From Zunongwangia endophytica (GTDB lineage: Bacteria > Bacteroidota > Bacteroidia > Flavobacteriales > Flavobacteriaceae): a stretch of DNA of 64,000 bases. This document shows positions 1 through 64,000 of the stretch, in pieces (position 1 is the stretch's first letter; each line of letters starts with the position of its first letter). The notes under the pieces are model-generated. The model searched no databases, had not been told where the DNA came from, and worked only from the letters and a program-made list of their open reading frames with translations. The translations under genes and the position numbers were made by a program. The DNA is taken from contig NZ_JAUFPZ010000002.1 of NCBI RefSeq assembly GCF_030409505.1, forward strand, positions 310,001 to 374,000. The letters are read 5' to 3'.

Positions 1-567
1 ACGGCGACCATCTTGCGCTACTTCTCTTGTAGAGTTAGAATAGCGCTCCATAAAAGGAACAATACCTGTTGATGTTAACGCTGAATTTTTTACCGGTGAA
101 CTTTTTGGTCGAATATGGGATAAATCGTGTCCCACACCGCCACGACGTTTCATAAGTTGCACCTGTTCCTGGTCTATTTTCATGATTCCGCCATAAGAAT
201 CTGAGCTTCCATCATTGCCAATAACAAAACAGTTTGATAGCGATGCAATTTGATGAGGATTTCCAATCCCGGCCATCGGGCTACCTTGTGGAACGATATA
301 TTTAAAATCTTTTATAAGATCGAAAACTTCATCTTCAGACATCGAATTTGGATAGCGTTGCTCTACTCTTGCAATTTCTTTTGCAATTCTGCGATGCATA
401 TCATTAGGGGTAAGCTCATAAATATGACCATCAGAATCTTTTAGTGCATACTTATTTACCCAAACACGAGCAGCAAGATCGTCTCCTTTAAAATATTCTA
501 ATGAAGCTTTAAAAGCTTCATCCTGAGTGTATGTTTTTGCAGTCTTAGGAGTTGTTTCTACAGGCAT
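1..567 (-). CDS. nrdJ: Adenosylcobalamin-dependent ribonucleotide reductase, N-terminal part (cut by window edge)
   Basis: The first 189 residues of a class II ribonucleoside-diphosphate reductase, which makes deoxyribonucleotides in the cytoplasm using a B12 radical. The frame is open from the ATG at 567 to base 1, so the rest lies outside the window. Visible signs are the substrate-site segment SNCFV with the first redox cysteine (Cys113) and RRGGVGHDLSHIRP at 141-154, a typical RNR specificity region. The match to flavobacterial B12-dependent enzymes is by recognition of the N-terminal sequence. Class II assignment cannot be proved without the C-terminal part. No adenosylcobalamin riboswitch is recognisable in the bases upstream of the start. 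Confidence 0.75.
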   Translation of the reverse strand, partial: MPVETTPKTAKTYTQDEAFKASLEYFKGDDLAARVWVNKYALKDSDGHIYELTPNDMHRRIAKEIARVEQRYPNSMSEDEVFDLIKDFKYIVPQGSPMAGIGNPHQIASLSNCFVIGNDGSSDSYGGIMKIDQEQVQLMKRRGGVGHDLSHIRPKSSPVKNSALTSTGIVPFMERYSNSTREVAQDGRR

Positions 568-935
568 AAATCACGTCTTTTAAAAATTTGGAAGGTAATT
601 TTTGGAAAGGTAAATGTAACTAAATATTTAAGAGTAATCTGGGGGTAGATTACGAAAGTTATCAATAGAAAGTTGTTAATAAATTGAAATTCAATAAATT
701 AAAAATTTATCAACAGGCGATGGTTTACAAATAAGAAAAATATAATGGAATGAAAATTTGGCGGTTTTGATATTGCTGAATTTTAACAGCTTTAACTTCT
801 GATGCGAAAAATGAATTTGAAATTTTTCATTCTTAAAAAGGAAGTATTTGTTTAGATAATTAAAAAGTTTATAGACTAAGAATAAAAAAGGGGATAATAT
901 TTCTATTATTCCCTTTTTCAATAAATCCTGTTTTT
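568..935. other. Intergenic region between the nrdJ start and the amylase stop
   Basis: It holds the upstream region of the reductase gene and, at its far end, the amylase terminator. A 76-codon open frame on the minus strand (691-921) is very rich in Phe, Lys, Leu and Ile, overlaps the terminator and resembles no family. I do not regard it as a gene. Confidence 0.6.
885..918 (-). terminator. Intrinsic terminator of the susCDE-amylase operon
   Basis: The arms AAAAAGGGGATAATA and TATTATTCCCTTTTT pair around a short loop. Read on the minus strand the hairpin is followed by a U-run, 18 bases beyond the amylase stop codon. Confidence 0.8.
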
Positions 936-2375
936 TTATTCAGTTACAGACCAGATTGCATAGCCATTAGCAGGTGCCTCAATAGTCACTTCTCCATTTT
1001 CATCTGCCATTGGATAATAGGAAGAATTTTCTGAATAGTCCATCAAAATAGTACTATTCCAACTTGTAGTAATTGTTCTTCTTTTCGCATTTCCGGATGT
1101 ATTTATGTAAAGAATAAGCCCTGGATTATTACCATCGCCGTTTCTTTGCATAATATATTCATCGTTATCATTATATATAATATTTACCGATCCAGTAGCC
1201 AAACTATTATGAATACTTATCAATTTATTTAGCTGCTCTTGGAATTCCGGGTTTTCATAATCTAAATAGAAAATTGTAGGATACCCGGGATGAGTCATTA
1301 TAAAAGCATAAGCTTTAAGTTTATTTTCTGAAGCAATAATGTTGTCTTCATTATCATCTTTTTCGGTATCATGGTTTGCGGTAAAAGTAACCGCTTTTTC
1401 AGGATGTGTTTGCCAGACTTGATCATTAGTAAGCTCTGTAAGATCGTCATTGCGATCGAATGCCTGTTCCATAGTGTAAAAAGCAGCAAAATCGAATGCG
1501 CCGCTTCCGGTAGCATCAATGTGATTCCTGATAATTTCAGGATTACCATCCCAAAGTTCACTTACCGAAAATCCGCCAACTTCTTCTAACCAATCCTGAA
1601 TTACAAAATCTTCGAATCCAAGAACATAATCGAAACGCCATCCATCAAATCCCATCACGTTTTTATAGTATTTGGCAACAGAATTTTCATCTTTCCATAA
1701 CCAGTCTTGAACGCGTTCTCTATGATGATCTAAGTTTGTTTCTTGGTAAAATAAACTTGGCGGATCGTATTCGCTTACGCTATTAGGATAAAAATCTTCG
1801 TAATCTCTATTAAACATTCCTGAAGCATTGCCATGAGTTTCGTCGAAAAGCGTGTATGTATCTCTTTCACGATAAGGATTGTATTCCAAACCACCACCAG
1901 AATTATGATTTAAAACGATATCAGCGATTACTTCAATATTATTATCGTGAGCCACGCTTATCATACCTTCTAGCTCTTCACGAGTTCCAAATCGTGTAGG
2001 AATAGTACCATGCTGCTCGTAATTTCCAAAATCAAAATAATCGGATGGATCGTAACCCATAGAATATCCACCAGATTGTCCTTTACTTGCTGGCGGAATC
2101 CATATTCGATTAACACCTACATTCGCCCAGCCCTCAATTTTTCCTGAAATGGTATTCCACCATTCAAACCTTGGTTCTACATCCCAATAAAAAGCTTGCA
2201 TCATTACTCTAGATCCATTATCGTAATCTGATAAGTTTAATGCTGAAACTGGTTCGGGTTGCTCCATACCATTATCATCGTCTGAATCTACAACCGTATC
2301 ATCATCTGAAGAACAACTAAATATAAGAGCCAAAACCAGAAAATAGAGTAGAGGTGTACTTGTGATTTTTTTCAT
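936..2375 (-). CDS. GH13 alpha-amylase, surface lipoprotein
   Basis: An endo-acting alpha-1,4-glucanase predicted to cut starch or maltodextrin outside the cell. A lipoprotein signal ends at Cys21, followed by an acidic stretch that in Bacteroidota often marks export to the cell surface. The GH13 barrel shows region I DIVLNH (152-157), nucleophile Asp249 in GWRFD, acid/base Glu273 in VSELWD and transition-state Asp336 in TANHD, so all three catalytic acids are present. The opening MMQAFYWD resembles plant and archaeal alpha-amylases. There is no separate starch-binding module; at 479 aa it is one catalytic unit with a small C-terminal beta domain. It is the last gene of the susCDE operon but is separated from susE by a strong hairpin. 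Confidence 0.9.
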   Translation of the reverse strand: MKKITSTPLLYFLVLALIFSCSSDDDTVVDSDDDNGMEQPEPVSALNLSDYDNGSRVMMQAFYWDVEPRFEWWNTISGKIEGWANVGVNRIWIPPASKGQSGGYSMGYDPSDYFDFGNYEQHGTIPTRFGTREELEGMISVAHDNNIEVIADIVLNHNSGGGLEYNPYRERDTYTLFDETHGNASGMFNRDYEDFYPNSVSEYDPPSLFYQETNLDHHRERVQDWLWKDENSVAKYYKNVMGFDGWRFDYVLGFEDFVIQDWLEEVGGFSVSELWDGNPEIIRNHIDATGSGAFDFAAFYTMEQAFDRNDDLTELTNDQVWQTHPEKAVTFTANHDTEKDDNEDNIIASENKLKAYAFIMTHPGYPTIFYLDYENPEFQEQLNKLISIHNSLATGSVNIIYNDNDEYIMQRNGDGNNPGLILYINTSGNAKRRTITTSWNSTILMDYSENSSYYPMADENGEVTIEAPANGYAIWSVTE

Positions 2376-2389
2376 AAGAAAAGAAGTTA

Positions 2390-2415
2390 AAAAAGGCTGC
2401 CATGGCAGCCTTTTT
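2390..2415 (-). terminator. Perfect palindromic hairpin between the susE-like gene and the amylase
   Basis: A perfect 26-base palindrome: AAAAAGGCTGCCA followed by its reverse complement. It has T-runs on both sides and so could work as a terminator in either direction. It fills the 51-base gap between the SusE-like gene and the amylase, so it may give partial termination or protect the 3' end of the upstream message. Confidence 0.75.
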
Positions 2416-2426
2416 ATTAGTAAATT

Positions 2427-3572
2427 TTATTCTGCAACCTGTGGGATTAATAAGAAGCGTCCATCTAGATCATTAAACCAAATACTATAGGTTCCTGGAG
2501 TTGCAGTAATATTTTCACCTCCTAAATTAGTTTCTCCACTAATTGCTGCTAAAGCGATACCCCAACTTACATCCCATGCATCGTTGGCTCTAAATTTAAA
2601 TTCGCCATCGTTAAACACGAAATCTTTGGTATACCAAATATGAGGATTAAACTCAGATTGAGTCATGTCGGTATCGGCATCCCAACCTGCTGGAGTTGAA
2701 TCACCAATGATCCCTATGCTTTCATAAGTAGCAGATGCACTAGCATCAACTTCATCGAAAGAGTAAGTTCCATCAGCAACATTAATGGTAAAGCTATAAT
2801 AAGCATCATTACTTACAGTGAAAGCCTGAGGATCGTTATCCAAGTCCTCACTACTTGTAGCGACACCTTCGTTAAGACCCCATTGTGGTTGCCAATTTCC
2901 TAAACTTTCTAACAGTTTAAAACCTTGAACATCAGCGCCTCCTGCAAATCGTCCTTCAAAATAATAAAGGTCATCATTTTCAGCATCTCTAAATAATGGT
3001 GTATTGTTGTTATTATTGTTCCAACCGGCAGCTGTGGCATCTCCAACAAGATAGAGTTCTCTTTTAAGCTCTATAACATCTCCTGTTTCTTCTGGTAGTG
3101 TAACCGATACCATTAGAATTTCTGAAGTTTGCGCTACTACGTTGCCAGCATTGGCACCAACATAAGCTCTAACTTTGAAATATACATTGCCAGTATTTAG
3201 AGCTTCGGTTTCAGGATCATTATCTAAACCAGCTTCCTCTGCTAATTCTAGCATTTGTCCTACAGTAACGGCCAGATTCGTTTGTGTTATGTCTCCCAAG
3301 ACATCGTAACTACTAAAATTTTCCTCAGTAGACGCCTGGAGTTCGTAATTTACAGGAGTTTGAACGTCGAAATCAACTTCGTTCCAAACAAATCTTTCCG
3401 CAAGATTATTGCTATTAGCAGCAGATAATGTATAGGTTTCCGCAGGAGTATTCATAAAATTAATTCCGTCGGGATCTGGCTTTGCAGTAAACGTAAAGTC
3501 ATCATCTTCGGTACAAGCTGTAAAGCTTAATAATGCGATAAACGCGATGAATAATAGTCTTAACTTTTTCAT
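2427..3572 (-). CDS. SusE-like starch-binding outer-membrane lipoprotein
   Basis: A non-enzymatic glycan-binding protein of the cell surface. The signal peptide ends at Cys20, followed by TEDDD. Residues 30-160 look like the SusE N-terminal Ig-like domain. Two related modules follow, starting with LYLVGDATAAGW (173-184) and IGIIGDSTPAGW (286-297); these are typical of the SusE/SusF starch-binding repeats, with tryptophans available for stacking on glucans. Length 381 aa fits SusE. It lies 16 bases after susD and is surely cotranscribed. Its presence, beside amylases and a maltose phosphorylase, points to alpha-glucan as the ligand. Confidence 0.85.
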   Translation of the reverse strand: MKKLRLLFIAFIALLSFTACTEDDDFTFTAKPDPDGINFMNTPAETYTLSAANSNNLAERFVWNEVDFDVQTPVNYELQASTEENFSSYDVLGDITQTNLAVTVGQMLELAEEAGLDNDPETEALNTGNVYFKVRAYVGANAGNVVAQTSEILMVSVTLPEETGDVIELKRELYLVGDATAAGWNNNNNNTPLFRDAENDDLYYFEGRFAGGADVQGFKLLESLGNWQPQWGLNEGVATSSEDLDNDPQAFTVSNDAYYSFTINVADGTYSFDEVDASASATYESIGIIGDSTPAGWDADTDMTQSEFNPHIWYTKDFVFNDGEFKFRANDAWDVSWGIALAAISGETNLGGENITATPGTYSIWFNDLDGRFLLIPQVAE

Positions 3573-3588
3573 TGTAACTTGATATTTA

Positions 3589-5211
3589 TTAATAGCCTGT
3601 ATTTTGTGTTAAATTAGGATTGATCAAAATGATATTACTTGGTAATGGAAATAAAGTTCTGTAGTCACTTACAGCGGTTCCTGATTTAGAACCACCTTTA
3701 AATGGCCATAAATAGTTGCCAGAAGTATAATCGTTATAGCGAATAAGGTCTGTTCTTCTTTGTCCTTCCCAGTATAATTCGCGTGCTCTTTCATCCAAAA
3801 TAAAGTCCGTATTAAGATCGCTTGAAGAAATATTGCCTTCAGAATTACCAAAAGCTCTTTCTCTCAGTTCATTAATATAACCTACTGCATCCTGAACGTT
3901 ACCTCCAGAGCCACCACGTGTTACCGCTTCCGCGTAGGTAAGATAGATTTCTGCCATTCTAATTAAAGGAAGATCGGTGTCCACAAAGTCACCACCTTCA
4001 TCACTACCAGCATTACCTTCAGAATCAATATTTGTGAACTTGGTAACTGCATATCCATCACTAAAAGTGTTGGCAATAGTATTGATTTCTAAATTTTGTC
4101 CTTCAGTAAAGAACATCGCTCTTTGATCTGCCCACTCTGTAGGGTTTCCATCTTCGTCTGAAGCAGATACTGCATAATCGAATTTATTCACTAGGGCTTT
4201 GGTAGTTCTTAGTCCAGACCATCCACCATTAACTCCAAATGAAGAAGGATCCATGTCTCCACCGATGGCAGCATGAACAAGAAAACTTGTACCACCATAA
4301 GTTCTAGAATTATTTCCATCAAAATTAAGTGCAAAAATAAATTCATTCTGAGCACCATTTCTATCGTTATCAGCAAGAAAAAGTTCGTCGTAAGCTGAAC
4401 CGTTTCCATTCGCATCTACTGTATTTATGCTGTAAGAAGAGTTTATAACTTGATTAGCGAAAGTAATAGCATCGCTATTATGATCTTCCCCAATCCAAAC
4501 TTCTGCATTCAAATATAATTTAGATAGTAAAGCCCAAGCTGCAACACGATCTACGCGTCCATATTCTTTTGCACCGCTTTCCACTAAAATATCTTGAATT
4601 TCAGTTAATTCAGTTTCCACAAAATTGAATATTTCTTCTCGAGAATTTTGCGCAGGTAACTCAGTTGAAACTACGGTTACTAGAGGAACGTTTCCGTAGA
4701 GATCAATAAGGTTATAGTAAGCAAAAGCTCTTAGAAATCTTGCTTCTGCGATATAAGAATCTATTACAGGATCTTCTAAAGCTGATGCATTTGAAATAAA
4801 TGAGTTGCAAAATGAAACTTCCTGAGCCAGTCGATAATACATCGCTGTTGTAAAATCATTACCAGCTCCCCAGCTCATAGCATGCAAATTGGGAAGTCCC
4901 GGATCACCCCAACCTACCACAGCATTATCTGTCGTAAGCTCGTTTAAGTTAAATAGCATTCTAGAATATTGAGAAGTACCCTCGTCTATTCCCGATATAT
5001 CGGGTTGCCCTGAAGGACCTTCTTGGCCGGTTAAGGCTAAACTTGCATAAAGTTTAGCTAAAGCACCTCTAGCTTCCTCGGCATTAGTAAAAACATCGTT
5101 TTCTGTAAAGCTATCTGGATCGATTGGTGTCTGATCCAAATCGTCATGGCAAGACACTAAAATGAGTGTCGGAATGACAAGTGCTAATTTCTTTATATAA
5201 TTCATTTTCAT
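3589..5211 (-). CDS. SusD/RagB-family nutrient-binding lipoprotein
   Basis: The surface lid of the SusCD glycan importer. It is 540 aa with a lipoprotein signal ending at Cys21 (LVSC). The family signs are visible: the N-terminal DLDQTPIDPDSFTENDVF segment, the alpha-helical repeats with FLRAFAYYNLIDLYG (about residues 159-173), and the C-terminal RARELYWEGQRRTDLIRY segment. It follows susC by 11 bases. The flanking genes make maltodextrin the likely ligand. In this family specificity cannot be read from sequence alone. Confidence 0.93.
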   Translation of the reverse strand: MKMNYIKKLALVIPTLILVSCHDDLDQTPIDPDSFTENDVFTNAEEARGALAKLYASLALTGQEGPSGQPDISGIDEGTSQYSRMLFNLNELTTDNAVVGWGDPGLPNLHAMSWGAGNDFTTAMYYRLAQEVSFCNSFISNASALEDPVIDSYIAEARFLRAFAYYNLIDLYGNVPLVTVVSTELPAQNSREEIFNFVETELTEIQDILVESGAKEYGRVDRVAAWALLSKLYLNAEVWIGEDHNSDAITFANQVINSSYSINTVDANGNGSAYDELFLADNDRNGAQNEFIFALNFDGNNSRTYGGTSFLVHAAIGGDMDPSSFGVNGGWSGLRTTKALVNKFDYAVSASDEDGNPTEWADQRAMFFTEGQNLEINTIANTFSDGYAVTKFTNIDSEGNAGSDEGGDFVDTDLPLIRMAEIYLTYAEAVTRGGSGGNVQDAVGYINELRERAFGNSEGNISSSDLNTDFILDERARELYWEGQRRTDLIRYNDYTSGNYLWPFKGGSKSGTAVSDYRTLFPLPSNIILINPNLTQNTGY

Positions 5212-5222
5212 TATTCTTTATT

Positions 5223-8150
5223 TTAGAAATTAAGATTTACACCAACTGTAAATGTTCTTGGTCTAGGGTAGAAATTATTATCAATACCTCCATTGATTTC
5301 AGGATCAAGACCATCATAATCGGTAATAGTCAATACATTCTGTACGGTGCTATAAAGTCTTAGACTCGATTCTTCAAAAATCTGGTCGAAAGTATAACCA
5401 AGTGTTATATTATCTAATTTGAAGAAAGAAGCATCTTGAACATAGTAATCACTTTGTAAGTTAGTCTCAGTTAAACTCTGGAAACCCGTATCAAAATAAT
5501 TGCTGTGTAAATTTGTAAGAATACTATTTTCAGTAGCTCTGATCTCGTACGATTTAGCAGAGGCCATATTATTATATGCATAATTACCTAAGCTTGCTCT
5601 AGAAACTACCGCTAAATCCCAGTTGTTGAAACTTACATTCATATTTAATCCCATAGTTATATCTGCAAATGGATCTTTATACAAATACTTGTCTTCATCA
5701 TTTATCTGGTTATCTCCGTTGCGATCTACATAAGCACCTTCTATTGGTCGTCCTGCTTCATCATAAACTTGTTTGTAAACCCAGTAGCTAAAAGGAGAAT
5801 ATCCTTCTTTATGTAATTGAATATTGTTACCAGTACCACCGTTAATACCACCAACTTCGGTTTGATCTGGTAAATTGGTAATTTCGTTTTTATTGTATGC
5901 AATATTGTAACCGATACTCCATTTGAAATCTTCAGTTTGTACAGGAATGACGTTCAGTTCGAATTCAATTCCTTTATTTTCCATGTCACCTATATTTTTA
6001 TCAATTCCATTCGAGAAATTGGTAAATGGATCTACAATAACATAACTTATCATATCTTCGGTTTTTTTAAGATACGCATTAAAAGAACCTGAAATTCTAT
6101 TATCAAATAAGGAATAATCGATTCCTGCATTAATGGTTCTACCAACTTCCCATCTTAGATCTTCATTTATAGCTTCTGGACGATATGTTTGATAATATGA
6201 AGAACCAAATTGATAGTATGCATTTTGTTGAGATGCGGTATATCGAGTTAAAAATAAGTAGTTGCCTAAACCGTTAACGTTTGCAATCTCTCCATAACCA
6301 ACACGAACTTTTAGTTGGTCTACCGTATTCGATTTAAAGAAATCTTCGTTATTGATGTTCCATGCCAAAGCCATCGAAGGGAAATATCCCCAACGATCAT
6401 CAGGATTTAATTTTGAAGATGCATCGGCTCTTAAAGTGGCAGTTAATAAATAGCGATCTGCATAATTGTAGTTTGCTCTTCCAAAATAAGAAAGAAGAGT
6501 ATTCTCGCTTTTATCGATCACTACAGGATCAAATCCATCTTGTAATCTTTCGCTGTTATAACTATCATCTGCTCTTTCAAAACTTTGATAAGAGTATCCA
6601 AGAACAGCATTAAGACTGTGTTCGTCAAAATCCTTATCATAAGTTAGATAAGCATCAAAAAGTTTATTAGTACTAATGTTGCTATAAGTAACATACGATC
6701 CATCCCAATCTAATTGCGAAGAAGGCATATTTTCTGAAACTATAGTTCTTCCGTTACTATTCGTTTTATCTAAACCAACATTTACGGTAGCAGTTAAATC
6801 TGGAAAAAAATGCAGTTTGTAATCTATTTTAGCATTTCCTATAAATCTTCGCACTTCTGCAGCATCATGTTTTTCGTTAATTAATGCAATAGGATTTACG
6901 GGAGCTAAATTGTTTAATACAAACCTGTCAGCATCTTCACTATATGTTAACCAGGAATTATAGTTGCTAAATGGAGAGTTTTCATCGTAAATAGCCTGAG
7001 TAGGATCGTAATCTACAGCAGTTCCAATAGCATCACGATTTGCAAATGTATTTTCTGTATACATACCTCGTCCATTAAGCTCTACTTTTAAATGACCTTC
7101 CATAAAACTAGGTCGCAAGCTTACAGATCCTGTAGTTCTGGAGAAATTATCACCAGATAAAATACCATCTTGATCTGTATAACCAAGAGATGCACGAGTT
7201 GGCATAAAACCTCCAATATTTCCAGTCGTACTTAGATTGTGATCAAAACCAATAGCTTCAGAATAGATTTCTTTTTGCCAATCCATATCGGCATTTCCTA
7301 ATCTTTCGATCGCCGCTTCATTTCCTACTTCATTTACTAATGATGTAAACTCTTCAGCATTCATAACATCTACATAATTGGTAGGTCTTGAAACTGTCGT
7401 GTTGCCAGAATAATTAAATTTGAATTCTCCTCCTTTTCCTTTTTTGGTGGTAATTAAAATTACTCCATTTGCAGCACGAGAACCGTAGATCGCAGTAGAA
7501 GATGCATCCTTTAATACCGTCATGCTTTCAATGTCATTCGGGTTGATGAAGTCTAATGGGTTTCGGGATCCACCAACATTACTGTTATCTAATGGAATTC
7601 CGTCAACCACGTAAAGCGGAGAACTATTCAAAGAAATAGACCCAATTCCACGAATATTAATATTTTGTCCCTCACCAGGCGCTCCACCACCCGATGTAAC
7701 GGTAACTCCGGCTATTTTACCGGTTATTAACTGCCCGGCAGTGTTTACCTGTCCCTGGTTAAAGTCTTCTGTAGAAACCTGATTTACAGCTCCAGTTGCA
7801 TCTTTTTTGCGAACAGTACCATATCCTACTACAACCACTTCATCTAGTGTGGCCTGGTCTTCTTCTAACTTTACATCGATTGTTTTTTGACCTGCAAATT
7901 CGATTTCTTTTGTAGCAAAGCCTAAGAAAGAATAAACTATCGTGTCTCCAACTACAAGGTTTTCGATCGTGTATAAACCATCAAAATCTGTAATGGTTCC
8001 ATTACTTGTTCCCTTCAAAATTACGTTTGCTCCAGGAACAGGCATGCCAGTTTCGGCTTCTGTTATCGTTCCTGAAACGGAATTTTGAGCAAAAAAGCTC
8101 ATCGGCAGCATAAACAGCAAAAACAATGTGCTTTTAATAAATGTTCTCAT
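5223..8150 (-). CDS. SusC/RagA-family TonB-dependent outer-membrane transporter
   Basis: A 22-strand barrel that imports oligosaccharides across the outer membrane with energy from TonB/ExbBD. The signal peptide (MRTFIKST...FFAQ) is followed by a carboxypeptidase-regulatory-like domain (SGTITEAETGMPVPGANV), the DEVVVVGYG segment and the plug (VDGIPLDNSNVGG; TVLKDASSTAIYGSRAANG), then the barrel ending in an aromatic-rich strand with terminal Phe. I chose the ATG at 8150. A GTG seven codons upstream (8171) is in frame, but the ATG has AGGAAA before it and gives a better signal peptide. It is the first gene of the operon, divergent from the LacI gene. Confidence 0.95.
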   Translation of the reverse strand: MRTFIKSTLFLLFMLPMSFFAQNSVSGTITEAETGMPVPGANVILKGTSNGTITDFDGLYTIENLVVGDTIVYSFLGFATKEIEFAGQKTIDVKLEEDQATLDEVVVVGYGTVRKKDATGAVNQVSTEDFNQGQVNTAGQLITGKIAGVTVTSGGGAPGEGQNINIRGIGSISLNSSPLYVVDGIPLDNSNVGGSRNPLDFINPNDIESMTVLKDASSTAIYGSRAANGVILITTKKGKGGEFKFNYSGNTTVSRPTNYVDVMNAEEFTSLVNEVGNEAAIERLGNADMDWQKEIYSEAIGFDHNLSTTGNIGGFMPTRASLGYTDQDGILSGDNFSRTTGSVSLRPSFMEGHLKVELNGRGMYTENTFANRDAIGTAVDYDPTQAIYDENSPFSNYNSWLTYSEDADRFVLNNLAPVNPIALINEKHDAAEVRRFIGNAKIDYKLHFFPDLTATVNVGLDKTNSNGRTIVSENMPSSQLDWDGSYVTYSNISTNKLFDAYLTYDKDFDEHSLNAVLGYSYQSFERADDSYNSERLQDGFDPVVIDKSENTLLSYFGRANYNYADRYLLTATLRADASSKLNPDDRWGYFPSMALAWNINNEDFFKSNTVDQLKVRVGYGEIANVNGLGNYLFLTRYTASQQNAYYQFGSSYYQTYRPEAINEDLRWEVGRTINAGIDYSLFDNRISGSFNAYLKKTEDMISYVIVDPFTNFSNGIDKNIGDMENKGIEFELNVIPVQTEDFKWSIGYNIAYNKNEITNLPDQTEVGGINGGTGNNIQLHKEGYSPFSYWVYKQVYDEAGRPIEGAYVDRNGDNQINDEDKYLYKDPFADITMGLNMNVSFNNWDLAVVSRASLGNYAYNNMASAKSYEIRATENSILTNLHSNYFDTGFQSLTETNLQSDYYVQDASFFKLDNITLGYTFDQIFEESSLRLYSTVQNVLTITDYDGLDPEINGGIDNNFYPRPRTFTVGVNLNF

Positions 8151-8186
8151 AAATTTCCTATTGAATTTCACTTAGATTATAAACTT

Positions 8187-8202
8187 TATATTTTTACTTC
8201 CT
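8187..8202. promoter_or_regulatory. 16-base motif shared with the MFS-gene upstream region
   Basis: TATATTTTTACTTCCT occurs here, in the susC leader, and again identically at 9476-9491 in front of the MFS gene; both copies are preceded by AACT. Relative to transcription the two copies point in opposite directions. It may be a regulator site or a conserved piece of duplicated leader. Confidence 0.4.
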
Positions 8203-8259
8203 GAGGTTAAAACTATGTAAAATAAAGACATAAAAATTGCGGATATCTCAAAAAACAGT

Positions 8260-8277
8260 CACTACAACGATGTAGTG
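8260..8277. promoter_or_regulatory. Inverted repeat in the susC-lacI divergent region
   Basis: CACTACA-ACGA-TGTAGTG is a perfect 7-base inverted repeat with a 4-base centre, 110 bases upstream of both divergent starts. It is a candidate operator controlling susC, the LacI gene or both. No clear -33/-7 pair is visible for either gene. Confidence 0.4.
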
Positions 8278-8353
8278 TTGACAACTTTTCGATTTTGAAC
8301 TGTATTTTTACTCAATTTGTAAAATTAAAGTCCTGTTTATTGCTATTTTTACA

Positions 8354-8368
8354 TTGAAAGCGATTCAA
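8354..8368. promoter_or_regulatory. LacI-type operator candidate before the lacI-family gene
   Basis: TTGAAAGCGATTCAA has symmetric TTGAA/TTCAA arms around a GCG core, as is usual for LacI-family operators. It lies 20 bases upstream of the regulator's own start codon, which would suit autoregulation. Confidence 0.45.
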
Positions 8369-8387
8369 AGAAGAAGATTCTAAATTT

Positions 8388-9410
8388 ATGAGGCCAAAAC
8401 TTACGTTGAAACAAATTGCAAGAGAACTTGATGTATCCATTTCAACTGTTTCAAAATCACTTAGAGACAGTCCTGAGATCGGAGAAGATACTCGACAAAA
8501 AGTACAGGCGTTTGCTAAATTGTACAACTACAAACCTAATAATATCGCTCTTAGTCTAAAGAATCGAAAGACTAAGACGATAGGAGTCGTTATTCCAGAA
8601 ATCGTACATCATTTTTTTACTACTGTAATTAGCGGGATAGAACATGTAGCCAATGAGATGGGGTATAGTGTAATGGTTTGTTTATCTGATAATAGTTTTG
8701 ATAAAGAAGTGCTGAATATGGAGATGTTAGCCAACGGAAGCATCGACGGTTTTATTCTATCGGTGGCTAAAGAAACCATGCAAAAAGGAGATTACCATCA
8801 TTTAATTGAAGTAGTAAATCAAGGCATGCCATTGGTGTTATTTGATCGATCGGTAGAAGAAGTACCATCAGATAAGGTAATTATTGACGATGTAAGAGGA
8901 GCGAAGCAGGCTGTTCAGTTCTTAATTGATAAAGGAGCAAAGAATATTGGTATTATTTCTACCGTAGATTACGTAAGTGTAGGCAAGTTAAGAACTCATG
9001 GCTATACCCAGATTCTAGAAGACAATGGTTTACCAGTAAATCAAAACTTTATTCTGAAAATAGAAGATATGGATCGTGTAGACGAAGAGATTGCTTCATT
9101 TATTGAGAATACTGAATTAGATGCGCTTTTTGCGGTAAATGAACATTTTGCAGCCGCTGCGGTACGAGCCATTCAGAATAAAGGAAAAAAAGTACCAGAA
9201 GATGTTCAGGTAATAGGCTTTACCGATGGCGAATTATCGAAACGTTTTATACCTAGTTTAACAACCATAAGTCAGCATGGTAGCCGAATGGGAGAGGAAG
9301 CGGCCAGATTATTAATTGAAAAATTAGAGAAATCTCCACAAGAAGAAGAAAGCTATAAGACGATTATAGTTGAAACAGGTCTAATAGAGAGAGAATCAAC
9401 AAAAAAATGA
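8388..9410 (+). CDS. LacI-family transcriptional regulator of the maltodextrin locus
   Basis: A 340-aa DNA-binding protein. The N-terminal helix-turn-helix (TLKQIARELDVSISTVSKSL, residues 5-24) and hinge helix (NNIALSLKNRKT) are followed by the periplasmic-binding-protein-like sensor domain from KTIGVVIPE (about 62) to the C-terminus, including the dimer segment VIGFTDGELSKRFIPSLTT. It is divergent from susC and upstream of the MFS-pgmB-phosphorylase genes, so it is very probably the local regulator responding to maltose or a maltodextrin. The ligand and the sign of control are inferred, not seen. Confidence 0.9.
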   Translation: MRPKLTLKQIARELDVSISTVSKSLRDSPEIGEDTRQKVQAFAKLYNYKPNNIALSLKNRKTKTIGVVIPEIVHHFFTTVISGIEHVANEMGYSVMVCLSDNSFDKEVLNMEMLANGSIDGFILSVAKETMQKGDYHHLIEVVNQGMPLVLFDRSVEEVPSDKVIIDDVRGAKQAVQFLIDKGAKNIGIISTVDYVSVGKLRTHGYTQILEDNGLPVNQNFILKIEDMDRVDEEIASFIENTELDALFAVNEHFAAAAVRAIQNKGKKVPEDVQVIGFTDGELSKRFIPSLTTISQHGSRMGEEAARLLIEKLEKSPQEEESYKTIIVETGLIERESTKK

Positions 9411-9475
9411 TTTAATATCGCTATTTTTAATTAATTAGCTATATTTATCGCCAAATTAGTTAATTTATCAGAACT

Positions 9476-9491
9476 TATATTTTTACTTCCT
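9476..9491. promoter_or_regulatory. Second copy of the 16-base TATATTTTTACTTCCT motif
   Basis: Identical to bases 8187-8202 in the susC leader; here 57 bases before the MFS start. Just downstream, GATAAG (9508-9513) and CTTATC (9522-9527) form a second small inverted repeat. Confidence 0.4.
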
Positions 9492-9548
9492 ACCAAAAGT
9501 AAGTTTTGATAAGTCTTAGTGCTTATCGTAACCATTTAATATTACGAT

Positions 9549-10904
9549 ATGCAGAAACGCAAATTAAGTTTCTGGGAGATCTGGAATATGACATTCGGAT
9601 TTCTCGGGATTCAAATGGGATTCGCATTACAAAATGCAAATGCCAGCCGTATCCTTCAGGTTTTTGGTGCAGAGGTCGAACATCTCTCGTGGTTTTGGAT
9701 AGTTGCTCCTGTTACAGGTTTAATTGTTCAACCAATCATTGGTTATTATAGCGACCGTACCTGGACCAAATTAGGGAGACGTCGCCCATTTTTTCTAACC
9801 GGAGGGATTCTAGCCGCTATTGGTTTGATACTAATGCCCAATGCCGATCTATTTATTGCCATTATGCCATCCTTGTGGGTGGGCGCTGGTATGCTAATGA
9901 TCATGGATGCTTCTTTTAATGTTGCAATGGAGCCGTTTAGGGCACTTGTTGCAGATAATTTACCTAGCGATCAACGTACCTTAGGATTCAGTATTCAAAC
10001 GGTGTTAATTGGTATTGGTGCTGTAATAGGATCTTGGTTACCGTATGTCTTAACCAACTGGATTGGATTTACTAATCGCGCTGCTGAAGGAGAAATTCCA
10101 TTAAATCTATTATTATCATTTATAATTGGGGCTGTAGTTTTAGTGATAAGTATATTGATTACTGTTTTTACTACCAAAGAGTATAGTCCAGAGGAATTAG
10201 AAAATTTCCATTCCCAAGAAGACAAACCAGGCAATATAGTTCCAGATGAAGAAAAGTCTAAAATCACTGATATTTTTACTGATTTTGTAAAAATGCCGCA
10301 TACTATGCGCCAGCTGAGTTGGGTACAATTTTTCTCATGGTTTGGATTATTTGGAATGTGGGTATTTGCTACTCCTGCTATAGCACATCACATTTATGGA
10401 TTACCACTATCAGATTCTAGTAGCGAAACCTATCAGGATGCCGGGGATTGGGTTGGGATTCTCTTTGGTGTTTATAATGCCGTTTCTGCAGTATTTGCAT
10501 TTTTCTTACCGGTAATAGCGAAGAAAGTCGGACGAAAAAGGACACACATTATTTCTCTAATCGTCGGAGCAGCAGGATTGCTTTCTATTTATTTTATGCC
10601 AGATGAAAACTGGGTGATCTTAAGTATGATGGGGATTGGTATTGCTTGGGCAAGTATTCTTGCAATGCCTTATGCAATTTTAGCCGGAGCTATCCCACCA
10701 AGAAAAATGGGAGTGTATATGGGGATTTTCAATTTTTTTATTGTTGTTCCCCAAATCATAAATGCTCTTATAGGTGGTCCTATGGTTAAATACCTTTTCG
10801 GAGGAAATCCCATTTATGCGCTAATGATGAGCGGTGGAGCCTTTCTTATTGCTGCGCTTCTAACCATAAGAATAGACGATGTAGACGAACAAGTCACAAA
10901 CTAA
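9549..10904 (+). CDS. MFS transporter of the SLC45/GPH type, probable maltose/maltodextrin importer
   Basis: A 451-aa inner-membrane carrier with about twelve hydrophobic segments. The loop GYYSDRTWTKLGRRRPFF after the second or third helix is characteristic of the SLC45-like sugar/proton symporters, as is the FGFLGIQMGFALQNANASRI opening. It would carry maltose or short maltodextrins from periplasm to cytoplasm, where the phosphorylase encoded downstream acts. It starts the plus-strand sugar operon, 138 bases after the LacI gene, and is followed at 24 bases by pgmB. Substrate is inferred from context. Confidence 0.88.
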   Translation: MQKRKLSFWEIWNMTFGFLGIQMGFALQNANASRILQVFGAEVEHLSWFWIVAPVTGLIVQPIIGYYSDRTWTKLGRRRPFFLTGGILAAIGLILMPNADLFIAIMPSLWVGAGMLMIMDASFNVAMEPFRALVADNLPSDQRTLGFSIQTVLIGIGAVIGSWLPYVLTNWIGFTNRAAEGEIPLNLLLSFIIGAVVLVISILITVFTTKEYSPEELENFHSQEDKPGNIVPDEEKSKITDIFTDFVKMPHTMRQLSWVQFFSWFGLFGMWVFATPAIAHHIYGLPLSDSSSETYQDAGDWVGILFGVYNAVSAVFAFFLPVIAKKVGRKRTHIISLIVGAAGLLSIYFMPDENWVILSMMGIGIAWASILAMPYAILAGAIPPRKMGVYMGIFNFFIVVPQIINALIGGPMVKYLFGGNPIYALMMSGGAFLIAALLTIRIDDVDEQVTN

Positions 10905-10928
10905 ATTTAAAAAGAACATACTACTAAT

Positions 10929-11585
10929 ATGAGTCAAAAAGCTATCATATTCGATCTTGATGGTGTAATTGTAGATACCGCCAAATTTCATTTTCTAGCC
11001 TGGAAAAAACTGGCAAATGATCTTGGTTTCGATTTTACCAAAGAACAAAATGAAGAGTTAAAAGGAGTAAGTCGTGTACATTCTCTAAAGAAGATTCTTA
11101 ATTGGGGAAATAAAGAACTTTCTGAAGAAGAGTTTAATCACCAAATGCAATTAAAAAATGAGAATTATCTGTCTTATGTAAATAAGATGGATAAAGGTGA
11201 AGTGCTTCCGGGAGTTCAAAAAGTTTTGGATTATTTAGAAGAACAAAATATCCCTTATGCACTGGGATCTGCCAGTAAAAATGCACGCCATATTTTAGAG
11301 AAAATCGATTTAAAGGATGGTTTTGATGCTATTGTTGACGGTACAGATGTTAGCAAAGCTAAACCAGATCCTGAAGTTTTCTTAATTGCTGCTGAAAAGT
11401 TGAATGTTGCTCCGCAAGATTGTATCGTATTCGAAGATTCGGTTGCAGGAATTCAGGCAGCCAATAAAGGCAAAATGACAAGTATTGGTATTGGTGAAGA
11501 AAAAACACTTCACGAAGCCGATTATATTTTCAAGGATTTTACAGAAATCTCGATTGAATTTTTACAAAATCTACTCCAAAAATAA
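10929..11585 (+). CDS. pgmB: Beta-phosphoglucomutase
   Basis: Converts beta-glucose 1-phosphate to glucose 6-phosphate. It is a HAD-superfamily enzyme of 218 aa with the nucleophile motif DLDGVIVDT (Asp9 nucleophile, Asp11 acid/base), GSASKN (motif II), the lysine in SKAKPDPEVF (motif III) and VFEDSVAGIQAA (motif IV). A cap domain lies between motif I and II. It sits between the sugar carrier and the GH65 phosphorylase, which releases exactly its substrate. This gene pair is the classical phosphorolytic maltose route. Confidence 0.93.
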   Translation: MSQKAIIFDLDGVIVDTAKFHFLAWKKLANDLGFDFTKEQNEELKGVSRVHSLKKILNWGNKELSEEEFNHQMQLKNENYLSYVNKMDKGEVLPGVQKVLDYLEEQNIPYALGSASKNARHILEKIDLKDGFDAIVDGTDVSKAKPDPEVFLIAAEKLNVAPQDCIVFEDSVAGIQAANKGKMTSIGIGEEKTLHEADYIFKDFTEISIEFLQNLLQK

Positions 11586-11597
11586 ATACAATTAACA

Positions 11598-13898
11598 ATG
11601 AATCAGGATTATATTAAACCAGATGCATGGTCCATTATAGAAGAAGGTTTCGACGCTTCTCACGTTCAATCTTCAGAAAGTTTATTCAGTTTAGGTAACG
11701 GAGCTATGGGGCAACGTGCCAATTTTGAAGAGCAATACTCAGGGGAGACTTTTCAGGGAAGTTACATCGCCGGAGTTTTTTACCCCGATAAAACTAAAGT
11801 TGGCTGGTGGAAAAACGGCTATCCAGAATATTTTGCAAAAGTATTAAATGCTCCAAGTTGGATAGGTGTCAATGTTCACATTAATAAGGAAGCTTTAGAT
11901 CTAAACACTTGTAAAGAAGTTAAAGATTTTATTCGTGAATTGAATATGAAAGAAGGCTATCACAAAAGAAGTTTTGTAGCAGTGATGCCTAATGATCTTG
12001 AAGTAAAAGTAACCGCAACTCGTTTTTTGTCGATTGTAAATGATGAATTAGGAGCCATAAATTATGAAGTTGAGGTCCTAAATGATGATGCAGTTGTAAA
12101 ATTCAGTCCGTATTTGGACGGCGGGATTACCAACCGCGATGCCAATTGGGAAGAACGTTTTTGGGAAACTTTAGCCGTTAAAGCTGAAAACAATCAGGCT
12201 TTTGTTGTTTCTAAGACTTTAAAGACAGAATATCACATTGGCACGTACATGCAGTCTGAAATCACCCTAGATGGAGAAAAAATTCAGGTTGAAGGTGAAG
12301 TCGATAAAACTGAAGATCATGTGAGTATTGCTTATGCTGTTAAAGTAAATAAAGGAGAAAAAATTGCGCTTCAAAAATATGCCGGTTATGTAACTGATAT
12401 GAATCATAAGCAAGATTCGTTAATTTCAGCAGCAAAAAATGTACTCGAAAAAGCTACAAAATCAGGTTTTGCACAATTACTTCAGGAGCAAAAAGACGCT
12501 TGGGCTAACATCTGGGAAATGGCAGATATCACAATTGATGGTGATGTAAAAGCGCAACAGGGAATACGTTTTAATATCTTTCAGCTTAATCAAACTTATT
12601 TAGGGAAAGATGAGCGATTAAATATTGGTCCTAAAGGATTTACCGGTGAGAAATATGGCGGTAGTACGTATTGGGATACCGAGGCGTATTGTATTCCGTT
12701 TTACATGGCAACTAAAGATCAGCAGGTCGCTAGAAATTTGTTGACGTATCGCTACAATCATTTAGAAAAAGCTCAAGAGAATGCACAAAAATTAGGATTC
12801 GATAATGGTGCAGCGCTTTACCCGATGGTAACGATGAATGGTGAAGAAAGCCATAACGAATGGGAAATTACGTTTGAAGAAATTCACCGTAACGGTGCTA
12901 TGGTTTTTGCCATTTACAACTATGTTCGTTTTACAGGCGATTATAGCTACGTACCAGAAATGGGCTTAGAAGTAATGATTGCAATTGCAAGGTTTTGGCA
13001 GCAACGTGCTAACTTCAGTAAAAACAAAAATAAGTATGTGATTCTTGGGGTTACCGGTCCTAATGAGTACGAAAATAACGTGAACAATAATTTTTACACT
13101 AATTATTTAGCGAAATGGTGTATCGAATATTGTATCGAAAATATCGAGAAAATTAAAGCTGATTATGCTGAAGATTATGCCCGAATAATGGCTAAAACCA
13201 ATTTGGAAGCTGAAGAGATTGCCAAATGGAATGAGGTAGCTAAAAATATGCATTTTCCATATTCTGAAGAATTTGGCGTTTACCTTCAGCAAGATGGTTT
13301 TTTAGATAAAGAAATCGAACCGGTAAACACGCTCACTAAAAAACAACGCCCAATTAACCAAAATTGGAGTTGGGATCGTATTTTAAGAAGTTGCTACATT
13401 AAACAGGCCGATGTGCTTCAGGGTTTCTACTTTTTTGAAGATCATTTTTCCGAAGAAAACTTAGAGAAGCATTTCGATTTTTATGAGCCAATTACGGTTC
13501 ACGAATCTTCATTGTCACCATGTGTACATAGTATTCAGGCAGCGAAATTAGGCAGAATGGACCAGGCCTATACCTTTTACTTAAGAACATCGCGATTGGA
13601 TTTAGATGATTATAATCACGAAGTGAAAGAAGGTTGCCACATTACCAGTATGGCAGGAACATGGATGAGTATTGTAGAAGGTTTTGGAGGAATGCGCGTA
13701 GTAGATGGAAAATTATCGTTTACGCCACAATTACCGGAGCAATGGAATAGTTTCAGCTTTAAAATAAACTTTAGAAACCAGATTTTAAAGATCAATATTG
13801 GTAAAAATGAGACTACATTTTCTGTAGATGGAAATGAGCCAATGAACGTATTATTAAACGGAGAACAGGTGAATGTGCAAAACACCGTAAATAGCTAA
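11598..13898 (+). CDS. GH65 maltose phosphorylase
   Basis: Splits maltose with phosphate, by inversion, into glucose and beta-glucose 1-phosphate in the cytoplasm; no signal peptide is present. At 766 aa it has the usual GH65 plan: N-terminal beta-sandwich, helical linker, (alpha/alpha)6 barrel, C-terminal domain. Recognisable segments are EKYGGSTYWDTEAYCIPFY, the general acid Glu490 in GPNEYENN, and KQRPINQNWSWDR. Other GH65 enzymes act on kojibiose, nigerose or trehalose; maltose is chosen because of the surrounding alpha-1,4-glucan genes. It begins 12 bases after pgmB. Confidence 0.9.
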   Translation: MNQDYIKPDAWSIIEEGFDASHVQSSESLFSLGNGAMGQRANFEEQYSGETFQGSYIAGVFYPDKTKVGWWKNGYPEYFAKVLNAPSWIGVNVHINKEALDLNTCKEVKDFIRELNMKEGYHKRSFVAVMPNDLEVKVTATRFLSIVNDELGAINYEVEVLNDDAVVKFSPYLDGGITNRDANWEERFWETLAVKAENNQAFVVSKTLKTEYHIGTYMQSEITLDGEKIQVEGEVDKTEDHVSIAYAVKVNKGEKIALQKYAGYVTDMNHKQDSLISAAKNVLEKATKSGFAQLLQEQKDAWANIWEMADITIDGDVKAQQGIRFNIFQLNQTYLGKDERLNIGPKGFTGEKYGGSTYWDTEAYCIPFYMATKDQQVARNLLTYRYNHLEKAQENAQKLGFDNGAALYPMVTMNGEESHNEWEITFEEIHRNGAMVFAIYNYVRFTGDYSYVPEMGLEVMIAIARFWQQRANFSKNKNKYVILGVTGPNEYENNVNNNFYTNYLAKWCIEYCIENIEKIKADYAEDYARIMAKTNLEAEEIAKWNEVAKNMHFPYSEEFGVYLQQDGFLDKEIEPVNTLTKKQRPINQNWSWDRILRSCYIKQADVLQGFYFFEDHFSEENLEKHFDFYEPITVHESSLSPCVHSIQAAKLGRMDQAYTFYLRTSRLDLDDYNHEVKEGCHITSMAGTWMSIVEGFGGMRVVDGKLSFTPQLPEQWNSFSFKINFRNQILKINIGKNETTFSVDGNEPMNVLLNGEQVNVQNTVNS

Positions 13899-13936
13899 AA
13901 AGCCTTTTAGAGGTATTTGATTAAAAAATTTTATAG

Positions 13937-16048
<2,112 letters not shown>

Positions 16049-16110
16049 CTAGAAGTGATATTTAGAATTTAGATCGCTACGCTGTTAGATTAAAGAAAAT
16101 AGATGAGCTT

Positions 16111-16311
16111 AATTTGAAAATGTGCAGATGTGTCAATTTGAAAATTAATATTGAATCTTAAATTTTGAATTATTATTGAAATACGTTGTCATTTCGACTG
16201 AAACAAAGTGAAGCGCAGAAATCTTTCCACGAATTAAAATTAGTGTCCAGAAATCTTATTTAACCCAAACTAACGGCTGATAGCTATTCGCTAAAAGCTG
16301 TAAGCTGAAAA
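16111..16311. repeat. Composite spacer of three dispersed repeat elements (copy A)
   Basis: Three pieces stand in order: an AATTTGAAAATGTG-rich stretch (16111-16145), GTCATTTCGACTGAA plus a degenerate tail ending in GAAATC (16188-16223), and GGCTGATAGCTATTCGCTAA-like AGCT repeats (16274-16308). The same three pieces in the same order fill the spacer at 45346-45501. They are non-coding and look like accumulated small repeats. Confidence 0.6.
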
Positions 16312-16318
16312 CAAAAAA

Positions 16319-18166
16319 ATGAAAACTAAATTATATAATCTTATGTTATTCCTGATGTTATTTTCAGGAATTACGCAAGCTCAAATCGATAAAATGGAGC
16401 CGCCTTTTTGGTGGAGCGATATGCATCTGGAAGAACTTCAGATTATGTTCTACGGAAAAGATATTGGAACGTATGAGGTTTCCACCGAAGATGAGGTAAT
16501 CATCAATAATATCAGAAAAACTGAGAATCCAAATTATGTGTTTGTCACTATCAATTCTGGAGATCTTGCTGCTGGAGATTACGAATTTACCTTTAGTAAA
16601 AAAGGAAAAAAGAACCTCAAAAAAACTTTTGAATTAAAAGAAAGAACTGAAGGTTCCGCGCTTCGAGAAGGTTTTGATGCAAGTGATGCGATTTATCTAA
16701 TTATGCCAGATCGTTTTGCGAACGGAAACCCAGAAAACGATTCCGCGCCAGAAATGCAGGAAAAAGCCGATCGTTCTAAGCAAGGAGGTCGTCATGGTGG
16801 TGATTTGCAAGGGGTGATCGATAATCTGGATTATTTAGATGATCTTGGGATTACCGCGCTTTGGAGTACACCTTTACTGGCAGATGATGATGCAGGATAT
16901 TCTTATCATACCTATGCGCAAAGTGATGTGTACAAGATCGATCCCCGTTACGGAACTAATGAAGATTATAAGCGCTTAGCCGATGAGCTTCATAAAAAGG
17001 ATATGAAGCTAATTATGGATTATGTAACCAATCATTGGGGTAGTGAACATTGGATGATCCAGGATTTACCAACTTACGATTGGATACATCAATTCCCGGG
17101 TTATGAAAATTCAAATTATAGAATGACTACGCAATACGATCCTCACAAATCGGAACATGATTTTAAATATTGTGTAGATGGTTGGTTTACAAGTACAATG
17201 CCCGATCTAAATCAAAGTAATCCGTTGGTGCTTAATTATTTGATTCAGAACGCGATCTGGTGGATCGAATATTCAGGATTAGACGGATTTCGTGTAGATA
17301 CCTATTCTTATAATGATAAAGAAGGCATCGCGAAATGGACAAAAGCGATTATGGATGAATATCCATATTTTAATATCGTTGGTGAAGTTTGGATGCACGA
17401 CCAGGCGCAAATTAGTTATTGGCAAAAAGATAGCCCAATAGGCGCAATTCAGGATTACAATTCTAATTTACCATCGGTGATGGATTTTACGCTTCATGAT
17501 GCAATAACCTCGATGTTCCATGAGGAAGATGCCAGTTGGGATCGCGGAATGATTAAAGCTTATGACAATTTTGTGAATGATTTTTTATATGCTGATACCG
17601 ATAATCTAATGGTGTTTATGGGAAATCATGATACCGGTCGATTTAATGAAATTTATGATGGTGATTTTCAAAAATATAAAATGGCAATGACGATGATTGC
17701 TACGGTAAGAGGTACTCCGCAATTGTATTATGGAGATGAAATAGGAATGCGTGGCGATAAAGGAAAAGGTGATGGTGCAATTCGACAGGATTTTCCTGGT
17801 GGTTGGAAAGGTGATAAACAATCTGCTTTTTCTGCGGAAGAAAGAACGGAAACTCAGTCGCAATATTTCGATTTAACTTCAAAATTGTTGAATTTCAGAA
17901 AAGAAAATGAAGCACTGCAGTTTGGTGAAATGCTTCAGTTTTTGCCTAAAAATAATGTGTATGTGTATTTTAGGTATAACGATGAAAATCGCGTAATGGT
18001 GGTGATCAATAACAGTGCTGAAGAACAGACTTTAGATCTAAAAAAATATGCTGAGGGAATTCAAGATTCGACATCTGGGAAAGAAATTATTTCAGGAGAA
18101 GATATTCAGCTAAAAGAAAATTTAAGCATTCGTGCACAGGATGCCCTATTAATTCAACTTCAATAA
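16319..18166 (+). CDS. GH13 neopullulanase/cyclomaltodextrinase-like enzyme (SusA-like)
   Basis: A periplasmic alpha-glucan hydrolase of 615 aa. The signal peptide ends near ITQAQ (residues 18-22). Residues 23-115 form the N-terminal beta domain typical of cyclomaltodextrinases and SusA. The barrel carries DAIYLIMPDRFANG, YVTNH (region I), nucleophile Asp327 (GFRVDTYSY), acid/base Glu356 (VGEVWMHD) and Asp438 (GNHDTGRF), and ends in a C-terminal beta domain. Neopullulanase and cyclomaltodextrinase activities cannot be told apart from sequence. It is preceded by a 270-base spacer with repeats, and its stop is 2 bases before the next GH13 gene. Confidence 0.9.
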   Translation: MKTKLYNLMLFLMLFSGITQAQIDKMEPPFWWSDMHLEELQIMFYGKDIGTYEVSTEDEVIINNIRKTENPNYVFVTINSGDLAAGDYEFTFSKKGKKNLKKTFELKERTEGSALREGFDASDAIYLIMPDRFANGNPENDSAPEMQEKADRSKQGGRHGGDLQGVIDNLDYLDDLGITALWSTPLLADDDAGYSYHTYAQSDVYKIDPRYGTNEDYKRLADELHKKDMKLIMDYVTNHWGSEHWMIQDLPTYDWIHQFPGYENSNYRMTTQYDPHKSEHDFKYCVDGWFTSTMPDLNQSNPLVLNYLIQNAIWWIEYSGLDGFRVDTYSYNDKEGIAKWTKAIMDEYPYFNIVGEVWMHDQAQISYWQKDSPIGAIQDYNSNLPSVMDFTLHDAITSMFHEEDASWDRGMIKAYDNFVNDFLYADTDNLMVFMGNHDTGRFNEIYDGDFQKYKMAMTMIATVRGTPQLYYGDEIGMRGDKGKGDGAIRQDFPGGWKGDKQSAFSAEERTETQSQYFDLTSKLLNFRKENEALQFGEMLQFLPKNNVYVYFRYNDENRVMVVINNSAEEQTLDLKKYAEGIQDSTSGKEIISGEDIQLKENLSIRAQDALLIQLQ

Positions 18167-18168
18167 AA

Positions 18169-19614
18169 ATGAAAAGATTTATAATAGCGGCGCTAGCATT
18201 AACAATGTTTGCAGCCTGTAAAAACGAAGCTTCAGAAAAGCCGGTTAAAAATGAGAGTGAAAAAGCTCAAAAATTGGCTCCGATAAATGATAGTATTTTA
18301 GGACAATCGGTAATTTACGAAGCTAATATTCGGCAATATTCGCCAGAAGGTACTTTTAATGAGTTTACAAAGGATATTCCGCAGTTAAAAGAGTTAGGCG
18401 TAAAGGTAATCTGGTTAATGCCGGTTTATCCGATATCTTCAGTAAAAAGAAAAGCTGCCGATGGTAGGTTTGCTGAGGAAATTGAAGATCCCAAGGAGCG
18501 CGAAAAGATTTTAGGTAGTTATTATGCAATTTCAGATTATACTGGGATTAATCCTGAATTTGGAACGCTGCAAGATTTTCAGAAATTAGTAAAAACGGCA
18601 CATGAGAATGATATCTATGTAATACTGGATTGGGTAGCAAATCATACCGGTTGGGATCATATTTGGATTAAAGAACATCCAGAATTTTATACAAAAAACG
18701 AAGCGGGTGAAATTATCGATCCTATAAATCCAGAAACCGGTGAAAGCTGGGGATGGACAGATGTCGCTGATCTTAGTTACGATAACAAAGAATTATGGGA
18801 TGAAATGCGTAAGGAGATGCGTTATTGGGTAGAAGAACAGAATATCGATGGATTCAGATGTGATGTAGCCGGAGAAGTACCTACGGAGTTTTGGGAATCT
18901 GCGGTAAAAGAAATCAAACAGGTGAAACCGATTTTCATGTTAGCAGAATCTGAAGATAAAGATCTTTTTGAAGAAGCTTTTGATATGGGATACAACTGGG
19001 AAGGACATCATATTTTAAATGCAATTGCGCAGGGAGAACAAAATGCTAAGGATCTAAGCGATTATATGGAGAAAATTGATACCACTTATCAGGAGGACGA
19101 TTACCTTATGAATTTTGTCACGAATCATGATGAAAACAGTTGGAATGGAACATTAAACGAACGAATGGGAGATGCCGCTGAAGTAATGACGGCTTTAACC
19201 TTTACATTACCTGGAATGCCGTTAATTTACAGCGGACAAGAGTATGACATGCAAAAAAGATTACGATTTTTTGAAAAAGATACCATTAATCATCAAAGAG
19301 GTAAATTTTGGCCGATTTTATCGAAACTTGGCTCACTGAAAAATGAAAGTCCGGCTTTAGATGGTTCAAAAACGGAAGCTGACTTTTTAGAAATTAAAAA
19401 TTTGGCTCAGAATACAATTTTCAGTTTCAAAAGAAAGAAAAATAATGAAGAGGTTATTTTTATCGGAAATTTGAGTGGGAAGGATAAAGAGTTTAAAATC
19501 AATCTCAATGGCGAATTTATTGATTATATGAATAACGAAAAAGTTTTCGTAATAGAAGAAAATCAAAAATTGCTATTTTCTCCTTGGGAATATAAAATTT
19601 TAATAAACCGATAA
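18169..19614 (+). CDS. GH13 alpha-amylase-family lipoprotein
   Basis: A 481-aa glycosidase with a lipoprotein signal ending at Cys17 (MFAAC), so it is anchored in a membrane. The barrel begins with VIYEANIRQYSPEGTF and has region I LDWVANH, nucleophile Asp232 in GFRCDVAG, acid/base Glu260 in LAESED and Asp321 in TNHDENSW. All catalytic acids are present. The short C-terminal beta domain ends the protein. It probably cuts maltodextrins for the GH97 enzyme and the carrier. The second residue after Cys is Asn, unlike the acidic tail of the minus-strand amylase, so it may stay periplasmic. It ends the sugar operon. Confidence 0.88.
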   Translation: MKRFIIAALALTMFAACKNEASEKPVKNESEKAQKLAPINDSILGQSVIYEANIRQYSPEGTFNEFTKDIPQLKELGVKVIWLMPVYPISSVKRKAADGRFAEEIEDPKEREKILGSYYAISDYTGINPEFGTLQDFQKLVKTAHENDIYVILDWVANHTGWDHIWIKEHPEFYTKNEAGEIIDPINPETGESWGWTDVADLSYDNKELWDEMRKEMRYWVEEQNIDGFRCDVAGEVPTEFWESAVKEIKQVKPIFMLAESEDKDLFEEAFDMGYNWEGHHILNAIAQGEQNAKDLSDYMEKIDTTYQEDDYLMNFVTNHDENSWNGTLNERMGDAAEVMTALTFTLPGMPLIYSGQEYDMQKRLRFFEKDTINHQRGKFWPILSKLGSLKNESPALDGSKTEADFLEIKNLAQNTIFSFKRKKNNEEVIFIGNLSGKDKEFKINLNGEFIDYMNNEKVFVIEENQKLLFSPWEYKILINR

Positions 19615-19632
19615 GAAAATTCACAAAATCCT

Positions 19633-19661
19633 AAAAACAGTCTCATTTTGAGGCTGTTTTT
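19633..19661 (+). terminator. Terminator of the plus-strand sugar operon
   Basis: AAAAACAGTCTCA pairs with TGAGGCTGTTTTT over a TTT loop (one G-U pair). It starts 18 bases after the stop of the last GH13 gene and has a T-rich right arm. Confidence 0.85.
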
Positions 19662-19737
19662 ATTAGTTATTAACCGCAATCGATTTAGTTGTGTCTTAAA
19701 TTAGGTTATAATTAAGATTTAAAATAGATTTGAGGTG

Positions 19738-21740
<2,003 letters not shown>

Positions 21741-21752
21741 TTAACTAATTTG

Positions 21753-21813
21753 AGCCTGAAAAGTTGTGCGGTAATTCAATATCTTGAATTTGCATAGTTT
21801 TTCAGGCTTTTTT
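21753..21813 (+). terminator. Two-stem terminator of pfkA-gapA
   Basis: The outer arms AGCCTGAAAA (21753-21762) and TTTTCAGGCT (21799-21808) are followed by a T-run. Inside them AATTCAA and TTGAATT form a second perfect 7-base stem over TATC. The structure ends 25 bases before the next start codon. Confidence 0.75.
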
Positions 21814-21837
21814 ATCTCTAATCAATACTTAACACAA

Positions 21838-22695
21838 ATGATACTAATAGCAGATGGTGGCTCTACAAAGTGCGACTGGATTTTAATGGACGCTTCCGGA
21901 GAAAAGATTTTTAAAACCAGAACTAAAGGATTAAATCCGGCTGTATTCCCAGAAATAGTATTAGAACAACGTATAGAAGAAAATGCTGACCTAAGGGAAG
22001 TAAAAGACAAAGTACAACGCGTTCACTTTTTTGGTGCAGGATGTGGTACCGCAAAGCCTAGTGCGCTATTAGCAGGAATCATCGGTAATTTCTTTACGAA
22101 TGCAGATGATGTAATGGTAAAAGAAGATATGGTCGCTGCTGTTTACGCTGCTACTACAGAACCTGGTATCGTTTGTATTCTAGGAACAGGATCTAACTCT
22201 TGTTATTTTGATGGAGAGAATATTCATCAATCTGTAGCATCTTTAGGATACATCTTGATGGATGAAGCTAGTGGTAATTACTTCGGAAAAAGATTAATTC
22301 GCGATTATTACTACAAAAGAATGCCTCCTGAACTAGCAGTTAAATTTGAAGAAAAATTTGATTTAACTAGTGATGAAATAAAGAGAAATATCTACCAAAA
22401 AGATAATCCAAATACTTATTTAGCTTCTTTCGCAGAATTTATTTTTGCTAATGAAAGAAATGGATATTTCTACAAACTAGTACACGAAGGATTAACCGAT
22501 TTTATACATTCTAGAGTACTTTGTTACCCAGAATGTCGTACTACACCGGTACATTTTATAGGTACTATTGCTTATTTTAGTGAAGACATCATTAAAGCAG
22601 TGCTTCAACCTTACGGTATAGAAGTAGGGAATATTGTAAGACGTCCTATCGATGCATTAGTAGAACACTATCGTAAAAATGTGTTAACTGCTTAA
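21838..22695 (+). CDS. N-acetylglucosamine kinase-like ATPase (BadF/BadG family)
   Basis: A 285-aa cytoplasmic sugar kinase of the ASKHA fold. The phosphate-1 loop ILIADGGSTKCDW opens the protein, followed by the phosphate-2 segment CILGTGSNSCYF and GYILMDEASGNYFGKRLI, typical of N-acetylglucosamine/glucosamine kinases. I start at the ATG at 21838; an earlier in-frame TTG (21784) would run through the gapA terminator and add residues foreign to the family. It would phosphorylate amino sugars, possibly from cell-wall turnover. The substrate is family inference. Confidence 0.82.
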   Translation: MILIADGGSTKCDWILMDASGEKIFKTRTKGLNPAVFPEIVLEQRIEENADLREVKDKVQRVHFFGAGCGTAKPSALLAGIIGNFFTNADDVMVKEDMVAAVYAATTEPGIVCILGTGSNSCYFDGENIHQSVASLGYILMDEASGNYFGKRLIRDYYYKRMPPELAVKFEEKFDLTSDEIKRNIYQKDNPNTYLASFAEFIFANERNGYFYKLVHEGLTDFIHSRVLCYPECRTTPVHFIGTIAYFSEDIIKAVLQPYGIEVGNIVRRPIDALVEHYRKNVLTA

Positions 22696-22749
22696 ATTAC
22701 AGTTGACTGAAGGGATATAATTTACTAGATTTAGAGAAACTTTCTTTAA

Positions 22750-24285
22750 ATGCTGGTAAAAGTTTATGGTAGTGCTGTTTTTGGAGTAGAAGCAACAACT
22801 GTTGCAGTTGAAGTAAATATAGACAAAGGCATAGGCTACCATTTAGTAGGATTACCAGATAATGCTGTAAAAGAAAGCAGTTTTAGAATTGCAGCAGCAT
22901 TACAAAATAACGGATTCAAATTTCCGGGAAAAAAGATTATAGTGAATATGGCTCCCGCCGATCTTCGAAAAGAAGGATCGGCTTACGACCTAACTTTTGC
23001 TATCGGTATTTTGGCAGCTTCTGGCCAGATAAAAGCCGAAAATATTTCAGAATATATTATAATGGGAGAGTTATCCCTTGATGGAAGTTTACAACCCATC
23101 AAGGGAGCACTTCCTATTGCCATAAAGGCGAAACAGGAAGGTTTTAAACACTTCATCTTACCAGAACAAAATGCAAAAGAAGCAGCGATAGTTTCAGATA
23201 TTAAAGTTTTTGGTGTAAATAATTTAAAGGAAGTTTGCGATCACTTTGATAAAGCTTCAGAATTACCTGAGACCATCATCAACACTCGAGAAGAGTTCTA
23301 TAATCATTTAGATCATCCTGAGCATGACTTTGCAGATGTAAAAGGACAGGAGTCTATTAAACGCTGTATGGAAATTGCCGCAGCAGGCGGGCACAATATT
23401 ATTTTAATTGGCCCACCCGGAGCCGGTAAAACCATGCTGGCTAAAAGATTACCGAGCATCTTGCCACCCATGACTTTGCATGAAGCACTTGAAACGACGA
23501 AAATTCATAGTGTTGTCGGTAAAATAAAAGATCATGGTTTAATGGCGCAGCGACCTTTTAGAAGTCCACATCATACTATTTCTGACGTTGCACTTGTCGG
23601 CGGTGGGGCTTATCCGCAGCCGGGAGAAATTTCCCTTTCGCATAACGGTGTTTTATTTTTAGATGAATTACCAGAATTTAAACGCAGTGTTTTAGAAGTG
23701 ATGCGACAGCCTTTAGAAGATCGAGAAGTCACCATTTCTAGAGCTAGATTTACGGTGACTTATCCTTCCAGTTTTATGCTAGTTGCAAGTATGAATCCTA
23801 GTCCCGGTGGATATTTTAATGATCCTGATGCTCCAGTAACTTCTTCACCTGCAGAAATGCAACGCTATTTAAGCAAAATTAGCGGTCCGCTTTTGGATCG
23901 AATAGATATTCACATTGAAGTAACTCCGGTTCCTTTCGATAAATTAAGTGATGAGCGTAAAGGAGAAAGTAGTATTGACATTCGAAAACGAGTGACTACT
24001 GCCAGAGAATTTCAAACAATGAGATTCGCTGATTTTGACAATATTCATTATAACGCCCAGATGGGAACTAAACAGATTTCAAGTTTCTGCAAATTAGATT
24101 CGGCTTCAAAAGCACTGCTGAAAACTGCGATGGAGCGCTTAAATCTTTCAGCAAGGGCTTACGACAGAATTTTAAAGGTTTCCAGAACAATTGCCGATTT
24201 AGAAGCTTCCGAAGATGTTAAAGCAATGCATATAAGCGAAGCGATTCAATATAGAAGCTTAGACAGAGAGGGGTGGTTAGGCTAA
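22750..24285 (+). CDS. comM: ComM/YifB-family Mg-chelatase-like AAA+ ATPase
   Basis: A 511-aa protein of the YifB/ComM family, which in naturally transformable bacteria is a hexameric helicase that extends branch migration of incoming DNA. It has the N-terminal Lon-like domain (LVKVYGSAVFGVEA... GLPDNAVKESSFRI), Walker A GPPGAGKT (221-228), Walker B LFLDELPEF, the sensor segment SMNPSPGGYF and the C-terminal Mg-chelatase helical domain. It stands alone between a kinase and a lipoprotein gene. Whether this organism takes up DNA is not shown here. Confidence 0.92.
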   Translation: MLVKVYGSAVFGVEATTVAVEVNIDKGIGYHLVGLPDNAVKESSFRIAAALQNNGFKFPGKKIIVNMAPADLRKEGSAYDLTFAIGILAASGQIKAENISEYIIMGELSLDGSLQPIKGALPIAIKAKQEGFKHFILPEQNAKEAAIVSDIKVFGVNNLKEVCDHFDKASELPETIINTREEFYNHLDHPEHDFADVKGQESIKRCMEIAAAGGHNIILIGPPGAGKTMLAKRLPSILPPMTLHEALETTKIHSVVGKIKDHGLMAQRPFRSPHHTISDVALVGGGAYPQPGEISLSHNGVLFLDELPEFKRSVLEVMRQPLEDREVTISRARFTVTYPSSFMLVASMNPSPGGYFNDPDAPVTSSPAEMQRYLSKISGPLLDRIDIHIEVTPVPFDKLSDERKGESSIDIRKRVTTAREFQTMRFADFDNIHYNAQMGTKQISSFCKLDSASKALLKTAMERLNLSARAYDRILKVSRTIADLEASEDVKAMHISEAIQYRSLDREGWLG

Positions 24286-24370
24286 ATCTTTTTTCTTTTT
24301 AGCAAGACCTTTAAATTTTTGTAATTAATTTTTGATAAATTGTTCCTGAATTTTCAATCAATCCCAATTC

Positions 24371-25525
24371 ATGAAAAAATTAGTGCTTGTTTTTGTCGCT
24401 TTTGGTCTTTTTAGCTGCAAAAAGGAAACAGCCAGTGATATAGAGCAAACCGAGGAAACCTCTTCTGATTCCATTATAGATATAGATTCAATTACCGAGA
24501 CTATAATTCCTGAAACTACTATCGATTTTACGCTGGAAGAAGCAAATCGTCTCGCAGAACTCCCATTAGAATGCGTTGGAACGCAATATCCTAATAAATT
24601 GAGTCAGACGCTCGAAAATGCTGAAGCCATGGGGGAACCAAAAGAATTGCACCCTGCATTTTTTGGTTGTTTCGATTGGCATAGCTCGGTGCATGGGCAT
24701 TGGTCGTTGGTGGCACTTTTAAAAAGTTTCCCAAATCTTGAAAAAGCAGATGAAATTCGTCAAAAACTGGAAGCCTCTTTAACGGCTGAAAATATCAAGT
24801 CTGAAGTAGAATACTTTAAAAGACCCCAAGCATTAAGTTATGAGAGAACGTATGGTTGGGCGTGGCTTTTAAAACTTGCAGAAGAATTGAAAACCTGGGA
24901 TGATCCAATGGCAACCAAGCTTGATAAAAATCTACAACCACTTACCGATTTAATTGTATCGAGATATCTAGAATTCTTACCAAAATTAAACTATCCAATT
25001 AGAGTTGGAGAGCATACCAACACCGCTTTCGGTTTAGGTTTCGCTTACGATTACGCGGTAGCTGCTGAAAATAAAGAGCTTCAGGAAATCATCTCTAAAA
25101 GAGCTAAAGATTTTTATTTAAAAGATGATAATTGTCCGATCGCCTGGGAGCCTAGTGGTTACGACTTCTTATCGCCATGTCTAGAAGAAGTAGATATTAT
25201 GCGAAGAATCATGCCTAAAAATGCATTTTTTCTATGGGTAGAAGATTTTATGCCAGAACTTATGAATAAAGATTTCTCTATTGAAGTAGGCGAGGTATCT
25301 GATAGAAGTGATGGTAAACTTGTACACTTAGACGGTCTAAATTTTAGTCGAGCTTGGGTTTTTAATGGCTTAGCTGATACCTATCCAGAAAAGTTTAGCC
25401 ATTTAAGCTCACTTGCCGATAGTCATTTATCTTATTCTTTTCCTAATCTGGTAGGAGATTCGTACGAAGGCGGCCATTGGTTAGGAAGTTTTGCGATCTA
25501 TGCGTTAAGCAGAGATAAAAAGTAA
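24371..25525 (+). CDS. DUF2891 lipoprotein
   Basis: A 384-aa protein with a lipoprotein signal ending at Cys16 (LFSCKKE), then an acidic Ser/Thr-rich linker to about residue 50. The rest matches DUF2891 by recognition: LPLECVGTQYPNKL, HPAFFGCFDWHSSVHGHWSL, a helical middle, and LSPCLEEVDIMRR. The conserved His and Trp residues in FDWHSSVHGHW look like a ligand or active site, and the alpha-helical pattern recalls (alpha/alpha) barrels. The function is unknown. The Nramp-like gene begins 1 base after its stop, so it is tied to that transporter and the 5-oxoprolinase genes. Confidence 0.85.
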   Translation: MKKLVLVFVAFGLFSCKKETASDIEQTEETSSDSIIDIDSITETIIPETTIDFTLEEANRLAELPLECVGTQYPNKLSQTLENAEAMGEPKELHPAFFGCFDWHSSVHGHWSLVALLKSFPNLEKADEIRQKLEASLTAENIKSEVEYFKRPQALSYERTYGWAWLLKLAEELKTWDDPMATKLDKNLQPLTDLIVSRYLEFLPKLNYPIRVGEHTNTAFGLGFAYDYAVAAENKELQEIISKRAKDFYLKDDNCPIAWEPSGYDFLSPCLEEVDIMRRIMPKNAFFLWVEDFMPELMNKDFSIEVGEVSDRSDGKLVHLDGLNFSRAWVFNGLADTYPEKFSHLSSLADSHLSYSFPNLVGDSYEGGHWLGSFAIYALSRDKK

Positions 25526-25526
25526 T

Positions 25527-26738
25527 TTGAAAAATTATCTGAAAGAATTAGGGCCTGGAGTCTTAGTTTCTGCTGCTTTTATAGGTCCGGGAACCGTTAC
25601 GGCCTGTACTTTAGCCGGAGTCAACTTTGGCTATTCTTTACTTTGGGCATTATTACTTTCCATTTTTTCTTGCATCATTTTACAGGAAATGGCGGCCAGG
25701 CTTGGTGTTGTTTCTCAGAAAGGGCTAAGTGATAATATTCGTGCAGAGCTTAAAAAGCCAGTTTCGCGGTTTTTAGCCTTAGGTTTAATATTTTCTGCAA
25801 TTGTTATAGGAAATGCGGCTTACGAAGCCGGCAATATTACAGGAGCAGTCTTAGGATTACAAGTGGTATTTGGAGAGCAATATCTAAGCTTCGCTAATTT
25901 CGATATTAATCTTTGGAGCCTGCTGGTTGGTAGTATTGCTTTTATAATTCTATGGATAGGGAATTATAAAGTGCTCGAGAAGATTTTTATTGCGCTAGTT
26001 CTTATAATGAGTCTGGCTTTTATAATTACAGCTATAGTAGTAAAACCTGATATTAGCCAATTACTAAGTGGATTTATTCCCAATAATATATCTACAGGGA
26101 TTCTAGGCGTTATTGCTTTAGTAGGAACTACTGTCGTGCCGTACAATCTATTTTTGCACGCATCACTAGTTAGTGAGAAGTGGAAAGATAAAAAGTATCT
26201 TAAAACAGCTAAGATTGAATTGATCATAGCAATTGTTTTAGGTGGTATCGTTTCAATGGCGATATTGGTTTGCGGTGCAGCTTCAGGATTGGAAAGTGTA
26301 AATAGTGCAATAGATTTAGCTGAAGGTTTAAAACCTGTTTTTGGTAAATACGCCACTTGGTTTATGGCGATTGGTTTGCTATCCGCAGGAATTACATCTT
26401 CAATTACCGCCCCTCTTGCTGCAGCCTATGTGGTTAAAGGTTGTTTAGGATGGAAAACGGACCTGAAGTCTGTAAAATTCAAGGCAGTTTGGGCGTTCGT
26501 TCTCATTGTAGGTATATTTTGCTCTTCTTTAAAAATTCAGCCAATAAAACTAATTCAGTTTGCTCAAATCGCAAACGGAATTTTACTTCCCGTTATTGCT
26601 ATTTTCTTGTTTTGGGTGGTCAATAAAGATTCGGTATTAGGTAATAACAAAAATTCACTTCTTCAGAATATTTTCGGTTTTGTGGTGATAACCATTGCCA
26701 TATTTTTGGGAGTCAAATCTATTATTACCGTGTGGTAA
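25527..26738 (+). CDS. Nramp-fold inner-membrane transporter lacking the canonical metal site
   Basis: A 403-aa protein with about eleven hydrophobic helices, of the Nramp family. I accept the TTG start because the protein then opens MKNYLKELGPGVLVSAAFIG as family members do and sits 1 base after the previous stop. Canonical Nramp proteins bind metal with the DPGN motif of helix 1 and the A-x-x-M-P-H-N motif of helix 6. Here these are G20-P-G-T23 and T201-T-V-V204-P-Y-N, so the Asp, Asn and Met ligands are all replaced. It is therefore unlikely to be an ordinary manganese/iron importer. It precedes pxpABC by 105 bases and may carry 5-oxoproline or a related compound. Confidence 0.85.
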   Translation: MKNYLKELGPGVLVSAAFIGPGTVTACTLAGVNFGYSLLWALLLSIFSCIILQEMAARLGVVSQKGLSDNIRAELKKPVSRFLALGLIFSAIVIGNAAYEAGNITGAVLGLQVVFGEQYLSFANFDINLWSLLVGSIAFIILWIGNYKVLEKIFIALVLIMSLAFIITAIVVKPDISQLLSGFIPNNISTGILGVIALVGTTVVPYNLFLHASLVSEKWKDKKYLKTAKIELIIAIVLGGIVSMAILVCGAASGLESVNSAIDLAEGLKPVFGKYATWFMAIGLLSAGITSSITAPLAAAYVVKGCLGWKTDLKSVKFKAVWAFVLIVGIFCSSLKIQPIKLIQFAQIANGILLPVIAIFLFWVVNKDSVLGNNKNSLLQNIFGFVVITIAIFLGVKSIITVW

Positions 26739-26843
26739 ATTCATTCGATTATAATTAAAATATATGCAATTGAAGGCTTATCATTTCTTTTACACTTTTT
26801 TATCGAAAAACCTTTATATTAAATTTTCTATCAAAAAAGTACT

Positions 26844-27581
26844 ATGGAAGAAATAGATATTAATTGTGATCTTGGCGAAGGTGGCGATTACGATCACTTA
26901 CTAATGCCATTAATTTCCAGTTGTAACATTGCCTGTGGTGGCCATGCAGGAAATGTGGAAACTATGTCGAAAACTGTAGACTTGGCTATTGCAAATAATA
27001 CCAAGATAGGAGCGCATCCTTCGTATCCAGATAAAGCTAATTTTGGTAGAAAATCAATGCAAATTTCTACGGAAGAACTTAAAAGTAGTATCCAAAATCA
27101 GGTCTTAGAATTACAAAAAATAGCTTCGGACAAAGGAGTGAAAATCCATCATGTAAAACCGCATGGAGCGTTATATAATGATGCTGCAAAAGATGAAAAA
27201 ATCGCTAAAATTATAGTGGAAAGTTTGCTTGAAATAGATGCTGGTTTTAGCCTTTTTGTACCATTAAATTCTGTTATTTCTGAAGTCGCAAAAGGGAAAA
27301 TAAATATCATTTTTGAAGGTTTTGCAGATCGGAATTATGAGGCTGATTATTCATTGGTGAGCAGGTCTAAAACCAATGCGGTAATTGAAGAAAAAGAGGC
27401 CGTTTTTAAACATGTTTTTAGCATGTTTAAGCATGGTAAAATTACTATTGAAAATGGCGAAAATCTACCTTGTAATGCAGCTACTTTTTGCCTTCATAGC
27501 GACACTAAGAATTCGGTTGAAATTCTAAGATTTTTGCATCAGCGTTTTTCAGAAGAAAATATAAAGATTAAAAACACATGA
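26844..27581 (+). CDS. pxpA: 5-oxoprolinase subunit A (LamB/YcsF family)
   Basis: Part of the ATP-dependent PxpABC enzyme, which opens 5-oxoproline (pyroglutamate) to glutamate. The 245-aa protein shows the family opening IDINCDLGEGG, SCNIACGGHAGN, the GAHPSYPDKANFGRK segment and KPHGALYND. Its histidines and aspartates suit the family's hydrolase-like barrel. The stop overlaps the pxpB start (ATGA), so translation is coupled. The gene order pxpA-pxpB-pxpC is the standard one. Confidence 0.93.
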   Translation: MEEIDINCDLGEGGDYDHLLMPLISSCNIACGGHAGNVETMSKTVDLAIANNTKIGAHPSYPDKANFGRKSMQISTEELKSSIQNQVLELQKIASDKGVKIHHVKPHGALYNDAAKDEKIAKIIVESLLEIDAGFSLFVPLNSVISEVAKGKINIIFEGFADRNYEADYSLVSRSKTNAVIEEKEAVFKHVFSMFKHGKITIENGENLPCNAATFCLHSDTKNSVEILRFLHQRFSEENIKIKNT

Positions 27582-28312
27582 GTAAGGAATTACCACAAAT
27601 AACACCACTGGGAGATACCGCCATTTTAATTCAGTTTGAACAAATTATTAGTGAAAAATTGCTGGATAAAATTCTCTTTTATAAGAAAGCGATTGAAAAC
27701 TTGTTTATTAAACAAAAGGTTGAAGTAATTAATACATATAACTCGATATTAATTAATTACTTTGTCACTATAGAGGATGTTTATGGTGATATTCAGGCTG
27801 TAAAAGCGGTTTTTCAACAAGACAATAATACAAAAAATAATAATAGTCGTTTACTTGAAATACCGGTATGTTACGATGCTGAATTTGGGATAGATTTAGA
27901 ACTAATTAGTGAAGAGAAAAACATAACTATTTCAGAAATAATTTCATTGCATACGCAGCCGGAATATCGCGTTTATTTTATGGGTTTTTTACCCGGATTT
28001 TTATACTTGGGCGGGCTTGATAAAAAGCTTCAAATTTCAAGAAAATCACAACCCCGGATGAAGATCGAAAAAGGAGCCGTGGGGATAGGTGAAAATCAAA
28101 CCGGAATTTATCCAAAAGAAAGTCCCGGCGGATGGCAAATTATAGGTAATTGCCCAATCGATTTTTTTGATAAAAATCAAGAAATTCCAACGGAAATTTC
28201 AGCGGGAGATTACATCAAATTTAAAAGCGTAGATCGAGAAGAATTCAGCCAGATAAAAGAAGAGGTAAAACAAGGGAAATATCAATTAAAAAAACAAGAT
28301 CGCAATGGGTAA
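27578..28312 (+). CDS. pxpB: 5-oxoprolinase subunit B
   Basis: Together with PxpC it forms the carboxyltransferase-like half of 5-oxoprolinase, also described as allophanate hydrolase subunit 1 (KipI-like). The 244-aa protein has PLGDTAILIQF at the N-terminus and the hallmark VYFMGFLPGFLYLGGL followed by PRMKIEKGAVGIGENQTGIYP and SPGGWQIIG. It overlaps pxpA by 4 bases and pxpC by 8. The older KipI name refers to a kinase inhibitor role in Bacillus; with pxpA and pxpC adjacent, 5-oxoprolinase is the better assignment. Confidence 0.93.
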   Translation: MSKELPQITPLGDTAILIQFEQIISEKLLDKILFYKKAIENLFIKQKVEVINTYNSILINYFVTIEDVYGDIQAVKAVFQQDNNTKNNNSRLLEIPVCYDAEFGIDLELISEEKNITISEIISLHTQPEYRVYFMGFLPGFLYLGGLDKKLQISRKSQPRMKIEKGAVGIGENQTGIYPKESPGGWQIIGNCPIDFFDKNQEIPTEISAGDYIKFKSVDREEFSQIKEEVKQGKYQLKKQDRNG

Positions 28313-29165
28313 AATGAAAGTTTTACAACCAGGACTTTTTAGCAGTATTCAGGATTATGGAAGATTCGGAAACATGAAATTTGGTGTTCCTGTAAGCGGA
28401 GTTATGGATCGATATGCAGCACGTACTGCAAACCTAATGTTGAGGAACGATGCGAACGATTCTGTTTTGGAAATTACGATGATGGGACCAAAATTAGAAT
28501 TTTCTGTAGCTACAAAAATTGTAATCTCGGGAGCCTATCTTTCACCAAAATTAAATGGGGAAGAAGTAGAGAATAATGAAATTATCGAAATTGCCGCAGG
28601 TGATATTCTCCGTTTTGGAAGAAGAATTTTAGGATGTCGAGCGTACCTTGCGATTTCTGGAGGTTTTACTACTGAAGAGGTTTTGGGAAGTAAAAGTTGG
28701 TATGAAAGTATTACTGAATTTTCTAAGCTTGAAAAAGGAATGGAGATTGCTTTTAACGAAGATGCAGTAAGTAAAATTGAAACTAACGCGTCCTTAAAGT
28801 TTGAGAAAAGTTATTTAGAGTCTAATGAAGTTGAAGTTGACAAAGGACCAGAATTTGATGCGCTTTCAGAAAGTCAAAAAGAGGTATTAAGAACTTCAGC
28901 ATTTAGTATCGATCAAAATAATAACAGAATGGCGATACAATTGAAGGAACAGTTAGAAAATAATTTAGATCCTATAATAACAGGACCGGTGCTGCCAGGA
29001 ACAGTTCAGTTAACGCCTTCTGGCAAATTAATTGTCTTAATGATGGATTGTCAAACTACAGGCGGTTATCCCAGAGTATTGCAATTAACGAGTAACGGAA
29101 TTAATGCTATTGCACAAAAATTGACTAACGAAAAAGTGAAGTTTTCTTTTGAAGAATCTATATAA
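28305..29165 (+). CDS. pxpC: 5-oxoprolinase subunit C (biotin-dependent carboxyltransferase-like)
   Basis: The third 5-oxoprolinase subunit, related to allophanate hydrolase subunit 2. It has 286 aa with the family signs LQPGLFSSIQDYGRFG, GVPVSGVMDRYAAR, LEITMMGPKLEF, RAYLAISGGF and the C-terminal DCQTTGGYPRVLQL. An alternative ATG at 28314 (MKVLQPG) would avoid the overlap with pxpB and cannot be excluded. It ends the operon just before a large hairpin. Confidence 0.92.
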   Translation: MGKMKVLQPGLFSSIQDYGRFGNMKFGVPVSGVMDRYAARTANLMLRNDANDSVLEITMMGPKLEFSVATKIVISGAYLSPKLNGEEVENNEIIEIAAGDILRFGRRILGCRAYLAISGGFTTEEVLGSKSWYESITEFSKLEKGMEIAFNEDAVSKIETNASLKFEKSYLESNEVEVDKGPEFDALSESQKEVLRTSAFSIDQNNNRMAIQLKEQLENNLDPIITGPVLPGTVQLTPSGKLIVLMMDCQTTGGYPRVLQLTSNGINAIAQKLTNEKVKFSFEESI

Positions 29166-29170
29166 AAATA

Positions 29171-29248
29171 AAAAAGTGCCGACTAGACGTTTAACGAAGT
29201 AATAAAGACCCTACTCAGAATTACTTCACATTCTATCGACACTTTTTT
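29171..29248 (+). terminator. Large two-stem terminator after pxpC
   Basis: Outer arms AAAAAGTGCCGACTAGA (29171-29187) and TCTATCGACACTTTTT (29232-29247) pair with one mismatch and one bulge. An inner stem GAAGTAAT/ATTACTTC (29196-29203, 29220-29227) is perfect. It starts 6 bases after the pxpC stop and ends in a T-run. The A-run on the left would make it work in both directions. Confidence 0.7.
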
Positions 29249-29683
29249 GCCCCAAAACACCTTAGCTAACTAAAATGATACTTCAAAAGTAATTTAAAAG
29301 ATTCGTATGGCAAAGGGGAAAAACCCCTGTTTTCGTTAAAAATTCTTTTAAACGTTAAAAAATACGTTCAGGATTGTCTTAAAAGCACTTTTTTGTCAAA
29401 AACGTTAAAAAATAATTGATTAGCATTAACTTTAAAATCGGCTAAAGCACACTAAAATGGTAGGAAAAGTAGATTAGGGAAGAAAATTAATATCATTTTA
29501 GTTTAGAAAAAGAAATTTTACAGGCAAATGTGAGGTTATTTTGAGAGGTTGATTTTTAATTTTCTGAATGTAATTATTCTCATGGTTGTAGGGCAATGTT
29601 TGTTATCGTTTCGCGTTAAATATCTTTCTTAGCTGTTTAACTTCTTTATCTTTGTAACATCCAAAGCAAACCTAGTAAGTAAT
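29249..29683 (+). promoter_or_regulatory. Upstream region of the response regulator with CGTTAAA repeats
   Basis: No gene is visible. The 15-mer AAACGTTAAAAAATA occurs twice, at 29350-29364 and 29400-29414, exactly 50 bases apart. Related CGTTAAA copies lie at about 29334 and 29614. A small AGGGG/CCCCT hairpin is at 29314-29328. The repeats may be binding sites for a regulator. Confidence 0.4.
29599..29628 (+). promoter_or_regulatory. Promoter candidate for the response regulator
   Basis: TTTG (29599-29602), 18 bases, then TATCTTTC (29621-29628), close to the Bacteroidota pattern TTTG-N19-21-TAnnTTTG. A second -7-like TATCTTTG is at 29647-29654 but lacks a matching upstream box. Confidence 0.45.
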
Positions 29684-30310
29684 ATGAGTAAATCGATAGT
29701 TATTGTTGATGATCATGCGCTTTTTGGTCAATCCTTAAAGGTTTTGATTAATTCGTATAAAGATTATCGCGTAAAAGGAGTTTTTACCAACGGAAAGGAA
29801 CTTCAGGATAATCTAAGAAAAATGGATCTTCGGCCAGATCTTATATTATTAGATGTTCGTATGCCAGTGATGGATGGGCTACAAACGATGCAGTGGCTTA
29901 AACGTGAATTTCCGAAGCAAAAAACAATGGCACTCACCATGGAAGATGACGAAGAAACGCTACTAAGAATGCTTAGTTTTGGGTGTAGAGGTTATCTTTT
30001 AAAAGATATAGATCCAGATAAGTTTAAGTTGGCCTTAGATCATGTGGTAACCACAGGATATTTTGTAGATCGGGAAGCAATGGACGAGCTGGCTAAGAGA
30101 GAGCGCATCAAAGATCAATTTTCTGAAAGAGAAGTAGAATTACTAAAGTATGTTTGTTCAGAAATGACGTACAAGGAAATAGCTTCAGAAATGAATCTTA
30201 GTCCAAAAACCATCGATGGATATCGCGAAAGTCTATTTAATAAGCTGAATATAAAAAGCAGGGTAGGTCTTGCAGTTTATGCAATTAAGAATCATTATTG
30301 TACTATATAA
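29684..30310 (+). CDS. LuxR/NarL-family response regulator (orphan)
   Basis: A 208-aa two-component DNA-binding protein. The receiver domain has the acidic pair Asp9-Asp10, phosphoacceptor Asp57 in LILLDVRMP, Thr in ALTMEDD and Lys in LLKDIDPDK. The C-terminal LuxR helix-turn-helix runs about 145-200 (FSEREVELLKYV... EIASEMNLSPKTIDGYRESLFNKL). No histidine kinase is adjacent, so its partner must be encoded elsewhere. It is a single gene flanked by two regulatory-looking spacers. Confidence 0.92.
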   Translation: MSKSIVIVDDHALFGQSLKVLINSYKDYRVKGVFTNGKELQDNLRKMDLRPDLILLDVRMPVMDGLQTMQWLKREFPKQKTMALTMEDDEETLLRMLSFGCRGYLLKDIDPDKFKLALDHVVTTGYFVDREAMDELAKRERIKDQFSEREVELLKYVCSEMTYKEIASEMNLSPKTIDGYRESLFNKLNIKSRVGLAVYAIKNHYCTI

Positions 30311-30341
30311 TATTCGTTTGTTTTAGCGTCTTTTTTAGATA

Positions 30342-30357
30342 ATGTAAAGATTTACAT
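30342..30357. promoter_or_regulatory. Palindrome before the GNAT-nitrilase gene
   Basis: ATGTAAAGATTTACAT has perfect 7-base arms around GA. It lies directly upstream of a -7-like TATCTTCG (30360-30367) and 40 bases before the start codon, the place where a repressor or activator would bind. Confidence 0.45.
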
Positions 30358-30396
30358 AGTATCTTCGTTTCCAGAATTAAACATTCTATTTATAAG

Positions 30397-31917
30397 ATGG
30401 AGACACCAACAATAGAGCTTAGAAACCTAAAAGTTCAGGATTATAAAGAGCTAAAAGTTTCAATGATTAAAAGCTACAGCGGCATGCCAGAAGATTACTG
30501 GAGTGAAGCTGAAATAAAAACCCTAGTCAAAAAATTCCCAGACGGTCAGTTTTGTATCGTGATCGATAACAAAATTGCAGGTTGCGCACTTTCGATTATC
30601 GTAGATTATGAAAAATTTGATGAAAATCACACCTACGATGATATTATAGGAGGCGATAATTTTTCGACGCATTCTAAAAACGGAGATGTTCTATACGGAA
30701 TTGATGTTTTTATACATCCAGAATATCGAGGTAAACGACTTGGGAGACGATTGTATGAAGCTCGAAAAGAACTTTGCGAACAACTTAATCTGAAGTCGAT
30801 TGTTTTTGGAGGTCGCATTCCCAACTTTGCGAAATACGCCAACGAGCTCACACCCAAAAAGTATATCGAAAAGGTGAAATTACAGGAAATTCATGATCCT
30901 GTTTTATCTTTTCAGTTATCGAATGATTTTCACGTTAAGAAAGTCATTAAAGGATACCTTTCAGGAGATCACGAAAGCAAAGAATATGCGGTTTTAATGG
31001 AATGGAATAATATTTATTATACCAAACCTCAAAAACTAATTGAAAGCACAAAAACTGTTGTAAGATTAGGTTTGGTGCAATGGCAGATGCGATTATTTAA
31101 AGATTTTGACGCGCTAGTATCACAAATTGAATTTTTTGTAGATGCGGTAAGTGATTATCAAAGCGATTTTATCCTTTTTCCTGAACTATTTAATGCGCCG
31201 CTAATGGCTGAATTTAATCACTTAAATGAAGCAGAAGCAATTCGAGGGCTTTCAACTTATACTGAAAGATTATTAGAGGTTTTTACTGATTTTGCGATTA
31301 ATTACAACATAAACATTATTACCGGAAGCATGCCACAGGTAATTGGTGAACATATGTATAATGTAGGATTTCTTTGTCGTCGCGACGGAAGTTACGAGCG
31401 ATACGAGAAATTGCATATAACTCCGGCTGAAGAATCTGCCTGGGGAATGAAGGGAGGCACTAAATTACAAACTTTCGATACCGATTGTGGAAAGATTGGT
31501 GTACTTATCTGTTACGATGTAGAATTCCCCGAATTACCAAGGCTTTTAGCTGAAGAAGGAATGAATATTCTATTTGTGCCATTTATGACAGATACTCAAA
31601 ATGGATATTCCAGAGTGAGAATTTGTGCGCAATCCAGAGCAGTGGAGAATGAATGTTATGTTGCGATAGCAGGATCTGTAGGGAACTTGCCAAAAGTGAA
31701 TAATATGGATATTCAATATGCACAAAGTGCGGTTTTAACTCCATCTGATTTTGCTTTTCCGGTTAATGGTGTTAAAGCAGAAGCAACTCCAAATACAGAA
31801 AGCACATTATTGGCCGATGTTGATCTAGATCTACTAAAAGAACTGCATAATTTCGGAAGTGTTCGAAATTTAAAAGATCGAAGAAAAGATTTATATACTA
31901 TTAAACTGAAAAAATAG
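30397..31917 (+). CDS. GNAT acetyltransferase fused to a nitrilase-family carbon-nitrogen hydrolase
   Basis: A 506-aa two-domain protein known from Bacteroidota and some other bacteria. Residues about 5-160 form a GNAT domain with the acetyl-CoA loop HPEYRGKRLGRRLYEAR. Residues about 225-500 form a nitrilase-fold amidase with the complete Glu-Lys-Cys triad: Glu263 in FPELFN, Lys338 in YEKLHITPAEE and Cys372 in LICYDVEFPELPR. It would hydrolyse an amide or nitrile-like bond, possibly of the product or substrate of its own acetyltransferase half. The substrate is unknown. It stands alone with its own palindromic upstream site and a terminator downstream. Confidence 0.9.
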   Translation: METPTIELRNLKVQDYKELKVSMIKSYSGMPEDYWSEAEIKTLVKKFPDGQFCIVIDNKIAGCALSIIVDYEKFDENHTYDDIIGGDNFSTHSKNGDVLYGIDVFIHPEYRGKRLGRRLYEARKELCEQLNLKSIVFGGRIPNFAKYANELTPKKYIEKVKLQEIHDPVLSFQLSNDFHVKKVIKGYLSGDHESKEYAVLMEWNNIYYTKPQKLIESTKTVVRLGLVQWQMRLFKDFDALVSQIEFFVDAVSDYQSDFILFPELFNAPLMAEFNHLNEAEAIRGLSTYTERLLEVFTDFAINYNINIITGSMPQVIGEHMYNVGFLCRRDGSYERYEKLHITPAEESAWGMKGGTKLQTFDTDCGKIGVLICYDVEFPELPRLLAEEGMNILFVPFMTDTQNGYSRVRICAQSRAVENECYVAIAGSVGNLPKVNNMDIQYAQSAVLTPSDFAFPVNGVKAEATPNTESTLLADVDLDLLKELHNFGSVRNLKDRRKDLYTIKLKK

Positions 31918-32054
31918 ATTTTCAGAGGAATTACTTCAAAATTTATACTTAAGTTTATCTTATGAATTTAGAAAACAAGCGCATTATTTCTTCGATTATT
32001 GAAGTCATTTTCATTTTGAAAACCTGACCGGGGAAAGATGTGTACTATTATAGC

Positions 32055-32086
32055 AAAAAAAGCCATCTTTCGAGATGGCTTTTTTT
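32055..32086 (+). terminator. Terminator downstream of the GNAT-nitrilase gene
   Basis: A textbook hairpin: GCCATCT, loop TTCG, AGATGGC, with a 7-base A-run before and T-run after. It lies about 140 bases beyond the stop codon. Confidence 0.9.
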
Positions 32087-32367
32087 ATACTCAGTTTTTA
32101 ATTTATCTGATTTTAATAATTTCAAATACCTCATTGGTGTGAAAAATTGTTATTGCTTAGGGATACTGTAATAGTTATTGTTAAATATTGAAGCAATTGA
32201 ATGTTTTTAAGAATTTCAGCAATCGTAACAATGATCGATATAATAATCTGTAATTCAGTGGTTTATTTGATTAAAAGTGTGCTCGAAGACAATTAAGAAA
32301 ACTGAGCGAAAATATAGAGACATTTTGAAGAAGGTAATTTTATATAACGAGAAGAGAAAAATAGGTA
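32087..32367 (+). promoter_or_regulatory. Leader region of the ilv operon
   Basis: A 281-base untranslated region in front of ilvD without a recognisable riboswitch. It contains a 21-codon frame (32231-32296) rich in Ile, Val and Leu, described separately. A clean -33/-7 promoter pair is not visible. Confidence 0.4.
32231..32296 (+). CDS. Possible branched-chain leader peptide before ilvD
   Basis: ATG followed by 20 codons and TAA. The peptide would contain four Ile in its first six residues after Met-Ile-Asp, then Val-Val, Leu-Ile and Val-Leu, about ten branched-chain residues of 21. This is what an attenuation leader for an ilv operon would look like. No Shine-Dalgarno sequence precedes it and no clear terminator follows before ilvD, and AT-rich DNA gives Ile codons by chance. 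A weak candidate. Confidence 0.25.
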   Translation: MIDIIICNSVVYLIKSVLEDN

Positions 32368-34041
32368 ATGAATAATAAGTATAGTAGTATTTTAACTCAG
32401 AGTGACTCCCAACCGGCGTCACAAGCCATGCTTCATGCCATAGGCTTAACTAAAGAAGATTTCAATAAACCATTTGTGGGTATTGCGAGTACTGGGTACG
32501 AAGGTAACCCTTGTAATATGCACTTAAATGATCTTGCAAAACTGGTAAAAGAAGGTACGCTTTCTGCAGATCTTGTAGGCTTGATATTTAATACTATTGG
32601 GGTAAGTGACGGTATTTCTATGGGAACTCCTGGAATGCGTTTCTCCCTGCCTTCGCGAGATATTATTGCAGATTCTATGGAAACTGTGGTAAACGCGATG
32701 TCTTACGATGGCTTAGTAACTGTTGTAGGTTGCGATAAAAATATGCCTGGTGCTTTAATGGCGATGTTGCGTTTAAATAGACCTTCGGTTTTAGTTTATG
32801 GAGGAACAATTGCTTCAGGATGCCATAATGGTAAAAAACTTGATGTTGTTTCAGCATTTGAAGCCTGGGGTGCAAAAGTTAGTGGCGATATAGATAAAGA
32901 AGAATACGATAGTGTAATCGAAAAAGCTTGTCCAGGTGCTGGTGCATGTGGCGGAATGTACACTGCAAATACTATGGCTTCAGCAATTGAAACGCTGGGA
33001 ATGTCATTACCTTATAATAGTTCTAATCCTGCAGTAGGAGAAGAAAAAAAGGCCGAAAGTATTCAGGCAGGTGAGGCGATGCGACTCCTAATAGAAAAGG
33101 ATTTGAAACCTCGGGACATAGTAACTAAAAAATCTCTAGAGAATGCAATAAGATTGCTAACACTTCTTGGAGGTTCTACAAATGCGGTACTTCACTTTTT
33201 AGCTATCGCACGTTCAGCAGAAATTGATCTTGGAATAGAAGAATTTGGTAAAATCGTAGACTGTACGCCATTTTTAGCCAATTTGAAGCCAAGTGGAAAA
33301 TACGCTATGGAAGATATTCATAGAATTGGTGGTATACCTGCAGTACAAAAATACATGCTAAAACATGGTTTATTACATGGTGATTGTATGACGGTTACTG
33401 GAAAAACTTTAGCTGAAAATCTTGAGAATGTACCAGATTTAGAAGAAGGTCAGGATGTAATTTATTCTATAGATCAGCCAGTTAAAAAAACGGGACATAT
33501 AAGAATTCTTCATGGAAATTTAGCTGAAGAAGGATCGGTAGCAAAAATTACCGGAAAAGAAGGAATGAGTTTTACAGGAACTGCTAAAGTTTTTGAAAGT
33601 GAATACGAAGCGAACGACGGAATTTCAGAAGGAAAAGTAAAGAAAGGTGATGTCGTCGTCATTCGGTATGAAGGTCCAAAAGGAGGTCCTGGTATGCCAG
33701 AAATGCTGAAACCAACTTCAGCAATTATGGGAGCAAAGTTAGGGAAAGACGTTGCTTTAATTACCGATGGTAGATTCTCTGGCGGAACGCATGGTTTTGT
33801 GGTAGGACATATTACTCCGGAAGCTCAGGAAGGCGGTTTAATCGCTTTACTGAAAGATGGAGATAAAATTACAATTAGTGCAGAAGACGATTCTATCCAT
33901 GCAGATCTTACTGATAAAGAAATAGAAGAAAGAAGAAAAAGCTGGACAGCACCCGAATTAAAATTTAGTAAGGGTGTGTTATATAAATATGCGAGAACAG
34001 TTTCATCGGCATCCAAAGGTTGCGTAACCGATGAGTTTTAA
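32368..34041 (+). CDS. ilvD: Dihydroxy-acid dehydratase
   Basis: Dehydrates dihydroxy acids to the 2-keto acids of valine and isoleucine, using an iron-sulfur cluster. It has 557 aa, the usual length. Family segments visible are [50 protein letters not shown] (cluster cysteine), [16 protein letters not shown] (second cysteine) and [17 protein letters not shown] with [15 protein letters not shown]. First gene of ilvD-ilvB-ilvN-ilvC-ilvA; the next gene starts 11 bases on. Confidence 0.97.
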
Positions 34042-34052
34042 AAAGGTGAATT

Positions 34053-35786
34053 ATGGAAGTAAAAACAGCTAGTTTTGAAAAGACATCGACAAATACATCA
34101 ACCACAGTTTCTGGAGCAGAAGCAGTAATTAAGTGTTTGTTAGAGGAAGGTGTAGAAACGATCTATGGTTACCCTGGCGGTGCCATTATGCCGGTGTATG
34201 ATGAATTGTATAAATACCAGGATAAAATTCACCACGTCCTTACAAGACACGAGCAGGGAGCTACTCATGCAGCACAGGGATATGCAAGAGCAACAGGGAA
34301 AGTAGGAGTTGCAGTGGCGACTTCAGGACCAGGTGCAACTAATTTAGTAACAGGTATAGCCGATGCTCAGATCGATTCGACGCCAATGGTTTGTATTACC
34401 GGGCAAGTTGGATCGCATTTACTTGGTAGCGATGCTTTTCAGGAAACCGATATTGTAGGTATTTCCACACCAATTACTAAATGGAATTACCAAGTAACAA
34501 AAGCAGAAGAAATTCCCGAAGTTATTGCTAAGGCATTTTATATAGCCAAATCGGGTCGTCCAGGGCCGGTTTTGGTTGATATTACTAAAGATGCGCAATT
34601 CGCTTCATTAGAATTCAACTATAAAAAGTGTAAAGGAATACGTAGTTATAAGGCAAATCCTGAGGTTGATATGGCTCAGATGGAGCAGGCTGCAGAAGCG
34701 ATAAATTCAGCAAAAAAACCATTAATTGTTTATGGTCAGGGAGTAATTCTTGGTGAAGCAGAATCGCTTTTTCAGGAATTTGTAGAAAAAACAGGGATTC
34801 CTGCGGCATGGACAATTTTAGGTGTTTCTGCCTTAGGAACTAAACATCCTTTAAACGTTGGCATGGTAGGCATGCATGGGAACTACGGCCCAAATGTTTT
34901 AACTAACGAATGTGATGTACTTATCGCTATTGGGATGCGTTTTGATGATAGGGTAACTGGTAATTTAGATTATTATGCTAAACAGGCTAAAGTTATCCAT
35001 ATGGAAATCGATCCTGCGGAAATAGATAAAAATGTTAAAGCTGACTTTCCTGTTTTAGGTAATGTAAAAGAGACTCTAAAATCGCTTTTAGAATTAGTGA
35101 AGCCGAAAGAACATAAAGAGTGGCATAATAAGTTCAAAGAATTATACAAAATTGAATACGATAAAGTTATAAGCCTAAATCTTGATGTGAATAAGAAAGA
35201 TATGGGAATGGCTGAGGTTATTCAGGAAATCAATAGAAATACAGACGGTAAAGCTATAATTGTTTCAGATGTAGGCCAGCACCAAATGGCGGCTTGTCGA
35301 TATGCAGAGTTTAAGCAAACCAGAAGTAATATCACTAGTGGTGGTCTAGGCACTATGGGATTTGCATTGCCAGCAGCTATTGGAGCAAAAATGGGAGCAC
35401 CAGAACGGGAAGTTGTTGCTGTGATTGGTGATGGAGGTTATCAAATGACTATTCAGGAATTAGGAACAATCTTTCAAACTAAAGTTCCGGTTAAAATTGT
35501 GGTTTTAAACAACGGATTTTTAGGAATGGTTAGACAATGGCAACAGCTGTTTTTTGATAGAAGATATGCTTCTACAGAAATGACTAATCCCGATTTTGTG
35601 ACCATAGCAAAAGGATATCATATTAAAGCCGAACGGGTAACCGATAGATCCCAGCTAAAAGATGCAGTTGCAGAGATGATTGCATCGAAAGAACCTTACT
35701 TCCTAGAAGTTAAAGTAGAACAGGAAGAAAATGTTTTCCCAATGGTGCCTACAGGTGCTTCTGTTTCAGATATAATTTTAGAATAA
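34053..35786 (+). CDS. ilvB: Acetolactate synthase, large (catalytic) subunit
   Basis: A thiamine-diphosphate enzyme that joins two pyruvates, or pyruvate and 2-oxobutanoate. Its 577 aa have the N-terminal GAEAVIKCLLEEGVETIYGYPGG with the catalytic Glu in LTRHEQGATHAAQGYARA, a central FAD-binding region, and the ThDP motif beginning GDGGYQMTIQELGT and ending VVLNN. Its last base is the first of ilvN (TAATG), so the two subunits are translationally coupled. Confidence 0.97.
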   Translation: MEVKTASFEKTSTNTSTTVSGAEAVIKCLLEEGVETIYGYPGGAIMPVYDELYKYQDKIHHVLTRHEQGATHAAQGYARATGKVGVAVATSGPGATNLVTGIADAQIDSTPMVCITGQVGSHLLGSDAFQETDIVGISTPITKWNYQVTKAEEIPEVIAKAFYIAKSGRPGPVLVDITKDAQFASLEFNYKKCKGIRSYKANPEVDMAQMEQAAEAINSAKKPLIVYGQGVILGEAESLFQEFVEKTGIPAAWTILGVSALGTKHPLNVGMVGMHGNYGPNVLTNECDVLIAIGMRFDDRVTGNLDYYAKQAKVIHMEIDPAEIDKNVKADFPVLGNVKETLKSLLELVKPKEHKEWHNKFKELYKIEYDKVISLNLDVNKKDMGMAEVIQEINRNTDGKAIIVSDVGQHQMAACRYAEFKQTRSNITSGGLGTMGFALPAAIGAKMGAPEREVVAVIGDGGYQMTIQELGTIFQTKVPVKIVVLNNGFLGMVRQWQQLFFDRRYASTEMTNPDFVTIAKGYHIKAERVTDRSQLKDAVAEMIASKEPYFLEVKVEQEENVFPMVPTGASVSDIILE

Positions 35787-36325
35787 TGGAAAAGAAAAAT
35801 TTCACCGTTTCAATATATACCGAAAATAACTTAGGACTATTAAGCCGAATAGCGGCTATTTTCCTAAAGAGACATATTAATATAGAAAGTATTACGGCGT
35901 CGCCAAGTGAGGTGCCAGAAGTAATGCGTTTTATTATCGTAATAGAGGTTACCGAGGAGCAAGTCAAAAAAATAATCGGTCAGATTGAAAAGCAAATAGA
36001 AGTGATTAAAGCTTTTTATCATACCGATGAGGAAATGGTTTACCAAGAAACGGCATTGTATAAAATAAGATCTTCAGAATTTTTAGATGACTTTAATGTT
36101 CAGGATTTTATTAAAGCAACAAATGCTCGGATTGTTACCGTTACTCAAAAATTCTTTGTAATCGAGAAAACCGGTAAGCATAACGAAATAAACGCATTGT
36201 ACGAAACACTTAAACCTTACGGGTTAATGCAGTTTGTACGTTCAGGAACTATTGCAGTTTCAAAAAGCGAAATGCCGATAACAGGAATCTTAGAAAAATT
36301 TAATACTACAAATTCAATATCATGA
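35786..36325 (+). CDS. ilvN: Acetolactate synthase, small regulatory subunit
   Basis: Binds valine and confers feedback inhibition on the catalytic subunit. The 179-aa protein opens with the ACT domain ([31 protein letters not shown]) and has the C-terminal domain around [20 protein letters not shown]. It overlaps ilvB by one base and ilvC by four. Length is typical of the one-ACT form. Confidence 0.95.
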
Positions 36326-37797
36326 CAAACTATTTTAACAGCCTTTCTTTACGAGAAAAATTAGCCCAGCTAGGCACTTGCAGGTTCATGGAACTAGATG
36401 AGTTTAGTGACGGAGTGGCTGCATTAAAAGATAAAAAAATAGTTATTGTGGGATGTGGATCTCAAGGTCTAAATCAAGGCCTGAATATGAGAGACAGTGG
36501 TCTTGATATTTCTTACGCGCTTCGAGAAGGAGCAATTAAGGAAAAAAGACAATCTTACATAAATGCAACTGAAAATAATTTCACAGTTGGAACTTACGAA
36601 AAGTTAATTCCTTCAGCAGATTTAGTAATTAATCTTACTCCAGATAAACAACATACCGGCGTTATTAAAGCAATTATGCCACATATTAAAAAAGATGGGG
36701 TTCTTTCGTATTCTCATGGTTTTAATATTGTTGAAGAAGGGATGCAAATTAGAGAGGATATTACCGTAATTATGGTAGCTCCTAAATGTCCTGGTAGTGA
36801 AGTAAGAGAAGAATATAAAAGAGGTTTTGGGGTACCTACATTAATTGCAGTGCACCCTGAAAATGACCACTTAGGTATTGGTCTGGAATGGGCTAAAGCC
36901 TACGCTTACGGTACGGGAGGTCATAGAGCGGGAGTTCTTCAGTCTTCTTTTGTTGCTGAGGTGAAATCAGATTTAATGGGTGAGCAAACGATACTTTGTG
37001 GATTGCTTCAAACAGGATCTATTCTTAGCTTCGATAAAATGGTGGCAGATGGAGTAGAACCATCGTATGCAGCAAAGTTAATTCAGTATGGTTGGGAAAC
37101 AATTACTGAAGCCCTTAAGCACGGTGGTATTACCAATATGCTAGATCGTCTTTCTAATCCTGCAAAAGTAAAAGCATTTGAAATTTCAGAAGAATTAAAA
37201 GAAATTATGCGTCCTCTTTTTCAAAAACATATGGACGATATTATTTCTGGAGAATTTAGTTCTAGAATGATGCGAGATTGGGCAAATGATGATAAAGAAT
37301 TATTAGAGTGGAGAGCTGCAACTGGAGAAACTGCTTTTGAAAAAACAGCTGCTGCTGATATTGAAATTTCTGAGCAGGAATATTTCGACAAAGGTGTATT
37401 AATGGTTGCTATGGTAAAATCTGGTGTAGAGCTGGCTTTTGAAACTATGGTAGAAGCTGGTATTATTGCAGAATCTGCATATTACGAGTCTTTACATGAA
37501 ACTCCACTTATCGCTAACACCATTGCCAGAAAGAAATTATTCGAAATGAACCGAATTATTTCTGATACTGCTGAATATGGTTGTTACTTATTCGATCATT
37601 CTTGTAAGCCATTAATAAAGGATTACGTTAATGGTCTGGATAAAGATTTAATAGGAGAATCATATAAAACAGATGATACTGGCATTGATAACTTAGAATT
37701 AATCGCAGTAAACGATGCACTAAGACAACATCCTGTAGAGAAAGTAGGAGCGAAGCTTAGAAAAGCAATGACTGCGATGAAAAGAATATACGAATAG
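36322..37797 (+). CDS. ilvC: Ketol-acid reductoisomerase, class II (long form)
   Basis: Isomerises and reduces acetolactate with NADPH and magnesium. At 491 aa it is the long, class II type with a duplicated C-terminal knotted domain, as in E. coli and plants. Visible are [21 protein letters not shown] (Rossmann loop, from about residue 39), [32 protein letters not shown] and [15 protein letters not shown]. It starts inside the last codons of ilvN and precedes ilvA by 2 bases. Confidence 0.96.
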
Positions 37798-37799
37798 AT

Positions 37800-39071
37800 A
37801 TGGAAACTGCATTGGCACAAAAATCATATATACCTACATTAGAAGCTGTTAGAGAAGCGGCAGATAGAATTTCTAAAGTTGTTGTAAACACTCCTTTAGC
37901 CGAATCTTTTACATATAGTAATCGTTTTGGTGCAAACGTGATGTTTAAAAGAGAAGATTTACAACAGGTACGCTCTTACAAGATTAGAGGAGCTTACAAT
38001 AAGATTTCTAGTTTGCCAGCAGATCAGCTTGCTAAAGGTGTAATTTGTGCCAGTGCAGGAAACCATGCACAAGGTGTGGCTTTTGCCTGTAATAAGCTTA
38101 AAACAAAAGGTGTTATTTATATGCCAAGTACCACTCCAAGTCAAAAGGTTGCCCAAACAAAAATGTTTGGTGGAGAATGGGTAGAAGTTGCTTTAGAAGG
38201 AGATACTTTCGACGATTCTTTTAAAAACGCGATGATAAGAGCTAGCGAAAATGATTTGGTTTTTATTCATCCTTTTGATGATGAAAAGGTGATCGAAGGT
38301 CAGGCAACTATAGGTTTAGAAATATTGCAACAATCTAAAGAGCCTATCGATTACGTATTTGCACCTTTAGGAGGTGGTGGATTGTTAGCCGGAGTATCTT
38401 CTATTTTCAAAGAATTATCTCCAAATACTAAGATTATCGGTGTGGAGCCTGAAGGCGCGGCATCCATGTCAGCTTCGTTAAAAGAAGGCAGGCTTATAGA
38501 ATTAGCGCATATTGAGCGTTTTGTTGATGGAGCTGCGGTACAGAAAGTAGGAAGCCGAAATTTTGAAATCTGTAAGCATAATTTAGATCAGATGATCACA
38601 GTCCCTGAAGGGAAAATATGTCAGACAATTCTGGATCTTTACAATCAAGATGCCATTGTCGTAGAACCTGCCGGTGCAATGTCCATTTCAGCTTTAGATT
38701 TTTTTGCTGAAGAAATAAAAGGTAAGAATGTTGTTTGCATCGTAAGTGGTAGCAATAACGATATTACCAGAACCGCTGAAATTAAAGAGAGAGCATTACT
38801 TTATGCAGGATTGAAACATTATTTTGTTGTTACTTTTCCTCAAAGAGCAGGAGCCTTACGTGAATTTTTAGATGATGTTTTGGGAGCCACAGACGATATT
38901 ACACATTTTGAATACTCTAAAAAACACGAAAGAGAAAACGGGCCAGCCGTTGTAGGTATAGAGCTGAAAAGCAAAAATGATTTTGAGCCGCTATTAAATC
39001 GTATGAAAGAGCGTAATTTTTATGGTCGATATTTAAACGATACACCAGATCTTTTTCAGTTTATTATTTAA
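37800..39071 (+). CDS. ilvA: Threonine dehydratase (biosynthetic)
   Basis: A pyridoxal-phosphate enzyme that deaminates threonine to 2-oxobutanoate for isoleucine. The PLP lysine is in the segment QVRSYKIRGAYNKIS, and the phosphate loop is LGGGGLLAG. One ACT-like regulatory domain follows at about 335-423 (HYFVVTFPQRAGALREFLDDVLG), so at 423 aa it is the single-regulatory-domain form. Last gene of the ilv operon. It makes the operon able to supply its own isoleucine precursor. Confidence 0.95.
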   Translation: METALAQKSYIPTLEAVREAADRISKVVVNTPLAESFTYSNRFGANVMFKREDLQQVRSYKIRGAYNKISSLPADQLAKGVICASAGNHAQGVAFACNKLKTKGVIYMPSTTPSQKVAQTKMFGGEWVEVALEGDTFDDSFKNAMIRASENDLVFIHPFDDEKVIEGQATIGLEILQQSKEPIDYVFAPLGGGGLLAGVSSIFKELSPNTKIIGVEPEGAASMSASLKEGRLIELAHIERFVDGAAVQKVGSRNFEICKHNLDQMITVPEGKICQTILDLYNQDAIVVEPAGAMSISALDFFAEEIKGKNVVCIVSGSNNDITRTAEIKERALLYAGLKHYFVVTFPQRAGALREFLDDVLGATDDITHFEYSKKHERENGPAVVGIELKSKNDFEPLLNRMKERNFYGRYLNDTPDLFQFII

Positions 39072-39080
39072 TGATATTTA

Positions 39081-39113
39081 TTTTTGAAAGTTCACATTTA
39101 AAAACTATATTTA
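39081..39113 (+). promoter_or_regulatory. Promoter of the arginine operon
   Basis: TTTTTG (39081-39086), 19 bases, then TATATTTA (39106-39113). This fits the Bacteroidota TTG/TTTG-N19-TAnnTTTG pattern well and predicts a transcript start near 39120, giving a leader of about 345 bases. Confidence 0.65.
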
Positions 39114-39155
39114 CTCTGTGAGAAAAAAAGCTCAAATAATATTATCTAATAATCG

Positions 39156-39191
39156 ATGCCCCATGCGCCGCGTGTGGTAATCCTTATATAA
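39156..39191 (+). CDS. Short frame inside the first leader hairpin
   Basis: An 11-codon frame MPHAPRVVILI within the inverted repeat. A second ATG at 39163 in another frame gives MRRVW. One or neither may be a real leader peptide; both cover the hairpin CCCCATGC-GCC-GCGTGTGG (39159-39177). No ribosome-binding sequence is seen. Confidence 0.2.
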   Translation: MPHAPRVVILI

Positions 39192-39285
39192 TTACTTCTA
39201 ATTAATATTATTTGAAAACTTTACTTTGAAAAATCCACTAAACATACTACAATTACTAAAGAGCTTTGAAGTTCTTTTTACTTCT

Positions 39286-39381
39286 TTGAATAACATATTC
39301 AGTAGGGAAAATCTTCCTACTGCTATTCTTATTCCTATACGCCGCCGTCGCAGCCCCCGCCGCACGCAAGTGCGTGTATAA
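39286..39381 (+). CDS. Arginine-rich leader peptide candidate
   Basis: An open frame that ends in codons for PIRRRRSPRRTQVRV then TAA. Seven of its last fourteen residues are arginine, encoded almost only by CGC and CGT, although the surrounding DNA is AT-rich and mostly uses AGA for arginine. The first possible starts are TTG at 39286 (31 codons) or TTG at 39226 (51 codons); no ATG is in frame. It ends 83 bases before the first gene of the arginine operon. The position and the seven arginine codons make an attenuation or ribosome-stalling leader the best explanation. Confidence 0.45.
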   Translation: MNNIFSRENLPTAILIPIRRRRSPRRTQVRV

Positions 39382-39464
39382 TTTTATGGAGCTTAGGTGA
39401 GTCCGGTTCCCCTTTCAGTCAGAATTTCAACTTATTTTTTTTCAATTTTATAATCGCTTAGCAA

Positions 39465-40094
39465 ATGAAGATTATCATTGCTAATAAATCTCATGCAAAA
39501 TTTGCTGAGGTTATTTGTACAACCATAGAAGAATCTGCCAAAGTTCGTGGTACAGGTATCGCTCGTCGTACTCCAGAATATGTAATTACCAAAATGGAAA
39601 ATGGTAATGCTATTATAGCTTTAGATGGCGATAAATTTGCCGGATTCTGTTATATCGAAACGTGGAGTCACGAGAAGTATGTCGCAAACTCAGGCTTAAT
39701 CGTCCATCCCGATTATCGAAATCAAGGCTTAGCGAAAGATATTAAAAAAGCAGTTTTCGATTATTCCAGAAAAAAGTATCCTGAAGCCAAGATTTTTGGG
39801 ATAACTACAGGTCTAGCCGTAATGAAAATTAATTACGAGCTGGGGTATCAACCCGTTACTTTTTCTGAACTTACTGATGATGAAGCTTTCTGGAAAGGCT
39901 GCCAAACCTGCAAGAACTATGATATTCTAACTCGTACAGAACGTAAAATGTGTTTGTGTACAGGAATGCTATACGATCCTGAAAAAAAGAAAAAAGAAAA
40001 AAATAAGCACGATCTCAACGAGAAAACTTTTACCCGATTAAAAAATATTAAGCAAAGTCTTTTCTATAAAAAAGAAAAAAACAACCAAGATTAA
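39465..40094 (+). CDS. GNAT acetyltransferase at the head of the arginine operon
   Basis: A 209-aa protein with a GNAT domain (about 1-140; acyl-CoA loop VHPDYRNQGLAKDIKKAV) and a C-terminal extension containing Cys146-x2-Cys149 and Cys163-x-Cys165, which could hold zinc. No argA or argJ is otherwise present in this otherwise complete operon, so this is the best candidate for the glutamate N-acyltransferase (acetyl or succinyl) that starts the pathway. The tail after residue 170 is very rich in lysine. argG follows at 14 bases. Function is inferred from context. Confidence 0.8.
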   Translation: MKIIIANKSHAKFAEVICTTIEESAKVRGTGIARRTPEYVITKMENGNAIIALDGDKFAGFCYIETWSHEKYVANSGLIVHPDYRNQGLAKDIKKAVFDYSRKKYPEAKIFGITTGLAVMKINYELGYQPVTFSELTDDEAFWKGCQTCKNYDILTRTERKMCLCTGMLYDPEKKKKEKNKHDLNEKTFTRLKNIKQSLFYKKEKNNQD

Positions 40095-40108
40095 AACGTA
40101 CCAATACA

Positions 40109-41296
40109 ATGAAAAAAGTAGTTATAGCCTATAGCGGCGGATTAGACACTTCATATTGCGCAAAATCACTTTCTAATGAAGGTTTCGAAGTTCATGCAGT
40201 TAGTGTGAATACCGGAGGATTTTCAAAAGAGGAAGTTCAGCATATTGGAGATAATGCCAAGAAAATTGGAGCAACCACTTATAAAAATATCGATGCTGTT
40301 TCTTCATTTTACGATAAAGTAGTAAAATACTTAATCTTTGGGAATGTTTTAAAAAATAACACCTATCCACTTTCAGTAAGTGCAGAGCGTATCGTTCAGG
40401 CGATTGAAATTGTAAACTATGCAAAAGAAATTGGGGCAAAATATATCGCACACGGTAGTACCGGTGCAGGTAATGATCAGGTAAGATTTGATATGATCTT
40501 TCAGATTATTGCTCCAGAGATTGAAATTATCACTCCAATTCGAGATAAACAATTAAGCCGACAAGAGGAGATCGATTACTTAAAGGCAAATGGAGTTGAA
40601 ATGAATTGGGAAAAATCCAAGTATTCTGTAAATAAAGGACTTTGGGGAACCAGTGTTGGTGGGGCTGAAACCTTAACTTCTCATCAGGCTTTACCAGAAT
40701 CGGCATTTCCATCACAACTTTCAGAAACGGAAGTAGGAAAAATTAGCTTGAGTTTTACAAAAGGAGAACTTACCGCGATTAATGAGAAAGAAGATTCTGC
40801 TGAAAATAATATCCAAATTCTTGAAGAAATAGCTAAGAAATACGCGATTGGTAGAGATGTTCATGTTGGCGATACGATTATTGGGATAAAAGGAAGAGTA
40901 GGCTTTGAAGCTGCTTCAGCAACAATCATCATTAAAGCGCATCATTTATTAGAAAAGCATACGCTAAGTAAATGGCAATTACAACATAAAGATTACGTGG
41001 CCAACTGGTATGGTACACATTTACATGAAGGCCAATATTTAGATCCGGTAATGCGAGATTTCGAAGCTTTATTAAAAAGTTCTCAGGATCGAGTAACCGG
41101 GAAAGTATTTGTAAGTCTCTATCCATACCGATTTAGTTTAGACGGAATTTCTTCCCCGCATGATTTAATGAATAGCAACTTCGGAAATTACGGAGAAGAA
41201 AATAAAGCCTGGACTGCCGATGATGCTAAAGGATTTATCAAGATTTTATCGAATGCTGGTAAAATATATCAGTCAGTAGAAAATACTCAAAAATAG
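40109..41296 (+). CDS. argG: Argininosuccinate synthase
   Basis: Joins citrulline and aspartate using ATP. It has 395 aa with the PP-loop AYSGGLDTSYCAKSL at residues 7-21, the SAERIVQAIEIVNYA region, AHGSTGAGNDQVRFD and WEKSKYSVNKGLWG. It is the second gene of the operon; argC starts 6 bases after it. Confidence 0.95.
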   Translation: MKKVVIAYSGGLDTSYCAKSLSNEGFEVHAVSVNTGGFSKEEVQHIGDNAKKIGATTYKNIDAVSSFYDKVVKYLIFGNVLKNNTYPLSVSAERIVQAIEIVNYAKEIGAKYIAHGSTGAGNDQVRFDMIFQIIAPEIEIITPIRDKQLSRQEEIDYLKANGVEMNWEKSKYSVNKGLWGTSVGGAETLTSHQALPESAFPSQLSETEVGKISLSFTKGELTAINEKEDSAENNIQILEEIAKKYAIGRDVHVGDTIIGIKGRVGFEAASATIIIKAHHLLEKHTLSKWQLQHKDYVANWYGTHLHEGQYLDPVMRDFEALLKSSQDRVTGKVFVSLYPYRFSLDGISSPHDLMNSNFGNYGEENKAWTADDAKGFIKILSNAGKIYQSVENTQK

Positions 41297-41302
41297 CATC
41301 TC

Positions 41303-42265
41303 ATGATTAAAGCAGGAATTATTGGTGGTGCAGGATATACAGCGGGAGAACTGGTTAGAATCTTAACCTACCATCCAGAAGTTGACCTCGATTTTGTTTA
41401 TAGTACATCTAGACCGGGAACTCCGGTTTCTGGAGTGCATCAGGATCTTATCGGAGAAATTGATTTATTGTTTTCCGGAGAAATAAATACGAAAGTTGAT
41501 GTTGTTTTTCTTTGTCTAGGACATGGAAATTCAGTAAAGTTTTTAGCTGAAAATAAATTTTCAGCACAAACGAAAATCGTTGATTTAAGTACTGATTTTA
41601 GAATGGATGGTGATCATGATTTTGTATATGGTTTACCTGAATTCAAAAAGGAAGCGATTAAAAAAGCGAATTTTATTGCGAATCCAGGTTGTTTTGCTAC
41701 CGCAATAAGTTTGGCCATCCTTCCGCTGGCAAAAGCTAAAAAAGTAACAGACGAATGGCATGTAAATGCAGTTACCGGAGCAACGGGAGCCGGAGTTTCA
41801 CTTTCAGCTACAACACATTTTACCTGGCGAGATAATAATTTTTCAGCTTATAAATCTTTTGAACATCAGCATTTAAATGAAATAGGGCAGAGCCTTAAAT
41901 TATTACAACCAGAATTTGATGCTACAGTTAATTTTATTCCGAATCGTGGAAATTTCTCGCGCGGAATCCATGCAACAGCCTATACCAAGTTTCTAGGAAG
42001 TTTGGAAGAAGCGAAAGGGATTTATGCAGCTCAATATAAAGATGCGGCTTTTACGTTTGTAACTGAAGAAAATATTCATTTAAAACAAGTGGTAAATACC
42101 AATAAAGCATTACTGAAAATAGAGAAATTTGGTGATAAATTATTAATCACCAGTGTAATCGATAATTTACTGAAAGGAGCTTCTGGTCAAGCGGTACAGA
42201 ATATGAATTTGATATTTGGTTTACCGGAAGATTCAGGTTTACATCTTAAGGCGAGTTACTTTTAG
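41303..42265 (+). CDS. argC: N-acetyl-gamma-glutamyl-phosphate reductase
   Basis: Reduces the acylated glutamyl phosphate to the semialdehyde with NADPH. It is 320 aa with GIIGGAGYTAGELVRIL at the N-terminus and the catalytic cysteine in NPGCFATAI (about residue 130), then HQHLNEIG and the C-terminal NLLKGASGQAVQNMN. In Bacteroidota the acyl group may be succinyl rather than acetyl. proC follows at 23 bases. Confidence 0.94.
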   Translation: MIKAGIIGGAGYTAGELVRILTYHPEVDLDFVYSTSRPGTPVSGVHQDLIGEIDLLFSGEINTKVDVVFLCLGHGNSVKFLAENKFSAQTKIVDLSTDFRMDGDHDFVYGLPEFKKEAIKKANFIANPGCFATAISLAILPLAKAKKVTDEWHVNAVTGATGAGVSLSATTHFTWRDNNFSAYKSFEHQHLNEIGQSLKLLQPEFDATVNFIPNRGNFSRGIHATAYTKFLGSLEEAKGIYAAQYKDAAFTFVTEENIHLKQVVNTNKALLKIEKFGDKLLITSVIDNLLKGASGQAVQNMNLIFGLPEDSGLHLKASYF

Positions 42266-42288
42266 ACTAATTTCTAAAAACTTAAATC

Positions 42289-43083
42289 ATGAAAATAGCA
42301 ATTATAGGTGCAGGAAATTTAGGAAAGTCTATTGCAAAAGGACTTATCGTAAATAATGCGTTTACCACACTTTATCTTACTAAGCGCGATACCGATGCCA
42401 TTAAAACTTACGAAGAATACTCAAAAGTAACGGTAACTTCAGATAATCAGGAAGCTGTTAGAAATTCGGATATTTTAATTTTTGCAGTACAGCCCCAGCA
42501 ATTAGAACGAATTCTCGAAGAAATTAAAGATCTATTAACCGAAAAACATGTATTAATTTCAACGATTACAGGTTTTAAAACCGATCGAATTGAAGCTATT
42601 GTAGGCGAAGATCAGTTTATTATTCGAGCGATGCCCAATACAGCTATTGCAGTAGGCAAATCGATGACTTGCATGTGTAGTAATGAAAAGGGATTGAAAA
42701 GAATTGCTATCGCAGAAGCTATTTTCAATCGTCTAGGAACCAGCATTATTATCAACGAAAATAAAATGCAAGCCGCTACAGTTATTTGTGCCAGCGGAAT
42801 TGCATTTTGGATGCGATTGATACGTGCAACTACTCAGGGTGCTGTTCAGCTTGGTTTCGATGCTAAGGATGCTCAGGAATTAGCGATGAATACCTGCTTG
42901 GGTGCAGCTAGTTTACTGGTAGAATCCGGGAAACATCCCGAAGAAGAAATCGATAAGGTAACTACTCCAAAAGGTTGTACCATCGAAGGTTTAAACGAAA
43001 TGGAACACAATGGTTTAAGTTCTTCTCTAATTAAAGGCTTACAAGCCTCTTTCAAAAAAATAAATAACATTTCAGAACAATAA
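42289..43083 (+). CDS. proC: Pyrroline-5-carboxylate reductase
   Basis: Reduces pyrroline-5-carboxylate to proline. Its 264 aa have the Rossmann start IAIIGAGNLGKSIAKGL, the AVQPQQL segment, IRAMPNTAIAVGKSMTCM and the C-terminal TPKGCTIEGLNEMEHNG motif. Its place between argC and argD links proline and arginine synthesis: glutamate semialdehyde and ornithine are shared intermediates. argD starts 2 bases after the stop. Confidence 0.92.
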   Translation: MKIAIIGAGNLGKSIAKGLIVNNAFTTLYLTKRDTDAIKTYEEYSKVTVTSDNQEAVRNSDILIFAVQPQQLERILEEIKDLLTEKHVLISTITGFKTDRIEAIVGEDQFIIRAMPNTAIAVGKSMTCMCSNEKGLKRIAIAEAIFNRLGTSIIINENKMQAATVICASGIAFWMRLIRATTQGAVQLGFDAKDAQELAMNTCLGAASLLVESGKHPEEEIDKVTTPKGCTIEGLNEMEHNGLSSSLIKGLQASFKKINNISEQ

Positions 43084-43085
43084 AT

Positions 43086-44222
43086 ATGGAGCTTTTTGAT
43101 GTTTATCCGTTGTTTGATATAACTCCAGTAAAAGGCGAAGGCGCTTACGTTTTCGATAAAGAAGGCAAAAAATATCTCGATTTATATGGTGGACATGCGG
43201 TAATTTCTATCGGGCATTCGCATCCCGCGTATGTTAACGGAATTTCTAATCAGGTTCGCCAATTAGGATTTTACTCGAATTCTATTAAAAATCCGTTGCA
43301 GGTAGAATTATCCGAAAAACTAGGTAAATTATCCGGTTGCGAAGATTATCAGTTGTTTTTATGTAATTCGGGAGCCGAGGCAAACGAAAATGCACTTAAA
43401 GTAGCATCGTTTGCAACCGGTAAAGATCGCGTGATCTATTTTGATAATGCTTTCCACGGAAGGACATCTGGTGTGGTGGCAGTAACCGATAATGAGAATA
43501 TTAAGGCACCTTTTAATAAAGGCCATAAAATAACTAAAATCGCTTTTAATGATACTGAAGCTTTAGCTACAGAATTACAAAAAGGAGATGTAGCTGCGGT
43601 TATTTTTGAAGTGATTCAGGGTGTTGGTGGTTTAGATGAAGCAACTACTGAATTTTATCAGCAAATTGAAAAATTAGCCAAAGAAAACGGAGCAATGATT
43701 ATTGCCGATGAAGTTCAGGCTGGTTATGGTAGAACGGGCGACTTTTTTGCATTTCAGAAACATCATATTCATCCAGGTATTATTTCTATTGCTAAAGGAA
43801 TGGGAAATGGATTCCCAATTGGTGGCGTTTTAATCGATAAAAATATCGCTCCAAAATACGGAATGTTAGGAACTACTTTTGGCGGAAATCATTTGGCTTG
43901 CGCAGCCGGTTTGGCAGTCCTCAATATTTTGGAAAAGGAAAACCTGATGCAAAATGCTTCAATGATGTTCGATTATGTTCAGGAGAAAGCAAAAGAAATT
44001 CCGCAGATTAAAAATATCAAAGGCCGCGGATTGATGATTGGTTTAGAATTCGATTTCGAAATAGCGAATCTTAGAAAAGATATGTTATATGTACATCAAA
44101 TTTTTACCGGCTCGGCTGCTAACAAAAAGTTGCTTAGAATTTTACCACCACTAAATATCGAAAAACAGCATTTTGATGCCTTTTTTAAAGCCTTAAAAAT
44201 CAGTTTAGCGAATTTAAAATAA
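43086..44222 (+). CDS. argD: Acylornithine aminotransferase
   Basis: A class III, pyridoxal-phosphate aminotransferase that makes N-acylornithine from the semialdehyde. It is 378 aa with KYLDLYGGHAVISIGHSHP, the phosphate loop SGAEANENALKVA, DNAFHGRTSGVVAVT, the Asp in IIADEVQAGYGRTG and the PLP lysine in SIAKGMGNGFPIGG. Ornithine aminotransferases look alike, but the arg operon context decides. A 176-base spacer with a double-hairpin repeat separates it from argF'. Confidence 0.92.
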   Translation: MELFDVYPLFDITPVKGEGAYVFDKEGKKYLDLYGGHAVISIGHSHPAYVNGISNQVRQLGFYSNSIKNPLQVELSEKLGKLSGCEDYQLFLCNSGAEANENALKVASFATGKDRVIYFDNAFHGRTSGVVAVTDNENIKAPFNKGHKITKIAFNDTEALATELQKGDVAAVIFEVIQGVGGLDEATTEFYQQIEKLAKENGAMIIADEVQAGYGRTGDFFAFQKHHIHPGIISIAKGMGNGFPIGGVLIDKNIAPKYGMLGTTFGGNHLACAAGLAVLNILEKENLMQNASMMFDYVQEKAKEIPQIKNIKGRGLMIGLEFDFEIANLRKDMLYVHQIFTGSAANKKLLRILPPLNIEKQHFDAFFKALKISLANLK

Positions 44223-44257
44223 AACTTTTCTGTCTGATTTCATTCATAAATAAATGC

Positions 44258-44341
44258 GTCACCCTGAACTTAATTCAGGGGCAATCTTATAAATTTTGGA
44301 TTGAAAATCATAATGAGATTCCGTGTCAAGCACGGAATGAC
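44258..44341. repeat. GTCA...TGAC double-hairpin repeat (copy 1)
   Basis: Bounded by GTCA and TGAC. The first hairpin is CCCTGAA-CTTAA-TTCAGGG (44262-44280) and the second ATTCCGTG-TCAAG-CACGGAAT (44318-44338). It is the same design as the element at 47425-47491, with little sequence identity in the arms. It lies in the argD-argF' spacer. Confidence 0.65.
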
Positions 44342-44398
44342 GAAATTGAATTATTAGATAGATAAATTAAAAGTTCAAGAGAAAAACAAAATATTTCA

Positions 44399-45345
44399 AT
44401 GAAACATTACACAAGCGTTCACGATATCGAAAACCTTGATGAATTAATACAAGAAGCCATTCAACTTAAAAACAAGAATTCGGCTGCGAACTTAGGAAAA
44501 GGAAAAACCTTAGGTTTATTATTTTTCAATTCTAGTTTACGTACGCGTTTAAGTACAGAAAAAGCAGGTCGACTTTTAGGAATGGAAGTGCTTACCATGA
44601 ATGTTGGTGCCGATGGGTGGGCGTTGGAATTTGAAGATGGTGCGATTATGAACTCAGATAAGGCAGAACATATTAAAGAAGCTGCAGCGGTGTTGTCGCA
44701 ATATTGCGATGTTATTGGAGTACGTGCCTTTCCTGGGTTAAAGGACAAAGAAAAAGATGAAGAGGAACAGGTAATTAATTCGTTTAAAAAATTTGCCAGT
44801 GTTCCTGTCGTGAATTTAGAAAGTTCTACCGGCATCCGTTACAAGCGCTAACCGATGCTATTTCTATTACTGAATTAAAGAAAAAAGATAAACTGAAAGT
44901 AGTGCTAAGCTGGGCGCCACATCCAAAAGCTTTGCCACAATCGGTTCCCAATTCTTTTGCTGAAATGATGCAGAAAATGGATGTCGAATTTTGTGTAACA
45001 AATCCTGAAGGTTACGATCTTAGTGATCGTGTTTTAAACGGAACGAAAGTTTATCATAACCAAGACGAAGCTTTGAAAGATGCTGATTTTGTGTATGTAA
45101 AGAACTGGAGTAGTTACGAGAAATACGGAGAAGTATTGTCTAAAGATCCGAATTGGACATTTTCGAAAGAGAAATTAGCGCTAACTAACGATGCTAAAGT
45201 GATGCACTGTCTACCGGTTAGACGAAATGTAATAATTACAGATGATGTATTAGATAGTGAAAATTCAGCAGTAATTCATCAGGCGAATAACAGAACGTAT
45301 GCAGCTCAAGCTGTTTTAAAGCAAATATTGGAAGAACTTGATTAA
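44399..45345 (+). pseudogene. argF': N-acetyl/N-succinylornithine carbamoyltransferase with a frameshift
   Basis: Transfers a carbamoyl group to acylated ornithine. The first frame (44399-44851) carries FFNSSLRTRLSTEKAG, the carbamoyl-phosphate motif, and runs off into a stop after ESSTGIRYKR. Reading one base out of phase from about 44831 restores RHPLQALTDAISITELK, which contains the expected HPLQ motif, and then the frame from 44902 continues through APHPKALPQSVPNSFAE, KNWSSYEKYG and HCLPVRRN to 45345. One missing C in an ACC/GGC context (44829-44832) explains everything; with it the protein would be 315 aa, the normal length. It may be a sequencing error, since the rest of the operon is intact. 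If real, the pathway is broken or rescued elsewhere. DKAEH occurs where Bacteroides succinylornithine enzymes have DKPEH as I recall, so the acyl specificity is open. Confidence 0.85.
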
Positions 45346-45501
45346 TGTGATGATTTGCTGATTTGTGGATTTGAAAATGTGATAATTTGAAAATTTATGT
45401 CATTTCGACTGAAGCGAAATGGAGAAATCTAAACTCGGTTAATTAAGGATTACATAAAAAATTTTAAAAGCTGATCGCTGAAAGCTAACAGCTAATAGCT
45501 A
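45346..45501. repeat. Composite spacer of three dispersed repeat elements (copy B)
   Basis: The same three pieces as at 16111-16311: a GATTTGAAAATGTG stretch (45346-45395), GTCATTTCGACTGAAGCGAA with a GAGAAATC tail (45399-45429) and AGCT-rich repeats GCTGATCGCTGAAAGCTAAC and following (45470-45501). They fill the argF'-argB spacer, then short CTAACTACT-type repeats lead to the argB start. Confidence 0.6.
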
Positions 45502-45546
45502 TATCCAAACACTAACTACTCAATTCTAACTACTAATTACTAAAAA

Positions 45547-46320
45547 ATGAAATCACTAAAAGTTGTAAAAATAGGAGGGAAGCTTATCGAAGATACTGCA
45601 AAATTCGATGAATTTCTGGAAGATTTTAAAAACCTGGAAGGCCACAAAATTCTAGTGCATGGTGGTGGAAATATGGCAACCGAGATTTCAGACAAATTAG
45701 GCTATGAAACTAAAATGATAGATGGTCGCCGAGTGACAGATGCAGATACGGTAAAAGTTATTATAATGGTTTATGGCGGATTGATAAATAAAAATATTGT
45801 AGCTAAATTACAGTCGTTAAATACGAATGCAATCGGACTTTGTGGTGCAGATGGACAAAGTATTTTATCGGTAAAAAGACCAGTCGCAGCTATCGATTAT
45901 GGATTTGTAGGAGATATAGAAAAAGTAAATGCTGAATTTATAGAATCTTTACTTAACGATGGTGTTGTTCCGGTTTTTTCAGCGATTTCCTGCACTAAAG
46001 AAGGAGTTTTACTGAATACTAATGCCGATTCTATTGCTTCTGAAATTGCTCGTGCCATGAGCAAATCTTACGAAACCGAATTGTATTATTGTTTTGAAAA
46101 GCAAGGAGTTTTAGCAAATGCTGAAGATGATGAATCAATAATTAAAGAAATTGATTTTATAGAATACAAAACGCTGGTAGAAAAAAAGGTAATTACGGAT
46201 GGCATGTTACCTAAACTTCAGAATTGTTTTGAAGCTTTAGAAAATGGTGTTCAGAAAATTCATTTAGGAAATCATCAGTCTTTAAAAGAAAATACAACGC
46301 ATACCAAAATCATTCAATAA
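45547..46320 (+). CDS. argB: Acetylglutamate kinase (possibly acting on N-succinylglutamate)
   Basis: Phosphorylates the acylated glutamate. It is 257 aa of the amino-acid-kinase fold: KVVKIGGKLIED at the N-terminus, ILVHGGGNMATEIS, DGRRVTDADTVKVIIMVYGG and GLCGADGQSI. ATP-site segment LNTNADSIASEIA follows. The typical bacterial enzyme is 260-300 aa, so this is the short form without an N-terminal arginine-sensing helix. Its stop overlaps the argE start by one base. Confidence 0.92.
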   Translation: MKSLKVVKIGGKLIEDTAKFDEFLEDFKNLEGHKILVHGGGNMATEISDKLGYETKMIDGRRVTDADTVKVIIMVYGGLINKNIVAKLQSLNTNAIGLCGADGQSILSVKRPVAAIDYGFVGDIEKVNAEFIESLLNDGVVPVFSAISCTKEGVLLNTNADSIASEIARAMSKSYETELYYCFEKQGVLANAEDDESIIKEIDFIEYKTLVEKKVITDGMLPKLQNCFEALENGVQKIHLGNHQSLKENTTHTKIIQ

Positions 46321-47387
46321 TGGAAATAAAAGCACTTCAGCAAGAAGCACTTCAGTTACTTCAATATTTAATTGAAACGCAGTCATTTTCAGGAGAAGAA
46401 TATCAAACGGCAGATTTGTTAGAACAATGGTTCGTTCAGCATAAAATTCAGCATAAAAGACATTTAAATAATGTTTGGGCAACAAATCATTCTTTTGATG
46501 AGAGTAAACCTACTTTGCTATTAAACTCCCATCACGATACAGTAAAACCAAATGCAGCGTATACTAAAGATCCGTTTAAAGCTGAAATTGCCGACGGTAA
46601 ATTATTTGGATTAGGAAGTAATGATGCCGGTGGTTGCTTGGTTTCTTTGCTAGCGACTTTTACTTATTTTTATAATCGAAAAGATTTAAATTATAACATC
46701 ATTTTTGCCGGTACTGCAGAAGAGGAAACTAACGGCAAAAACGGAATTGCCTGCATGTTACCCATAATGCCAAAAATTGATGTAGCCATTGTAGGCGAAC
46801 CAACTTTGATGGATTTAGCGGTTGCTGAAAAAGGCTTGGTGGTTTTTGATGCGGTTGTAAAAGGAACGCCATCTCACGCGGCGCATCCAAATACCGATAA
46901 TTCAATTTATAAAACTGCGGAAGTTTTAAAGTGGTTTGAAGCAGTTAAATTTCCTGAAGTTTCTAAGCAATTAGGCGAAGTGAAATTAACCGTAACCCAA
47001 ATTAAAGCCGGTTCGCAGCATAATGTGGTGCCTGCAAAGGTCGATTTAGTGATCGATGTTCGGGTGAACGATTGTTATTCGAATCAGGATGTCAGTGATT
47101 TTTTACAGAAAAACGCTCCGGTAGATAGTATCGAACCAAGATCGTTACGATTAAATTCATCGAATATTCCGTTAGATCATGATTTGGTAAAAGCCGGTTT
47201 AGATTTGGGAATGAAAACCTACGGATCGCCAACATTATCAGACCAGGCGATGCTGAAATGTTCCTCACTAAAATTGGGACCAGGTGATAGCACACGTTCC
47301 CATTCCGCAGACGAATTTATTTATGTTAACGAAGTTGAAGAAGGAATAGAAAAATATATTGTCTTATTAGAAAAGGCGTTGAAATAG
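46320..47387 (+). CDS. argE: Acylornithine deacylase, M20 family
   Basis: A zinc peptidase-fold enzyme of 355 aa that removes the acyl group from ornithine or, in Bacteroidota, from acylcitrulline. Metal-site segments visible are LLNSHHDTVKP, GLGSNDAGG, the catalytic AEEETNGKNGI and GEPT. The late part of the domain pair, from KGTPSHAAHPN, is the dimerisation lid. It is coupled to argB by an overlapping TAATG. Because argF' acts on acylornithine, deacylation comes after carbamoylation in this route. Confidence 0.9.
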   Translation: MEIKALQQEALQLLQYLIETQSFSGEEYQTADLLEQWFVQHKIQHKRHLNNVWATNHSFDESKPTLLLNSHHDTVKPNAAYTKDPFKAEIADGKLFGLGSNDAGGCLVSLLATFTYFYNRKDLNYNIIFAGTAEEETNGKNGIACMLPIMPKIDVAIVGEPTLMDLAVAEKGLVVFDAVVKGTPSHAAHPNTDNSIYKTAEVLKWFEAVKFPEVSKQLGEVKLTVTQIKAGSQHNVVPAKVDLVIDVRVNDCYSNQDVSDFLQKNAPVDSIEPRSLRLNSSNIPLDHDLVKAGLDLGMKTYGSPTLSDQAMLKCSSLKLGPGDSTRSHSADEFIYVNEVEEGIEKYIVLLEKALK

Positions 47388-47424
47388 AGTTGAAATAGGC
47401 TGGAATAAAAATGAACCAATAACC

Positions 47425-47491
47425 GTCATGCCGGACCTGATCCGGCATCTCATCCTGATTGTGTGAGATCCTGAATCAAGTTCAGGATGAC
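47425..47491. repeat. GTCA...TGAC double-hairpin repeat (copy 2)
   Basis: Bounded by GTCA and TGAC. Two perfect hairpins: ATGCCGGA-CCTGA-TCCGGCAT (47428-47448) and ATCCTGAA-TCAAG-TTCAGGAT (47468-47488). It lies in the argE-argH spacer. Confidence 0.7.
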
Positions 47492-47543
47492 ATCAACTAA
47501 AACCCAATTATATTATTGATTGGGAAACTTAAAGAATTACGAA

Positions 47544-48818
47544 ATGAAACTTTGGGATAAAGGAATAAGTATAGATAAGAAGATTGAGAAATTTACGGTT
47601 GGTAACGATCGAGAATTGGATATGTATCTTGCTGAATATGATATAACCGCTTCTAAAGCACATGCTAAAATGCTGGGGAAAATTGGTATTTTGGAGAAGG
47701 ATGAGGTTCCGGCTTTGTTATCTGAATTGGATAAGCTTCAAAAACAAGTTGAAAATGGCGAATTTGTAATTGAAGAAGAATTTGAAGATGTCCATTCTAA
47801 AATAGAATATGAGCTCACCAAAGTTCTGGGAGATACCGGAAAGAAAATCCATACTGCAAGATCACGTAACGATCAGGTTTTGGTGGCGATGCAATTATAC
47901 TTCAAAGAAAATTTAATTGAAATTCATCAAAAAACAGAAGGATTAATTGATATTCTTTTAGGACTAGCTGAACAATATAAAGATAAATTACTTCCCGGAT
48001 ATACGCATTTACAGGTAGCCATGCCATCTTCTTTTGGTCTGTGGTTTTCAGCCTATGCCGAAATTTTAATTGATGATTTGTATCAACTAGAAGCTGCTTT
48101 AAAAGTAGCCGATCAGAATCCGTTAGGATCTGCTGCGGGCTACGGTTCTTCATTTCCGATAGATCGTGAGTTCACCACTAAAGAATTAGGCTTCAAAACC
48201 CTGAAATATAATTCGGTTGCTGCGCAAATGAGTCGTGGTAAATGTGAGCGTACGGTAACTTCAGCAATTGCTGGCGTAGCCAATACACTGGCACGTTTTG
48301 CGATGGATATTTGTTTGTATATGAGTCAGAATTTCGGTTTTATCAGTTTTCCGGATGAATTAACTACCGGAAGTTCGATTATGCCTCATAAAAAGAATCC
48401 TGATGTATTTGAATTGATACGAGGAAAATCGAATAAACTTCAGGCAATTTCAACAGAAATGGTATTAATTACCAATAATCTGCCAAGTGGATATCATAGG
48501 GATTATCAGCTGATTAAAGAGAATAGTATGACTTCCGTAGAAGGAATCAAAGAGATTTTAGATATTTTCTCTTATTCGATTTCTCAGATTATTGTTAAAG
48601 AGGTGAATTTGGATGATGAAAAATATAAATATCTGTTTACGGTAGATAGTATCAACGATCTGGTGATTGATGGCGCGAGTTTTAGAGATGCTTATAAAGA
48701 AATAGGAGGACAAGTTCAGTCTGGAACTTATAAGCCGGGAGAAGGCCGAAAACATAGCCATTTAGGAAGTAAAGATAATTTAGCTTTAGATAAAATCGCA
48801 GCTAAGAAAAAGTTATAA
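47544..48818 (+). CDS. argH: Argininosuccinate lyase
   Basis: Splits argininosuccinate into arginine and fumarate, the last step. The protein is 424 aa from the ATG at 47544. An in-frame TTG at 47520 would add eight unlikely residues. The fumarase-superfamily signature is GSSIMPHKKNPD, with ITASKAHAKML, HTARSRNDQV and YTHLQVAMPSSFG further upstream. It ends the arginine operon; a small GNAT gene follows 2 bases after. Confidence 0.95.
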   Translation: MKLWDKGISIDKKIEKFTVGNDRELDMYLAEYDITASKAHAKMLGKIGILEKDEVPALLSELDKLQKQVENGEFVIEEEFEDVHSKIEYELTKVLGDTGKKIHTARSRNDQVLVAMQLYFKENLIEIHQKTEGLIDILLGLAEQYKDKLLPGYTHLQVAMPSSFGLWFSAYAEILIDDLYQLEAALKVADQNPLGSAAGYGSSFPIDREFTTKELGFKTLKYNSVAAQMSRGKCERTVTSAIAGVANTLARFAMDICLYMSQNFGFISFPDELTTGSSIMPHKKNPDVFELIRGKSNKLQAISTEMVLITNNLPSGYHRDYQLIKENSMTSVEGIKEILDIFSYSISQIIVKEVNLDDEKYKYLFTVDSINDLVIDGASFRDAYKEIGGQVQSGTYKPGEGRKHSHLGSKDNLALDKIAAKKKL

Positions 48819-48820
48819 GA

Positions 48821-49381
48821 TTGGTTGATTTTGATCTCAATTTAGAAAATGAAAATATTCTTTTAAGACCATTAGAATTTCAGGATTTTGATGAGATTTC
48901 TGAATTAACGAAGAAACCTGAAATGTGGTATTATTTCACTTCAGATTTATCAAATCCTGAAGGTTTGAAGAATTGGATTGATACCGCGGTTGAAGAGCGA
49001 AAAAATCAAAAGCGCTTAGCTTTTGCCATAATTGAAAAATCTTCAGAAAAGCTAATAGGATCGACTAGTTTAGGAAATTATTCTGAAAGAGATCAACGTA
49101 TAGAAATTGGTTGGACTTGGCTGGGAAAAGAGTTCCAAGGCAAGGGTTATAATTTTCAGGCTAAACAATTACTCTTAAAATATTGTTTTGAAAGTTTGAA
49201 ATTAGAGCGAGTAGAAGCCAAAACAGATATCTTAAATAATGCAGCCAAAAATTCTTTAGCAAAATCTGGTTTTACTGAAGAAGGAATTTTACGTAGTCAC
49301 ACGTTAATGACCAATAATCGGCGGAGAGATACCGCCTATTTTAGTGTTTTGAAAGAGGAGTATTTGAATAATTACCACTAA
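48821..49381 (+). CDS. GNAT acetyltransferase (RimJ/RimL-like)
   Basis: A 186-aa protein of the acetyltransferase_3 type. It starts with a TTG 2 bases after argH, giving MVDFDLNLENENILLRPLEF, a normal RimJ/RimL-type opening. The acetyl-CoA loop is WLGKEFQGKGYNFQAKQLLL, and NNAAKNSLAKSGFTEEGILRSH is the usual C-terminal half. The substrate may be a protein N-terminus or a small amine. The position suggests cotranscription with argH, but no arginine role is implied. Confidence 0.82.
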   Translation: MVDFDLNLENENILLRPLEFQDFDEISELTKKPEMWYYFTSDLSNPEGLKNWIDTAVEERKNQKRLAFAIIEKSSEKLIGSTSLGNYSERDQRIEIGWTWLGKEFQGKGYNFQAKQLLLKYCFESLKLERVEAKTDILNNAAKNSLAKSGFTEEGILRSHTLMTNNRRRDTAYFSVLKEEYLNNYH

Positions 49382-49578
49382 AAATAAATGAACGTATTAA
49401 GTACTTTTATTTATCTTAGGGGAATGGAATTTATTGGAGAAAAGCGAAAGGAAAATAATGAATGGGATAAATGAGCTTTGGTAAACAATAGCCAAAATTA
49501 TTTAAGTTATAATAAAATCATAGAATATTAATTATCGTTTATATTTTAAAACCCAATACTTTTTACTGTATCCCAATT

Positions 49579-50871
49579 ATGAAAAATTTTACTTTGCGAT
49601 CACTGCTATTAGCAGTTACAGTTCTATTATCTTCCTGTGAGAAAGATGATAATTTTCCTCAAACCAATTATTCCATAGAATCTAATGATTTTTTCGAGAT
49701 TATCAGCAAACATCCTAACGGCTGGATCAAAGCGGCTAAACATGGTCAGGACAATCCAAATGACAGTTTTGAATATTATGAGAACGGATTTATCAAATCT
49801 GCTAAAATCTATTCCAGCTATCCAAAACAGCATTTATATATGGAAGTGAGCCGTAGTGAAGACAATAAACCACTTTGGTCTAAATATTATACTTCTGAAG
49901 GTGATCTATGGTTTGAGACCGTATATGAGAATGGCTGGGCTTCAGAGAAAAAGGTTTACAGTGAAAAAGGCACCTCAATTTATAGTTATGAGGAAGGAGA
50001 TCTGATTTCCGTAGATTTCACCAGGGCTGATAATAGCGGAAAAAGCTCTACTGTTTTTAATAAAACTGAAGGAAGCAGAACAGTTACGATTAAAAAAGAC
50101 GGCGAAACCATTCTGGAAGAAGTGTATCCATACACTGATAACACTGGCGCCGCAATGCTAACAAACAACCAAGTTCCTCTGGGTAATCCCTTTGCTAATT
50201 CTGATGGGAATTATCGTAAAATTAATGGATCTTTTTTTCGTAATGCTACTTGGCAGTACAATGCAGATCCTAGCGGAAATATACCTCCTTTTCGTAATTT
50301 CTATGAATTTCACTTCCCCGATAACATATTTGCCACTACACTTGCGGTTAACACCGAAATTTACCAATCTATTATTGAACAATATCCCATTACTGAAGAT
50401 CAAGTGCTTACTTTAAATCTCACACATAAAGAGGGTGTAAGAGGCTTCAGGCCTTCTTACGAAGAGAGTTTGTCCCTTACTGAAGAAATGGAAGAAAATC
50501 CTTCTCTTTTCGAATTAAAGTACGGCAATGAATATGTTGAAGCAATTTATTATGGTAAAATAATATATGTTGTAGGGGCGCTACGTAATATGCCTACCGA
50601 TAAAAATACTGCTGATGAAGTTAAACATCTAGCTCAAAAGAAAATGAATTGGATAGTTGATGGGAAGAATCCGCTAACTGCTGAAGAACAAGAAGTATTA
50701 GATAAAGTGTGGTTTGAAGTGAAGTTTTTCTCTACATTGAAACAACATCGCAATGGAATTGTATTAAATAACGCGGAAGATTTTGCTACACTTTCGGGGG
50801 ATGTTGAAAATTCAGAATCTTCAATAATTCAAATGGATTATGCAGCATTTGAACATCTTACAGCGAATTAA
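49579..50871 (+). CDS. Lipoprotein of unknown function with YwqK-like repeats
   Basis: A 430-aa protein with a lipoprotein signal ending at Cys20 (LLSSCEKDD). Residues about 35-165 contain short beta-hairpin repeats of the MORN/YwqK type, such as HPNGWIKAAKHG, YYENGFIKSAKIY and YYTSEGDLWFETVYENGW. The C-terminal half (about 200-430) shows no recognisable domain and contains EEMEENPSLFELKYGNEYVEAIYYGKI, reminiscent of thiol-activated-cytolysin-like or MACPF-style beta chains only in a very loose way, so I give it no function. It stands alone in the region. Confidence 0.75.
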   Translation: MKNFTLRSLLLAVTVLLSSCEKDDNFPQTNYSIESNDFFEIISKHPNGWIKAAKHGQDNPNDSFEYYENGFIKSAKIYSSYPKQHLYMEVSRSEDNKPLWSKYYTSEGDLWFETVYENGWASEKKVYSEKGTSIYSYEEGDLISVDFTRADNSGKSSTVFNKTEGSRTVTIKKDGETILEEVYPYTDNTGAAMLTNNQVPLGNPFANSDGNYRKINGSFFRNATWQYNADPSGNIPPFRNFYEFHFPDNIFATTLAVNTEIYQSIIEQYPITEDQVLTLNLTHKEGVRGFRPSYEESLSLTEEMEENPSLFELKYGNEYVEAIYYGKIIYVVGALRNMPTDKNTADEVKHLAQKKMNWIVDGKNPLTAEEQEVLDKVWFEVKFFSTLKQHRNGIVLNNAEDFATLSGDVENSESSIIQMDYAAFEHLTAN

Positions 50872-50983
50872 TAAATGTATAATTACCTTTTAAAAAATGT
50901 CAGTTATTTAAAAAGTGACCTATTCTGAAATAAAAAAGCAGATGTACTGGCTACAGTTTAAATGGAAAATATTGCTGAAAATA

Positions 50984-51021
50984 AAAAAGGAGATGAAATT
51001 CGACAATTTCAGCTCCTTTTT
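50984..51021 (+). terminator. Strong terminator between the lipoprotein gene and leuB
   Basis: The arms AAAAAGGAGATGAAATT and AATTTCAGCTCCTTTTT pair with one A-G mismatch over CGAC. The T-run on one side and A-run on the other allow it to end both the plus-strand lipoprotein and the minus-strand leu operon. Confidence 0.8.
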
Positions 51022-51056
51022 AAATATACAACTAAGATTTTTCTTTGTTCTTCACA

Positions 51057-51120
51057 TCCCGATATATCGGGAAAGAATCTCATATTTTCTTATAAGATTC
51101 TGAAACGAGTACAGAATGAC
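51057..51120. repeat. Degenerate TGAC-ended double-hairpin repeat (copy 3)
   Basis: A CCCGATATATCGGG palindrome (51058-51071), then a weaker second stem ATTCTG/CAGAAT, and a terminal TGAC (51117-51120). The GAATCTCAT spacer matches the element design. The opening GTCA is not present, so this is a decayed copy. Confidence 0.5.
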
Positions 51121-51135
51121 AGTATTCAGCAGTAT

Positions 51136-52248
51136 TTAAATAATGGTCATTTGCCCAAAATTCAGGTTTTCGTCGTTGATATTATTTTCAGATTCGCTAA
51201 TTAAACCTTCTAAGAAGTCACCTACTTTTTCAGTACTGTAAGGATTATCTTTATTGATATCTTCAGTACATACATTTAAATTGATGCTTACGGCAACAGC
51301 TTTTCTAATTACGTCTCCTTCTTCAGTTAAACCAAAATGATCCAAAAGCATTGCTGCAGAAAGGATCGAAGCTACGGGATTGGCAATTCCTTTACCGGTG
51401 GCTTGTGGATAAGAACCATGAATAGGTTCGAACATCGCATTATCACCACCCACTGAAGCAGAAGCTAATAATCCGATACTTCCGCCAATCACGCTGGCTT
51501 CATCAGAAATAATATCGCCAAACATATTTTCAGTAAGAATTACATCAAATTGTTTAGGATTTAAAATCATCTGCATAGCAGCATTATCCACGAATAAGAA
51601 ATCTAATGCTACATCTTTGTATTCTTCAGCAATTTTCTTAACCGTTTTTCTCCAAAGTCGGGAAGTTTCTAAAACATTGGCTTTATCAACCAACGTTAGC
51701 TTCTTACGACGCTGTTGCGCAGCTTTAAAGGCCAAATGCGCCATTCTTTCTATTTCCATAACAGAATAGGTGCAAATGTCGGTTGCGCTTTGCCCGTCCT
51801 CGCTCTGGCTTTTTTCTCCAAAATAGATCCCGCCTGTCAGTTCTCTAAAAATCGTCAAGTCTGCTCCTTCGATTCTTTCTGGTCGCAATGGAGACTGATC
51901 GATAAGCTTAGCATAAGTAGTTACCGGGCGAATATTAGCAAAAAGGCCAAGTTCTTTTCTCAATCTTAAAAGTCCCTGTTCTGGTCGTACTTTAGCGTCA
52001 GGATCGTTGTCATACTTTGGATGACCAATAGCACCAAATAAAACAGCATTAGATTTTTTACAAAGATCTAATGTCGCTTCAGGCAGCGGATTTTCTAATA
52101 AGTCTATAGCAGCAGCACCAACGATGGCATCTTCGAACTCAAAGTCGTGATCAAAACGATCGGCGATTGCTTTAAGTACTTTTATCGATTGTTGCGTAAT
52201 TTCAGGTCCTATTCCGTCTCCGGCTAATACGGCTATTTTAAGTTTCAT
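51136..52248 (-). CDS. leuB: 3-isopropylmalate dehydrogenase
   Basis: Oxidatively decarboxylates 3-isopropylmalate with NAD to give 2-oxoisocaproate. It has 370 aa with IAVLAGDGIGPEITQQSIKVL, the LLRLRKELGLFANIRPV loop with arginines for the substrate, the lysine and tyrosine of ATDICTYSVMEIERMAHLAF, VDKANVL, and the NAD segment HGSYPQATGKGIANPVA. Last gene of leuA-leuC-leuD-leuB on the minus strand, 45 bases after leuD. Confidence 0.95.
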   Translation of the reverse strand: MKLKIAVLAGDGIGPEITQQSIKVLKAIADRFDHDFEFEDAIVGAAAIDLLENPLPEATLDLCKKSNAVLFGAIGHPKYDNDPDAKVRPEQGLLRLRKELGLFANIRPVTTYAKLIDQSPLRPERIEGADLTIFRELTGGIYFGEKSQSEDGQSATDICTYSVMEIERMAHLAFKAAQQRRKKLTLVDKANVLETSRLWRKTVKKIAEEYKDVALDFLFVDNAAMQMILNPKQFDVILTENMFGDIISDEASVIGGSIGLLASASVGGDNAMFEPIHGSYPQATGKGIANPVASILSAAMLLDHFGLTEEGDVIRKAVAVSINLNVCTEDINKDNPYSTEKVGDFLEGLISESENNINDENLNFGQMTII

Positions 52249-52293
52249 AAGTAATTGTCGTCTCTAAAAGCTTTGATTCAATTTATATCAATC

Positions 52294-52908
52294 TTATTGC
52301 TGAACCGCAGCTTCACGCCTTTGCGTTTGTTTTTCTTCAAAATTCTTAATGGCTTCTAATTTACTAACTAAAAAGTCAATATCATCAAAACCATTAATTA
52401 AACAGGTCTTTTTATAAGGATCAATGGCAAAATTTTCTGATTTGCCACTGCTGATAATTTCAACTTTCTGATTTTCAAGATCAACTTTAAAACTTTCTTT
52501 GTTGTCTTTTCGAATTGCAAGAAAGAGTTCATCTAAAAATTCAGGAGAAACCTGAACAGGCAATAATCCATTGTTCAGTGCATTTCCTTTAAAAATATCG
52601 GCAAAATAACTGGAAACAACAACTTTGAAACCATAAGCTTTTAATGCCCATGCTGCGTGCTCTCTACTGGAACCACAACCAAAGTTGTTTCCGGCGATTA
52701 ATAGTTGTCCTGAATATTGATCTTGGTTTAAAGTGAAATCTTCAACCGGCTTTCCATCTTTGTCAAAACGCCAGTCTTTAAAAAGATTCTCTCCAAAACC
52801 TGCTTTATCAGTTGCCTTAAGGAAACGTGCAGGTATAATTTGATCGGTATCTATATTTTCGACCTCTAAAGGGACGGCTGTATCTTGTAGTGTGGTGAAT
52901 TTTTCCAT
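52294..52908 (-). CDS. leuD: 3-isopropylmalate dehydratase, small subunit
   Basis: Swivel subunit of isopropylmalate isomerase. It is 204 aa with [16 protein letters not shown] and [23 protein letters not shown], the family signature that completes the active site formed with LeuC. The start overlaps the leuC stop by one base, so the two subunits are made together. Length is typical. Confidence 0.95.
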
Positions 52909-54290
52909 TAATTCAAACTTTTTGTAAAGTCGGTTATTTTTCCGGCTACGGCTGTTGCTGCCGCGGTAAGTGGGCTTGCTAATATTGTTCTGGATCCTTG
53001 TCCTTGTCTTCCTTCAAAATTTCTATTACTGGTAGAAACACAATATTCTCCTTCCGGAATTTTATCATCGTTCATCGCTAAACAAGCTGAACATCCAGGT
53101 TGTCTTAGTGTAAAACCAGCAGCCTCGAATACTTTATCTAATCCTTCTTCCTGAATTTGAGCGGCAACTTGTCTACTCCCCGGAACGATCAATGCATTTA
53201 CATTTTCAGCTTTTTTCTTTCCTTTAATGTAATTTGCTGCCAGTCTAAAATCTTCAATACGACTATTGGTACAACTACCAATAAAAATATAGTTGATCGT
53301 TTTGTCGATTAAACTTTCACCTGGTTTAAAACCCATATAACTTAAAGCTTTGGCATCGCTTTTACCACCTTCTACCGGTATTGCTCCAGTAATTTTGATT
53401 CCCATTCCCGGATTAGTTCCGTAGGTAATCATTGGTTCGATATCTTCAGCTTCAAACGAATATTCCTGATCGAAAGCTGCGCCTTCATCGGTTTTTAAGG
53501 TTTCCCAGTAGGCTTTCAGTTTATCAAATTCTTCTCCTTTAGGAGCAAATTCTCTTCCTTCAACATAATCATAAGCAATTTGATCTGGTGCTATAAGTCC
53601 GCCTCTAGCGCCCATTTCAATACTCATATTACAAACGGTCATACGTCCTTCCATCGACATATTTTCAAAAACATCTCCTGCGTATTCACAAAAGTAGCCA
53701 GTACCAGAGTTCGTTCCCAGTTTACTAATTACATAAAGAATAACATCTTTTGGGGTTACTCCTTTTTTCAGATTTCCGTTAACATTTACACGTAATCTTT
53801 TTGGTTTTTCTACCAATAAACATTGTGATGCAAAAACTTGAGTTACCTGACTTGTACCTATACCAAAAGCAATAGCACCAAAAGCGCCGTGTGTAGAAGT
53901 ATGGCTATCACCACAAACCATAGTTTTTCCCGGTTGGGTGATCCCAAGTTCTGGCGCCATTACGTGAACGATCCCGTTGTAGGGATGTCCTAAACCGTAA
54001 AGCGTAATATCATTTTCTTCGCAGTTTTGCGAGAGTTCTTTTAATTGTTTCCTAGAAAGCAAATCCTTAACAGGTAAATGCTGATTTTCGGTTGGGGTAT
54101 TATGATCTGCCGTAGCAACGATCTTATTTGGTCGAAAAACCGGGATATCGCGTTCCTTCAGTTCATTAAAAGCCTGCGGACTCGTAACTTCATGAATTAA
54201 ATGTTGATCAATATATAAAATATCCGGGCCATCCGGAATCGATTCTACCACGTGGGCATCCCAAATTTTATCGAATAGGGTCTTCTTCAT
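52908..54290 (-). CDS. leuC: 3-isopropylmalate dehydratase, large subunit
   Basis: An aconitase-like enzyme that isomerises 2- to 3-isopropylmalate through a 4Fe-4S cluster. The three cluster cysteines are in IGSCTNSR and GCSACLAMN. Other signs are [29 protein letters not shown] and VEGREF. At 460 aa it has the normal length. It follows leuA by 71 bases containing a small hairpin. Confidence 0.96.
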
Positions 54291-54304
54291 TTCTTTAAAG
54301 TTTT

Positions 54305-54328
54305 AAACACAGCACGAGGGCTGTGTTT
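54305..54328 (-). terminator. Hairpin between leuA and leuC
   Basis: AAACACAGC and GCTGTGTTT form a perfect 9-base stem with a 6-base loop in the 71-base leuA-leuC gap. The downstream T-tract on the minus strand is short. It may lower leuC expression or stabilise the leuA message. Confidence 0.5.
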
Positions 54329-54361
54329 GTCTGAATTCTAATAAAAACTCAGTATTTTATG

Positions 54362-55534
54362 TTAGGCAATTGCTTTAAATTTCTTTTTTGAGATCTGCAT
54401 GATTTCGTGAATATCATCATCCAAAACCTCTTTTCTCATATCTGCATAGTTAAGAAATTCTGCATAAACCGTATCTAATTCTAATTTTGTAAGATTATAG
54501 CCTACTTTTTTAGCTTTATACGCTAAAGCGGCACGTCCACTACGAGCGGTAAGTACAATCGCAGATTCTGTTACTCCAACATCAGCCGGATCGATAATTT
54601 CGTAAGTTTCGCGATTTTTAATCACACCGTCCTGGTGAATACCAGAGCTATGAGCAAAAGCATTAGCACCAACTATCGCTTTATTCGGCTGAACATACAT
54701 TCCCATTTCTCTGGAAACCATATTGCTCAATTCAAACAATAATTTTTGATTAATATCTGTATTTAGATTTAATGTAGGATGCTGGCGAAGAATCATTACG
54801 ACTTCTTCTAAAGCTGTATTCCCGGCACGTTCACCAATGCCATTAATGGTACACTCAATTTGGCGCGCTCCATTAGAAACTCCTGCGATAGCATTAGCTG
54901 TTGCTAAACCTAAATCGTTATGGCAGTGGCAAGAAATGGTTACATTACCGATACCTACTACGTGATCTTTAAGATACTTGATTTTTTTACCATATTCTTC
55001 AGGAAGACAATATCCTGTAGTGTCTGGAATATTTAAAACCGTGGCACCAGCGTTGACGACTTCCTGGCAGACCTGCGCTAAAAACGCATTGTCTGTTCTG
55101 CCGGCATCTTCAGCATAAAATTCAACATCGTCTGCAAAATTTTTAGCGTAAGAAACAGCATTTACTGCACGTTCTATAATTTGCTCTCTGGTCGCGTTGA
55201 ATTTATATTTAATATGAGAATCTGAAGTTCCAATACCCGTATGAATACGTGGTTTCTTAGCATATTTTAAAGCTTCAGCAGCAACTTCGATATCTTTTTT
55301 TACAGCTCTGGTGAGTCCACAAACGGCAGCATTTTTTGCGATTTTTGAAATTTCAGTAACAGATCTAAAATCACCTGGGCTTGATACAGGGAAGCCGGCT
55401 TCAATAACATCTACACCCAGCTCATCCAATCTTGCCGCAATCTTTACCTTCTGTTCTGTATTTAATTTACAGCCCGGAACTTGCTCTCCGTCTCTCAAAG
55501 TTGTGTCAAAAATTTCTACCTTTTCTGCGCTCAT
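54362..55534 (-). CDS. leuA: 2-isopropylmalate synthase, short form
   Basis: Condenses acetyl-CoA with 2-oxoisovalerate, the first leucine step. The barrel is complete: [12 protein letters not shown] at the N-terminus, [12 protein letters not shown], the metal-binding [16 protein letters not shown], and the [12 protein letters not shown] motif. At 390 aa it ends shortly after the catalytic domain and lacks the C-terminal regulatory domain by which leucine inhibits longer enzymes. Homocitrate and citramalate synthases are similar, but leuCDB follow directly. First gene of the operon. Confidence 0.9.
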
Positions 55535-55626
55535 AAGAGTATTTTTTTACTTTATCTTTAACTAAAGTATTATAAAGAGTATTGCTACACTAGCGAGCTC
55601 TGTAAAGTGTTACGATAATTAAAGTC

Positions 55627-55647
55627 GATATATTTACGTAATATATC
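55627..55647. promoter_or_regulatory. Palindrome in the leuA upstream region
   Basis: GATATAT-TTACGTA-ATATATC: 7-base inverted arms with a second palindrome TACGTA in the centre. It sits in the 147-base divergent region between leuA and the 514-aa gene, 93 bases from leuA. A plausible operator, but AT-rich palindromes can occur by chance. Confidence 0.35.
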
Positions 55648-55681
55648 TGATTTTCAGTTATTTAAAAACTATCTTGTTACA

Positions 55682-57226
55682 ATGACTAATGATTTAACCG
55701 ATAACCTATTTTCTCTAATTAAATCCCTATCTCCTTCAGAAAAGCGCCAGTTTTCGCTATATGTTGGAAGAATTGGAGTGAATACGGATAGCAAATTTCT
55801 CAATCTTTTTAAGGTTTTATCAAAACAGAAGAAATATGACGAAGAATTTGTACTAAAAAACACCAATATTAGTAAGCAGCAATTATCTAATATTAAAGCG
55901 CATTTATATAAGCAGATTTTAATTAGTTTGCGTTTGAATCCTGCCCATCAAAGTATCCCAATTCAGATTAGAGAGCAATTGGATTTTGCGATTATTTTAT
56001 ACCGAAAAGGACTTTATAAGCAAAGCCTGAAGCTTTTGGATAAAACAAAAACTACTGCTTTGGCTTACGAAGAAAAAAATCTGGCGTACGAGATTTTAGA
56101 ATTGGAAAAGATTATAGAATCACAATACATCACCCGAAGTATAGAAAACAGAGCCGAGACCTTAATTAAGCAAACCGAAGAACTTACGCGACTTAGTGAA
56201 ATCTCGAGTAGATTATCCAATCTTTCCCTTCAGTTATACGGTATTTTTCTGAAGATGGGATATGCGCGTACCGAAGAAGAAGCAGAAGCAATTCAGCATT
56301 ATTTTGAAACTAATTTACCAGAATACAGATTTTCAGACTTAGGTTTTAAAGAGAAATTATGGTTATATCAGGCGCATTTGTGGTATAGCTTTATAACGCA
56401 GAATTTTCTAAATGCTTTTAAATATTCCTCTAAATGGATCGATTTATTTAATGAAAATGAACATTTAATTCCTGTACATCCCGTATTCTATTTAAAGGGG
56501 AATCATTATCTGTTAGAATCGCTATTCTATCTAAATCATACGGCTACTTTCGAGAAAGTATTGCATCGATTTGAGGATACTCTAAAGAATCCAAAAATCC
56601 CAGATGATGATAATATTGCCTCGTTGTCCTTTCTATATTTATATGAAAATAAGCTGAATCTTAAGTTTATGAAAGGGGAGTTTCATGGCGGTGAAACCTT
56701 AGTGGAGAAAATAGACCAAAAGATTAAGCGATTTAAAGGTAAAATTGATGAACATCATATCATGGTGTTTTACTATAAAATTGCATCACTCTATTTTGGA
56801 AGCGGAAACAACAAAAAATGCATTGAATATTTGCGCAAAATTATCCATAACAAATCTCTGGAAATGCGAGAAGATTTAATGTGTTTTTCCAGAATTTTGA
56901 GTTTGGTAGCGCATTATGAAGCCGGCATGGATTATCATTTAGAGCGTCTTATAAAAACGACATATAAGTTTTTAATTAAGATGAACGATTTGCATGAGGT
57001 ACAAAAAGAGATGATAAAGTTCTTAAGAAACCTTCCCGATGTGAGTCCGTTAGATATTAAAGATGAATTTAAGAAATTACACGCTACGCTAAAACAATAT
57101 GAAGACCATCCTTTTGAGCGTCGAGCTTTTTTATATTTAGATATTATTTCCTGGTTGGAAAGTAAGATTGATAATCGCCCAGTTTCAGATGTGATCAAAG
57201 ATAAAGTAAATGAATATGCACGCTAA
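55682..57226 (+). CDS. Conserved helical protein of unknown function
   Basis: A 514-aa soluble protein without signal or membrane segment, almost wholly alpha-helical in appearance, with Leu/Tyr/Lys-rich repeat-like pairs such as LYRKGLYKQSLKLLDK and YYKIASLYFGSGNNKKCIEYLRK that recall TPR helices. The N-terminal segment SLIKSLSPSEKRQFSLYVGR looks conserved among Bacteroidota proteins as I recall. It is divergent from leuA across 147 bases and is followed closely by an EamA transporter. Function is unknown; a scaffolding role is only suggested by its helical repeats. Confidence 0.75.
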   Translation: MTNDLTDNLFSLIKSLSPSEKRQFSLYVGRIGVNTDSKFLNLFKVLSKQKKYDEEFVLKNTNISKQQLSNIKAHLYKQILISLRLNPAHQSIPIQIREQLDFAIILYRKGLYKQSLKLLDKTKTTALAYEEKNLAYEILELEKIIESQYITRSIENRAETLIKQTEELTRLSEISSRLSNLSLQLYGIFLKMGYARTEEEAEAIQHYFETNLPEYRFSDLGFKEKLWLYQAHLWYSFITQNFLNAFKYSSKWIDLFNENEHLIPVHPVFYLKGNHYLLESLFYLNHTATFEKVLHRFEDTLKNPKIPDDDNIASLSFLYLYENKLNLKFMKGEFHGGETLVEKIDQKIKRFKGKIDEHHIMVFYYKIASLYFGSGNNKKCIEYLRKIIHNKSLEMREDLMCFSRILSLVAHYEAGMDYHLERLIKTTYKFLIKMNDLHEVQKEMIKFLRNLPDVSPLDIKDEFKKLHATLKQYEDHPFERRAFLYLDIISWLESKIDNRPVSDVIKDKVNEYAR

Positions 57227-57231
57227 AATAA

Positions 57232-58104
57232 TTGAATTTGGTTGAAGAAAGAGCCGATTTAAAACACATCCTTCAGCTTAATCTCGCAGTTATAATTATA
57301 AGTACTTCGGGAACACTTGGCAGATATATTGAGCTAAGCCCATTCCTGATTATTTTCTTGCGATCTTTTATAGCAATTTTTGCACTATTTATATTCTGCA
57401 AGTTTAAAAAATTCAAGATCAGTTTCTCAAATAGAAAGGATCTGTATACGGTGCTTTTTGCAGGAGTTTTAATGTGCATCCATTGGTTAACTTATTTTCA
57501 ATCTTTAAAATTATCGAGTGTAGCTATTGGGATGCTTTCCATCTATACGTATCCTGTAATTACCACATTTTTGGAACCGCTCATCAGGAAAACAAGTTTT
57601 AGTAAAATCCATCTACTATTAGGAATATTGGTGCTTTTAGGCGTATATTTTTTAGTTCCCGAATTCAGTTTGGATAATCAACAAACCATCGCTGTTTGTT
57701 TTGGAGTTGGCTCTGCTTTTTTCTATTCTATTCGGAATATTTTAATGAAGCAGGAATCCGCAAAATACAATGGTTCTGTTTTGATGATGTATCAAATGCT
57801 CGTTGTAAGTATTCTATTATTTCCGGTTTTGTTCTTTTTTGATCTATCAGTTATTCCTTCGCAAATAGCGCCAATTCTGGTTTTGGGATTGTTTACAACC
57901 TCGGTTGGTCACACGTTGATGGTAAGTAGCTTTAAATATTTTTCAGCAACAACCGCCAGTATAATTAGTAGCGCGCAGCCTATCTACGGAATTTTGCTCG
58001 GTTACTTTTTACTGAATGAAATTCCTGCCACTAATACAATAATCGGAGGTTGTTTAATTGCTACTGCTGTTTTTACTGAAATTTTTAGAAGTTTTAGAAA
58101 ATAA
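57232..58104 (+). CDS. EamA-family (DMT) transporter
   Basis: A 290-aa inner-membrane protein with about ten hydrophobic helices in two EamA repeats (STSGTLGRYIELSPFLIIFLR and the later FFYSIRNILMK region), the drug/metabolite transporter superfamily. It starts with TTG, 5 bases after the preceding stop, as no ATG gives a full first helix. Members export amino acids or other metabolites; the substrate cannot be read from sequence. Its coupling with the 514-aa helical gene suggests cotranscription. Confidence 0.85.
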   Translation: MNLVEERADLKHILQLNLAVIIISTSGTLGRYIELSPFLIIFLRSFIAIFALFIFCKFKKFKISFSNRKDLYTVLFAGVLMCIHWLTYFQSLKLSSVAIGMLSIYTYPVITTFLEPLIRKTSFSKIHLLLGILVLLGVYFLVPEFSLDNQQTIAVCFGVGSAFFYSIRNILMKQESAKYNGSVLMMYQMLVVSILLFPVLFFFDLSVIPSQIAPILVLGLFTTSVGHTLMVSSFKYFSATTASIISSAQPIYGILLGYFLLNEIPATNTIIGGCLIATAVFTEIFRSFRK

Positions 58105-58119
58105 CTGAAGTTGATTTTA

Positions 58120-59922
58120 TCAATTTTCGGCTTTACGGTTCATCTTTTTATTGAGTTCCAGGCAGGCATTAATCATCGCCAGGTGTGTAAGCGCTTGTGG
58201 GAAATTCCCAACTTGCTCACCGCTTTTACTAATTTGTTCACTAAATAATCTAAGTGAATTTCCGTAACCAAGAATTCGAGCGAAATTTTCAGCAGCTTCA
58301 TCTAGACGATCCATAAGTGCCAGACATTCGATATACCAAAACGAACACATTGTAAATGTACCTTCTTCGCCTTCTAGCCCGTCGGTATCAGTTTCAGCAG
58401 CTCTATAGCGATAAATTAGAACGTCATATTTCAATTCGCGTTCTACCGCTTTAAGCGTCTTTTTCCATTTTTCATCGTGCTTATCTATAAAGTGTAGAAT
58501 AGGCATTAACATCACCGATGCATCAATTTCATCGGTTTCGCTATGTTGTACAAAAGCTTCTTTTTCTTCGCTCCAAAAGTCAGTATAAAGACTGTCTTTA
58601 ATTTTCGATCTTATTTCTTCCCATTTCTCTTTTGGAAACTCTAAATCGTTATTTTCTGCAAGCTTTATTCCGCGATCTAACGCAATCCAACAGGTTAAGC
58701 GAGAATGTAAAAACTCTTTCTTATCACCTCTAATTTCCCAAATTCCGCGATCTTTATCTTTCCAATGTTCGCAAACATATTCTACATATTGTTTAATATT
58801 TTTCCAGAAACTCTTTTTAATAGTACCATCGTGCAAATTGTAAACATAAACTGCATCGATTAGCTCACCATAAATATCAAGCTGTTTTTGGTTTTTCGCA
58901 TCGTTCCCTAAGCGAACAGGTTTGCTGTTTTTATAGCCATTAAAATGGTCTAATGTAGATTCATCTGGCGGAGTCTTGCCATCATAGGTATACACCAGAT
59001 CCATCTTTTCTTTAAAGCAATATTTCTCTACCCATTTAAAAAAGGCACTGGCTTCTTCTTTAAAGCCAAGCTTCATAAATGCGTACATAGCGAAAGCCGC
59101 GTCTCTAATCCAGGTGTAGCGATAATCCCAATTTCGCTCACCGCCAATTTTTTCAGGTAATCCAAAAGTAGGCGCCGCAATAATGCTTCCTTCTTTGTGG
59201 GAGGTAAGTAGCTTTAAAGTTATAGCAGATCTCAAAACGGTTTCTACCCATCGTCCTTTGTAGGTAGTTTTGCTTATCCATTCTTTCCAGTATGCCTGAC
59301 TTTCGTTATGATACTTTTCGCCGAAAGATGGCATATTATTTATTTGTTCTTCAGAAAGATGGAAATCGGTTAAAATAAAATAGCAGGATTCTTTTTCATC
59401 TAATTTGAATTCAGAGTAAGCATCATCACGAGAGATATACAATTCCTTACAACTGTTTAAACAAAGAAAATTATCATCATCTGTAGTGAATGTGATTTCA
59501 TTTTTATGCTGTTCTACAGTATGTCTTGCCTGCGCATTATCAAATCTAGGTTTACATTTAACGCGGTACGAGATGTTACCGTGATTAGTTGTAATTTTTC
59601 TTAGTAACTTGAATTTGTGATCTTTCTCATCTACAATCATAGTATCACAGATTTCCCCAACTCCTTTTTCCGAAGAAAATCTCGTAATCAAGGTTGCTGT
59701 ATCTGTAATATAAAATTGCGTGTATTTTAAATCTTCTATCAAAGGTTCAATAGAAAAACAACCACCTTTATCTTCGTCTAGTATCGTCGCAAATACACTG
59801 GGTGAATCAAAATTAGGAAAACACATAAAATCGATATCGCCCTGTTGCGAAACCAAAGCTGTTGTTTGTAGGTTTCCTATAAATCCGTAATTGTTTATTT
59901 TAGTAAATCTATTCTTTCTCAT
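58120..59922 (-). CDS. GH15 glycoside hydrolase (glucoamylase/trehalase-like), cytoplasmic
   Basis: A 600-aa protein of the bacterial GH15 type with the N-terminal beta domain (NYGFIGNLQTTALVSQQGDIDFMCFPNFDSPS) and the helical barrel that starts GGERNWDYRYTWIRDAAFAMYAF. The second active-site segment is EGEEGTFTMCSFWYIECLAL, with the likely catalytic glutamate pair. No signal peptide is seen. Such proteins hydrolyse glucose from alpha-glucans or trehalose. The strong GGAG before the ATG (GAAGGAGATAAAATAGC) is unusual here. It lies apart from the maltodextrin locus. Confidence 0.88.
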   Translation of the reverse strand: MRKNRFTKINNYGFIGNLQTTALVSQQGDIDFMCFPNFDSPSVFATILDEDKGGCFSIEPLIEDLKYTQFYITDTATLITRFSSEKGVGEICDTMIVDEKDHKFKLLRKITTNHGNISYRVKCKPRFDNAQARHTVEQHKNEITFTTDDDNFLCLNSCKELYISRDDAYSEFKLDEKESCYFILTDFHLSEEQINNMPSFGEKYHNESQAYWKEWISKTTYKGRWVETVLRSAITLKLLTSHKEGSIIAAPTFGLPEKIGGERNWDYRYTWIRDAAFAMYAFMKLGFKEEASAFFKWVEKYCFKEKMDLVYTYDGKTPPDESTLDHFNGYKNSKPVRLGNDAKNQKQLDIYGELIDAVYVYNLHDGTIKKSFWKNIKQYVEYVCEHWKDKDRGIWEIRGDKKEFLHSRLTCWIALDRGIKLAENNDLEFPKEKWEEIRSKIKDSLYTDFWSEEKEAFVQHSETDEIDASVMLMPILHFIDKHDEKWKKTLKAVERELKYDVLIYRYRAAETDTDGLEGEEGTFTMCSFWYIECLALMDRLDEAAENFARILGYGNSLRLFSEQISKSGEQVGNFPQALTHLAMINACLELNKKMNRKAEN

Positions 59923-60249
59923 GCTATTTTATCTCCTTCAGGTTGCAATCTACTTTTGCAATCCCCAATTTCATTTTCCATTCTATGATTAAAAAATACT
60001 CAATGACTTCTGGAAAGATTGAATCAATTTTTTTTACAATGTAATTTACTAAAAACGAACCATCAAATTATTAGCATAGCATTGGCAAATAATTATTAGT
60101 TTTTTGAATTAGAAAATATCTTTTTGAGTTGATGCAATTAAGTGATCTCAATAAAAGATTGCCAAAAGATCATTTTTTACAAATTTTTAATTCATTTATA
60201 TAGTCCTAAGTTTCTGAATTTCATAATATAGCATTTTCAAAACTTAATT
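59923..60249. other. Divergent region between the GH15 and zinc-peptidase genes
   Basis: A 327-base AT-rich spacer. It contains a direct repeat TTGCAATC at 59943-59950 and 59956-59963, inside the GH15 leader. No structured RNA, terminator or clean promoter pair is seen. Confidence 0.5.
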
Positions 60250-61092
60250 ATGAAATGGAAAGGTAGAAGACAGAGTTCTAATGTAGACGATCGCAGAGGA
60301 ATGTCTACAAAAGGAAAAACCATTGCAGGTGGCGGTATAGTGGCAGTTATTGTAATAGCGCTTCAGTTGTTTACAGGAGTAGACGTTAGCCAACTTATAT
60401 CTGAAGAACGATCAGGCGTAGCGACTGAAAAAACTCGCGAACTTTCTGAAGCAGAAGTGGAAGAAGGAGAATTTGCAGCCACAATATTAGCAGATACTGA
60501 AGATATTTGGACTTCCATTTTTTCAAAAAATGATATGAATTATCCAAAACCCGGAATGGTCTTATTTGATGATGCCGTAAGTTCTGGATGTGGTAGAGCT
60601 TCTGCCGCAATGGGACCGTTTTACTGCCCTGCAGATCAAAAGTTATATTTGGATCTTCGATTCTTTGACGAACTACATAATAAATTTGGCGCAGAAAAAG
60701 GTGATTTTGCCACTGCCTATGTTATTGCTCACGAAGTAGGGCATCATATACAAACCGTTTTAGGAACTTCTCAAAAAGTTAGACAATTGCAGCAAGGTAA
60801 ATCACAGGATCAGGCAAATGAACTTTCTGTTGCATTAGAACTTCAAGCCGATTTTTATGCAGGAGTTTGGGCAAATCATAATCAGGAATATCTTCAGGAA
60901 GGCGATATTCAGGAGGCATTAAGTGCAGCAAACGCAGTAGGAGATGATGCTATCCAGCGTCGTGTAAACGGAACTGTAAATCCAGATTCTTTTACGCACG
61001 GAACTTCGGCACAACGAATGGAGTGGTTTATGAAAGGGTATCGTAGCGGCGATATTAGTAAAGGAAATACGTTTCATGCACTTTTAAATTAA
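60250..61092 (+). CDS. Neutral zinc metallopeptidase, YpfJ family
   Basis: A 280-aa putative membrane-bound protease. An N-terminal cytoplasmic tail (MKWKGRRQSSNVDDRRGMS) precedes one transmembrane helix (GGGIVAVIVIALQLFTGV, about 27-44) and an extracytoplasmic domain. The catalytic HEVGHH motif is at 161-166 (His161, Glu162, His165), with a further conserved ELQADFYAGVWANHN as likely third ligand site. Two cysteines in SSGCGRASAAMGPFYCP may form a disulfide. The stop overlaps the end of the converging rluA-type gene by 4 bases. Confidence 0.88.
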   Translation: MKWKGRRQSSNVDDRRGMSTKGKTIAGGGIVAVIVIALQLFTGVDVSQLISEERSGVATEKTRELSEAEVEEGEFAATILADTEDIWTSIFSKNDMNYPKPGMVLFDDAVSSGCGRASAAMGPFYCPADQKLYLDLRFFDELHNKFGAEKGDFATAYVIAHEVGHHIQTVLGTSQKVRQLQQGKSQDQANELSVALELQADFYAGVWANHNQEYLQEGDIQEALSAANAVGDDAIQRRVNGTVNPDSFTHGTSAQRMEWFMKGYRSGDISKGNTFHALLN

Positions 61093-61787
61093 GTGCAGGC
61101 TTTCCATAAAGGTTCATTAGGAACTTCGGCAATTACGTTTACGGGTTCTTTTTTTACCGGATGAACAAACTCCAGTTTACGAGCATGTAAATTGATACCG
61201 GCATCTTTATTACTCCGATCAAAACCATATTTTAAATCCCCTTTTATTGGACAGCCAATAGCAGAAAGTTGACTTCGAATTTGGTGATGTCGCCCGGTTT
61301 GTAAATCGATTTCCAGTAAAAAATAGTTATCTAATTCTTTCAAAATTCGATATTCTAGAATTGCTTTTTTACTATCAGGCACTTCTTTTTTATGAGCGAA
61401 AGATTTGTTCTGTTTTGGATTACGCTTCAGGAAATGAACTAGTGTATCCTGATCTTTTGGCGGTCGATTTTTAACAATCGCCCAATACGTCTTTTTAGCT
61501 TCTTTCTCCTGAAATAATTTATTAAGCCTGGGTAGTGATTTAGAAGTTTTTGCAAATAATACGATACCACTTGTAGGGCGATCTAAACGATGAACAACGC
61601 CTAAGTAGACATTACCCGGTTTATTGTATTTTTCTTTGATATACGATTTTACAACCTCACTTAAAGGTTTATCTCCGGTTTTATCACCCTGTACAATATC
61701 ACCAACGCGTTTATTCACGATAATTACATGGTTATCTTCGTGAAGTATCTGTAAATTGTCTTTAGAGGAAAGTAATTTTTCTGGCAA
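61089..61787 (-). CDS. RluA-family RNA pseudouridine synthase
   Basis: A 232-aa enzyme that isomerises uridine in rRNA or tRNA. Catalytic Asp is in HRLDRPTSGIVLFAKT, with LQTGRHHQIRSQLSAIG as the family's second motif. Start is a TTG (61787) as no ATG gives the N-terminal LPEKLLSSKDNLQILHEDNH. There is no S4 domain in front, which makes it a short RluA/RluC-like form. Converges with and overlaps the zinc-peptidase gene by 4 bases; the cupin gene lies 23 bases upstream on the same strand. Confidence 0.88.
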   Translation of the reverse strand: MPEKLLSSKDNLQILHEDNHVIIVNKRVGDIVQGDKTGDKPLSEVVKSYIKEKYNKPGNVYLGVVHRLDRPTSGIVLFAKTSKSLPRLNKLFQEKEAKKTYWAIVKNRPPKDQDTLVHFLKRNPKQNKSFAHKKEVPDSKKAILEYRILKELDNYFLLEIDLQTGRHHQIRSQLSAIGCPIKGDLKYGFDRSNKDAGINLHARKLEFVHPVKKEPVNVIAEVPNEPLWKACT

Positions 61788-61810
61788 AATAGATAGTTTG
61801 AGGTGAAATT

Positions 61811-62314
61811 TTAATTTCTGGTAAATTCAGCGATAATCTCTTTATGCTGCGGAAATTCACTGGTAAGATGATCCCTTTCTGCTAATGTAAAATCTTCAAA
61901 ATCGAATCCCGGAGCGACAGTGCAACCCACAAAGGAAAATTGATTATGCTGAATAACTTTAGCAGCAAACCAATAATTTCTAGGAACTACAAATTGAGGT
62001 TTTTCTCCTTTTTCCAGATTTCTACCAATAGTTACTTCGGAAAGTTCTCCGGAAGGCGAAATCATGTATAAGAGTAGAGGAGAGCCGTCATAAAAATGCC
62101 AGATCTCCTCTTGATTTATTTTATGAAATGCTGAAAAATTTTCTGAAGTGAGTAAAAAATAAATACTGGTCGAATAGTTACGTTCTGTTTTAAAAGCTTC
62201 AGGTAATGCATCTGCTGTGATAACATCGTCGCTTCGATAGACTTCTTTAAAGTAACCACCTTCAGGATGAGGTTGTAACTTCAGTTTTTCAATAATTGAT
62301 TCCGCAGTATTCAT
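61811..62314 (-). CDS. DUF985/cupin-fold protein
   Basis: A 167-aa small cytoplasmic protein of the DUF985 cupin family: LQPHPEGGYFKEVYRSDDVI, STSIYFLLTSENFSAFHKI and the jelly-roll segment EIWHFYDGSPLLLYMISPSG, followed by FVVPRNYWFAAKV and FSFVGCTVAPGFDFEDF. The conserved His and Glu would hold a metal. Function is unknown; related proteins are annotated as sugar epimerases or cupin-fold enzymes without proof. It lies between panB and rluA-like on the minus strand. Confidence 0.85.
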   Translation of the reverse strand: MNTAESIIEKLKLQPHPEGGYFKEVYRSDDVITADALPEAFKTERNYSTSIYFLLTSENFSAFHKINQEEIWHFYDGSPLLLYMISPSGELSEVTIGRNLEKGEKPQFVVPRNYWFAAKVIQHNQFSFVGCTVAPGFDFEDFTLAERDHLTSEFPQHKEIIAEFTRN

Positions 62315-62327
62315 TCAGCAAAAAAAA

Positions 62328-63146
62328 TTAATATTGTTCATCTTCCGAAGGAAAATCACCACTTTTTACATCTTCAGCATACCGTTGAAATGCTCCTGTC
62401 ATTTCAGTATAAAGATCCAGGTATCTTCTTAAGAATCTTGGGTTAAATTCTTTGGTCATTCCCAACATATCGTGAACTACTAAAACCTGCCCATCACAGC
62501 CGTTACCAGCACCAATACCAATTACCGGAATGCTAACGCTTTCAGCGACTTCTTTGGCTAATTTAGCAGGCACTTTTTCTAAAACAACGGCAAAACATCC
62601 TAAGCGTTCTAAAAGTTTAGCATCAGATTTTAGCTTTTCAGCTTCTTCTTCGTCTTTTGCTCTAACGGTATATGTACCAAATTTATAGATGGATTGTGGT
62701 GTTAATCCCAAATGGCCCATCACCGGAATACCAGCATGTAAGATTCGTTTAATTGATTCTTTAATTTCTTTACCACCTTCTAATTTAATGGCATGTGCGC
62801 CACTTTCTTTCATAATTCTAATGGAAGATCGCAGAGCCTCTTTTGGGTCACTTTGGTAGGTTCCAAAAGGAAGGTCGACCACAACTAAAGAACGGTTGAT
62901 GGCATTTACGACACTTGTGGCGTGATAGATCATGTGATCTAGCGTCATTGGAAGCGTTGTTTCGTAACCCGCCATCACATTACTGGCAGAATCGCCAACA
63001 AGGATCACATCGATCCCTGCGCCATCCATAATTTTTGCCATCGAATAATCGTAGGCCGTTAACATAGAGATTCTCTCTCCACGTTTTTTCATATCAACTA
63101 AAGACTTAACAGTAATTCTTTTATATTCTTTTTTAGCAACAGACAT
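62328..63146 (-). CDS. panB: 3-methyl-2-oxobutanoate hydroxymethyltransferase
   Basis: Transfers a hydroxymethyl group to 2-oxoisovalerate, the first pantothenate step; the substrate is the product of the ilv route. It has 272 aa with [59 protein letters not shown], and [21 protein letters not shown]. All family motifs are present. It is preceded by a 303-base spacer with the terminator of the upstream gene. Confidence 0.95.
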
Positions 63147-63449
63147 TAATTTAAATTTTGGTATGCGTAAAAATAAGGTTTTAATGAGAGACTAATTAAG
63201 ATTCCCTCAAGAAATTGGGGATGCTGTACTTTTCTTATTTTCAATTTTAGACATTTAACAATACTTTTTTAGTGTCGCTTATTTTTCGACTTTTCTGAGC
63301 AAGTCTATTATTCATAATTTCTTAGCGTTTGAAGAAGTATGCGGTCTATTACAAAGTCAGGAATTAATTTAGCTTTTCTGAGATGAAAAATTTTCAATTA
63401 AAAAAGCCATCAAAAATGATGGCTTAAATGTTCTATTTTGAAGTTTACT
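63147..63449. other. Spacer between panB and the alcohol dehydrogenase gene
   Basis: It holds the panB upstream region and the terminator at 63404-63425. TATTTTTA on the minus strand just before panB resembles a -7 box, without a good -33 partner. No gene is seen. Confidence 0.5.
63404..63425 (-). terminator. Terminator of the alcohol dehydrogenase gene
   Basis: AAGCCATC and GATGGCTT pair over AAAAAT, and on the minus strand a T-run follows. It begins 24 bases beyond the dehydrogenase stop codon. Confidence 0.85.
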
Positions 63450-64000
63450 TTATGGTTTTAAAACCACTCTAAATCGTGCTTCGTTATCCATCATTCGTTT
63501 GTAGGCTTCTTCAACATCAGCAAGTGGATATTCTTCGATCATAGGTTTGGTTCCGCTTAGCGCACTAAATTTTAAAGTGTCTTCGCTATCCATAGCGGTT
63601 CCGCTGGCCCATCCTGCGACAGAATTTTTTCCCATTATTAATTGCATTGGTGAAACTTCTACAGGCTCGCCGGTAGCACCTACAATTAGCAGTTTTCCGT
63701 TGGGACCTAATCCATCAACCACACTACTTATAGCTTTACTGTTTGGAGCTGTAGCTAAGATTAGTTTTGCTCCACCCAGCTTTTTAAGTTCTTCGACCGT
63801 ATCTTGCTCTTTAGCATTTATAAAATGCTGCGCTCCAAGATCTGAAGCTAAAGATTTTTTATCATCGCTGGTCGAAATCGCTACGGTTCGCATTCCCATT
63901 TTTGAAGCATACTGAACGGCTAAATGTCCTAAACCGCCAATTCCCTGAATAGCGACAACATCGCCCGGAGTAATTCCTGAATTTCTTAAAGCATTAAAAA
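63450..64000 (-). CDS. Zinc-type MDR alcohol dehydrogenase, C-terminal part (cut by window edge)
   Basis: The last 183 codons or so of a medium-chain dehydrogenase/reductase. The frame is open to base 64000, so the N-terminal part with the catalytic zinc site lies outside. Visible are the Rossmann segment GDVVAIQGIGGLGHLAVQYA, the NAD(P) loop ISTSDDKKSLASDLGAQHFINA, and the C-terminal YPLADVEEAYKRMMDNEARFRVVLKP. Ser-Thr-Ser after the beta-strand that binds the adenosine ribose suggests NADP as the more probable cofactor. The substrate cannot be told from this part. Confidence 0.85.
   Translation of the reverse strand, partial: FNALRNSGITPGDVVAIQGIGGLGHLAVQYASKMGMRTVAISTSDDKKSLASDLGAQHFINAKEQDTVEELKKLGGAKLILATAPNSKAISSVVDGLGPNGKLLIVGATGEPVEVSPMQLIMGKNSVAGWASGTAMDSEDTLKFSALSGTKPMIEEYPLADVEEAYKRMMDNEARFRVVLKP

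Follow-up and report, generated by a model that had tools for sequence, protein, structure and literature searches.

The window, that is, the whole stretch of 64,000 nucleotides of Zunongwangia endophytica DNA that was analysed, carries an operon for arginine synthesis. The last base of ilvA is 39071, and the arg operon opens with a gene for a GNAT acetyltransferase at 39465..40094 on the forward strand, according to gene calls and domain matches. Judged by its position, this enzyme is presumably an N-acetylglutamate synthase. The genes that follow it are argG, argC, proC, argD, the gene for acetylornithine carbamoyltransferase, argB, a gene for an ArgE/DapE-type deacylase, and argH. In the window, the carbamoyltransferase gene is divided into two frames, 44399-44851, which matches the N-terminal half (NCBIfam), and 44902-45345, which holds the OTCace C-terminal domain (Pfam). 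The split may reflect either a genuine lesion or an error in sequencing.

A series of features, all on the forward strand, can be recognized between ilvA and the GNAT gene. The promoter at 39081..39113 consists of TTTTTG (39081-39086) and TATATTTA (39106-39113), which is close to the flavobacterial TAnnTTTG box. Four nucleotides after the -7 box, a GTG codon opens uORF1 (39118..39180), a first leader peptide that reads VRKKAQIILSNNRCPMRRVW up to its stop. Inside uORF1 lies the 5' arm of the P0 helix (TCAAATAATATTA, 39132..39144); it pairs with a 3' arm (TAATATTATTTGA, 39203..39215) that ends 10 nt before the start of the second leader peptide. A small hairpin, CATGC-GCC-GCGTG (39162..39174), holds the two uORF1 Arg codons and has related sequences in five congeners. 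The second leader peptide, uORF2 (39226..39381), comprises 51 codons from a TTG at 39226, a start assigned by comparison with congeners, to the TAA at 39379-39381, and it ends in IRRRRSPRRTQVRV. Its putatively regulatory Arg codons, CGC CGC CGT CGC ... CGC CGC, lie at 39340..39363, as read from the sequence and from their positions over 128 loci. Just before them stands the hairpin H0 (CAGTAGG...CCTACTG, 39300..39322), found by its excess of folding energy. The hairpin H1 (CGCAC-GCAA-GTGCG, 39361..39374) was recognized from folding, covariation, and geometry, and the hairpin H2 (GGAGC-TTA-GG-TGAGT-CC-G-GTTCC, 39388..39410) from covariation, arm swaps, and core conservation. The conserved core of H2, AGGTGAGTCC at 39395-39404, emerged from a scan over the 128 loci. 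From H2 to the first gene there is a G-poor stretch (39411..39464), defined by base composition over 126 loci.

Several of these features had been seen in the original prediction. The promoter at 39081-39113 is present in the sequence, and a transcript starting there, upstream, fits the comparative promoter evidence given below. The frame PIRRRRSPRRTQVRV-TAA, with its seven Arg codons (CGC/CGT) directly before the arg genes, and the GC-rich hairpins at 39162-39174 and 39361-39374 are likewise there. The leader is larger than was first described, and it also comprises H2 at 39388-39410, the hairpin in the frame at 39300-39322, and the Arg-bearing uORF1 at 39118-39180.

The same arrangement recurs in related genomes. 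An Arg-codon frame precedes the GNAT gene in all 30 relatives that were first fetched by their GNAT protein. From 12 of those 30 loci, a covariance model of 57 positions (R1) was built, which covers H1, the spacer, and H2. R1 matches 241 of 397 family genomes at E<=0.1, and 210 of the 330 family genomes of good quality. Among the matches listed, G267 is the sole genome with two, and the others have one each. For the comparisons below, 128 loci were read, one per genome, of which 30 were reached via the GNAT gene and 98 via R1. The alignment across flavobacteria that the original prediction had proposed as a check bears out this part of it, as the Arg frame and covarying stems are conserved over much of the family. 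The GNAT gene is directly downstream of the leader in 126 of the 128 loci; this adjacency was free to fail in the 98 loci found with R1, and it holds in 96 of them. Two loci, L083 (genome G089) and L138, keep the leader with the GNAT gene not adjacent and argG farther on; G089 is absent from the GNAT-search matches listed. In the first ninety genomes (G000-G089), a hand count gave 60 with a GNAT gene, of which 52 are among the R1 matches listed, and 30 without one, of which only G089 is among those matches. Three genomes (G002, G003, and G005) are not among the R1 matches listed, yet the leader is present in them, and a further five (G038, G052, G070, G074, and G086) have a GNAT gene and no R1 match listed. 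In G074 (L146), the GNAT gene is present and no leader was seen before it. Since ilvA stands upstream in only 17 of the 128 loci, some of the stretches being short, the leader is independent of this neighbour. In searches outside, R1 matched 22 of 296 genomes in a sample of the order and 16 of 395 in a sample of the phylum, all of them in its own family; the lack of matches outside the family in these two samples is weak evidence, as many genomes there belong to the same family.

The reading frame of the Arg codons differs sharply from the other two. When 20 codons before the H1 arm were compared over the 128 loci, with the last three codons excluded so that the stem could not mimic the result, 9 in-frame stops were found in the Arg frame vs. 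114 and 176 in the other frames (2560 codons each), and 327 Arg codons vs. 120 and 78; the loci are related and hence are not independent draws. This comparison indicates that the Arg frame is a short leader ORF under coding selection. The peptide itself was followed in the 124 loci with a match to the H2 core, where the most Arg-rich frame ending there was picked. At least three Arg codons fall within the last 14 codons in 117 of these loci, the frame ends in RRP and a stop in 99, and the peptide has proline at its C-terminus in 103. Of the 529 Arg codons, 486 are CGC or CGT. The rest of the uORF2 peptide is highly variable in sequence and length over these 124 frames. Relative to the H1 loop, Arg codons stand at -5 in 117, at -8 in 112, and at -11 in 53 of the 128 loci; more distal ones are found at -20 in 53 and at -23 in 54.

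A second Arg-rich frame often lies farther upstream. Frames resembling uORF1, with at least three Arg codons at their end, were found in 82 of 128 loci vs. 6 and 13 in two controls, and about 10 of the 82 resemble the ends of upstream genes (e.g., L069, L074, L010, and L137). A set of 71 two-ORF loci was then defined by a distance to H1 of 130-195 nt, from which L069, L074, and L124 were taken out individually. The window belongs to this two-ORF class. A promoter box with at least five of the six consensus bases precedes uORF1 in 71 of 71 loci, where the scan took the best of several gaps and, if there was a choice, of in-frame starts, and where single random positions reach five of six in 8.6% of cases. 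The box ends 4-5 nt before the uORF1 start codon in 67 of the 71. In the 46 loci without uORF1, an ATG is present in 39, and 29 of those have a box of five or six, mostly 7-8 nt before it. In the available part of a published promoter map of F. psychrophilum (PMC9723704), TAnnTTTG is the -7 box of sigma-A, and for this reason the transcripts probably start at or near the start codon. Tandem Arg-rich leader ORFs placed right after a promoter box are, to our knowledge, unusual.

The P0 helix joins uORF1 to the region in front of uORF2. In the 71 loci, its own arms reach a mean score of 20.3 vs. 17.2 for swapped arms (sd 3.9), and a score of at least 20 is found in 40 of 71 loci vs. 24% of swaps. 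The sequence of the helix differs between lineages, and the pairing is kept. A comparison with shuffled sequences, in which the helix scored above all 20 shuffles in 24 of 128 loci, is a weak test, so the arm swap was preferred. The support for P0 is moderate.

Local structure is concentrated at three places in the leader. When 36-nt windows from the 128 loci were folded and compared with dinucleotide shuffles, peaks appeared for H0 at -46 (-2.62 +/- 0.19 kcal/mol), for H1 at +2 (-3.07 +/- 0.13), and for H2 at +32 (-2.13 +/- 0.13); the remaining windows, apart from the shoulders of the peaks, ranged from about -0.6 to +0.84. H0, a candidate pause hairpin, recurs in place throughout the family. 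It is weak in the five congeners, L002-L006, in which no strong local H0 was found and the segment is no more stable than its shuffles (z +0.9 to +1.6). In the window itself, H0 has its centre near -55 vs. the family offset of -46. The form of H1 in most relatives is CGCCC-GTAA-GGGTG, whose loop contains the stop codon. The window has GCAA as its loop instead, and its frame stays open across the hairpin as far as the stop at 39379. The stop codon falls within the H1 loop in at least 106 of the 128 loci; the loop was placed wrongly in L027, L058, L065, and L104, so 106 is a lower bound and the 22 loci outside are an upper bound. In about 15 loci, the stop is clearly beyond the loop. The hairpin and the Arg codons are kept with the stop outside the loop in L070, L081, L082, L106, and L107, suggesting that the geometry of codons and hairpin is kept, rather than the stop codon. 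The distance from the H1 loop to the H2 core is 27-29 nt in 109 of 128 loci, the H1 stem has only 5 bp in 84, and the loop is GTAA in 85.

Covariation within H1 and H2 was evaluated with an alignment of 100 loci (A3), which is model-fitted and leans towards the structure. Its score was 0.231 vs. 0.097 +/- 0.006, a value reached by 0 of 500 shuffles. Pairing is kept in 97.0% of the A3 cells, and both partners have changed in 7 of the 12 pairs (six in H2 and one in H1); 27 of the 100 rows lack the outermost pair of H1. A comparison that is not model-fitted leads in the same direction for H2: its outer stem has at least five pairs in 126 of 128 loci with its own arms vs. 60.7% with swapped arms. 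H2 covaries strongly and H1 at one pair. A consensus fold from a MAFFT alignment recovered only H1 and two inner pairs of H2, and it missed the outer pairs because the arms of H2 were misaligned.

The core of H2 is conserved in sequence as well. Exact AGGTGWGTCC (AGGUGWGUCC in RNA) is found in 119 of the 128 loci, and in some variants both bases of the inner pair have changed and still pair (AGATGTGTTC). The core was weighed as a Shine-Dalgarno-like element against what we take to be the complement of the 16S end. This idea was dropped, since AGATG variants occur in 5 of 128 loci and the core is absent from 17 diverged leaders. Docking of H1 into H2 through a GNRA tetraloop was also dropped, as the H1 loops TTAA, GTTT, and GTCA occur too. 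In the organism's own genome, the only other TAGGTGNGTCC is antisense to a coding frame; it is at the chance level because a reversed control pattern gives three matches.

Outside the closest relatives, the Arg codons and the H2 core part company. The core was found in 0 of 17 diverged leaders. Seven of them (L143, L144, L147, L148, L149, L167, and L178) have Arg codons and another hairpin whose sequence is unrelated to H2, such as GTGATGT/ACATCAC in L143, GAATGGT/ACCATTT in L148, GAAAACGA/TCGTTTTC in L144, and GAAAATTGG/CCGATTTTC in L147. In five of the 17 (L151, L152, L158, L160, and L162), a scan found no 6-bp hairpin before the gene. A hairpin at this position may predate the H2 core, for which the outgroup evidence is mixed, and the core itself appears from these sequences to be a feature of the family. 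By eye, Arg leaders of different sequence were seen in the families f2, f3, f9, and f15, and none in f5 and f16. Unrelated Arg frames stand before the GNAT gene in f9 (L151, L157, and L159; e.g., RCRR with a GGCG(C) hairpin), RRRP or RRRRP frames in f2 (L148 and L153), and Arg-bearing frames of unrelated sequence in f15 (L152, L158, L160, and L162). Among the 19 genomes of g161 with a GNAT gene (L163-L181), inspection by eye found no Arg leader in 14. Several of these loci seem to hold a longer ORF that starts near TTTTGAAAT and ends overlapping the GNAT start (ATGA). A short leader ending in RP and a stop, with a GTAA-loop hairpin, is kept in L166, L167, and L178, and other Arg-bearing frames occur in L180 and L181.

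Ribosome-mediated attenuators are known for amino-acid operons of the trp, his, ilv, leu, thr, and phe types. The leader resembles the trp and his types in having an ORF rich in codons for the product, with hairpins around these codons, just before a biosynthetic operon. It differs from them in its Arg codons, in the frequent presence of two tandem ORFs, in starts that lie right after the promoter box, and in the conserved H2 core; neither a conserved antiterminator pairing nor a conserved terminator with a U-tract was found. The original prediction had taken the leader for a ribosome-stalling attenuator that switches through alternative pairing of its GC-rich segments. Its sensing part and its placing before the operon stand. 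The pairing of GCGTGTGG (39170-39177) with CCGCACGC (39360-39367) is perfect in the window (8 of 8) and interrupted in all five congeners, which keep 7, 6, 6, 5, and 7 of the 8 pairs with longest unbroken runs of 5, 2, 2, 2, and 5; it was rejected as the switch. A switch between the Arg codons (CGCC) and GGUG of H2 was set aside by eye for inconsistent placing, as CGCC is absent from the aligned part of L007 and lies only farther upstream in L005, and both keep H2. No conserved mutually exclusive pairing was found among those examined. H2 was rejected as a general intrinsic terminator because at least five T in the following 8 nt are found in only 18 of 128 loci. The same count after H1 is 77 of 128. 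Over the 128 loci, no conserved intrinsic terminator with a U-tract of the trp/his type was found before the first structural gene. The first reading is partly supported: it was right in kind, and its switch was not borne out. Upstream of ilvD, at about 32062-32086, a perfect hairpin is followed by seven T, so the genome does have ordinary U-tract terminators.

Known regulators and RNA families did not account for the leader. The window gave 0 matches to Rfam at gathering cut-offs, and a search of 39060-39470 at E<=1 gave two matches only, both on the reverse strand and far below their cut-offs. No curated covariance model of a T-box, a riboswitch, or any other Rfam family was matched. ArgR is the repressor to which the control of arginine synthesis is usually ascribed. 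The C-terminal domain of this protein (PF02863) was found in 0 of 40 genomes of the order (the organism's own and 39 relatives), while a control search was positive in 8 of 14 control genomes, one of them a Bacteroides. Comparative work on attenuators reportedly covers Bacteroidetes. Among the matches listed in searches of open-access papers, none described a leader for arginine from Bacteroidota. The F. psychrophilum study (PMC9723704), on an organism of the same family as the window, gives in its available text strong indications that amino-acid operons are attenuated through leader peptides, and it also describes the TAnnTTTG box; that text names no arginine leader. The available text of a Bacteroides thetaiotaomicron study (PMC7366714) describes short ORFs reminiscent of attenuating leader peptides. 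PMC2965389 contained none of the terms sought, and the available parts of PMC4833913 and PMC8632094 treat leader genes or uORF motifs, none of them for arginine in Bacteroidota. The S. aureus rbfL leader (PMC13009471, available text) is similar in that pausing of the ribosome in a short ORF with Arg codons signals a shortage of arginine. It differs in blocking the ribosome binding site of a biofilm regulator, and thus translation initiation, in having two Arg codons, and in that low arginine represses. The nearest analogue is speF/orf34 of Salmonella, a gamma-proteobacterium (PMC6386406), in which, according to the available text, Arg codons in a short ORF precede a hairpin that lies beyond the stop codon, a lack of orf34 translation leads to termination by Rho, and the arginine-dependent step is decay by RNase G. 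That leader controls an inducible ornithine decarboxylase, whereas the target here is arginine biosynthesis, and the sequence and layout differ.

The comparison across genomes shows the leader frame and its Arg codons, three hairpins with their spacing, and the link with the arg operon, in genomes in which no ArgR was detected. On this basis, the leader at 39118-39464 very probably senses arginine for the arg operon by way of the ribosome, and the sensing of arginine through the movement of ribosomes over Arg codons is well supported. Beyond this, the charging of tRNA as the sensed signal and the direction in which control acts are proposals, and the output step is the most tentative of them. 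As the promoter box suggests, transcription would start at, or a few bases from, the uORF1 start codon. Ribosomes would first translate uORF1; uORF2, the start region of which could be held in P0, would follow, and at the end of each ORF the ribosomes would encounter Arg codons in or beside hairpins. H0 would probably pause the RNA polymerase and keep it in step with the ribosome. When charged tRNA-Arg is scarce, the ribosome would dwell on the Arg codons, H1 would be held open, and the polymerase would enter the operon. With ample arginine, the ribosome would reach the stop codon and leave, and H1 would close beside H2. The exposed G-poor RNA would then cause the transcript to be lost, most likely by Rho termination before the first gene. 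The Arg codons at -23 and -20, which are present in under half of the loci, do not fit a stall that holds H1 open, because a ribosome stalled there is short of the 5' arm of H1 and would not cover it.

For the output, factor-dependent (Rho) termination in the G-poor stretch after H2 is favoured because no intrinsic terminator is conserved, and this preference is a tentative one. From H2 to the gene, G makes up 5.9% and C 16.2% (6477 bases, 126 loci), compared with 8.9% and 11.0% upstream of GNAT genes without an Arg leader (700 bases, 14 genomes). Because the arginine-dependent step of speF is decay, Rho becomes less probable and decay more so. Stalled or released ribosomes would then set the cutting of the H1-H2 region and, through it, mRNA stability, as with RNase G at Salmonella speF/orf34. 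The available text on that system (PMC6386406) describes a leader that is also arginine-repressed and has no intrinsic terminator, in addition to its Arg codons in a short leader ORF and its hairpin after the stop, and H2 is compact, conserved in its core, and mostly without a U-tract. On the other side, speF encodes a degradative enzyme, and its layout is different and longer; control by decay is a possibility of rather low probability. It is somewhat less probable still that H1 is a weak intrinsic terminator with a U-rich spacer of 16-18 nt, opened directly by the stalled ribosome, with H2 as an auxiliary pause hairpin. The window's H1 does score as terminator-like, and T-rich stretches follow H1 in more than half of the loci, as counted above. 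However, the stem is limited to 5 bp in most loci, U is not enriched directly after H1 (T 0.49, 0.25, and 0.45 at the first positions), and the window also holds the ordinary strong terminator near 32062-32086.

Two further explanations concern the sensor rather than the output. Peptides that arrest the ribosome are known from the fungal arginine attenuator peptide and from TnaC, and the frequent RRP-stop end of uORF2, with its final proline, could slow release in such a way that the nascent peptide senses free L-arginine. The remaining peptide, however, varies greatly in sequence and length, the Pro codon is accounted for by the sequence of the H1 stem, and the loci in which the stop lies clearly past the H1 loop do not fit, which makes this explanation improbable. 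It is very improbable that the hairpins alone matter, as in a leader that binds a protein or a metabolite, and that the Arg codons are a by-product of GC-rich stems. The H2 core is indeed conserved beyond the needs of a hairpin, being exact in nearly all of the loci. However, the frame is open and Arg-rich outside the H1 arm with the last three codons excluded, Arg codons end uORF1 too, and diverged relatives keep Arg codons without the H2 core.

A broader reading can be put forward, although it is more speculative than probable. The family may use leader switching without an exchange of terminator and antiterminator, in which the place of the ribosome is read through H1 and through H2 as a hairpin specific to arginine operons, the H2 core AG[G/A]UGNGU[C/U]C binds a trans-acting factor, and two tandem, nearly leaderless leader peptides drive the switch in many genomes. 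As a part of the same reading and with the same reserve, the factor that binds H2 might be a termination factor, a nuclease, or an RNA-binding protein.

The sensing half of an attenuator would be kept in these bacteria, with the textbook output half missing. The leader is an RNA element linked to the arg operon that occurs in 241 of the 397 family genomes sampled and has no counterpart in Rfam. In genomes without a detected ArgR, a translated RNA leader stands where the control of arginine synthesis would be expected. How Bacteroidota end transcription or destroy the mRNA after leader peptides becomes a testable question in a small and well-conserved element.
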